Shown here: positions 1 to 35,148 of the stretch, one piece after another | Position numbering within the stretch: the first letter of the stretch is position 1 | Layout: each line of letters begins with the position of its first letter | Assembly (NCBI GenBank): GCA_028871455.1 | Contig: JAGWNF010000025.1 | Span: 1 to 35,148 of the forward strand | DNA length: 35,148 bases | Origin: Alphaproteobacteria bacterium | Lineage (GTDB): Bacteria > Pseudomonadota > Alphaproteobacteria > ATCC43930 > CGMCC-115725 | Direction of reading: 5' to 3' | Translations under genes and position numbers: made by a program | The notes under the pieces: generated by a model | Seen by the model: only the letters and a program-made list of their open reading frames with translations | The model's database searches: none | What the model was told of the DNA's origin: nothing

Positions 1-25
1 GGAATGGGAGGGGGGCGCTGCCGAC

Positions 26-835
26 CTACCGCCCGACCACCTTCGCCGCCGGCGCCAGCGCCTCGAGCATCAGCGTGTAGGTCTTGTGCGCGGCGTCGTA
101 CTTGACGCTGTAGGCCGACGGATCGGCGCCCGGAAAGCTGTAGGCCGCCGGCCGCGCCACCGCCGCCGCGAAATCCGGCTGCGACTTCAGGTAGGCGATC
201 GACACCATCGGCTCGAGGAAGGTGAGCTGCTTGTCGTAGTAGCCGTAGATGAAGGTCGCGGTGAAGGGCTGGCCGTGGAACTCGGGCCCCGCCGGATTGA
301 CCGCGTGCGCGCCCATCTGCGGCACCGCCGTGCCCGGCGGCATGACGTAGCCCGCCGGCACCAGCTCGGCCGGCGGCTGCTGCGCCGGGCTGCCGGAATC
401 GTTCTCGCTCTTGAACTTCACCTTCATCTGCGCCGCGCGGCTCACCAGGTAGAAGTGGAAGTCGAAATGCGGCACGTCGTAGACGTGCGGCGGCGGATGG
501 CCGTTCGCCTCCCAGTCCATCACCACGTGATTGACCGCGGTGCGCGGACCCTGGCGCGGCATCGCCAGCCGATAGGGGAAGTCGTCCTTGGTCTTGGTCG
601 CGTGGGGCAGGCCGTCGAGCACGCCGGCGGTGAAGACGATGCCGATCGCCGTGGCGTGACCGGCGGCGTCGGTGACGACGACGGTGTGCGCCGTGCCGTG
701 GCCGATGCGCACCGCCTTGCCGTCATAGGTCTTGCCCTGCGCCAGGGCCGGCGCCGCCGCCAGGACCGCCGCCGCGGCCAAGGCAAGGCAGCCCGCCGAC
801 AGGCGCGTGCGCGCCCGCGTGCTCACAAAAACCAT
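26..835 (-). CDS. Secreted DUF5602-like histidine-rich protein
   Basis: Hypothetical exported protein of 269 residues. I start it at the ATG at 835 rather than further upstream because a purine-rich GGGGGGAGAT stands just before it and translation then begins with a classic signal peptide (basic RTRARTR region, alanine-rich core, ALA-Q cleavage near residue 32). The mature part has a histidine cluster, H103, H113, H117, H123 and H127, within the segments NHVVMDW and HVYDVPHFDFHFY, which I recall from the TTHB210-like/DUF5602 family. The family has no established function that I know; the histidines suggest metal binding (inference). It is divergent from phaA and shares its 264-base upstream region. 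Family assignment is from memory of the motif; exported nature is more certain than the family. Confidence 0.7.
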   Translation of the reverse strand: MVFVSTRARTRLSAGCLALAAAAVLAAAPALAQGKTYDGKAVRIGHGTAHTVVVTDAAGHATAIGIVFTAGVLDGLPHATKTKDDFPYRLAMPRQGPRTAVNHVVMDWEANGHPPPHVYDVPHFDFHFYLVSRAAQMKVKFKSENDSGSPAQQPPAELVPAGYVMPPGTAVPQMGAHAVNPAGPEFHGQPFTATFIYGYYDKQLTFLEPMVSIAYLKSQPDFAAAVARPAAYSFPGADPSAYSVKYDAAHKTYTLMLEALAPAAKVVGR

Positions 836-1030
836 ACTGGATCTCCCCCCGATTAGCCGCACCCCGCGGCGTCGATTGACACTAGGACGCGTCCGCCATG
901 CCGGCAAGCGCCGGCTGGACGCTCGCCCGCCGCGCCGTCGCGGGTGACTATCGTGTGATTCCGGCGCCGCCGCGGCGCAGACCTGCCACGCGCCGGTTCC
1001 CAAATCGCGCCGGCCGGATTATCTATGGTT

Positions 1031-1044
1031 TTGACCTGGATCAA
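1031..1044. promoter_or_regulatory. FNR/FixK-type box upstream of phaA
   Basis: TTGACCTGGATCAA matches the FNR/Anr/FixK consensus TTGAY-N4-RTCAA perfectly. Its centre (1037.5) lies 41.5 bases before about 1079, and a -10-like GATGAT stands at 1067-1072, which is the spacing of a class II activator site. The phaA ATG follows at 1100. Confidence 0.7.
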
Positions 1045-1066
1045 GCCGGGTTGGCCCGAACGGGCC

Positions 1067-1072
1067 GATGAT
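1067..1072 (+). promoter_or_regulatory. Putative -10 element for phaA
   Basis: GATGAT (four of six consensus bases) is placed about 22 bases downstream of the FNR-type box. No good -35 hexamer is visible apart from the box itself, as expected for an activator-dependent promoter. The predicted start is near 1079, giving a leader of about 21 bases containing AAGG at 1090-1093 as ribosome binding site. Confidence 0.45.
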
Positions 1073-1099
1073 CGTTTCTCATTCCCGCAAGGTTCATCC

Positions 1100-2287
1100 A
1101 TGACCGCACCGACCGACATCGTCATCGCCTCCGCCGTCCGCACGCCCATTGGCGCCTTCAACGGCGGACTCTCGAGCCTGCCGGCGCACGACCTCGGCAA
1201 GCTCGCCATATCCGAGGCCTTGAAGCGCGCGCATGTCGGGCCGGAAGAGGTCGGCGAGGTGGTGATGGGCCAGATCCTGCCGGCGGGCGAGGGCATGAAC
1301 CCCGCGCGCCAGGCGTCGATGGCCGCCGGCGTGCCGAAGGAAGTGCCGGCCTACGGCGTCAACCAGGTCTGCGGCTCGGGCCTGCGCGCGGTGGTCATGG
1401 GCTATCAGGCGCTGAAGAACGGCGACGCCCAAATCTTCGTCGCCGGCGGCCAGGAAAGCATGAGCCAGTCGCGCCACTGCATCCATCTCCGCAACGGCCA
1501 CAAGATGGGCGACACCGAGCTGGTCGACACCATGATCCGCGACGGCTTGTGGGACGTCTTCAACGGCTACCACATGGGCAACACCGCCGAGAACGTCGCC
1601 ACCAAGTGGCAGATCACCCGCGAGCAGCAGGACAAGTTCGCGCTGACCTCGCAGCAGCGCGCCGAGGCCGCGCAGAAATCCGGCCGCTTCAAGGACGAGA
1701 TCGTGCCGGTGACGGTCAAGACCAAGAAGGGCGACGTCGTCATCGACGCCGACGAGTATCTGCGCCACGGCACGACGATCGAGGCGCTGGCGAAGCTGCG
1801 CCCCGCCTTCGCCAAGGACGGCACGGTCACCGCCGGTAACGCCTCCGGCATCAACGACGGCGCCGCCGCGGTGGCGCTGATGAGCCGCGCCGCCGCCGAG
1901 AAGCACGGCGCCAAGCCGCTCGGCCGCATCGTGTCGTGGGCGTCGTGCGGCGTCGATCCGGCGCTGATGGGCTCGGGCCCGATCCCGGCGACGCGCCGCG
2001 CGCTCGAGAAGGCCGGCTGGAAGATTTCCGACCTCGACCTGGTCGAGGCCAACGAGGCCTTCGCGGCGCAGGCTTGCGCCGTCAACAAGGAGCTCGGTCT
2101 GGATCCGGCGAAGGTCAACGTCAACGGCGGCGCGATCGCGCTCGGCCATCCGATCGGCGCCTCGGGCACGCGCATCCTGGTCACGCTGCTGCACGAGATG
2201 GGCAAGCGCGGCGCCAAGAAGGGTCTCGCCACGCTCTGCATCGGCGGCGGCATGGGCATCGCCATGTGCGTCGAGCGCGACGCCTAG
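1100..2287 (+). CDS. phaA: Acetyl-CoA acetyltransferase (PHB beta-ketothiolase)
   Basis: Thiolase of 395 residues that condenses two acetyl-CoA to acetoacetyl-CoA, the first step of polyhydroxybutyrate synthesis. The nucleophile is C91 in NQVCGSG, the catalytic base H350 in the GHPIGASG motif, and the second cysteine C380 in CIGGGMGIA. Length is the family norm. The ATG at 1100 is chosen over an upstream in-frame ATG at 1025 because thiolases begin right at the [13 protein letters not shown] strand, and because the earlier start would lie upstream of the FNR-type box at 1031. phaB follows after 68 bases that hold a strong hairpin, so the two probably form one transcript. No phaC synthase is in the window. 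Confidence 0.95.
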
Positions 2288-2291
2288 CCAA

Positions 2292-2311
2292 GGCCGCGCG
2301 GGCGCGCGGCC
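2292..2311. repeat. Intergenic hairpin repeat, copy 1 (behind phaA)
   Basis: Perfect 8-base inverted repeat GGCCGCGC-GGGC-GCGCGGCC five bases after the phaA stop. The conserved downstream flank GTCTGGCGAAG is shared with copy 2 behind phaB; over 41 bases the two copies differ at about seven positions. There is no T-tract, so a simple intrinsic terminator is not supported. Confidence 0.75.
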
Positions 2312-2355
2312 GTCTGGCGAAGTTGACGTCAAGAAGAATTCGAGGGGAGGAAGGA

Positions 2356-3078
2356 ATGTCTCGGGTCGCAGTCGTCACCGGTGGAACCCGCGGCATCGGC
2401 CGCGCCATCTCGGAGGCGCTCAAGGGCGCCGGCTATACCGTCGCCGCGAATTACGCCACCAGCCACGAGCCGGCGAAGCAATTCACCGCCGAGACCGGCA
2501 TTCGCGCCTTCTGCTTCGACGTCTCCGACTTCAAGTCGTGCGAGGCCGGCGTCAAGCGGATCGAGGCCGATCTCGGGCCCATCGATATTCTCGTCAACAA
2601 CGCCGGCATCACCCGCGACGCCGTGCTCCATCGCATGACGCCGGAGCAGTGGCAGGCCGTCATCGCCTGCAACCTGACCTCGTGCTTCAACATGTGCCGG
2701 CTGGTCATCGAGGGCATGCGCACGCGCGGCTTCGGCCGCATCGTCAACATCGGCTCGATCAACGGCCAGGCCGGCCAGTACGGCCAGGCCAACTACGCCG
2801 CCGCCAAGTCGGGCATCCACGGCTTCACCAAGGCGCTGGCGCAGGAAAGCGCCGCCAAGGGCATCACGGTCAACGCCATCGCGCCCGGCTACATCGACAC
2901 CGAAATGGTGCGCGCCGTGCCCGAGGACGTGCTGAAGAAAATCGTCGCGCGCATCCCCATCGGCCGCCTCGGCCACGCCGACGAGATCGCGCGCGGCGTG
3001 CTCTTCTTGGTCGCCGACGAAGCCACCTTCGTCACCGGCTCGACGCTGTCGATCAACGGCGGCCAGCATATGTATTGA
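2356..3078 (+). CDS. phaB: Acetoacetyl-CoA reductase
   Basis: Short-chain dehydrogenase of 240 residues that reduces acetoacetyl-CoA to (R)-3-hydroxybutyryl-CoA with NADPH, the second step of PHB synthesis. The Rossmann motif TGGTRGIG is at residues 8-15, NNAG at 81-84, and the catalytic triad S134, Y147, K151 lies in the PhaB-typical run INGQAGQYGQANY. It ends with the family's C-terminal NGGQHMY. A strong Shine-Dalgarno stretch GGGGAGGAAGGA precedes the ATG at 2356. The neighbour phaA supplies its substrate. The related FabG reductase is excluded by the PhaB-specific active-site segment and the context. Confidence 0.95.
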   Translation: MSRVAVVTGGTRGIGRAISEALKGAGYTVAANYATSHEPAKQFTAETGIRAFCFDVSDFKSCEAGVKRIEADLGPIDILVNNAGITRDAVLHRMTPEQWQAVIACNLTSCFNMCRLVIEGMRTRGFGRIVNIGSINGQAGQYGQANYAAAKSGIHGFTKALAQESAAKGITVNAIAPGYIDTEMVRAVPEDVLKKIVARIPIGRLGHADEIARGVLFLVADEATFVTGSTLSINGGQHMY

Positions 3079-3090
3079 GCGCGTCGCAAA

Positions 3091-3110
3091 GGCCGCGCAG
3101 GAGCGCGGCC
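3091..3110. repeat. Intergenic hairpin repeat, copy 2 (behind phaB)
   Basis: Inverted repeat GGCCGCGC-AGGA-GCGCGGCC followed by GTCTTGCGAAG. Stem and downstream flank match copy 1 at 2292-2311; only the loop and a few flank bases differ. It sits 12 bases after the phaB stop and 35 bases before the truncated AhpD-like gene. Confidence 0.75.
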
Positions 3111-3145
3111 GTCTTGCGAAGCCGATGTAAAAGGGGAGCGCGCCG

Positions 3146-3403
3146 ATGGCGGGCGCGCTCGATGCGCTGACCAAGGAGATGATCTACGTCGCGGTCAGCG
3201 TCACCAACAACTGCGAATACTGCATCAACAGCCACACCGCCGCCGCGCGCAAGGCCGGCATGAGCGATGTCATGCTGGCCGAGCTCCTCGCCGTCGTCGG
3301 CATGGCAAATCAGACCAACCGCATTTCCGCTTTTGGGCCGCCACCACCACATCCGGTTGTGGGCCCACACGCCCCGGTTGACACGCTTCCGCATGTCCCC
3401 TAA
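3146..3403 (+). CDS. AhpD-like alkylhydroperoxidase domain, shortened and altered
   Basis: 85-residue protein carrying the carboxymuconolactone-decarboxylase/AhpD core: KEMIYVAVSVTNNCEYC with redox pair C23 and C26 and H30 in INSHTAAARKAG, then LAVVGMANQTNR. Full family members of this type are usually 105-115 residues, with about 25-30 residues before this core. Here a stop codon at 3128-3130 blocks upstream extension, and a ribosome site AAAAGGGGAG precedes the ATG. After NRI the expected tail is interrupted by a proline-rich stretch encoded by an imperfect palindrome (3334-3367) before the expected PVD. It may be a remnant or a minimal functional form; peroxidase activity is not assured. 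It is probably co-transcribed with phaAB. Confidence 0.6.
   Translation: MAGALDALTKEMIYVAVSVTNNCEYCINSHTAAARKAGMSDVMLAELLAVVGMANQTNRISAFGPPPPHPVVGPHAPVDTLPHVP
3334..3367. repeat. Imperfect palindrome inside the AhpD-like gene
   Basis: TGGGCC (3334-3339) pairs with GGCCCA (3362-3367), with the inner pair CCACA (3347-3351)/TGTGG (3358-3362) around TCCGGT. The perfect 12-base palindrome TGTGGGCCCACA occupies 3358-3369. It encodes the odd proline-rich stretch of the protein while keeping frame, which suggests a small inserted element. Confidence 0.5.
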
Positions 3404-3419
3404 GCAGGCGGGGGCCTGC
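3404..3419 (+). terminator. Hairpin directly behind the AhpD-like stop codon
   Basis: GCAGGC-GGGG-GCCTGC begins at the base after the TAA. There is no T-run behind it, so it is a candidate RNA 3' end or stabilising hairpin rather than a canonical terminator. Confidence 0.35.
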
Positions 3420-3423
3420 CGCC

Positions 3424-3463
3424 CGGTCCAGGGGGATAAGCGTCCGGCGGCGGTCCAGGGGGA
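3424..3463. repeat. Direct repeat CGGTCCAGGGGGA (two copies)
   Basis: The 13-base sequence CGGTCCAGGGGGA occurs at 3424-3436 and identically at 3451-3463. The second copy supplies the ribosome binding site of the small membrane protein starting at 3468. Confidence 0.6.
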
Positions 3464-3467
3464 ATTC

Positions 3468-3623
3468 GTGCTCGCCATCATCGGCATCGCCGTCATGCTG
3501 TCCGGCGTCGCCCTCGTCTTTGGCGCGCGGCTCAACGCGACGCGGCGGACGCAGCTCGAGCGCTGGGGCGGCAACATTTTCCTCGCCGGCATCGTCATCT
3601 GGGCGCTGCATTTCGTGCTCTAG
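3468..3623 (+). CDS. Small two-helix membrane protein
   Basis: Hypothetical 51-residue protein. I start at the GTG at 3468, five bases after an excellent AGGGGGA ribosome site; the open frame extends further upstream but that part is low-quality sequence overlapping the AhpD-like gene. Two hydrophobic helices are visible, LAIIGIAVMLSGVALVF near the N-terminus and NIFLAGIVIWALHFVL at the C-terminus, joined by the basic loop RLNATRRTQLERWGG. No family recognised. A strong hairpin follows the stop. It is probably the last gene of the pha-region transcript. Confidence 0.55.
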   Translation: MLAIIGIAVMLSGVALVFGARLNATRRTQLERWGGNIFLAGIVIWALHFVL

Positions 3624-3629
3624 ACGCGC

Positions 3630-3653
3630 CGGCCGGCGTCTGCCCGCCGGCCG
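3630..3653 (+). terminator. Hairpin behind the small membrane protein
   Basis: Perfect 9-base stem CGGCCGGCG (3630-3638) with CGCCGGCCG (3645-3653) around the loop TCTGCC, seven bases after the stop. It has no T-tract. It lies between this plus-strand gene and the convergent cupin gene. Confidence 0.5.
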
Positions 3654-3745
3654 CTCAGCCGAGACGGCCGAGCTCGCCCGCTGTTCCGGCCGATCACCAC
3701 ATTCCGTGGCATACCCGCAGGCAAATCGCGCCGGCGGCAGGACGC

Positions 3746-4153
3746 TCAGCGCGCGGCCGGCTCCCAGCCCGCGGGCGCCAGCTCGAAGCCGGTGAAATCG
3801 AAAGGCGGCGCCACGGTGCAGCCCATCAGGCTCCACGCGCCGAGGCTCCGCGCCGCCTGCCAGCAGCGCGGCGGTACGACGATCTGCGGCCGCTCGCCGT
3901 GCGCGACGTCGCGGCCGAGGACGTGGCGCTGATGCGTCGCGCCGTCCGCCGACAGGCGCAGCTCGAGCGCCGCGCCGGCGTAGAAATGCCAGGTCTCGCT
4001 CGGCGCGATACGATGCCAGTGCGACGCCTCGCCGGCGCGCAGCAGGTAATAGATCGCGGTCGACGCCGCGTCGCGGAAGGTCTCGCGGAACCAGCCGCCT
4101 TCGGGATGGCGCTTGAGGTCGAGCGCGCGGATGACCGACTCAGCATCTGGCAT
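3746..4153 (-). CDS. DUF985-type cupin protein
   Basis: 135-residue single-domain cupin. It opens with the DUF985/cupin_5 signature LKRHPEGGWFRETF and continues to AIYYLL and SHWHR, with H45, H47, E53 and H56 as candidate metal or sugar-binding residues in the first cupin motif. Length matches the family (about 130-170). The in-frame ATG at 4153 is preferred to earlier starts because upstream translation is arginine-rich shadow sequence. Members have been proposed to be epimerase-like or sugar binding, but no reaction can be assigned here. It lies downstream of the GST gene, from which it is separated by a strong hairpin. Confidence 0.8.
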   Translation of the reverse strand: MPDAESVIRALDLKRHPEGGWFRETFRDAASTAIYYLLRAGEASHWHRIAPSETWHFYAGAALELRLSADGATHQRHVLGRDVAHGERPQIVVPPRCWQAARSLGAWSLMGCTVAPPFDFTGFELAPAGWEPAAR

Positions 4154-4173
4154 TCGAAGCGCGCTCCAACTTA

Positions 4174-4212
4174 GCGCGCGCGATTGGGTTGGCCGGCGGC
4201 AATCGCGCGCGC
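4174..4212 (-). terminator. 13-base inverted repeat between GST and cupin genes
   Basis: GCGCGCGCGATTG (4174-4186) and CAATCGCGCGCGC (4200-4212) form a perfect 13-base stem with a 13-base loop, eight bases downstream of the GST stop on the minus strand. It is likely to end or attenuate transcription between the two genes, although a T-tract is missing. Confidence 0.55.
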
Positions 4213-4220
4213 GTACAGGC

Positions 4221-4841
4221 TTATGCCGGCGGCGGCACGGTCGCCTGCATCGACTTGCGCGAGGCGAAGGCGGCGTACCATTTCGCCAGGCCGACGTGCC
4301 GCTCACGCCAGCCTTCATTGGGATAGCGGAAGTCGAGATAGCCCAGCGCGCAGCCGACGGTGATCTGGCCGATGTTGAGCGAACCGCCGAGCGCGCCTTC
4401 GCCGGCCTTGCCGTCGAGCGCGGCGAGGCCGTTGCGGACCTTGCGCAGCTGGCCGGCGCTCCATTCCGCCCACTGCAATTCCTTCGGCCGCGTCACCGTC
4501 TCGTAGCGATTGAGCACGGCAGCATCGAGAATGCCGTCGCCCAGCGCCTGCTGCCGCAGCGCCACCCACCGCGCCATGCCCGCCGGCGGAAAAATCTTCG
4601 GCCCATTGTGCAGGCTGTCGAGATACTCGCAGATGACGCGGGAATCGAACAGCGGCTGGCCGTCGTCGGTCAGCAGCGTCGGCAGCTTCATCAGCGGATT
4701 CAGGTGCTCGAGGTCGTCGTTGGGCGTCACCGGCATGACCGTCGTCGCCACGCGCTCGATCCTGGCGTCGAGCCCGGTTTCGATCGCCACCACCATCACC
4801 TTGCGCACGAACGGCGACGTCGGCGAATAGCGGAGTTTCAT
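4221..4841 (-). CDS. Glutathione S-transferase, YibF-like
   Basis: 206-residue cytosolic GST. The thioredoxin-fold N-terminal domain begins MKLRYSPTSPFVRKV, where the serine/threonine pair before Pro is the usual site activating glutathione, followed by the cis-proline segment KLPTLL and the glutathione-binding FDSRVICEYL. The rest (from about residue 90) is the helical C-terminal domain. The sequence resembles the YibF group. It lies 28 bases downstream of gloB, another glutathione-dependent enzyme, on the same strand, which suggests a small glutathione-related operon. The substrate is unknown. Confidence 0.88.
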   Translation of the reverse strand: MKLRYSPTSPFVRKVMVVAIETGLDARIERVATTVMPVTPNDDLEHLNPLMKLPTLLTDDGQPLFDSRVICEYLDSLHNGPKIFPPAGMARWVALRQQALGDGILDAAVLNRYETVTRPKELQWAEWSAGQLRKVRNGLAALDGKAGEGALGGSLNIGQITVGCALGYLDFRYPNEGWRERHVGLAKWYAAFASRKSMQATVPPPA

Positions 4842-4869
4842 GCGGTCACCTTACGACGTTCGGCGGTCT

Positions 4870-5634
4870 TCAAAAATTGTCCTTCGCCTTGCGGATCGCG
4901 GCGAAGGTCGCGACCGGATCGCCCGGCGCGCCCATCGCCTGTTGCAGCTCCGGCCGGTCGGCGCGCAGGAACGGATTGGTCGCGAGCTCCTCGGCCATGG
5001 TGCCCGGCACGGTCGATTGGCCGCGGGCGCGAAGCGCGTCGACGCGCTTGGCACGCGCGATCAGCTCGGCGTTCTGCGGCTCGACGGTGAGGGCGAAGCG
5101 CGCATTCGCCTGCGTGTATTCGTGGCCGCAATAGACCCGCGTCGCCGGCGGCAGCTTCTTCAATTTGCCGAGCGACGACCACATTTGCTGCGGCGTCCCC
5201 TCGAACAGGCGGCCGCAGCCCATCAGGAACAGCGTGTCGCCGCAGAACAGCGCCTGCGCGTCCTTGAACCAATAGGCGATGTGGCCGCGCGTGTGGCCGG
5301 GCACGTCGTAGACCGTCGCCGCTTCCTCGCCGAACTTGAAGATGTCGCCGTCGCCGACCGCGACGTCGATGCCCGGGATTCGTCCCCTGTCCGCAAGGGG
5401 CCCGACGACGATCGCTCCAGTCGCGGCTTTCAATTCGAGATTGCCGCCGGTGTGGTCGGGATGGTGATGGGTGTTGATGACGTGGGTGAGCTTCCAGCCG
5501 CGCTGCTGGAGCGCGGCGAGCACCGGCGCCGCGACCGACGGATCGACCGCGCCGACCGTGCCACTCTGGGGCTCGCGCAGCAGGTAGACATAGTTGTCGC
5601 GCAACGCCGGGATTTGCTGGATCTCGAGCGTCAT
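4870..5634 (-). CDS. gloB: Hydroxyacylglutathione hydrolase (glyoxalase II)
   Basis: 254-residue metallo-beta-lactamase-fold hydrolase that splits S-lactoylglutathione into lactate and glutathione, the second step of methylglyoxal detoxification. The binuclear metal motif THHHPDHTGG is at residues 55-64; VPGHTRGH, LFCGDTLFLMGCGRLFEGT and YCGHEYTQANARFA complete the family signature. Length is typical. The gene begins seven bases after the stop of the small membrane protein upstream and is followed by a GST. A methyltransferase is divergent, an arrangement I know from many alphaproteobacteria. Confidence 0.95.
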   Translation of the reverse strand: MTLEIQQIPALRDNYVYLLREPQSGTVGAVDPSVAAPVLAALQQRGWKLTHVINTHHHPDHTGGNLELKAATGAIVVGPLADRGRIPGIDVAVGDGDIFKFGEEAATVYDVPGHTRGHIAYWFKDAQALFCGDTLFLMGCGRLFEGTPQQMWSSLGKLKKLPPATRVYCGHEYTQANARFALTVEPQNAELIARAKRVDALRARGQSTVPGTMAEELATNPFLRADRPELQQAMGAPGDPVATFAAIRKAKDNF

Positions 5635-5641
5635 CGGGCGG

Positions 5642-5869
5642 CTAGCGCAGCCGGGCGGAGCGGATCAGCAGCTGGCCGGCCCAGCAGGTCGCCAGTCCCG
5701 CCGACACCAGGGCGCCCTCGCGCCAGGTGACCGCATCCCACCACGGCGCGCCAAGATGGAGCGCGAGCAGCAGACGCGTAACCAACGTAACGCCGCCGAC
5801 GCAGATCAGAACGCCGCCGGCCAGGCCGGCAAGCCAGCCGAATACCGAATACGGATCGCGGCGGCGCAT
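5642..5869 (-). CDS. Small membrane protein upstream of gloB
   Basis: Hypothetical 75-residue protein with two hydrophobic segments: WLAGLAGGVLICVGGVTLVTRLLLAL, and after a WREG turn ALVSAGLATCWAGQLLI. The basic start MRRR and basic end RSARLR suggest both termini are cytoplasmic (positive-inside rule, inference). It is seven bases from gloB and likely co-transcribed with it. No family recognised. Confidence 0.6.
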   Translation of the reverse strand: MRRRDPYSVFGWLAGLAGGVLICVGGVTLVTRLLLALHLGAPWWDAVTWREGALVSAGLATCWAGQLLIRSARLR

Positions 5870-5914
5870 GGCTCGCAGACTAACGCAAATTGCGGCCCGT
5901 GCTACACTCGAAAC

Positions 5915-6652
5915 ATGTTCGTCGATGTCGTCGATCTGCGCGATTTCTACGCGCGGCGGCTCGGCCGGGTGGCGCGGCAGATGATCCGTCGCCGGCTGCG
6001 TAAGCTGTGGCCTGACGTCAAGGGCCTGCGCGTTCTCGGCCTGGGGTTCGCGACGCCGTATCTGCGTCCGTTCCTCGGCGAGGCCGAGCGCATCGTGGCG
6101 CTGATGCCGGCGCCGCAGGGCGTGCTGCCCTGGCCGCGCCAGGAGCCGAACCGCGCCGCGCTCGCCGAGGAGGGCGAACTACCCTTGCCCAACTTCTCGA
6201 TGGACCGCGTGCTGCTGATCCACGGCCTCGAGTTCAGCGAGCAGGTGCAGCCGATGCTCAAGGAAATCTGGCGCGCACTCGCCGCCGGCGGCCGCCTGGT
6301 GATCGTCGTGCCCAACCGTCGCGGCATCTGGGCGCGCTTCGATCACACGCCTTTCGGCCAGGGCAATCCCTACACCACCGGCCAGCTGAGCACGCTGCTG
6401 CGCGACGAAGGTTTCACGCCCGAGCACAACGCCGGCGCGCTCTTCGTGCCGCCGACGGCGAGCCGCTTCCTGCTGCGCTCGGCCGCGGTGTGGGAACGGC
6501 TCGGCGAGCTGTGGTTCGGCACCTTCGCCGGCGTCGTCGTCGTCGAGGCGACCAAGCAGATCTACGCCGCCAAGCCCAAGGGCGAGCGGCTGAAGCGCCG
6601 TGCCCACGTGCTGCTGCCGATGCCCGGTACGCCCAGCCCGGCGGGGCCGTGA
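5915..6652 (+). CDS. SAM-dependent methyltransferase next to gloB
   Basis: 245-residue class I methyltransferase. LRVLGLGFATPYL is the motif I strand and glycine loop (degenerate, lacking the usual DxGxG), MDRVLLIHGLEFS the motif post-II region, and LAAGGRLVIVVPNR the late strand with its GG turn. C-terminal residues VVEATKQIYAAKP are typical of the methyltransferases that lie divergent to gloB in alphaproteobacteria. The start at 5915 fits the first conserved residues; upstream open frame is antisense to the minus-strand gene. Substrate unknown. Confidence 0.82.
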   Translation: MFVDVVDLRDFYARRLGRVARQMIRRRLRKLWPDVKGLRVLGLGFATPYLRPFLGEAERIVALMPAPQGVLPWPRQEPNRAALAEEGELPLPNFSMDRVLLIHGLEFSEQVQPMLKEIWRALAAGGRLVIVVPNRRGIWARFDHTPFGQGNPYTTGQLSTLLRDEGFTPEHNAGALFVPPTASRFLLRSAAVWERLGELWFGTFAGVVVVEATKQIYAAKPKGERLKRRAHVLLPMPGTPSPAGP

Positions 6653-6658
6653 CGCCGC

Positions 6659-7351
6659 CTACTCGTCGCGGAATTTGATCGCGGCGTGGGTGCCGTCGCA
6701 GAACGGCTTGTTCTTCGATGCGCCGCAGCGGCAGAGCGTCACGCGGTTGCGCACCTCGTAGGCGAAGCCGTCGGCGGCGATCACGGCGATGCCGCCGCGC
6801 AGCCACAGCGGCCCGCTGCATTGCTGCGCCGGATCCTCGACGACGCCGATCGACACCGGCAGATCGGGTTCGCGCGCCGCTTTCGCCGCCTTGTCCCAGG
6901 CGACCAGCCGGCCCGCCGGGCAGTGCTCGACCTGGCGCACGAACAACGCGCGGGTCTGCGGACTGTCGGTGTGCCGCACCTGGTTCCACACCTTGCCGTG
7001 CGGATCGCAGAAGCGGCCGAAGGCGCACAACCGGTCGGCGTCGGTGAGGCGCATCGCCGGTCCGTCGAAGATCCGCGCCTGTTTCAGATAGGGCTCGCGG
7101 CTCGCGGTCTCGCTGCCGTCGAATTTCACCCGCGCGTGGCTGCCGTCGCAGAACGGCTTGTTGCGCGATCGGCCGCAGCGGCAGAGCGCGTACTCCGCCG
7201 CGGCCGGATAGGTATTGCCCTCGATCCATCGCTCCGAGCCGCCCTCGGCGTCGGTGCCGATGGTCTGCCGGCGCAACGGCACCGCGCCGCTGACGAGATA
7301 GGGGCCGTCTTTCGTCACCGTCACGCGCGCGTCGGATTGGGTTGTGCTCAT
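6659..7351 (-). CDS. CDGSH iron-sulfur domain protein with two CDGSH motifs
   Basis: 230-residue iron-sulfur protein. An N-terminal CDGSH motif has C57, C59, C68 and H72 (CRCGRSRNKPFCDGSH) and a C-terminal one has C207, C209, C218 and H222 (ending CDGTH), each fitting a 3-Cys/1-His [2Fe-2S] site. Between them is a third cysteine region, LCAFGRFCD then HCPAGRL and CSGPLWLRGGI, like the divergent mono-cluster [4Fe-4S] domain found in such fusions. The ATG at 7351 is preferred for its GGAAGGA ribosome site. Likely a cytoplasmic redox or iron-sulfur store; exact role unknown. It shares a 250-base divergent region with the multicopper oxidase, which holds a Fur-like site. Confidence 0.87.
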   Translation of the reverse strand: MSTTQSDARVTVTKDGPYLVSGAVPLRRQTIGTDAEGGSERWIEGNTYPAAAEYALCRCGRSRNKPFCDGSHARVKFDGSETASREPYLKQARIFDGPAMRLTDADRLCAFGRFCDPHGKVWNQVRHTDSPQTRALFVRQVEHCPAGRLVAWDKAAKAAREPDLPVSIGVVEDPAQQCSGPLWLRGGIAVIAADGFAYEVRNRVTLCRCGASKNKPFCDGTHAAIKFRDE

Positions 7352-7489
7352 GGGCGCGAATCCTTCCCGTGGCGCCACCGCGCGTTGCGACCGCGGTCAG
7401 TATGGGCCGCGCGGCGACGAGGCGGCAAGGCGAGGGGCCGCTGCGGCGGCGCGCGGCGCATGTGTCGCTATGTCTCGCCGCTTCCCCTG

Positions 7490-7518
7490 TTGCAACTGCA
7501 AATGACTTGCATTATCAT
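7490..7518 (+). promoter_or_regulatory. Sigma-70-type promoter of the multicopper oxidase
   Basis: -35 TTGCAA (7490-7495), a 17-base spacer and -10 TATCAT (7513-7518, five of six consensus bases). Predicted start near 7525, with a leader of about 77 bases. This short AT-rich patch stands out sharply in GC-rich surroundings. Confidence 0.6.
7497..7516. promoter_or_regulatory. Fur/Mur-like operator overlapping the promoter
   Basis: TGCAAATGACTTGCA (7497-7511) is an inverted repeat TGCAA-N5-TTGCA. The 19-base stretch 7498-7516 matches the classical Fur box at about 13 of 19 positions by my alignment. It covers the spacer and part of the -10, the position of a repressor site. Confidence 0.45.
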
Positions 7519-7557
7519 AAGATTTCCGCAGTTTCGCGGGGCTTTGCGGGGTCGGTC

Positions 7558-7605
7558 ATGGTCGAAACGAGGTCGCAAGCGTCGGCGGCGGGAGCCGGCC
7601 GATGA
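7558..7605 (+). CDS. Possible 15-codon upstream ORF
   Basis: ATG at 7558 reads MVETRSQASAAGAGR and stops at TGA 7603-7605, which overlaps the ATG of the multicopper oxidase as ATGA. A GCGGGG stretch about ten bases before the ATG could serve as ribosome site. It may couple translation to the oxidase gene, or be chance; the sequence itself resembles no known leader peptide. Confidence 0.3.
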   Translation: MVETRSQASAAGAGR

Positions 7606-9065
7606 GCCTCAGTCGCCGGCATCTGCTCCGGCTCGGCGGCGCTACGGCGCTCGCTGCCGGCGTTGCCACGGTCGCCCGCGCGCAGCCGTCGCCGCCGCCC
7701 GCCGGCAAAGCGGACTACACCCTGCGCATCGGCACCGGCCTGGTCGAGCTCGATCCCGACACCGTCGTCTCGACCCGGCTCTACAACGGCCAGTTTCCCG
7801 GTCCGCTGCTGCGTCTCGATGAAGGCCGGCGCGTCGTCGTCGACATCCACAACGACACCGACACGCCGGAGCAGCTCCATTGGCACGGCCAGTTCCTGCC
7901 CGACGACGTCGACGGCGCGGTGGAGGAGGGCACGCCTTATATCCCGGCGCGCGGCCAGCGGCGCATCGTCTTCACGCCCGGTCCGGCCGGCTTCCGCTTC
8001 TATCACTCGCATCTGCGCGCCGGCCGCGATCTGTCACTCGGCCTCTATAGCGGCTTGGCCGGACCGGTTTATGTCGCGCCGCGCCGCGAGGCCGGCGCCT
8101 ATGACCGCGAGATCTTCCTCGTGCTCAAGGAATTCGGTCCCTATTTGAGCCGCACCGAGATGGCGCTCGATTTCCTGTCGCCGACGGCGACCGTGCCGGC
8201 ACTGCGCGCGGCGCAAAAGACCGCCGAGATCGCCTCGCTCGAGCGTGGCCTGAAGCCGGCCTACGACGTCGCCTACGAATTCGCCGCCATCAACGGCCGC
8301 AGGCTCGGCCACGGCGAGCCGATCCGCGTCAAACCGGGCGAGCGCGTGCTGTTCCATATCCTGAACGCCAGCGCCACCGCGATCCACAGCCTGGCGCTGC
8401 CCGGCCATGTCTTCCGCGTCGTCGCCCTCGATGGCAATCCGGTGCCGCGTCCGGCCGAGGTGCCGGTGTTGTGGCTCGGCAATGCCGAGCGCATCTCGGT
8501 TATCGTCGAGATGAAGACGCCCGGCGTCTGGGTGCTGGGCGAGACCGTCGACGACGACCGCCGCCGCGGCCTCGGCGTCGTCGTCGAATATGCCGGCGTC
8601 AAGGGCGCGCCGGTCTGGCGCAAGCCGGCGCCGTTCCGCTGGGACTATCGCCGCTTCGCCGCGCCGGGCGCCGTCGTGTCGCCGCCCGACGAAGTCATCG
8701 ACATGACGATCGCCGCCCGCGACGGCGCCGCCGAGGGCTTCGACCAGTTCACCATCAACGGCATGCCATTCGACATGGAGAAGATGGCGCCGCGGTTCCG
8801 CCTGGCGCGCGGCCGGCGCTACCGCCTGCGGTTTCGCAACGCCACCGACGACATCCATCCCATCCATCTGCACCGCCACACTTTCGAGCTCACCAGCATC
8901 GCCGGCGCGCCGACGTCGGGCGTGCGGAAGGACGTGGCGATGCTCGGCGCCTTCCAGGAGATGACGGTCGACTTCACCGCCGACCAGCCGGGCCTCAGCC
9001 TCTTCCACTGCCACATGCAGGACCACATGGATTACGGTTTCATGGCGCTCTTCGACTGCGCGTGA
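7602..9065 (+). CDS. Tat-exported multicopper oxidase (laccase-like)
   Basis: 487-residue three-cupredoxin-domain oxidase. The N-terminus SRRHLLRLGG followed by an alanine-rich core is a twin-arginine signal, so it is folded with copper and exported to the periplasm. Copper ligands are all present: H93/H95 (HWHG), H135/H137 (YHSH), H419/H422/H424 (HPIHLH) and H469-C470-H471...H475 (HCHMQDH). By alignment with the usual HCHxxxHxxxxM pattern, the type-1 axial position is F480 instead of Met, as in high-potential fungal laccases; M481 follows. Substrates may be ferrous iron, copper(I) or phenols. The ribosome site GGAG precedes the ATG. Divergent CDGSH protein and the Fur-like operator suggest a link with iron. 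Confidence 0.92.
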   Translation: MSLSRRHLLRLGGATALAAGVATVARAQPSPPPAGKADYTLRIGTGLVELDPDTVVSTRLYNGQFPGPLLRLDEGRRVVVDIHNDTDTPEQLHWHGQFLPDDVDGAVEEGTPYIPARGQRRIVFTPGPAGFRFYHSHLRAGRDLSLGLYSGLAGPVYVAPRREAGAYDREIFLVLKEFGPYLSRTEMALDFLSPTATVPALRAAQKTAEIASLERGLKPAYDVAYEFAAINGRRLGHGEPIRVKPGERVLFHILNASATAIHSLALPGHVFRVVALDGNPVPRPAEVPVLWLGNAERISVIVEMKTPGVWVLGETVDDDRRRGLGVVVEYAGVKGAPVWRKPAPFRWDYRRFAAPGAVVSPPDEVIDMTIAARDGAAEGFDQFTINGMPFDMEKMAPRFRLARGRRYRLRFRNATDDIHPIHLHRHTFELTSIAGAPTSGVRKDVAMLGAFQEMTVDFTADQPGLSLFHCHMQDHMDYGFMALFDCA

Positions 9066-9130
9066 CCGGTCCGCCCGCGGCGGAGTAGATTCCGGCGGCA
9101 ACCGGCAATCCGCGCTCCGGAGAGGTTCCG

Positions 9131-9631
9131 ATGGACGTCGCCACCGCCGCGCTCTTCGCCCGCTATCGCGCCTGGGCCGACAAGCTCACCTACGATTCCG
9201 TCACTTCATTGCCGCCGGGCGAGGCGGAAAAGCCGCGCCAGACCCTGTTCAAGACCATTGTCGGCACGCTCAACCACAATTTGCTGATCGACCGCGTCTG
9301 GCAGGCGCATATCGAAGGCCGCGACCACGGCTTCAAGGCGCGCAATATCGTACTATTTCCCAATCTCGTCGCGCTCTGGCAGGCGCAGCAGGCGATGAAC
9401 CAGTGGTGGATCGGCTGGTGCGCGACGCAGACCGACAACAGCCTCGAGGAGGCCGTGCCCTTCCGCTTCATCGACGGCGGCGACAGCGTCATGACGCGCG
9501 GCGCCATCCTGCTGCACGTCGTCAACCACGGCAGTTATCACCGCGGCTGGATCGCCGAGATGTTCTACGAAATGCCGCGCAAGCCGCCGGCGACGGATCT
9601 GCCGGTGTTTTTGAGAGAGAGCGGCGGCTGA
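9131..9631 (+). CDS. DinB/YfiT-like four-helix protein
   Basis: 166-residue member of the DinB/YfiT fold, soluble and cytoplasmic. The metal-binding histidine triad is visible as H49 (LNHNLLIDRVW), H133 and H137 (HVVNHGSYHRGW), and the helices carry the usual FARYRAWA and WWIGW aromatic patterns. Members act as thiol-dependent transferases or remain uncharacterised; DNA-damage induction is known in Bacillus DinB, but no such site is visible here. An AGAGG ribosome site precedes the ATG at 9131. It is 65 bases from the multicopper oxidase and may be co-transcribed with it. Confidence 0.85.
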   Translation: MDVATAALFARYRAWADKLTYDSVTSLPPGEAEKPRQTLFKTIVGTLNHNLLIDRVWQAHIEGRDHGFKARNIVLFPNLVALWQAQQAMNQWWIGWCATQTDNSLEEAVPFRFIDGGDSVMTRGAILLHVVNHGSYHRGWIAEMFYEMPRKPPATDLPVFLRESGG

Positions 9632-9718
9632 CGAATTTGCTCCTGCCCAAATTCTGGGAGCGGCGACAATCGCGCACCGCCACTTGCGCCTTACCGTTTG
9701 ACGTGGTACGTTTTTGCC

Positions 9719-10006
9719 ATGATCCGCTCCTGGCGTAATGCCGCCAGTCTCAAGGTCTGGCAGGGTGAGCGGCCCAATCAGCTTCGCGGCCTCGATTTCG
9801 ATGCGGCCATCGATTTGCTCCTGGCGCTCAACGTCGCTAAGTCGCTCCGCGATCTGAGCCCCTTGAAGAGCGTCGGGCTTCACAAGCTGAAGGGCGATCG
9901 TCGGAATCAGTGGGCCATGACCGTGAATGCCCGGTGGCGCATCTGTTTCCAGTTTCGTAAGGGCGACGCCTTCGACGTCGAGATCGTCGACTATCACAGA
10001 GGATAA
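9719..10006 (+). CDS. higB: HigB-family toxin
   Basis: 95-residue RelE-superfamily toxin, expected to cleave mRNA at the ribosome. Signature: MIRSWRN start, LKVWQGE, a middle helix ending LHKLKGDRRNQWAMTVNARWRICFQF and the C-terminal DVEIVDYH, all HigB/killer-protein hallmarks. ATG 9719 is preferred over TTG 9698 by comparison with family starts. A weak promoter-like pair, TTGCGC at 9684-9689 and TACGTT at 9707-9712 with 17 bases between, would give nearly leaderless mRNA, but this is poorly supported. The toxin-first order with five bases to the antitoxin is the usual HigBA arrangement. Confidence 0.9.
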   Translation: MIRSWRNAASLKVWQGERPNQLRGLDFDAAIDLLLALNVAKSLRDLSPLKSVGLHKLKGDRRNQWAMTVNARWRICFQFRKGDAFDVEIVDYHRG

Positions 10007-10011
10007 GAGCC

Positions 10012-10299
10012 ATGCCTCCGATCGTGCATCCGGGACGTCTGCTGCGGCGTGAGCTTCGCGCCCGCCGCTTGAGCGCCAATCGCCTCGCGTTGGAGCTTGG
10101 CGTGCCCTCGGGCCGCATTACCGACATCCTGAACGGGCGCCGCTCGATCACCGCCGATACCGCGGTGCGCCTCGGCCGCTTTCTCGGCAACGGCGCGCGC
10201 TTCTGGCTCGATCTCCAGGGTCAATACGACATCGCGCGGGTGGAACGCGACCGCGGCGGCGAAATCGCACGCCGCGTGCATCCGGCGGACGCGGCGTGA
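10012..10299 (+). CDS. higA: HigA-family antitoxin
   Basis: 95-residue XRE-type helix-turn-helix antitoxin that neutralises HigB and normally represses its own promoter. The family opening HPGRLLRRELRARRLSANRLA is followed by the HTH ALELGVPSGRITDILNGRRSI and then TADTAVRLGRFLGNGARFWLDLQ, diagnostic of HigA. Starts five bases after the higB stop. Base composition is GC-rich like the chromosome, unlike the gene immediately after it. No clear operator palindrome could be found before higB. Confidence 0.93.
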   Translation: MPPIVHPGRLLRRELRARRLSANRLALELGVPSGRITDILNGRRSITADTAVRLGRFLGNGARFWLDLQGQYDIARVERDRGGEIARRVHPADAA

Positions 10300-10305
10300 T
10301 CGGCG

Positions 10306-11190
10306 ATGGCAGACTATTATGTCAGACTTATCGATGACGGCCTGACAATCATCGAAGACTTTTGGGCGGTTGAAGACAACGTCGCCCATCAGGGTATCGT
10401 ACCGTCGCAGCTTGGCACTCATTACGCCAATTCCGGCGAAGACATCATGACCACGCTCCAAAAGCGATTTTCAGTGGGAACATTCCATAAATTGCTGCTT
10501 GGTCCGGGTGAATATTTTCCCCGTATGGCGCGTCCAGACAGCATCAAGCGGGAATGTAGCCCAGGCCATTACCCCGACCGAAGCGACGCCGCACGCAACA
10601 TCCGGACGACAAACACTGGTCAGCTTCACGTCTTGATCCAAGAACTACAGCAGATTTGCCAAGTCGTTCAGCCCGAGAAGGCCAATTTCGCCGCTTACGG
10701 CCATGAGATTAGAAACATCATCATCTTAGCCTGCACTGAAGTTGAGGCGCAGTGGAAGAACATCCTTGAGGCCAATGGCCAGCAGGGCGAGTCCCGACTC
10801 GATTATGTCAGGCTCGCGCTGCCGATGAAGCTGGGGGAATACCGGGTCGCACTGGCCTGGTATCCGTGGCTGGAACCGATAGCTCCATTCGAGAAATGGG
10901 TGCCGGTGCCGCGCGGCAGTAAGCAATGTCTGCCTTGGTACGATGCGTATAATAACATCAAGCATGACCCGGAAAAGAACTTCGCCCAGGCGACGCTGAT
11001 ACACGCCCTGAAATCCATAACCGCCTGTTTCGTGATGCTTTGCGCTCAGTACGGGTGGGATTTTGCGAAGAGAGGCGAGGCCGCAGAAGACGCCTTCTTC
11101 CGCCTTATCGAAGCCCCAAGATGGGGGCCGTCCGAAATCTACGCCCCGCCCTGCGGCACGACACCCAAGGAACGACCGTATCCCTTTTGA
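10306..11190 (+). CDS. Unrecognised protein behind higBA, AT-richer
   Basis: 294-residue protein that I cannot place in a named family with certainty. Conserved-looking segments are YYVRLIDDG at the N-terminus, LLLGPGEYFPRM, YGHEIRNIIILACTEVEAQWKNIL (131-154) and WYDAYNNIKHDPEKNF (211-226), the last two reminiscent of helical HEPN-like domains, though the R-x4-6-H catalytic pattern is not evident. No membrane segment. It begins six bases after higA; a later ATG at 10447 is possible because the first start has no clear ribosome site, but composition and residue use are continuous from 10306. GC content falls to roughly half, so it was probably acquired separately. Function unknown; a role with the toxin-antitoxin pair is inference. 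Confidence 0.65.
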   Translation: MADYYVRLIDDGLTIIEDFWAVEDNVAHQGIVPSQLGTHYANSGEDIMTTLQKRFSVGTFHKLLLGPGEYFPRMARPDSIKRECSPGHYPDRSDAARNIRTTNTGQLHVLIQELQQICQVVQPEKANFAAYGHEIRNIIILACTEVEAQWKNILEANGQQGESRLDYVRLALPMKLGEYRVALAWYPWLEPIAPFEKWVPVPRGSKQCLPWYDAYNNIKHDPEKNFAQATLIHALKSITACFVMLCAQYGWDFAKRGEAAEDAFFRLIEAPRWGPSEIYAPPCGTTPKERPYPF

Positions 11191-11202
11191 CTTCGTGTAT
11201 CG

Positions 11203-11832
11203 TCACCGCGCCCGCGACAGCAGAAACAATCCCTGCTCGGCCATGAGATTGGCGAGCGCGCGGGTGTAGGGCCGGCCGAAGCGGTCGAGCGACACGCTCT
11301 TTTCCACGCGGATGCCCTCGTCGCGGCACAGCAGCGCGAAGTCGCGGATAGTGCAGAGATGGATGTTCGGCGTCTCGTGCCACGGATAGGGCAGGAGCGG
11401 CGTGCTCGGCAGCCGTCCCGCGATCAGCAATCCCATGCGGATGCGCCAATGCCCGAAATTCGGAAACGACACGATGGCATGCCTTCCGATGCGCACCAGG
11501 TTGAGCAGCACCTCGCGCGGCTTGCGCGTCGCCTGCAAGGTCTGGCTCAGCACCACGTAGTCGAACGCGTCCGACGGATAATCCTCGAGGTCGTTGTCGG
11601 CGTCGCCCTGGATGACGCTGAGACCGTGGCGCACGCACGAGTTCACGCCCGATTGCGACAGTTCCATGCCGCGGCCGTCGACGCCCTTGCTGTGCACCAG
11701 GTAATAGAGCAGCTCGCCGTCGCCGCAGCCGATGTCGAGCACCCGCGTCTGCGGCTCGATCATCGATCCCACGAGGCGCAAATCGCCGCGCAGCTGTGAC
11801 GGCGGATTGAAGTTGCGCGCGTCCATGCTCAT
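11203..11832 (-). CDS. metW: MetW, partner of homoserine acyltransferase
   Basis: 209-residue methyltransferase-like protein. [13 protein letters not shown] is the SAM-binding motif I, followed by [30 protein letters not shown] and [13 protein letters not shown], all typical MetW segments. In proteobacteria MetW accompanies MetX and is needed for full homoserine acyltransferase activity; it has no established methylation substrate. Its ATG overlaps the metX stop as ATGA (11829-11832), so translation is coupled. Length matches the family. It converges on the unknown gene, with only 12 bases between the stops. Confidence 0.94.
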
Positions 11833-12995
11833 GCGCCCGGTAGGCCGCGATGCTGCGCGCAGCCGTCGAGGAAGCCGCGCAGCGTGGCGTGAAGCTCCGG
11901 CTCGTCGAGCAGGAAGGCGTCGTGGCCCTTGTCGGTCGCCACCTCGACGAAGCTGACGTTGGCCGCCGCGGCGTTCAGCGCGTGCACGATCTCGCGGCTC
12001 TCGCGCGTCGGATAGAGCCAGTCGCTGGTGAACGAGATGACGCAGAACCGCGTCGGACAGCCGCGGAAGGCGTTGGCGAGCGCGCCGCCGTGCTCCGCCG
12101 CCAGGTCGAAATAATCGCAGGCGCGCGTGATATAGAGATAGGAGTTGGCGTCGAAGCGCTCGACGAAGGTGATGCCCTGGTGGCGCAGATAGTTCTCCAC
12201 CTGGAAATCGGCGTCGAAGCCGAAGGTCAGCGCGTTCCGGTCCTGCAAATTGCGGCCGAACTTGCGGTGCAACGCCGCCTCCGACAGATAGGTGATGTGC
12301 GCCGCCATGCGCGCGACTGCGAGGCCGCGCGATGGATTGCGGTTCTGCGGTTGATAGTTGCCGCTGCACCACTCGGGATCGGCCATGATCGCCTGGCGGC
12401 CGACCTCGTGGAAGGCGATGTTCTGCGCCGAATGCCGGGCTGCGGTCGCAATCGGCACCGCCGCGAAGACGCGCTCGGGATACGACGCCGCCCATTGCAG
12501 CACCTGCATGCCGCCCATCGAGCCGCCGGTGACGCAGAACAGCTGCTTGATGCCGAGATGGTCGAGGAGCTGCTTCTGCGCCCGCACCATGTCGGCGACG
12601 GTGATCACCGGAAACGACAGGCCCCACGGCTCGCCGGTCGCGGGATTGATCTCCGCCGGCCCGGTCGAGCCCATGCAGCCGCCGAGCACGTTGGCGCAGA
12701 TCAGGAAATAGCGGTTGGTGTCGAGCACCTTGCCCGGCCCGGCGAGGATGTCCCACCAGCCGGGCTTGCCGGTCACCGGATGCGGCTCGGCGACGTACTG
12801 GTCGCCGGTCAGCGCGTGGCAGACCAGGATGGCGTTCGACCTGTCGGCGTTGAGCTTGCCGTAGGTCTGATACGCGATGGTGTAGGGCGCGAGCTCGACG
12901 CCGCAATCGAGCGCGAGCGGCGCGGTCACGTCGAGCACGTGGCCGGGCAGCTTGACGCGGCCGTTGCGGGTCGGTGCGGCCACCGGTCTGTTCAT
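11829..12995 (-). CDS. metX: Homoserine O-acetyltransferase
   Basis: 388-residue alpha/beta hydrolase-fold acyltransferase that activates homoserine for methionine synthesis. Nucleophile S159 lies in [10 protein letters not shown], with D325 (SFTSDWLYP) and H358 (DKGHDAF) completing the triad; CHALTGDQ and [10 protein letters not shown] are MetX landmarks. Acetyl rather than succinyl donor is the usual name for MetX, but the donor cannot be fixed from sequence alone by eye. First gene of metX-metW, preceded by a TTGACA-containing promoter whose leader is only about 30 bases. Confidence 0.94.
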
Positions 12996-13032
12996 CTGGG
13001 CGAAGCCTGAAAATCCAAATAATCCGTGGCGT

Positions 13033-13062
13033 TAGCTAGGGTTCGCGACTCAGTTCTGTCAA
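13033..13062 (-). promoter_or_regulatory. Promoter of metX-metW
   Basis: On the minus strand a consensus TTGACA (13062-13057) is followed after 18 bases by TAGCTA (13038-13033), a weak -10. Transcription would start near 13026, about 30 bases before the metX ATG, leaving no room for a SAM-II riboswitch. Confidence 0.5.
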
Positions 13063-13126
13063 TGTTTTCTTTGCTTTCGCAGGCCCCAGGGCATATCAAT
13101 GCGCCCGCAAATCCGCGCATTTCCCC

Positions 13127-13987
13127 ATGGCCAAGGCACCGCGCACGCTCAAGACTTTGCGTCGGCAGATCGACGAGACCGACGACCAGCTGCACGACCT
13201 GCTGATGCGGCGGGCGGCGCTGGTCGCCGAGATCGGCGTCGCCAAGCAGGCGGCGCATGCCGGCATCGAGGTCCCCTTGCGCGAGGCCGAGATCCTCCGC
13301 CGCCTCGCCGGACGCCACCGCGGCAAGCTGCCGGTCGGCGCCTTGGTGCGGTTTTGGCGCGAGCTGGTCGGCGCGGCCATCGTCATGCAGGCGGATTTCT
13401 CGGTCGCGGTCGCGGTGCCGGACGACGATCCCGGAATCTGGGACCTGGCGCGCGACCACTACGGCAGCCAGGTGCCGCTGACCGCCTATCGTTCGCCGAC
13501 CGAGGTGCTGCGCGCGTTCGCCGAGTTCCGCGCCGATGCCGGCGTCATCGCCGTGCCGGACGACGGCGTCGACGATCCGTGGTGGCAGGCACTCGCCGGC
13601 GCCGTCGACGGTCCGCGCGTCAATGCGCGCCTGCCTTTCGCCGGCCGCGGCAACGCCCGCGGCGGGCACGACGCTTTCGTCATCGGCCGCGTCAGCAACG
13701 GCGTCGGCGACCGCAGCCTGTTCGTCGTCGAGGCCAGCGGCGAACTGAGCCGCACCGGCCTGCTCGGCGCGTTGTCGCAGAGCGGCATCGGTGTCGGCGT
13801 GCTGGCGCAGCTGCGCGGCAACGGTTCCACCGTCGCGCTGGTCGATGTCGATGCGCCGCTCGCCGCGGACGACGCCCGCCTGTCGAACCTCACCGCCGGC
13901 CTCGGCAAGCAGCTCGTCCACGTCGCGCCGCTCGGCTCCTACGCCAAGCCGCTCGCCCGCGAAGCCGCCCGTCTGGCGGCGAAGTGA
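13127..13987 (+). CDS. AroQ-type chorismate mutase with long C-terminal extension
   Basis: 286-residue protein. Residues 1-90 are an AroQ chorismate mutase: TLKTLRRQIDETDDQLHDLLMRRAALVAEIG with the active-site arginines and lysine, then LREAEILRRL. It converts chorismate to prephenate for tyrosine and phenylalanine. The remaining 190 residues resemble a degraded prephenate-dehydratase-like region (FRADAGVIAVPDDG recalls its GVVPIENS loop) and end LGSYAKPL, but the dehydratase catalytic motif is not seen. It is six bases from the aminotransferase gene, and the dehydrogenase follows, forming a compact aromatic amino-acid operon. ATG 13127 fits the mutase start. Confidence 0.85.
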   Translation: MAKAPRTLKTLRRQIDETDDQLHDLLMRRAALVAEIGVAKQAAHAGIEVPLREAEILRRLAGRHRGKLPVGALVRFWRELVGAAIVMQADFSVAVAVPDDDPGIWDLARDHYGSQVPLTAYRSPTEVLRAFAEFRADAGVIAVPDDGVDDPWWQALAGAVDGPRVNARLPFAGRGNARGGHDAFVIGRVSNGVGDRSLFVVEASGELSRTGLLGALSQSGIGVGVLAQLRGNGSTVALVDVDAPLAADDARLSNLTAGLGKQLVHVAPLGSYAKPLAREAARLAAK

Positions 13988-13992
13988 GCGCC

Positions 13993-15093
13993 ATGTCCGC
14001 GTCCAAGGCGCCGACACCGCGTCCCGGCATTCTCGACATCGCCGCCTATCAGGGCGGCGAGGGCCGCATTCCCGGCCTGGCCAAGCCGATCCGCCTGGCT
14101 TCGAACGAGAGCGCGCTCGGCCCCAGCCCGGCCGCGGTTGCCGCCTACAAGGCGGCTGCCGACGACATGTTCCGCTATCCCGACGGCCACGCCGCGGCGC
14201 TGCGCCAGACGCTGGCGCGCCACCATGGCATCGACGCTGACCGCATCGTCTGCGGCGCCGGCTCCGACGATCTCATCCATCTGCTGGCATCGGCCTATGC
14301 CGGTCCGGGCGACGAGGTGCTCTACGGCAAGCACGGCTTCGCCATCTATCCGATCGCGGCGCAGACCGCGGGCGCGACGCCGGTGCCGGTGCCGGAGACG
14401 AACTTGACCTTCGACGTCGACGCGACGCTCGCGCGGGTGACGAAGAAGACCCGGATCGTCTTCATCGCCAATCCCAATAATCCGACCGGCACCTTCATTC
14501 CGCGCGACGCGCTGGCGCGGCTGCATGAAGGGTTGCCCAGGTCGGTGCTGCTGGTGGTCGATTCGGCCTATGCCGAATACGTCGTGCGCAACGACTACGA
14601 TCCCGGCCTCGCGCTCGCGACCGACGCGCCCAACGTGGTGATGACGCGCACCTTCTCGAAGATCTACGCCCTCGGCGGCCTGCGCCTCGGCTGGTGCACG
14701 GCAAGCCCGGCGATCGTCGACGTCTTGAACCGCGTGCGCAATCCGTTCAACGTCAGCAGCGCCGCGACCGCCGCCGGCATCGCCGCGCTCGAGGACGTCG
14801 CCTCGGTCGACAAGGCGCGCGCCCACAACGACGTCTGGCGGCCGTTTCTCGCGCGCGAGCTCGCCGCGCTCGGCCTCGAAATCGTGCCGAGCGTCGCCAA
14901 TTTCGTGCTGGCGCGTTTTCCGGCGGCGCCCAAGGATGCGGCGGCGGCGTGGGATTTCCTGCGTGGGCGCGGCATCCTGGTGCGGAAAGTGGGCGTCTAT
15001 CACCTGCCCGAATACCTGCGCATCACCATCGGCACCGAGGCCGAGATGCGCGATGTCGTCGCCGCCGTGTCCGCCTTTCTGGGAAAGTCATGA
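13993..15093 (+). CDS. hisC: Histidinol-phosphate/aromatic aminotransferase
   Basis: 366-residue PLP-dependent aminotransferase of the HisC group. Landmarks are LASNESALGPSP, the phosphate-binding GAGSDDLI, ANPNNPTGTF with the cofactor Asn, DSAYAEY, and K223 in TRTFSKIYALGGLRLGW forming the Schiff base, then the C-terminal YLRITIG arginine. Placed between chorismate mutase and prephenate dehydrogenase, it probably transaminates prephenate or arylpyruvates, perhaps in addition to histidinol phosphate; which substrate dominates is not decided by sequence. Its TGA overlaps the tyrA start as ATGA. Confidence 0.92.
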   Translation: MSASKAPTPRPGILDIAAYQGGEGRIPGLAKPIRLASNESALGPSPAAVAAYKAAADDMFRYPDGHAAALRQTLARHHGIDADRIVCGAGSDDLIHLLASAYAGPGDEVLYGKHGFAIYPIAAQTAGATPVPVPETNLTFDVDATLARVTKKTRIVFIANPNNPTGTFIPRDALARLHEGLPRSVLLVVDSAYAEYVVRNDYDPGLALATDAPNVVMTRTFSKIYALGGLRLGWCTASPAIVDVLNRVRNPFNVSSAATAAGIAALEDVASVDKARAHNDVWRPFLARELAALGLEIVPSVANFVLARFPAAPKDAAAAWDFLRGRGILVRKVGVYHLPEYLRITIGTEAEMRDVVAAVSAFLGKS

Positions 15094-15971
15094 GCAAGAT
15101 GTTCGATCGCGTCGCCTTCATCGGCATCGGCCTCATTGGCTCGTCGCTGGCGCGCGTCATGATCCGCGACCAGCTCGCCGGCGAGATCGTCGCCTGCGCC
15201 CGCAGCGACGCCACGCTCGACAAGGTGAAGGAGCTGAAGCTCGCCGACCGCGTCACCAAGGACCCGGCCGAGGCGGTGAAGGGCGCCGATCTCGTCGTCA
15301 TCGCCACCCACCTCTCGGCCTACGCTCAGATCGGCAAGCGCATCGCCGACCATCTGAAGCGCGGCGCCATCGTCACCGATGTCGGTTCGGCCAAGCAGGC
15401 GGTGATCCGCGACCTGAAGCCGGTCCTGCCGTCGGGCGTGCACTTTGTCCCGGGTCACCCCGTGGCTGGAACGGAGTTTTCGGGCCCGGCCGCCGGCTTT
15501 GCCGAGCTCTTCCGCGACCGCTGGTGCATCCTGACGCCGGTCGCCGGCACCGATCAAAAGGCGGTCGCACGCGTCAAGGCGATGTGGGAAAGCGCCGGCA
15601 TGAAGGTGACGACCATGGACCCGGCGCATCACGACATGGTGCTGGCCATCACCTCGCACCTGCCGCATTTGATCGCCTACACCATCGTCGGCACCGCGAC
15701 CGATCTCGAGGACGCGCTCAAATCCGAGGTCATCAAGTTCTCGGCCGGCGGCTTCCGCGACTTCACGCGGATTGCCGCCTCCGATCCGGTGTTCTGGCGC
15801 GACGTCTTCCTCGCCAACCGCGAGGCCGTCCTCGCCATGCTTCAGCGCTTCACCGAGGATCTGACGGCGATGCAGCGCGCCATCCGCTACGGCGAGGGCG
15901 AGACGTTGGAGCGCGTCCTCAGCCGCACCCGTGCCATCCGCAAGTCGATCGTCGACGCGAAACAGGCGTGA
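15090..15971 (+). CDS. tyrA: Prephenate/arogenate (cyclohexadienyl) dehydrogenase
   Basis: 293-residue NAD(P)-dependent dehydrogenase that makes hydroxyphenylpyruvate or tyrosine by oxidative decarboxylation. The Rossmann loop IGIGLIGSSLA stands at the N-terminus, DVGSAKQAVI and PGHPVAGTEFSGP hold the substrate-binding and catalytic histidine, and ITSHLPHLIAY and GGFRDFTRIAASDP form the helical dimer domain. No ACT or mutase fusion. Its ATG overlaps the hisC stop by four bases (15090-15093), implying translational coupling. Length is standard for TyrC-type enzymes. Confidence 0.94.
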   Translation: MSKMFDRVAFIGIGLIGSSLARVMIRDQLAGEIVACARSDATLDKVKELKLADRVTKDPAEAVKGADLVVIATHLSAYAQIGKRIADHLKRGAIVTDVGSAKQAVIRDLKPVLPSGVHFVPGHPVAGTEFSGPAAGFAELFRDRWCILTPVAGTDQKAVARVKAMWESAGMKVTTMDPAHHDMVLAITSHLPHLIAYTIVGTATDLEDALKSEVIKFSAGGFRDFTRIAASDPVFWRDVFLANREAVLAMLQRFTEDLTAMQRAIRYGEGETLERVLSRTRAIRKSIVDAKQA

Positions 15972-15987
15972 TGCGTCGCGGCTGCCG

Positions 15988-16995
15988 CTACCGCCAATCG
16001 ATGGTCGGAATTTTCGCGATCGCCGCCGGGCCGAGATAGAGCCGGCGGTTTTGTGCGCTGATCGGCAGGCGGATCTGCTTGCGGCCGTCGTCGCCCTGCT
16101 GCGCGATCATGTCGAGGATGGTGCGCGCCATGCGGGCGTCGCCCTCAGGCAGCGCGCCCGCGCTCACCGCCGCGTCGACGATCTCGTTCTGGCCCTTGAC
16201 CGTCGCGGTCAGCGCCGCCAGCGGCTGCAGGTCGTCGTCGAGCGCGAGCGTGCCGTTGGCGTCGATGTCGAGCCGGTCCCACGCCAGATGCGCTTCCGCG
16301 ATGTCGATCGCGCCGCCTTCCTTGCGCCAGGCGTCGAGCATCTGCGGCAGCGGCGCCGGCTTGATCGTGCCGTCGATGGTCGCGGTCGCCGCGAAGTCCT
16401 GGATGGTTGTGCCGAACGGCGCCGGCGCGCCGCGCAGATGCGCGCCCTTGACGTCGAAGCTCACCAGCAGCGTCGGATCGTGGTCGGTCCGGGGCGGCGT
16501 CGCCGGCTGCTGGAGCGCGACGTGGACGGAATCGATGCCCAGGCCGTGCGCCACACCGCGGCCGTCGAGGCCATCGGCGTCGATGTCGGCGGTGCCGCCC
16601 GGCTGCAACGGCACCGACACCGTGCCGTCGAGCGTCTTGGCGTCGAAGCCCGCCGACGACAGCAGCAGGTCGACGCGCGCGCCGTCGGGCGCGCTGAAAT
16701 GCCATTGCCGCAGATCCCACGGCGCCGACCAGAAGGCGATGTCGGTCGCATTCATGTCGTAGGGCAGAGGCTTGGCGGCGGCGGCGTCGAAGCGGTCGAA
16801 GCTCAGGCGGATGGCCAGCGGAAAGCCGCCGATATGGACCGCCTGCCATTTGATGTCGACGCCCTGCGCGCGGCGCGCCTCGACCCAGGGCGTCATCTGC
16901 TCGCGGATCACGCCGGCGAGATAGAACCAGTAGCCGGTATAGGCCGCGGCCAGGAGCACCGCGAGCCCGCCGACCCCCCAGGCGATTCTGCGCAT
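15988..16995 (-). CDS. DUF2125 envelope protein
   Basis: 335-residue protein typical of alphaproteobacterial DUF2125. A single N-terminal membrane anchor (residues 5-25, WGVGGLAVLLAAAYTGYWFYL) precedes repeated beta-rich AsmA-like segments such as IGGFPLAIRLSF, FDAAAAKPLPYDM and FSAPDGARVDLLLSS, so it probably faces the periplasm. Function unknown. The start at 16995 places the anchor at the very N-terminus. It converges on tyrA and lies 49 bases behind the glycosyltransferase-like gene. The position beside tyrA fits what I remember for this family. Confidence 0.85.
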   Translation of the reverse strand: MRRIAWGVGGLAVLLAAAYTGYWFYLAGVIREQMTPWVEARRAQGVDIKWQAVHIGGFPLAIRLSFDRFDAAAAKPLPYDMNATDIAFWSAPWDLRQWHFSAPDGARVDLLLSSAGFDAKTLDGTVSVPLQPGGTADIDADGLDGRGVAHGLGIDSVHVALQQPATPPRTDHDPTLLVSFDVKGAHLRGAPAPFGTTIQDFAATATIDGTIKPAPLPQMLDAWRKEGGAIDIAEAHLAWDRLDIDANGTLALDDDLQPLAALTATVKGQNEIVDAAVSAGALPEGDARMARTILDMIAQQGDDGRKQIRLPISAQNRRLYLGPAAIAKIPTIDWR

Positions 16996-17044
16996 GCCCG
17001 GATTATACGATTGCGGCGCCGCGCGGTCGAGGCGGCGCGGCAAC

Positions 17045-18694
17045 TCAGCGCACCGTCTGAAGCGCCGGCCGATAGCGCCACACCGTCAGGTCGCGGTCGT
17101 GGAATACCACGTCGCCGTCGAGCACGCGCACGCGCACCTTGGGTCCTTGGCCGAACTTGGGCTCGGTCACCACGTGGCAGCCCGGCGGGCCGTCGGTGCA
17201 GGCCTGGAGGTGGTAGTCGGCGGCGGCGATGTCGGTGACGCCGCGCGCGCGGAAATAAATCTGCCAGCCGCCCGGCTGCTCGAGCCGGCGCAGATATTCC
17301 GGCCCTTCGACCAAGCCTTCGATCTGCACCATCGGCCGCTTGAGGCGGAATCCCAGGCTGCCGGCGAGGTCGCCCATGGCGACGACCGCGTTCTTCGGCA
17401 GCAGCGCGTTGAGGGCTTCGGCGTCGCGGTCGGCGTGCACCCAATAGGACGACGAGTTGTCACCCAGCGCCAGGCGTCGGGCGATGGTCGCGCCGCTGCC
17501 GATAATCAGCATGGCGACGACGGCGCCCGCCGCCAGCGCTGCCGACGGCCGCCGCCACAGCACCGCCACTGCCAGCGGCACGACGATCGCGCCCAAAAGC
17601 GCGCGGCCATAGCCGTACCACGCCCAGATCGGCCAGCTCGAGCCGACGCAGAGATAGACGAGATGCAGCGCGACGCCGGCGAGCAGCGCGCCGGCGACGA
17701 TCAAAAGCTGCCGCCGCATGTCGTCGGTTCGCGCGTCCGCGCTCGTGCGCCAGAACAGCGCCAGCACGGTCGCCGCCGCGGCGATGAAGACGAGGCCGAG
17801 CGGAAGGGTGCGCAGCTGCAAGGTGCTGGCGCCCCAGAGCGATGCGATCAGCGGATTGAGATTGAGGAACGGCGCGCCGAGCGCCTTGGCCGTGCCCGAG
17901 ACCGGCAGCGCCGCGCCGAAGATAAGCTTGTTCAGCGCCATGTAGACGGCCAGCGTCGCGCCGATCGGCAGGCCCATGACGAAGCCGTCGCGCAGCGCCG
18001 GCGACCAACCGCGCCGCCGCTGGATCAGGACGAAAGCCGCGAGATAGGCCGCGGCAATGAACACCGCGTCGAGCCGCGCCAGGCACAGCGCCGCCAGGAT
18101 GACGCCGACGCGCAGCAATGTCCGCGCCGGCAAGGCCGCGCCGGCGAAGACGCCGCGGCGCAGGCTGACCTCGACCAGGCCGAGCGCGAAGGGCAGCGCC
18201 AGCGTCGTCTCCATGCCGAGGAAAACGAGACCGGCGCCGCCCGGCAGCGCAAAGGTGCCGAGCCAGCAAAGATAGAGTCCGCCAACGAGGAAGGCCGCCT
18301 CGGCGCCGCACTGCCGACCGATACGGCGATAGATGATGACGCAGTCGAGCCACGCCGCGCTGCCCAGCGCGAACACCGCCGGAATCGCCTGGTCGGGCGT
18401 GCGCACGATCCAAAACACCGGCACCAGCACGAGCTGCCACAGCGGATGGTAGCCGTTGGTCGGCACCAGGTTGCCATAGGTCGAGCCGGCGCCATGCGCG
18501 ATGTTGGCTGCGACCCGCAGGTAGTAATAGGCGTCGTCGCTCAGATAGTCGTTCATCGCCATCGGCGGCGACAGCGCAGTGAGCGCGAACAGCGCCACGA
18601 CCGGAACCAGGGCGAGCGCCCAATAGCCGACGCTCAACGCAGAAACGCGCGCGCCGCGCCGCGCGGTGACGCCGGAGGATGCCTCGATGGCCAT
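17045..18694 (-). CDS. GT-C family glycosyltransferase-like membrane protein
   Basis: 549-residue multispanning protein with roughly ten to twelve hydrophobic helices up to about residue 420 and a soluble periplasmic C-terminus. The first outer loop has SDDAYYYLRVAANIAHG (DD at 53-54) and PTNGYHPLW (78-86), the acidic-pair and loop pattern of GT-C lipid-linked sugar transferases (PMT/ArnT-like). It therefore probably moves a sugar from a polyprenyl-phosphate donor to an acceptor outside the membrane, but donor and acceptor are unknown. ATG 18694. Likely co-transcribed with the DUF2125 gene. Confidence 0.78.
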   Translation of the reverse strand: MAIEASSGVTARRGARVSALSVGYWALALVPVVALFALTALSPPMAMNDYLSDDAYYYLRVAANIAHGAGSTYGNLVPTNGYHPLWQLVLVPVFWIVRTPDQAIPAVFALGSAAWLDCVIIYRRIGRQCGAEAAFLVGGLYLCWLGTFALPGGAGLVFLGMETTLALPFALGLVEVSLRRGVFAGAALPARTLLRVGVILAALCLARLDAVFIAAAYLAAFVLIQRRRGWSPALRDGFVMGLPIGATLAVYMALNKLIFGAALPVSGTAKALGAPFLNLNPLIASLWGASTLQLRTLPLGLVFIAAAATVLALFWRTSADARTDDMRRQLLIVAGALLAGVALHLVYLCVGSSWPIWAWYGYGRALLGAIVVPLAVAVLWRRPSAALAAGAVVAMLIIGSGATIARRLALGDNSSSYWVHADRDAEALNALLPKNAVVAMGDLAGSLGFRLKRPMVQIEGLVEGPEYLRRLEQPGGWQIYFRARGVTDIAAADYHLQACTDGPPGCHVVTEPKFGQGPKVRVRVLDGDVVFHDRDLTVWRYRPALQTVR

Positions 18695-18827
18695 GCGCGG
18701 ATTCTAAGGTGCGCGGGTAAACGAAGCTTTGGCGCGGGTTCCGCCGCGCGTGGTTAATTTTGGCTTAGTGCACCGATGATCTGGGCTAGAGTCCCGCGCG
18801 GCCGCAGCGCTTTTGGTGGAGACCGCC

Positions 18828-19271
18828 ATGTCGAACGGAGATCGCACGCGACTGATCTTGCCGGCGCTGGCGCCGGTCTATCGCTGCGCCGATGCCGGCG
18901 CCTGGCCGCTGCTTCGTGTGACCTGCGGCCTGATGCTGCTGCCGCACGGCATTCCGAAGTTCACCAATCCCGCCTTCGCCGCTGCCGTCACCGGCCTCAT
19001 CGGCCGGCTCGGCTTCGCGCCGGCGGTGGCGTGGTTCTGGTACGTCGCCCTGCTCGAAACCGTCGGCGGCGTGATGCTGGCGCTCGGTCTGTTCACCCGG
19101 CCGCTGGCGCTGATGGTGGCGATCGAAATGCTGGTCATCAGCTTCGGCGTGCTGCTGCCGGCGGGACGCCCCTACGAGTTCACGCTGATGTGGGCACTGC
19201 TCGCTTTCGCGATCGGCTGGCGCGGCGGCGGACGCTGGTCGCTCGACCGCGTGATCGGCTGGGAGTTCTAG
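18828..19271 (+). CDS. DoxX family membrane protein
   Basis: 147-residue four-helix membrane protein of the DoxX family. LLRVTCGLMLLPHGIPKF is the first helix with the conserved HG-x-PK, followed by WFWYVALLETVGGVMLALGLFTRPLAL and LMWALLAFAIGWRGGG. Members are linked to thiol or oxidative stress or act in oxidase complexes; no specific role can be fixed. The ATG at 18828 is preferred to the TTG at 18813 because GGTGGAG lies at the right distance. It is divergent from the glycosyltransferase-like gene. Confidence 0.87.
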   Translation: MSNGDRTRLILPALAPVYRCADAGAWPLLRVTCGLMLLPHGIPKFTNPAFAAAVTGLIGRLGFAPAVAWFWYVALLETVGGVMLALGLFTRPLALMVAIEMLVISFGVLLPAGRPYEFTLMWALLAFAIGWRGGGRWSLDRVIGWEF

Positions 19272-19346
19272 CGCGGCCGGCGGAATCCGTTCTTGATTTG
19301 TTCCGTACACTCTGGCAGGCTTGGCGTCCGCAGGGAAGAGGGTCCG

Positions 19347-19664
19347 ATGGATGCTTTGACCGCCGCCGACCGGCTGCTGACCGGCCTCTATCAGGTCGGC
19401 CTCGAGGACGTGCTGTGCGAAGGCTGCCTGACCGGCCAGCTGCCGGCGCAGTTCGAAAAAGACGCGGCGATCGCGCGCCGCTGCATCCGGATGCAGGTGG
19501 ACGAGGACGGCGGCCAGAGCTTCACCTTCGAAGGCACCTTCACGCTGATGGAGGTGCGCTACAATTTCCGCTGCCACATCTTCGCCGACCTCGGCGGCCA
19601 GCGCTTCGTCTCCGACATCGTGTTGTTCGAGCCGGTCGAGTGGCAGACAAGAGTGGTGGTGTAG
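19347..19664 (+). CDS. Unrecognised 105-residue protein
   Basis: Small soluble protein, probably real because GGGAAGAGGG precedes the ATG and base composition matches the neighbours. An amphipathic helix ALTAADRLLTGLYQVGLEDVLCEG is followed by an acidic and then beta-rich section, ARRCIRMQVDEDGGQSFTFEGTFTL and YNFRCHIFADLGGQRFVSDIVLFEP. Three cysteines are spread along it without a motif. No membrane segment or signal. I do not recognise the family. Confidence 0.6.
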   Translation: MDALTAADRLLTGLYQVGLEDVLCEGCLTGQLPAQFEKDAAIARRCIRMQVDEDGGQSFTFEGTFTLMEVRYNFRCHIFADLGGQRFVSDIVLFEPVEWQTRVVV

Positions 19665-19721
19665 GAGGCATGGCGAGTTGGTGCGTGCCGGTCGTGTTAC
19701 GTGATTTCAGCGGAAAACAGA

Positions 19722-20150
19722 ATGAAGACCGCGGCAGAAGATAAGCAGATGACAGCTGAAGAGAACGCTCTTCAGCGTTATTCGCATTGGGCGTTCAAAA
19801 TGTATCGACATTTCGTTGATGAACGAAATGTGCGCGGTTCAGGGCCAGACAGTTGGATGTATTTATCGATTTGGTTTGCACTGCTTTACACGACCGTTGA
19901 AGGTTGGCAGGAACTATGTCTCACCGATGACGAGATAGATCGGTTATTGCAACAGACGGCCTATGTTTCCCTGCTTCGGCGGTACCGAAACGGCGTCGAC
20001 CATTTCCAGAAGCTATATTGGGATGATAGATTCGCCGATATGGTTGCGAAGCCCGAGACCGCGCGATGGGCAGAATCGCTAACCGAAGCGTTTGGCAATT
20101 ATTTTGCGCGCCGAGCCGTTGAGGCAGATCATCCCGCGTTGCGGCGTTGA
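19722..20150 (+). CDS. HEPN-like protein in an AT-rich island
   Basis: 142-residue soluble protein, all helical by appearance. R89-N90-G91-V92-D93-H94 (RYRNGVDHF) fits the R-N-x3-H catalytic pattern of HEPN domains, many of which are RNases in toxin or defence systems; this assignment rests on that motif and helix content only. Upstream GTG 19701 and downstream ATG 19749 are alternative starts. Base composition is much lower in GC than the neighbours, suggesting transfer. It converges on nrdJ, with 20 bases between the stops. No partner nucleotidyltransferase or antitoxin gene is adjacent. Confidence 0.55.
   Translation: MKTAAEDKQMTAEENALQRYSHWAFKMYRHFVDERNVRGSGPDSWMYLSIWFALLYTTVEGWQELCLTDDEIDRLLQQTAYVSLLRRYRNGVDHFQKLYWDDRFADMVAKPETARWAESLTEAFGNYFARRAVEADHPALRR
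19755..19776. repeat. Inverted repeat at the start of the HEPN-like gene
   Basis: GCTGAAGAG (19755-19763) and CTCTTCAGC (19768-19776) form a perfect 9-base stem around AACG. It begins three bases after the third possible start codon (ATG 19749-19751), so it would fold over the translation start if that start is used. Confidence 0.5.
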
Positions 20151-20170
20151 TAGGTTCTGTTAGGCGCCGC

Positions 20171-23100
20171 TCACCCGCACTTCGAGTAGTCACAGCTCGT
20201 GCACTGGTCGCAGTTCTCGATGCGGATCAGCGCCGCCTGGCCGCATTTCGGGCACTGGCGCAAGCCCGCCGTCTGGCCGGACAGGTTCACCACCTGGCGC
20301 TTAGCCTCGACCGATGCCGGCGCGGTCTTCGGCTGGATAAACCCGATCTCGATCATGTGCTGCTCGATCACCTCGCCGAGCGCCGCGAGGATCGACGGCA
20401 CGTAGTGCCCTTCCATCCATGCGCCGCCGCGCGGATCGAACACCGCCTTCAATTCCTCGACCACGAACGACACGTCGCCGCCGCGGCGGAACACCGCGCT
20501 GATCATCCGCGTCAGCGCCACCGTCCAGGCGTAGTGCTCCATGTTCTTGGAGTTGACGAAGATCTCGAACGGCCGGAGGCGGCCGTCCTGCACGATGTCG
20601 TTGAGGGTGACGTAGAGCGCGTGCTCGGAGAGCGGCCACGCCACCTTGTAGGTATGGCCGGGCAGCGCCTCGGGCCGCGACAGCGGCTGCGTCATATAGA
20701 CGACGCCGCCCGCCTCGAAGACGTCGGCCGGCCGGGTCTGCGGCGCCGGCAGCGGCAGCTCCGCCTGCCGCGTCGGCTTGGCCTCCGGCTTCACCTCGAG
20801 CACCGCGCCGGTTACCTCGTTCGGCCGATAGGTGGTGCAGCCCTTGCAGCCGAGCTCGTAGGCCTGGAGATAGACGTCCTTAAACTGCTCGAACGGGAAA
20901 TCCGCCGGCACGTTGATCGTCTTGGAGATCGAGCTATCGACGTATTTCTGCACCGCCGCCTGCATCACCACGTGATCGGCCGGCGACAGCTGCTGCGCGT
21001 CGACGAAATAGTCGGGCAGCATCGCGCCGTCGCCCTTGAGGCGCCGGAACAGGCGATAGGCGTGGTCCGAGACCTCTTCCTCGCGGCGCGAGCCGTCCGG
21101 CATCAGCACGTTGCGCGTGTACTTGAAGCTGAACACCGGCTCGAGGCCCGACGAGACGTTGTCGGCGAAGATCGAGATCGTGCCGGTCGGCGCGACCGAG
21201 GTGAGCAGCGCGTTGCGGATGCCGTGGGCGGCGATCGCCGCGCGCACCTCGGCGTCGAGGCCCTGGATCTTCTCGCCGGCGAGATATTTTTCCTTGTCGA
21301 AGAGCGGAAACGCGCCTTTCTCGCGCGCGAGATCGGCCGAGGCGAGATAGGCGGCGCGCTCGAGCGCCCTCATCCACTGCTCGGTCGTCGCCACCGCCTT
21401 GGCAGAGCCGTAGCGCAGGCCGCAGAGGATCAGCGCGTCGGCGAGGCCGGTGACGCCGAGGCCGATGCGTCGCTTGGCCTTGGCCTCGTGCGTCTGCTCC
21501 TCGAGGGGAAAGCGCGAGACATCGACGACGTTGTCCATCATGCGCACGGCGAGCGGCACCAGCCGGTTGAGCTCGTCGAGGTCGAGCCATGCCTGGTCGG
21601 TGAACGGTTCCTTGACCAGCGCCGCGAGATTGATCGAGCCCAGCAGGCACGCGCCGTAGGGCGGCAGCGGCTGCTCGCCGCAGTTGTGCACGATGATACC
21701 GTTGGCGTCGAAGGCGTTGACGCCTGGAATTTGGACGTCGAATACCTCGGCCTCGCCATCCGGTTCGATCGCGGCGATCTCGGCGACAAAGCGTTCCCGG
21801 TTGGGCGTGCGTCGATAGGCCGCCGCGATCGTCGTCAGCCGCGCCTGCTTTTCGACGTCGGCAAAGCCGATCCGCTCGGCGAACACGCCGATATTGTCGT
21901 TGGCGATCACCAACTCGTGGTCGGCGTTGCAGTCATAGAGCTGCGTCCCGCCCTTGCCGTCGGGCAGCAGGTGCGGCCCCGCTGGACGCCGCTCGCGATA
22001 GATCGTCGAGGCGATGCCGAGCCGCAGCAGCATGCGCTGCACCGCTTCGAGCCGCGCGAGATCGCTTTGCGCCAGGCGGATGCTCGCGCCTTTCGCCTGC
22101 GATCCGATCACGGTGCCGTCGGTGTCGAACAGGCCGCGCAGGAAGCCGCGATAGAACGCGCTCGATTGCCGCTCGATCTGCGGCGTGATCGCCTTGTCGC
22201 CCGGCGCCATGCCGAGTTCGAGCGCGAGCTGCCGCAGCGCGCCGAGCGCGAGCCGGTGCTCGTCGCGGCTCGGAACCGCCATCCAGCCGGCGAAATCGCT
22301 GCGATGCGGCAGCGTCCGTGCCGCCGTCAGCGCCGCCGCCATGACGGCATCGGCGCCGGTGCCTTCCGCACCGGCGTTGATCGCATTTCGGCGACGCCAG
22401 ACGCTCAGCACCGCCTTGTCGCTCTTCAGCGTGCCGTCGCCGACCAGCAGTCCGAGCAGATAGCCTTCGGCTTCGCCGTGGCCGCCCGGCCACGATACGG
22501 CGGCGCGATGATCGTGCAGCACGATGCGGTCGCCGGGCGCCAGTTCGCTGGCTTTCCTCCAGCCGGTCGCCAGGCGATGGCGGCTCAGCGCCGACACCGC
22601 CAGCACCGGATGATCCGCGGTCAGGCGTAATGCGTAACCCTCGCGCGTGCGAAGCTTCAGCACTGGCTTGCGGCCGGTGGCGAAGAAGCCTTGCGGACCG
22701 GATTGATGCGTCGCGCCGTTGATCACGGCGACCAACGGCTTGCCGACCAAGTCCGCGACCTGACGCGGCCCGTCCGCAGTATGGACCCAGGTCTCGGCCG
22801 TGACGCACGGATTGGTCGCGCTGATGGTCTCGGCGTAGTGCAGATTATTGAGACGATTAATCCGGTCGATGAAGATCACGCCCGGTTCGGCATAGGCATA
22901 GGTCGCGCGCATGATCTTGTCCCACAGCTCGCGCGCGGGAATCACCTTATAGGTCGTGCCGGCGAAGCTCAGCTCCCACGGCGCGCCTTCCTTCACCGCC
23001 TGCATGAAGGCATCGGTGACCAGCACCGACAGGTTGAACATGCGCAGCCGGCCGGGCTGACGCTTCGCCTCGATGAAATCCTCGATGTCGGGATGGTCGC

Positions 23101-23605
23101 AGCGCATCGTCGCCATCATCGCGCCGCGACGATAGCCGGCGCTCATGATGGTGCGGCACATCGCGTCCCACACGTCCATGAACGACAGCGGCCCCGAGGC
23201 GTCGGCGCCGACGCCCTTGACCGGCGCGCCCTTGGGCCGGAGCGTCGAGAAGTCGTAGCCGATGCCGCCGCCCTGCTGCATGGTCAGCGCCGCTTCGCGC
23301 AGATGCGTGAAGATGCTGCCCATGTCGTCGTCGATGACGCCCATGACGAAGCAGTTGAAGAGCGTGACGTTGCGGCCGCTGCCGGCGCCGGCGACGACGC
23401 GCCCGGCGGGCAGGAACTTGAAGTCGCTCAGCGCCTCGGTGAAGCGCTCGGCCCACAACGCCTTGTCGCGCTCGGGCGCGGCGAGGGCGGATGCTACTCG
23501 CCGCCAGGTGTCCTCGATGGTGCGGTCGACCGCGCCGCCCTCCGGCGTCTTGAGGCGGTACTTCATGTCCCAGATCTGCTGCGAGATCGAGGCGACGGCG
23601 GGCAT
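20171..23605 (-). CDS. nrdJ: Coenzyme-B12-dependent (class II) ribonucleotide reductase with intein
   Basis: 1144-residue precursor; removal of the 375-residue intein leaves 769 residues. The enzyme reduces ribonucleotides to deoxyribonucleotides with adenosylcobalamin as radical source. Extein landmarks are LPAGRVVAGAG and FNCFVMGVIDDDMGS (first redox cysteine), QQGGGIGYDFS, the split N-P-C-G-E motif (N265, C642 as radical cysteine, E644), PYGACLLGSINL, RRIGLGVTGLAD and the C-terminal zinc-ribbon-like tail with CPKCG...CDQCTSCDYSKC that regenerates the active site. No N-terminal ATP-cone is seen. It has its own promoter; a LexA-like half-match box and a hairpin occupy the leader. Confidence 0.95.
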   Translation of the reverse strand: MPAVASISQQIWDMKYRLKTPEGGAVDRTIEDTWRRVASALAAPERDKALWAERFTEALSDFKFLPAGRVVAGAGSGRNVTLFNCFVMGVIDDDMGSIFTHLREAALTMQQGGGIGYDFSTLRPKGAPVKGVGADASGPLSFMDVWDAMCRTIMSAGYRRGAMMATMRCDHPDIEDFIEAKRQPGRLRMFNLSVLVTDAFMQAVKEGAPWELSFAGTTYKVIPARELWDKIMRATYAYAEPGVIFIDRINRLNNLHYAETISATNPCVTAETWVHTADGPRQVADLVGKPLVAVINGATHQSGPQGFFATGRKPVLKLRTREGYALRLTADHPVLAVSALSRHRLATGWRKASELAPGDRIVLHDHRAAVSWPGGHGEAEGYLLGLLVGDGTLKSDKAVLSVWRRRNAINAGAEGTGADAVMAAALTAARTLPHRSDFAGWMAVPSRDEHRLALGALRQLALELGMAPGDKAITPQIERQSSAFYRGFLRGLFDTDGTVIGSQAKGASIRLAQSDLARLEAVQRMLLRLGIASTIYRERRPAGPHLLPDGKGGTQLYDCNADHELVIANDNIGVFAERIGFADVEKQARLTTIAAAYRRTPNRERFVAEIAAIEPDGEAEVFDVQIPGVNAFDANGIIVHNCGEQPLPPYGACLLGSINLAALVKEPFTDQAWLDLDELNRLVPLAVRMMDNVVDVSRFPLEEQTHEAKAKRRIGLGVTGLADALILCGLRYGSAKAVATTEQWMRALERAAYLASADLAREKGAFPLFDKEKYLAGEKIQGLDAEVRAAIAAHGIRNALLTSVAPTGTISIFADNVSSGLEPVFSFKYTRNVLMPDGSRREEEVSDHAYRLFRRLKGDGAMLPDYFVDAQQLSPADHVVMQAAVQKYVDSSISKTINVPADFPFEQFKDVYLQAYELGCKGCTTYRPNEVTGAVLEVKPEAKPTRQAELPLPAPQTRPADVFEAGGVVYMTQPLSRPEALPGHTYKVAWPLSEHALYVTLNDIVQDGRLRPFEIFVNSKNMEHYAWTVALTRMISAVFRRGGDVSFVVEELKAVFDPRGGAWMEGHYVPSILAALGEVIEQHMIEIGFIQPKTAPASVEAKRQVVNLSGQTAGLRQCPKCGQAALIRIENCDQCTSCDYSKCG
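21683..22807 (-). mobile_element. LAGLIDADG intein within NrdJ
   Basis: Intein of 375 residues from C267 of the precursor (CVTAETWVHT, block A) to N641 (NGIIVHN, block G), followed by C642 as +1 residue. Block B is LTADHPVL (T329, H332). The two endonuclease motifs YLLGLLVGDG (D390) and FLRGLFDTDG (D496) retain both catalytic acids. In block F the usual HNF is NAF. Insertion lies between P266 and the thiyl-radical cysteine. The DNA composition is like the host gene, so this is not recent. Confidence 0.93.
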
Positions 23606-23632
23606 GGCGGGCGGTCCTGGAATGACGAAAGC

Positions 23633-23653
23633 GCCGCGCCAATGGGGCGCGGC
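23633..23653 (-). promoter_or_regulatory. 5' stem-loop of the nrdJ leader
   Basis: GCCGCGCC and GGCGCGGC pair perfectly over a 5-base loop. The predicted nrdJ transcription start (about 23653) coincides with the first base of this stem, so the mRNA would begin with a hairpin. Confidence 0.4.
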
Positions 23654-23659
23654 TGAGCA

Positions 23660-23689
23660 AATATAGTTCGCTTTTTGTTTCGATGCCAG
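23660..23689 (-). promoter_or_regulatory. Promoter of nrdJ
   Basis: On the minus strand -35 CTGGCA (23689-23684), 18 bases, then -10 TATATT (23665-23660). The stretch is AT-rich compared with its surroundings. No NrdR box is apparent. Confidence 0.5.
23666..23680 (+). promoter_or_regulatory. LexA-like box in the nrdJ promoter
   Basis: GTTC-N7-GTTT at 23666-23680 differs by one base from the alphaproteobacterial LexA recognition pattern GTTC-N7-GTTC, and lies within the promoter spacer. A single near-match is weak evidence. Confidence 0.3.
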
Positions 23690-23723
23690 ACCGGCAGACG
23701 ATTCTGCGGGAATTCGGCCGCAA

Positions 23724-24062
23724 TCAGCCCATCTTGCCCAGCGGATTCTTCGTCCAGTGGAACTCGACGATCACGCCGTGATCGAAATGGCATTCGGCGC
23801 CGACGTCGTGCATGGCGCTGTCCGCCGGCACGCTGGGCCGCACCGCCCGCACGGTGACAGTGCTGGTGGTCAGGGTGGTGCTGAAATGCCGGTCGGTGAC
23901 GTGAAAGTCGGTATCGGGAAGGGCGCGGTGCATCAGATCGACGCAGCGGCTGACATAGCTCGGTGAGCCGACCGCCAGCTTGGCGTTCTCCACTTTGGTC
24001 TCGACCGCGCTGCAGCCCGCGAGCAGCCCGAGACCGACGAGCGACACCACCAACTTGCGCAC
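23724..24062 (-). CDS. Small lipoprotein
   Basis: 112-residue predicted lipoprotein. I start at the GTG at 24062, where a short basic MRK leads a hydrophobic stretch ending in the lipobox LLAGC with C17 to be lipidated; AGGTG in front serves as ribosome site. The mature protein is mixed charge with two cysteines (SRCVDLM, AECHFD) that could form a disulfide. Role unknown. Gene order with nrdJ (118 bases away, own promoter) suggests separate transcription. Divergent from the Tam-like gene. Confidence 0.7.
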
Positions 24063-24197
24063 GCGGCACCTGCGACGTTCTGGAAACTTAGCGAGTATAA
24101 GATTGCGTTTGCGGCAACACTGGGGCGGCGCTCCGCCGCACATTGGATGCAGCGGCGGCGGCAGCATAGAACTCCCCGCCAGAAGCCGGAGAAGACG

Positions 24198-25001
24198 ATG
24201 ACGCAAACCAAGCCGAGCCGGCCGGCCGCGGCGCCGGTCGCCTGGTCGGCCAATCAGTACCTCAAGTTCGAGGACGAGCGCACGCGGCCGGTGCGCGATC
24301 TGCTGGCCGCAGTGCCGACGCGCGAAGCGCGGCGCGTCGTCGATCTTGGCTGCGGCCCGGGCAACTCGACCGCGCTCTTGATTGCGCGCTGGCCCGGCGC
24401 TGCCGTCCACGCCATCGATTCCTCCGACGACATGGTGCGCGCGGCGCGCCAGCGCGTACCGCGAGCGACGGTCGAACTCGCCGACATCGCCACTTGGCGC
24501 GCCGACGGACCATGGGACGTGATGCTCGCCAACGCCGTGCTGCAATGGGTGCCGGATCATGCCAGCCTGCTGTCGCGCCTCGCCGCCGCGCTGGCGCCGG
24601 GCGGCAGCCTCGCGATCCAGATGCCCGACAATCTCGCCGAGCCGTGCCACCGCCTGATGGAGCGCGTCGCACACGAAGGTCCGTGGCGTGCGAAGCTGGC
24701 CGGCGCCGACATACGCACGCGCCTCGAATCCGCCGATGGGTATTACGCGTGGCTGCGGCCGCGCTGCGCCCGCGTCGACATCTGGCGCACGACCTATCAC
24801 CATCCGCTCGCCGGCATCGACGGCGTCGTCGAATGGTTCAAGGGCTCGGCGCTGCGGCCGTTCCTGGCGCCGCTCGCAGCCGAGGACCAGGCCGCATTCC
24901 TGCGCCGCTATCGCGATCTGCTCGCCGGTGCCTATCGCACCCAGCCGGACGGCGTCGTGCTGCTGCCGTTTCCGCGCCTGTTCGTCGTCGCCACGCGCTA
25001 G
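24198..25001 (+). CDS. tam: Trans-aconitate 2-methyltransferase
   Basis: 267-residue class I SAM methyltransferase. [25 protein letters not shown] is the Tam N-terminal signature, [15 protein letters not shown] motif [13 protein letters not shown] motif II, and [11 protein letters not shown] plus [14 protein letters not shown] the later motifs. It detoxifies trans-aconitate, an inhibitor of aconitase, by methyl ester formation. The start at 24198 follows a GGAGAAG ribosome site. Stands alone, with plsC convergent. Other small-molecule methyltransferases of the same group remain possible. Confidence 0.88.
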
Positions 25002-25105
25002 CTCGCGGCAATCCTGTCCGCCGGGGAAGTAGGGAAGGGCGAGGCGTTATCCCCGCTGTTCCCGGTGGTGGATCATTCCATCCCCACGCCGTCCCGGCTT
25101 TATCC

Positions 25106-25834
25106 TCAGGCTTTTCCGCCGGCGCGGCCTTGCGCCACCAGGGCGTCGCTCGCCGTCTCGATGCGGCGCTCGAGCTCGGCCATGAATTCGGCGCGTGGCC
25201 GGCCCTGCGGGATCGGCGGCAGGATCTCGACCAGCACCGTGCCCGGCCGCCGCATGAAACGCCGCCGGCCCCAAAACAGTCCCGAATTGAGCGCGACCGG
25301 CACCACCGGCAGCTTGAGCTGGTGATAAAGCGCGGCGACGCCCGGGAGATACGGCTTCCTGGCGTCGACCGCGGCGCGCGTGCCCTGCGGAAAGATCACG
25401 ATGCGGCGGCCGGCGGCGGCGATGCGTTCGGCCTGCGCCACCATGCGCCGCAGCGCGCGCGAAGCGGCGCCGCGGTCCACCGTGATCGAGCCGGCCTTCA
25501 CTACATACCAGCCGTAGAACGGCAACCAGGTCAGCTCGCGCTTGATCACGACGGCGCAATCGGGAAACAGCAGCGGCGCCGCGATCGTGTCCCAGGCCGA
25601 CTGGTGCTTCATCGCGACGATCGCCGGACCGGCCGGCAGATTGGCGCGGCCGCGCACCGCGTAATCGAGGCCGACCGTCCAGCGCAGCAGCGCGAAAGTG
25701 CCGCGCGACCAGACCGTGCCGAATTCCATCATGCCGCGCCGCGTGCCGAGCAGGAACGGCAGGCCGGCGAAGGCCATGAGCGCGGTCCAGCTCCAGAAGG
25801 CGAGCTGGAAGGCCAGCGAGCGCAGGAAGATCAC
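25106..25834 (-). CDS. plsC: 1-acyl-sn-glycerol-3-phosphate acyltransferase
   Basis: 242-residue membrane acyltransferase that adds the second acyl chain to lysophosphatidic acid. HX4D catalytic motif KHQSAWD (H77, D82), phosphate-binding FPQGTR (148-153), an N-terminal hydrophobic anchor and a VPVALNSG segment match PlsC. The start is a GTG at 25834 that overlaps the YdcF stop as GTGA. Last gene of the ftsE-ftsX-YdcF-plsC operon. The length is normal. Confidence 0.92.
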   Translation of the reverse strand: MIFLRSLAFQLAFWSWTALMAFAGLPFLLGTRRGMMEFGTVWSRGTFALLRWTVGLDYAVRGRANLPAGPAIVAMKHQSAWDTIAAPLLFPDCAVVIKRELTWLPFYGWYVVKAGSITVDRGAASRALRRMVAQAERIAAAGRRIVIFPQGTRAAVDARKPYLPGVAALYHQLKLPVVPVALNSGLFWGRRRFMRRPGTVLVEILPPIPQGRPRAEFMAELERRIETASDALVAQGRAGGKA

Positions 25835-26430
25835 GTCGATGCGCCCTGCGCCTCGCCGATCACCCACGGCCGGACCACCGCGGCGAGATACTTGGTGTAT
25901 TCGGTGACGATCAGCGCCAATGTGCCCGGCCATTCCCACCACTGCCGCTGTTTGACGTTGCCGGCGAAGACCGGGTTGGGAATGATCGTCGTGTCCGGCA
26001 TCGCGCGTGTGAATTCGAGCAGGCTGCGCGGCATGTGATAGGCCGACGTCACCAGCCGCAGCGAATGATAATTCTGCTTGCGCATGAAATCGGCGGTCTC
26101 GACCGCGTTGCCGGCGGTATTGTCCGCCGTGTGGCCGAGCTCGATGCAGCAGGCGAGGCTCTCGGGCGCATTGGCGCTGTGCAGCAGCGCCGGCACCGTG
26201 ACGCCGGGAAACACGCCGGTGATGAACAGCGTCTTGCCCATGCCGGCGGCCAGCAGCTTCAGCCCGCCTTCGACGCGCTGGCTGCCGCCGGTGAGTACGA
26301 CGATCACGTCGGTCTTGGTGGTCGGGTCGCCGACGGCGTCGGGAATCTGCTGCGCGAACCAGAACAGGCCGATGAGCCACAGCGTCGCCAGCACGCCGAG
26401 CAGCGAGATGAGCTTGCGCAGCGCCCTCAC
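25831..26430 (-). CDS. YdcF/DUF218 family envelope protein
   Basis: 199-residue DUF218 protein. One N-terminal membrane helix (LISLLGVLATLWLIGLFWF) is followed by DVIVVLTGGSQRVEGGLKLL, the family's first strand and loop, then KTLFITGV, TADNTAGNAVETADFM and LVTSAYHMPRSLLEF, the conserved YHMPR segment. Related SanA and ElyC proteins affect peptidoglycan and lipid-carrier homeostasis, so a cell-wall role is plausible. GTG start at 26430 overlaps the ftsX stop; its stop overlaps plsC. Confidence 0.88.
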   Translation of the reverse strand: MRALRKLISLLGVLATLWLIGLFWFAQQIPDAVGDPTTKTDVIVVLTGGSQRVEGGLKLLAAGMGKTLFITGVFPGVTVPALLHSANAPESLACCIELGHTADNTAGNAVETADFMRKQNYHSLRLVTSAYHMPRSLLEFTRAMPDTTIIPNPVFAGNVKQRQWWEWPGTLALIVTEYTKYLAAVVRPWVIGEAQGAST

Positions 26431-27317
26431 GGCAGGCGCCGTAGCGTTGCCAGCACGGTGAGCCGCGCCGTCGCCATGGCGACGAGGCCGGCGATCGGCG
26501 GCAAGGCGACCAGCATCGCCCAGTTCCAGCCGCGCAGATGCAGCGCCGGCAGCAGCGTCACGCCCGGTCCGAACAGCGCCGCGGCGCCGGTCGCATGCTC
26601 GAGCGCGAGCAGCGCCGTGGCCGCCAGTGCCAGGCCGGCGACGCCGCCGATCAGCGCCAGACGCAGCGCCTGGCGCTCGAACTGGCGCGCGATATAGCCG
26701 TCGCGCGCGCCCATCAGGTGCAGGAGCTCGATGATATCGCGGTGGACGGCGAGGCCGGTGCGCGTCGCGAACGCCACGCTCAGCACCGCGACGCCGCCGA
26801 TCAGCGCCAGCACGGCGAGCGCGGTGAGCTCGGCGGAACGAGCGAACCGCGCCAGGCTGTCGAGCCAGAGCTGATGGTCGTCGAGTACCGATCCGGGGGC
26901 CGCCTGCGTGAGTTTGGCGCGCAAGGCCGCGAGGTCGGGCCGCGCCGTCGGATCGAGGCGCACATCGATGAGGCGCGGCAATTCGAGATCGGCGGGCGAC
27001 AGCGACGTGCCGAGCCACGGCTCGATCAGCTTCATCGTCGCCGCGCGGTCGATCGGCGTCGCGCTCTTGATGCCCGGCGTCGCGTGCAGGACGGCGAGCG
27101 CCGCTGCAAGGCTCTTGTCGCCGGCGCCCGTCGCCGCCGGCAGCTCGACGGTCAGCGTGCCGGTGAGGCCGCGGTTCCAGTCAGCCAGTGTGTGCTCGAG
27201 GCCCATGACCGCGGCGAGGGCGAGGCCGGCGAGGAATACCATGAGCATGGTCAGCGCCGGCAGGAAGCGGCTACCGCCGTCGCGGCCGAAGGGAATGGCG
27301 AGGCCGGGCGGGTTCAC
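26427..27317 (-). CDS. ftsX: Cell division protein FtsX
   Basis: 296-residue ABC-permease-like membrane protein. Four transmembrane segments can be seen: residues 20-42, then after a large periplasmic domain near 165-185, 215-240 and 262-285. The periplasmic loop between the first two helices would activate cell-wall hydrolases. [19 protein letters not shown] is the FtsX cytoplasmic coupling region. GTG start at 27317 overlaps the ftsE stop as GTGA. Partner of FtsE. Confidence 0.92.
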
Positions 27318-27991
27318 GACGCCGCCCGCGCCGCGGCGGCCGTCGCCAGCTCGCCGTTCTCGAGATGCAGCACGGTGCGGCCGGATTGCCGCGCCAGCAC
27401 CGCGTTGTGCGTGGCGACGATCAGCGTCGTGCCGAGTTTGTTAAGCTCTTCGAACAGCCGCATCAGCCGCTGCGCCATCGCGTCGTCGACGTTGCCGGTG
27501 GGCTCGTCGGCGACCAAGAGCTTAGGCCGCATGACCACCGCGCGCGCGATGGCGACGCGCTGCTGCTGGCCGCCCGACAGCGTCGGCGGCCGCGCCTCGA
27601 GCTTGTCGGCTAGGCCCACCCATTCGAGAATCTCGCGCACGTTGTCGCGCAGCTTGGCCTCGGCGACGCCGGCGACGCGCAGCGGCAGCGCCACGTTGTC
27701 GAAGGCCGAGAGATGCGGAATGAGCCGGAAATCCTGGAAGACGATGCCGATCTTGCGCCGCAGCGGCGCCAGCGCCGCGCGCGTCACCCGCGTCAGATCC
27801 TCGCCGAACAGCGAGACCAGGCCGCGCGACGGCCGCTCGGCGAGCGAGATCAGTCGCAACAGGCTCGTCTTGCCGGCGCCCGACGGGCCGGTGAGGAAAT
27901 GGAACGAGCCCGCATCGAGTCGCAGGGTAATGTCGCGCAGCACCTCCGGTCCGGTGCCGTAGCGCATGCCGACATTCTCGAAGCGCACCAT
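27314..27991 (-). CDS. ftsE: Cell division ATP-binding protein FtsE
   Basis: 225-residue ABC ATPase, cytoplasmic partner of FtsX; together they signal to peptidoglycan hydrolases during division. Walker A GPSGAGKT (35-42), Q-loop [16 protein letters not shown], signature [14 protein letters not shown], Walker [11 protein letters not shown] and H-loop ATHN are complete. [17 protein letters not shown] is characteristic of FtsE rather than of other small ABC ATPases. ATG 27991 is preferred over earlier frames. Divergent from the zinc-ribbon gene; first in the operon. Confidence 0.95.
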
Positions 27992-28118
27992 CACCGCAAG
28001 ATGACACGCGTCGCCCGCGCCGGTAAAGCCGCGCGGCCGCGACGCTTCCGTGCCGCGGCGCGGGCGGGGTATAAGAGACCCGCCGCTCACGATGCGGCAT
28101 GCCGGTACCGGAGCGGCG

Positions 28119-28790
28119 ATGATCGTCACCTGTCCGTCCTGTTCGACGCGCTACCTGGTCGAGACGCAGAAGCTCGGCGCGCAGGGCCGCATGGTCCGCT
28201 GCGGCAGCTGCGAGCACACCTGGTACCAGGCGCCGCCCGAGGATGCGCCGCCGCGCGTCGAGGTCACCGGTCCCGCGCCCGAGCCGCAACCGGCCGGCGT
28301 CGAGCGCGGCGGCCTGCCGGCGATTCCCAAGAAGCCGCGGCGGCGCGGCGCGGCGGTGGTCGTGCTGCTCGTGCTCCTGTTGGCGCTGGCGGGAGCCGGC
28401 TGGGGCGTGATCTTCCTGCGCGATCGCGTCATGGCGGTGTTCCCGCAGACGGCACAGTTCTACAGCCGGCTCGGTCTCGCGACGAGCACGCCCGATTTCG
28501 GTCCCGGTCTCGAACTGCGCAACGTGGCACCGCGGCGCACCGCCGCCAACGGTCAGCCGGTGCTGGTGATCGACGGCCAGATCGTCAATCTGTCGTCGTC
28601 CAGCCGCCGCGTGCCGCTGCTCCGCGCGACGCTGCGCGACGCCAACGACAAGCCGCTCGCGTCGTGGACCTTCTCCACCGGCATCAACAATCTCGCGCCC
28701 GGCGCCGTGGCGCCGTTCCACACCATCTATAACCAGCCGATGGCGCAGGCCACCGGCGTTGTCGTTACGCTGGAAACGCCCGCGAAGTAG
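28119..28790 (+). CDS. MJ0042 zinc-ribbon and DUF3426 membrane protein
   Basis: 223-residue protein. N-terminal zinc ribbon with C5/C8 (TCPSC) and C28/C31 (RCGSC), the MJ0042 type, then a proline-rich linker, a transmembrane helix about 74-96 (GAAVVVLLVLLLALAGAGWGVIF) and a C-terminal beta-rich domain like DUF3426 (VLVIDGQIVNLSSSSRRVPLL, LASWTF). The zinc ribbon faces the cytoplasm and the C-terminal domain the periplasm. Function unknown; divergent from ftsE, a neighbourhood common in this class. Start at 28119 fits the CxxC start. Confidence 0.88.
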   Translation: MIVTCPSCSTRYLVETQKLGAQGRMVRCGSCEHTWYQAPPEDAPPRVEVTGPAPEPQPAGVERGGLPAIPKKPRRRGAAVVVLLVLLLALAGAGWGVIFLRDRVMAVFPQTAQFYSRLGLATSTPDFGPGLELRNVAPRRTAANGQPVLVIDGQIVNLSSSSRRVPLLRATLRDANDKPLASWTFSTGINNLAPGAVAPFHTIYNQPMAQATGVVVTLETPAK

Positions 28791-28847
28791 GCGCGAAGTC
28801 GGGCGGCGAGTTCATCGCCGTCGCCCCATTTCGTGGGTGAGCTTCTC

Positions 28848-31250
28848 CTAGAATTCCTGCAGCAGGCGGTCGATGTATTGGCGCTCGATCGCCGGTCGGT
28901 CCGGCTCGCCGGCGCGACGGCGCAGCTCGTCGAGAATTTGCTTCGCCTTTTCGAGCCGATAGTCGTTTTGCGCCTTGCCCATGCGCAGCGGCCCGCCGTT
29001 GTCGAGGCTGCCGTTGCCTTCGTCGTTGGGCAGTAGCCGGCCGAAGGGATCGCGCCGCACCTGCGGTGAATCGCTGTCGCCAGGCTGGCCGAACGGCGCG
29101 CCGTTGCTTCCGGTCATCTGCCGCGCCAGCGCCTCCGCTGCCTGCTGCAGGGCGTCGACCGCGTTGGTCTGCGGTCCGATCGCCTGGCCGGGATGGCCGT
29201 GCCGCAGCGCCTCGGCGGCGTCGCCCATGGCGCGGTCAGCGCGCGCCAGCGGTTGCGGCGCGTGGCCGCCGTTCTGGCCGAGCCGCTGCATCATGGCGCC
29301 GAGCATCTGCCGCAGCGCTTCCTGTTGCGCGGCGCCGCTGCTGCGCTGGCCGTTGCGATTGCGCGATTGCCGGAAGGTCTGGTCGAGCAACTGCTCCTGC
29401 CGCCGAGTCAGGTCGCGCATGGCGTCGAGCGAGCCCTGCGCACCCGGCATCGCCGTCGGCCGCGCGCTGCCGAGATTTTCCAGCAACTCCTGCAGCTCGG
29501 CCAGCATCTCGCGCGCCTGCGCCCGGTCGCCGGTCTGCGCCAGCTCGCGCGCGCGACTCAGTATCCGCTGCAGGTCCTGGCTGGTCAGCATCTGCGACGG
29601 ATCGACCGGCGCCTGCGCCGCCTGCGGATTCTTCATCTGCGTGCGCCGCGCCAGCGCCGCGAGATAGCGGTCGATCTGCTGCTGCAGCTGCTGCATCAGC
29701 CGGTCGATCTCGGACTCGGGCGCGTTGTGCGCCAGCGCGTTCTGCAGCGACTGCATCGCCTGGCGCAGCGCTTCCTGGTCGAGGCGCATGCCGCCGTCCT
29801 CGATGCGCACTGCGGTGTCCCACATCAGCTGCTGGACCGACGCGATCGTGTCGGCGTCGCGGTCAAGCCGGAGCCGGTCGGCGGCGGTGCGCATGCCGAG
29901 GAAGGCGACGATGTCGTCGTTGTAGAGCGCCGGCCGCGCCGACAAGCCGTCGAGCGTCTCGGCCACCGGCTCGCGGTCGGCCGGAAAGCGCGTGAGGTCC
30001 TTACGCTCGTCGATGATGGCGCGCGCGACCGGATTGCGGAAAACCCGCTCCGGCAGGACAAATCCGATGATCTCGCTCTTGCCGGTCTGGCTGATCGCGT
30101 CGGTGGCGACGAGCTGGATGCGCACCGGCAAGCCGGCCCACGGACTCGCCGTCAGGTCGTCGAAGCTCGCCCCGTGCGCGTCCTTGAGGTGTTGATCGGG
30201 CAGCGGCAGGTCGAGGCTCACGACCTGGCCGCTCGGATCGTCCGGCCGGCTGATCAGCGCGGTCACCTTCTCGACGCCGTAATCGTCCCGGGCGTCGTAT
30301 TCGAGATGCAGCGCGTTCTGTGCCGTGCGCTCCGGCGGCCGGGCGAAGGCGATCGTCGGCGGCTTGTCGGGGACCACGCGGATCGGCCACGAGCCGAGCG
30401 TGCTCCAGCCCTGCGCGACCGCGAGCCGCGTGCCCGCGCGGATGGCGATCTGGCCCTTGTAGTCGCCGTCGTCGATCCGGGTCATTGCCGTCGATTGCCC
30501 GTCGAGCAACAACGCCGGTTGCTCGTCGCCGCCATGGATGCGCGCCACGATCGTGCTACCGACCGGCACCGCGACCGTGTCGCGGCTGGCGGTCGAGAGG
30601 AATTGGGGCGGCAGGTCAGTGTATTGCGGCGGACTGATCCAGATGTCGAGCGCCACCGATGGCCCGGCGATGCCCGCTGGCAACGCGGGATTGAGCGCGC
30701 GCAGCAGACGCGCCGGCGCGTCGCTGCCGGCATCGATCACGCCGAGGAGAAGCAGCAGACCGAGCGCGAAGCGCAGGGCGTAAGGATCGCGGCGGAGCAG
30801 GCCGGCGCGCGGCGTGCCGATGCGGAGCGTGCGCGCCGCCGCGGCCATCCGCGCCTGATGCTCATGCCACAGCGCAACGGCCGCCGGATCGTCGCCGCTG
30901 GCGAGCTTGTCCTCGAGCGCGGCGAGCGGCCGGTGGACGAGGCCGCTCGCGGTCTCCAGCCGGCGCTGCGCCGCTTGGCGCGTCGGCGGCCGCAGGTCGC
31001 GGAATGCCCGCGCCAGCGTCGCGATCAGCGCGGCGACGGCGAGCCCGAGCAATGCCGCCGCGGCCCAGGATGGCAACCGTGACGGAACGTCGAACAGCGC
31101 CAGCGCCGTGAAGATGCCGGCGACGAACGTCGCCGGCCACAGCGCCGGCCAGACCCGCTCCCAGGCGAGCGCCAGCCGCGCCAACGCCAGGCGCACGGCG
31201 TGGCGCGGCGCGTCGGCGGTCGTCAAATCAGGACGCTTGCTGTCGCGCAA
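28848..31250 (-). CDS. TIGR02302/DUF4175 large membrane-anchored protein
   Basis: 800-residue protein. Three N-terminal hydrophobic segments (about 37-54, 61-80, 157-173), then a long periplasmic beta-rich region (VALDIWISPPQYTDLP, LEYDARDDYGVEKVTALI), and from about residue 470 a glutamine- and arginine-rich helical section (e.g. SRARELAQTGDRAQAREMLAEL and ALRQMLGAMMQ) rich in coiled-coil pattern. This architecture is that of alphaproteobacterial TIGR02302/DUF4175. Function unknown, envelope role likely. Fifteen bases behind lysA, the last gene of the argH-lptM-lysA unit. Confidence 0.88.
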   Translation of the reverse strand: MRDSKRPDLTTADAPRHAVRLALARLALAWERVWPALWPATFVAGIFTALALFDVPSRLPSWAAAALLGLAVAALIATLARAFRDLRPPTRQAAQRRLETASGLVHRPLAALEDKLASGDDPAAVALWHEHQARMAAAARTLRIGTPRAGLLRRDPYALRFALGLLLLLGVIDAGSDAPARLLRALNPALPAGIAGPSVALDIWISPPQYTDLPPQFLSTASRDTVAVPVGSTIVARIHGGDEQPALLLDGQSTAMTRIDDGDYKGQIAIRAGTRLAVAQGWSTLGSWPIRVVPDKPPTIAFARPPERTAQNALHLEYDARDDYGVEKVTALISRPDDPSGQVVSLDLPLPDQHLKDAHGASFDDLTASPWAGLPVRIQLVATDAISQTGKSEIIGFVLPERVFRNPVARAIIDERKDLTRFPADREPVAETLDGLSARPALYNDDIVAFLGMRTAADRLRLDRDADTIASVQQLMWDTAVRIEDGGMRLDQEALRQAMQSLQNALAHNAPESEIDRLMQQLQQQIDRYLAALARRTQMKNPQAAQAPVDPSQMLTSQDLQRILSRARELAQTGDRAQAREMLAELQELLENLGSARPTAMPGAQGSLDAMRDLTRRQEQLLDQTFRQSRNRNGQRSSGAAQQEALRQMLGAMMQRLGQNGGHAPQPLARADRAMGDAAEALRHGHPGQAIGPQTNAVDALQQAAEALARQMTGSNGAPFGQPGDSDSPQVRRDPFGRLLPNDEGNGSLDNGGPLRMGKAQNDYRLEKAKQILDELRRRAGEPDRPAIERQYIDRLLQEF

Positions 31251-31265
31251 ATCCCTCGTTCCGTC

Positions 31266-32573
31266 TCAGCGCCCGGCGAGCCAGGGCGCCATCCGGTCGA
31301 GCCCGAGCAGCGCCTCGTAGCTCGGCCGTTCGCGGACTACCGCGAAATCGCCGCCGCGCACCAGCACTTCCGCGGCCGGCGGACGGGTATTGTAGCTGGA
31401 ACTCATCACCGCGCCATAGGCTCCGGCCGACAGGATCGCGAGCAGCTCGCCGGGCGCCAACGGCGGCAGCGCTCGGTCGAGCGCGAAGGCGTCGCCGGTC
31501 TCACAGACCGGGCCGACGATGCTCTGCTTCACCGGCGGCTCGGCCCGGCCGTGCGGTTTGGTCGGCACGATCTCATGCCAGGCGTCGTAGAGCGCCGGTC
31601 GCAGCAGGTCGTTCATCGCCGCGTCGACGACGACGAAGCGCCGCGTCACACCCTCCTTGACGTAGAGCACGCGGGTCGCCAGCACGCCGGCATTGCCGAC
31701 GATGAAGCGGCCGGGCTCGAAGGCCAGTTCGACTTCGAGTCCGTCGAGCAGCTGCTCGGTCAGATGCCGGATCAGCACCGCGTAGTCGTCGAGCGACGGC
31801 GGCGTCTCGTCTCGGTAGCGGATGCCGATGCCGCCGCCGAAATCGAGCCGCTGCAACGGCAGGCCGCGCGCGACCAGGCCGCGGAACAGCTCGACGACGC
31901 GCCGGAACGCGATCTCGAACGGGCCCATCGCCGTCAGCTGCGAGCCGATATGGACGGCGACGCCCTTGAGCGCGATGCCGGGAAGCGTCGCGGCCTCGGC
32001 GAAGATGTCGGGCGCGTGCGCCAGGTCGATGCCGAACTTGTTTTCCTTCTTGCCGGTGGCGATCTTGTGGTGGGTGCGCGCGTCGACATCGGGATTGACG
32101 CGGATGGCGACCGGCGCGACGCGCTTGAGCCGCCGCGCGACCGCGCTCAGCAGCTCGAGCTCGCCGCGCGATTCGACATTGACCTGGTAGACGTCGTGTT
32201 CGAGCGCGAAAGCCAGCTCGGTCTCGGTCTTGCCGACCCCGGAGAAGACGATGCGGTCGCCGGGAATGCCGGCCGCCAGCGCGCGCCGGAACTCGCCTTC
32301 CGACACGACGTCGGCGCCGGCGCCGAGCCGGCCGAGCGTCGCGATGATCGACAGGTTCGAGTTCGCCTTGACCGAATAGCAGAGCCGCGCCGGCCGGTCG
32401 GCGAAGGCCGCGGCGAAGCGCCGGTACTGCCGCTCGATCGCGCCCGCCGAATAGATGTAGACCGGCGTGCCGACCGCAGCGGCGATGCGCGATACGACGA
32501 CCGCCTCGACGTGCAGCTCGCCCTCGCGATAGGCGATCTCGGGCGCATCGGCTTGCAGCAGCGGCGCGCTCAC
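31266..32573 (-). CDS. lysA: Diaminopimelate decarboxylase
   Basis: 435-residue PLP enzyme of alanine-racemase fold that decarboxylates meso-diaminopimelate to lysine. PLP lysine K69 is in YSVKANSN; GADVVSEGEFRRAL, NKFGIDL, FGGGIGIRY (phosphate-binding) and the second-subunit cysteine motif GPVCETGDAF are all present. Length is normal. It follows lptM by nine bases on the minus strand, the frequent argH-lptM-lysA order. Confidence 0.95.
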   Translation of the reverse strand: MSAPLLQADAPEIAYREGELHVEAVVVSRIAAAVGTPVYIYSAGAIERQYRRFAAAFADRPARLCYSVKANSNLSIIATLGRLGAGADVVSEGEFRRALAAGIPGDRIVFSGVGKTETELAFALEHDVYQVNVESRGELELLSAVARRLKRVAPVAIRVNPDVDARTHHKIATGKKENKFGIDLAHAPDIFAEAATLPGIALKGVAVHIGSQLTAMGPFEIAFRRVVELFRGLVARGLPLQRLDFGGGIGIRYRDETPPSLDDYAVLIRHLTEQLLDGLEVELAFEPGRFIVGNAGVLATRVLYVKEGVTRRFVVVDAAMNDLLRPALYDAWHEIVPTKPHGRAEPPVKQSIVGPVCETGDAFALDRALPPLAPGELLAILSAGAYGAVMSSSYNTRPPAAEVLVRGGDFAVVRERPSYEALLGLDRMAPWLAGR

Positions 32574-32582
32574 GGCCGGCGC

Positions 32583-32723
32583 TCACTCACTGGGATATTT
32601 CCCGGGATAGGTCTGCGGCTGATCGGACGGCGGCTCCGGCCGGTTCTTCTTGCCGCAAGCGGCGAGCGGCAGCGCCAGCAGCATCGCCGCCAGTGCAAGG
32701 GCGAGGAGTCGGCTCGCTTTCAT
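32583..32723 (-). CDS. lptM: LptM-like short lipoprotein
   Basis: 46-residue lipoprotein: signal peptide [23 protein letters not shown] with lipidated C23 in the lipobox LAAC, followed by a basic [13 protein letters not shown] tail. Size, position before lysA and composition match LptM, the lipoprotein that helps mature the LPS transport protein LptD. Homology at this length cannot be proved by eye. ATG overlaps the argH stop as ATGA (32720-32723). Confidence 0.82.
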
Positions 32724-34159
32724 TTCGGTTTCGCCTCCTTCTTTCCGCCGAGGAACCGCGCGCGCGCCGTCTTCGCCGCGGCCGCGACCAGCGCCGGCGC
32801 CGTGCCGCCCAGGCTCGTCCGGCTGGCGACCGATTTCTCGACCGTCAGGATCTCGCGTGCCGCCGCGGTGATCCGCGGCTCGATGCGCTGCATCTCCTTG
32901 AGCGGCAGATCGGCGAGCGTCGTGCCCAATTCTTCGGCGCGTTTCACCAGCGCGCCCGTCACATGATGCGCCTCGCGGAAGGGCAGGCCGAGATTGCGCG
33001 TCAGCCAGTCGGCGAGATCGGTCGCGGTGCTGTAGCCCGTTTCGGCGGCGCGGCGCATGGCGGCCTTGTCGACGCTGATGTCGCCGACCATGCCGGTCGT
33101 CGCGGCGAGACAAAGTTCGAGCGTATCGGCCGCCTCGAAGACCGGCACCTTGTCCTCCTGCATGTCCTTGGAATAGGCCAGCGGCAGGCCTTTCATCACC
33201 GTGAGCAGCGACGCGAAGGCGCCGAGGAAGCGGCCGGTCTTGGCGCGCACCAGCTCGGCGGCGTCGGGGTTGCGCTTCTGCGGCATCATCGAGCTGCCGG
33301 TGGTATAGGCGTCGGACAGCCGGATGAAGCCGAACGGCGCCGACAGCCAGAGCACGATCTCCTCGGCGAAGCGCGACAGATGCATGCCGCAGATCGCGCA
33401 GCACGCCAGGAACTCGAGCGCGAAGTCGCGTTCGGAGACCGCGTCGAGCGAATTCGCCGAGGGATTGTCGAAAGCGAGCGCCTTCGCCGTCTTCTCCCGG
33501 TCGATTGGAAACGACGTGCCGGCGAGCGCGCCCGCACCCAAGGGACATTCGTTGAGCCGCTTGCGGCAATCGGCGAGCCGGCTGCGGTCGCGGCCCAGCA
33601 TCTCGACATAGGCGAGGAGATGATGGCCGAAGGTCACCGGCTGCGCCGTCTGCAGGTGGGTGAATCCCGGCATGACGGTGGCGGCATGCGCCCCGGCTTG
33701 GTCGATCAGCGCCGCCTGGAGCAACGTCACCTGCCGGTCGAGATGATCGATGGCGTCGCGCACCCAGAGACGGAAATCGGCCGCGACCTGGTCGTTGCGC
33801 GAGCGCGCGGTGTGCAGCCGGCCGGCTGCCGGCCCGATCAGTTCGCCGAGCCGGGTTTCGATATTGAGGTGGATGTCCTCGTGCTCGACGCGGAACGGGA
33901 ACTTGCCGGCCTCGATCTCGGCACGAATTTTTTCTAGACCGCGCGCGATCGCTTCGCCATCCTCGGGCGAGATGATCCGCCGCGCGACCAGCATCGCGCA
34001 GTGCGCGAGCGATCCGGCGATGTCCTGGGCATAGAGTCGTTTGTCGAGATCGATCGAGACGTTGATGCGCTGCATGATCTCGGCCGGATGGCCCGACAGC
34101 CGTCCGCCGCGCGCGGCGTTGCGCGGTTTCGCGCCGGCTGGTGTCCGCGGGCGGCTCAT
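32720..34159 (-). CDS. argH: Argininosuccinate lyase
   Basis: 479-residue fumarase-superfamily lyase that splits argininosuccinate into arginine and fumarate, the last arginine step. [41 protein letters not shown] and the signature [16 protein letters not shown] with the catalytic serine loop are present. The N-terminus MSRPRTPAG... carries about 15 extra residues before the core [16 protein letters not shown]; the usual W of WGGRF is missing, but the fold residues follow normally. First gene of argH-lptM-lysA-TIGR02302; divergent from the thioredoxin-like gene. Confidence 0.95.
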
Positions 34160-34183
34160 GGCGCGACGGCCCGGGTGAAGGCG

Positions 34184-34804
34184 ATGACGAGGGTCATAAA
34201 GGCGGTTTCGGTCTTGGTCGTCCTGTGCGTCGCGGCGCTGGGTCTATTGCTCTATTACCGCGCCCAGCAGCCGCCCGCCACACCTGCGCCGAGCGTCGCG
34301 AATGGGCCCGCGGCCGAGCCGAGCTTCGAGTTTACCCCGCTCGATCCGCCGCAGCCAGCGCCGGTCTTGCATTTCACCGCGCGCGACGGCGCGGCGAAGA
34401 CGCTGGCCGATTTCCGCGGCCGGCCGGTGCTGGTCAACTTCTGGGCGACGTGGTGCGGGCCTTGCCGCGCCGAGATGCCGTCGCTCGACCGGCTCCAGGC
34501 CAAGCTCGGCCCGCGGCTCAAGATCCTGGCGATCTCGGAGGACCGGCGCGGCGTCACGGCCGTCGATCCGTTCGTGGCGCGGATGAAGCTTGCGACGCTG
34601 GCGATCTATCTCGATCCGGCGAACGACGCGCTCGAGGCGTTCAACCTGCGCGGCCTGCCGACCAGCATTCTGCTCGACCGCGCCGGCCGCATGGTCTGGC
34701 GGGTCGAAGGCGGCGTCGACTGGACCAGCGCCGCGGCCGAGGCCAAGCTCGCGCCTTACCTCGTGGCGCCGCCCGTCCTCCAGCGCACCTCGGCAACGCG
34801 ATAG
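34184..34804 (+). CDS. TlpA-family membrane-anchored thioredoxin
   Basis: 206-residue thiol-disulfide oxidoreductase. A membrane anchor (residues 5-25, [21 protein letters not shown]) holds a thioredoxin-fold domain in the periplasm; the active site is W90-C91-G92-P93-C94 in [16 protein letters not shown], and the cis-proline is in [11 protein letters not shown]. Likely reduces periplasmic protein disulfides, as in cytochrome maturation. Divergent from argH, a known alphaproteobacterial pairing. The ATG at 34184 places the anchor at the N-terminus. Confidence 0.92.
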
Positions 34805-34848
34805 AACTCCGTGCTGAGACTCGTGGCATCTAGGATTGTTGTGGCGGC

Positions 34849-34866
34849 GGAGCGCGAGTGCGCTCC
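34849..34866 (+). terminator. Hairpin behind the TlpA-like gene
   Basis: GGAGCGC-GAGT-GCGCTCC, a perfect 7-base stem 44 bases after the stop. There is no T-tract. The following sequence up to 35001 is of lower GC and holds no supported gene. Confidence 0.4.
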
Positions 34867-35001
34867 ACGGCACGTCAGCGATGAATCTTTATGCCGCCAT
34901 CTTGGACCACAATAAACATGCGCTTATCTGCACGTTGTTGCGCTCGCTCATGTGCGATTTCGATCATTTCCATTTCTTCTTCGATCCTGGCCGCCGCTCT
35001 T

Positions 35002-35027
35002 TGGCCTGCTGCCGGTTCGGTTGACAG
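35002..35027. repeat. Probable IS3 terminal inverted repeat
   Basis: Begins TGGCCTGCTGCCGGTTC and ends near GACAG. The shared core CCGGTT and TG start match remembered IS3-family ends. The partner repeat is outside the window, so it is not confirmed. Confidence 0.5.
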
Positions 35028-35031
35028 CCGC

Positions 35032-35148
35032 TTAAGCTAATCCCGCCTTCATCTCGAACTCCATAGGGCTCATATATCCGATTGTCGAATGCCGGCGTTT
35101 CGGATTGTAGAAGCGCTCGATGTAATCGAACACATCGGCCTTAGCCTC
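35032..35148 (-). CDS. IS3-family transposase OrfB, C-terminal fragment
   Basis: The last 38 codons are visible; the 5' part is cut by the window edge. EAKADVFDYIERFYNP and the RRHSTIGYMSPMEFE motif are the unmistakable end of the DDE integrase core of IS3 OrfB. The glutamate of the DDE triad would lie just upstream. Stop TAA at 35034-35032. No sign of decay in the visible portion. Confidence 0.9.
   Translation of the reverse strand, partial: EAKADVFDYIERFYNPKRRHSTIGYMSPMEFEMKAGLA

Follow-up and report, generated by a model that had tools for sequence, protein, structure and literature searches.

A class 1 intein with a LAGLIDADG endonuclease part in the finger loop of an alphaproteobacterial class II ribonucleotide reductase

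Inteins in class II ribonucleotide reductases (NrdJ) are gathered in the NCBIfam profile NF006207 (PRK08332, NrdJ with inteins; 1684 positions), which represents the NrdJ proteins of the Thermococcales, with the Pyrococcus furiosus RIR1-2 intein, PI-PfuII, inserted between N-P and C-G-E (the NP/CGE site) and reportedly the subject of a study by Komori in 1999. The same NP/CGEQ junction is used by the Methanothermobacter RIR1 mini-intein, a laboratory cleavage tool that lacks the endonuclease and is not known to have a His in block F. The split intein NrdJ-1, again from a ribonucleotide reductase, is inserted after, not before, the radical cysteine.

In the Gammaproteobacteria, a class II NrdJ intein with a LAGLIDADG_3 domain has been described in Azotobacter chroococcum (residues 321-690), along with its absence from A. 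vinelandii, and the same account names Rhodanobacter fulvus as a possible carrier of an NrdJ intein (PMC4465626). The LAGLIDADG intein in R2 of Aquifex aeolicus is reported to split the catalytic residues of the reductase and to be spliced out in E. coli (PMC8772380); by that description it differs from the intein analysed here in that its host is a class I small subunit and it lies between metal ligands instead of before the radical cysteine. Conserved sites are described as favoured by inteins in general (PMC2814812). As to the site itself, the finger loop of class II carries the motif NPCXE (3,175 of 3,347 sequences), the finger-loop cysteine bears the radical in every reductase characterised, and two conserved cysteines, on strands A and F, together deliver two electrons in class I and class II (PMC9669993).

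Here, we describe an intein encoded in a 35,148-nt stretch of contig JAGWNF010000025.1 from an Alphaproteobacteria bacterium (GCA_028871455.1), and refer to this whole stretch as the window. The source genome is a 3.0 Mb draft in 51 contigs with 96.2% completeness. All features of the gene lie on the minus strand. The open reading frame, its translation and profile matches identify positions 20171..23605 as an nrdJ precursor of 1144 aa plus stop, encoding a class II, B12-dependent ribonucleotide reductase. The precursor scores 582.5 bits against NrdJ_Z (TIGR02504; cut-off 399.95), PF02867, PF00317 and PF12637 all match above their cut-offs, and the motif NPCGE reads across the intein junction. 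Translation and allele comparison define an N-extein of 266 aa ending in SATNP (22808..23605). The intein that follows has 375 aa, from C267 to N641 of the precursor (21683..22807), and was delimited from the translation, profiles, alleles and an AlphaFold2 model. Translation and domain search delimit a C-extein of 503 aa with a TSCPD domain (20174..21682), at the end of which lies a translated cysteine-rich tail, C1118-C1143 (20177..20254). The intein starts with CVTAETW and finishes with IIVHN, with SATNP and CGEQP as its flanks. Thus, the 375-residue intein between N-P and C-G-E that the initial annotation had read from the DNA checks in its coordinates, length, junctions and residue numbers.

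The intein matches intein_Nterm (29.1 bits, cut-off 24.5), intein_Cterm (19.4, cut-off 15.6), Intein_splicing (49.6, cut-off 35.8) and LAGLIDADG_3 (85.8, cut-off 22.5), so that, with the NrdJ_Z score of the precursor, chance can be dismissed as the source of the pattern. At E 0.001, the draft genome has no other match to LAGLIDADG_3. Its base composition is not strikingly foreign: GC is 0.685 compared with 0.665 and 0.675 for the exteins, and GC3, at 0.84, is lower than their 0.91 and 0.93.

A search of the window for a cobalamin riboswitch or other RNA family gave none at gathering score. Adjoining nrdJ at its 3' end, a small plus-strand frame of 149 aa without a Pfam match (19701-20150) has a GC content of 0.507 compared with 0.67 on either side. 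Of 694 windows of 450 bases, just 3 are as low, and the frame is possibly a recent arrival. Further away on the plus strand (13099-15093), a 664-aa frame has a class I/II aminotransferase as its C-terminal half, and no Pfam family matches its first 329 residues at E 0.001.

For the comparison of alleles, 46 filled loci were reduced to 27 distinct inteins, leaving out L014, which meets a contig end at intein residue 300, and L053, in which only residues 187-375 were matched. In all 27, the intein is inserted between the P and the C of NPCGE in a class II NrdJ, as read from the DNA junctions. Class 1 inteins are defined by a Cys or Ser as first residue, Thr and His in block B, Asp at F:4, a C-terminal His-Asn pair and Cys, Ser or Thr at +1, and class 3 inteins by a Cys at F:4 and no nucleophile at position 1 (PMC4031507). 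The window's intein has the complete class 1 set, as do the alleles (27/27): Cys1, the first splicing nucleophile, in block A (22805..22807), Thr and His in block B, here T-A-D-H with intein T63 and H66 (22610..22621), Asp F:4 (intein D357) in block F, which reads VFDVQIPGVNAF (21710..21745), His-Asn in block G (intein H374 and N375; 21683..21688), and Cys+1, which is C642 of the precursor (21680..21682). Cys1 together with Asp F:4 rules out a class 3 intein.

As regards the active site, an intein-free protein of the same genus (L023) was compared by alignment with Thermotoga maritima NrdJ (1xje), and positions were counted from that alignment. Its NPCGE cysteine falls on chain residue 322, and the counterparts of C85 (23351..23353) and C653 (21647..21649) fall on residues 134 and 333. 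C322 of the Thermotoga enzyme bears the thiyl radical, and C134 and C333 are the redox pair of the barrel. Since C642 aligns with C322 and lies in the finger-loop motif, it is at once the +1 splicing nucleophile and the radical cysteine. This agrees with the proposal that the intein directly precedes the radical cysteine, and the junctions of all 27 distinct alleles have the same arrangement. The accompanying expectation that the enzyme is inactive before splicing should hold as well.

The LAGLIDADG endonuclease part covers approximately intein residues 107-336 (21800..22489), with limits taken from an alignment to I-Tsp061I (model 107..336), and it matches PF14528 at 85.8 bits. It has two LAGLIDADG helices, each with its acid: GYLLGLLVGDG (22433..22465) with D390, which is intein D124, and GFLRGLFDTDG (22115..22147) with D496, which is intein D230. 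Both acids are present in 27/27 alleles. In 12 of 12 pairs, dN was lower than dS in the endonuclease part, in the splicing parts and in the exteins, the pairs being hand-picked and not independent and the ratios rough because several dS values were near or above 1. The earlier observation that both acids are kept, and that the endonuclease could thus still work, is borne out by these data: the homing endonuclease looks intact and, judged on conservation, probably works.

An AlphaFold2 model of the intein, built from a 27-row alignment, combines a Hint fold with an endonuclease fold (mean pLDDT 92.3, pTM 0.91). The closest solved structures are two inteins with endonucleases, TliVMA (7qsu; Z 27.1, rmsd 4.0, 309 aligned) followed by PI-PfuI (1dq3; Z 26.6, rmsd 4.5, 323 aligned). 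The predicted Hint fold superimposes on NpuDnaB (4o1r) with Z 19.8, rmsd 1.8 and 130 aligned, and the comparison with I-Tsp061I (2dch) gave Z 17.1, rmsd 3.2 and 184 aligned. NrdJ-1 (8ubs) shares the Hint fold (Z 18.2, rmsd 1.8, 128 aligned), but is split and has no endonuclease.

How does this intein compare with its described relatives? PRK08332 is a distant match only, at 79.3 bits for the intein alone (intein 42-375 on profile 941-1241). For the precursor, the match runs from the intein into the C-extein (308-944 on profile 941-1570), so that the insertion site and the splicing and endonuclease parts agree with those of the profile. NrdJ inteins of three Heimdallarchaeota (L015-L017) sit at the same NP/CGE site with all catalytic residues and are 46-48% identical to the window's intein. 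The site is thus used in archaea, since PRK08332 spans the intein and C-extein and the Heimdallarchaeota alleles share the junction. Two Rhodanobacter alleles (L010, L012) also use the NP/CGE site, with inteins 58% identical to the window's, but their hosts are gammaproteobacterial and their exteins 49-50% identical. The Azotobacter NrdJ intein is similar by its published description and likewise has a gammaproteobacterial host. In our literature searches, we recognised no published account of the window's particular intein, which is an ordinary new member of a broad, known family, and the kind of place where it is inserted is known as well.

In one of the Heimdallarchaeota nrdJ genes (L015), we also noted a stretch reading VFDLTVPEKHAYIANGFISHN before SGGGTGF that ends at 4099, whereas the NP/CGE intein follows approximately 475 bases downstream (4574). 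The stretch resembles the terminus of another intein.

Taken together, we consider it very probable that the NrdJ finger loop harbours a selfish element, namely a mobile intein of class 1 that carries a LAGLIDADG homing endonuclease. Such an intein would have come to occupy this catalytic loop of a class II enzyme and would leave the protein by the usual steps, with Cys1 performing the N-S shift, C642 accepting the N-extein and Asn641 cyclising. The exteins would then be joined into a 769-residue NrdJ with C642 as its radical cysteine. At the DNA level, empty nrdJ alleles would be cleaved at the site by the endonuclease part, upon which the intein would be copied in. For the host, splicing would keep the cost down, as would a second reductase, one without an intein.

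This second reductase is found on another contig of the same genome (C42:96536-98686; L005:5943-9629) and bears on the claim, made at the outset, that DNA synthesis depends on protein splicing. It is a full-length class II NrdJ in a frame of 1229 aa, with an uninterrupted N-P-C-S-E finger loop and a cysteine tail, and matches PRK07562 from position 1 to 1222 of 1222 at 2199.5 bits (cut-off 1737). We infer that it is active. Searches of the source genome (96.2% complete) for the class I R2 (PF00268) and the class III NrdD (PF13597) found neither. Because the second NrdJ is free of inteins, the dNTP supply need not depend on the intein, and the claim of dependence therefore does not stand for this genome. 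In all 16 intein-bearing genomes considered (15 from the class sample plus G007), as well as in the intein-free G002 and G003, a second PF02867 gene scores over the cut-off; among the 16, the one examined in full is that of the source genome. Twelve further intein-bearing genomes were reached via their loci, and eight of them have another PF02867 match, although this is a C-terminal piece only in G423 and two pieces on two contigs in G425. Among the four with none, G426, labelled Moorella, has a class III NrdD. In the other three, the Heimdallarchaeota genomes (G431-G433, home to L015-L017), whose completeness is not given, the intein-bearing NrdJ is the sole reductase found with PF02867 and PF13597, and splicing might be truly essential. 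As a background, PF02867 matches 32 of 39 genomes of the family, including 21 of the 21 better ones, counted by genome.

A more elaborate view would be that splicing is a regulated switch: C642 lies near the C85/C653 redox pair, so oxidation would stall splicing and stop the dNTP supply. Redox-controlled splicing exists, as in DnaBi1 of M. smegmatis, where a Cys48-Cys118 disulfide forms under H2O2 (PMC6195587), and an intein-containing RNR R2 construct is reported to have had better iron loading and activity (PMC8772380). Also in favour of a switch, the three Heimdallarchaeota genomes yielded no reductase other than the one with the intein. The suggestion that splicing could be redox-sensitive is, however, a guess. 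Redox control of an intein would call for a disulfide partner of a catalytic cysteine whose bonding blocks splicing. Besides Cys1, the intein has one cysteine, C559, which belongs to the endonuclease part and is matched in 9 of 27 alleles, and cysteines occur elsewhere in other alleles. No cysteine is present at positions -1 to -3, which are P, N and T. Furthermore, the second, intein-free class II reductase would keep DNA synthesis going in the source genome, and a genome of the same genus manages without the intein. Nothing specific in the sequence supports a dedicated redox switch, and we find such a switch highly unlikely. Even so, oxidants may act on C267, C642 or the C85/C653 pair, as they may on the cysteines of any intein that splices through them. 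We doubt very strongly that splicing at the radical cysteine forms a built-in gate, with one thiol serving first in splicing and later as radical site beside the redox pair, and with oxidants or the B12 state setting when active enzyme appears.

Alternatively, the intein could be degenerate, with a change in block F that makes splicing slow or absent, and nrdJ a pseudogene whose loss could be covered by the second reductase. The initial annotation had pointed out that block F has NAF instead of HNF. This reading is correct, as the block reads V-N-A-F and F:13 is N630 of the precursor (intein N364) rather than the usual His. As a sign of damage, though, it fails. Asp F:4 is kept, and Asn occupies F:13 in 25 of the 27 distinct same-site alleles, each of them in one open frame, with Arg (L013) and His (L052) in one allele each. 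According to PMC4031507, His F:13 is the commonest residue in inteins at large, yet dispensable in some. Because Asn is so widespread at F:13 and His is not universally needed, N-A-F is the usual form in the NP/CGE-site intein family rather than damage. The lower dN than dS in exteins and splicing parts of all 12 chosen pairs also speaks against decay. With Asn as the block F norm, we reject a degenerate intein as scarcely credible.

The distribution of the intein fits the preferred reading of a mobile, selfish element. A scan of genome contigs gave 13 loci related to the intein, and carriers are patchy, with 15 of 385 sampled genomes of the class and 2 of 39 of the family (the source genome counted in both). 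We also followed up the earlier proposal to seek an intein-free allele among relatives. Indeed, a clean one is present in the same-genus genome G003, without a scar and with 93.8% identity over the compared extein stretch. At the junction, the 30 upstream bases are identical to those of the window and 3 of the 30 downstream bases differ. G002, also of the window's genus, likewise reads on without an intein, across two contigs. Eighteen empty loci were collected, one genome being represented twice (L023 and L055), hence from 17 genomes. Counted once per genome (L022-L038), NPCGE is uninterrupted in 17 of 17, with L022 beginning at a contig end three residues before the cysteine. An extein tree, which included 4 of these 17, places the window among empty alleles from its own genus and family. 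The simpler reading is a gain of the intein in the window's lineage, rather than precise loss in its relatives. An assembly or binning artefact in this draft of 51 contigs has next to no likelihood, as the frame is open throughout, the exteins are, among the alleles compared, nearest to those of G003 in identity and tree, and 26 further distinct alleles have a related insert at exactly this codon boundary.

Compared with the window, exteins are more alike than inteins in all 18 alleles that belong to its class or bear an alphaproteobacterial label, and inteins more alike than exteins in all 8 labelled Rhodanobacter, Lysobacterales, Eremiobacteraeota, Moorella or Heimdallarchaeota. The likeness of the inteins in distant hosts fits a spread across phyla, though the search selected for this intein and may partly have raised that likeness. 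Horizontal transfer was not supported by a conflict between intein and host trees: neither a grouping of the window's intein with the other intein of the same family (p-AU 0.074) nor a grouping of Heimdallarchaeota and Moorella (p-AU 0.56) was rejected. A search for a co-conversion tract against G003 gave an unconvincing dip, with 0.83 in the first full 90-base block downstream and 0.90 upstream, and just downstream of the junction no compared allele is closer to the window than G003. As regards a phage or plasmid origin, we obtained remote matches in 22 phage records, all below 60% identity with the top-ranked at 26.9% (SPbeta-type NrdE inteins), and 2 plasmid records, both below 60%, and viral contigs searched with six peptide patterns gave none.

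One of the filled loci deserves a separate remark. L007 is labelled Candidatus Eremiobacteraeota, yet its NrdJ exteins share 98% identity with the exteins of L008, from a Lysobacterales MAG, and it is possibly a mis-binned contig.

The analysis corrects two tempting readings of this locus, namely that the intein controls the whole DNA supply of the cell and that its block F is damaged. If a gate at the radical cysteine were real after all, it would give control over all dNTP supply where the gene may be the sole reductase, as in the three Heimdallarchaeota genomes. Lastly, with nrdJ filled in one genome and empty in another of the same genus, the two alleles would make a clean pair for testing homing.
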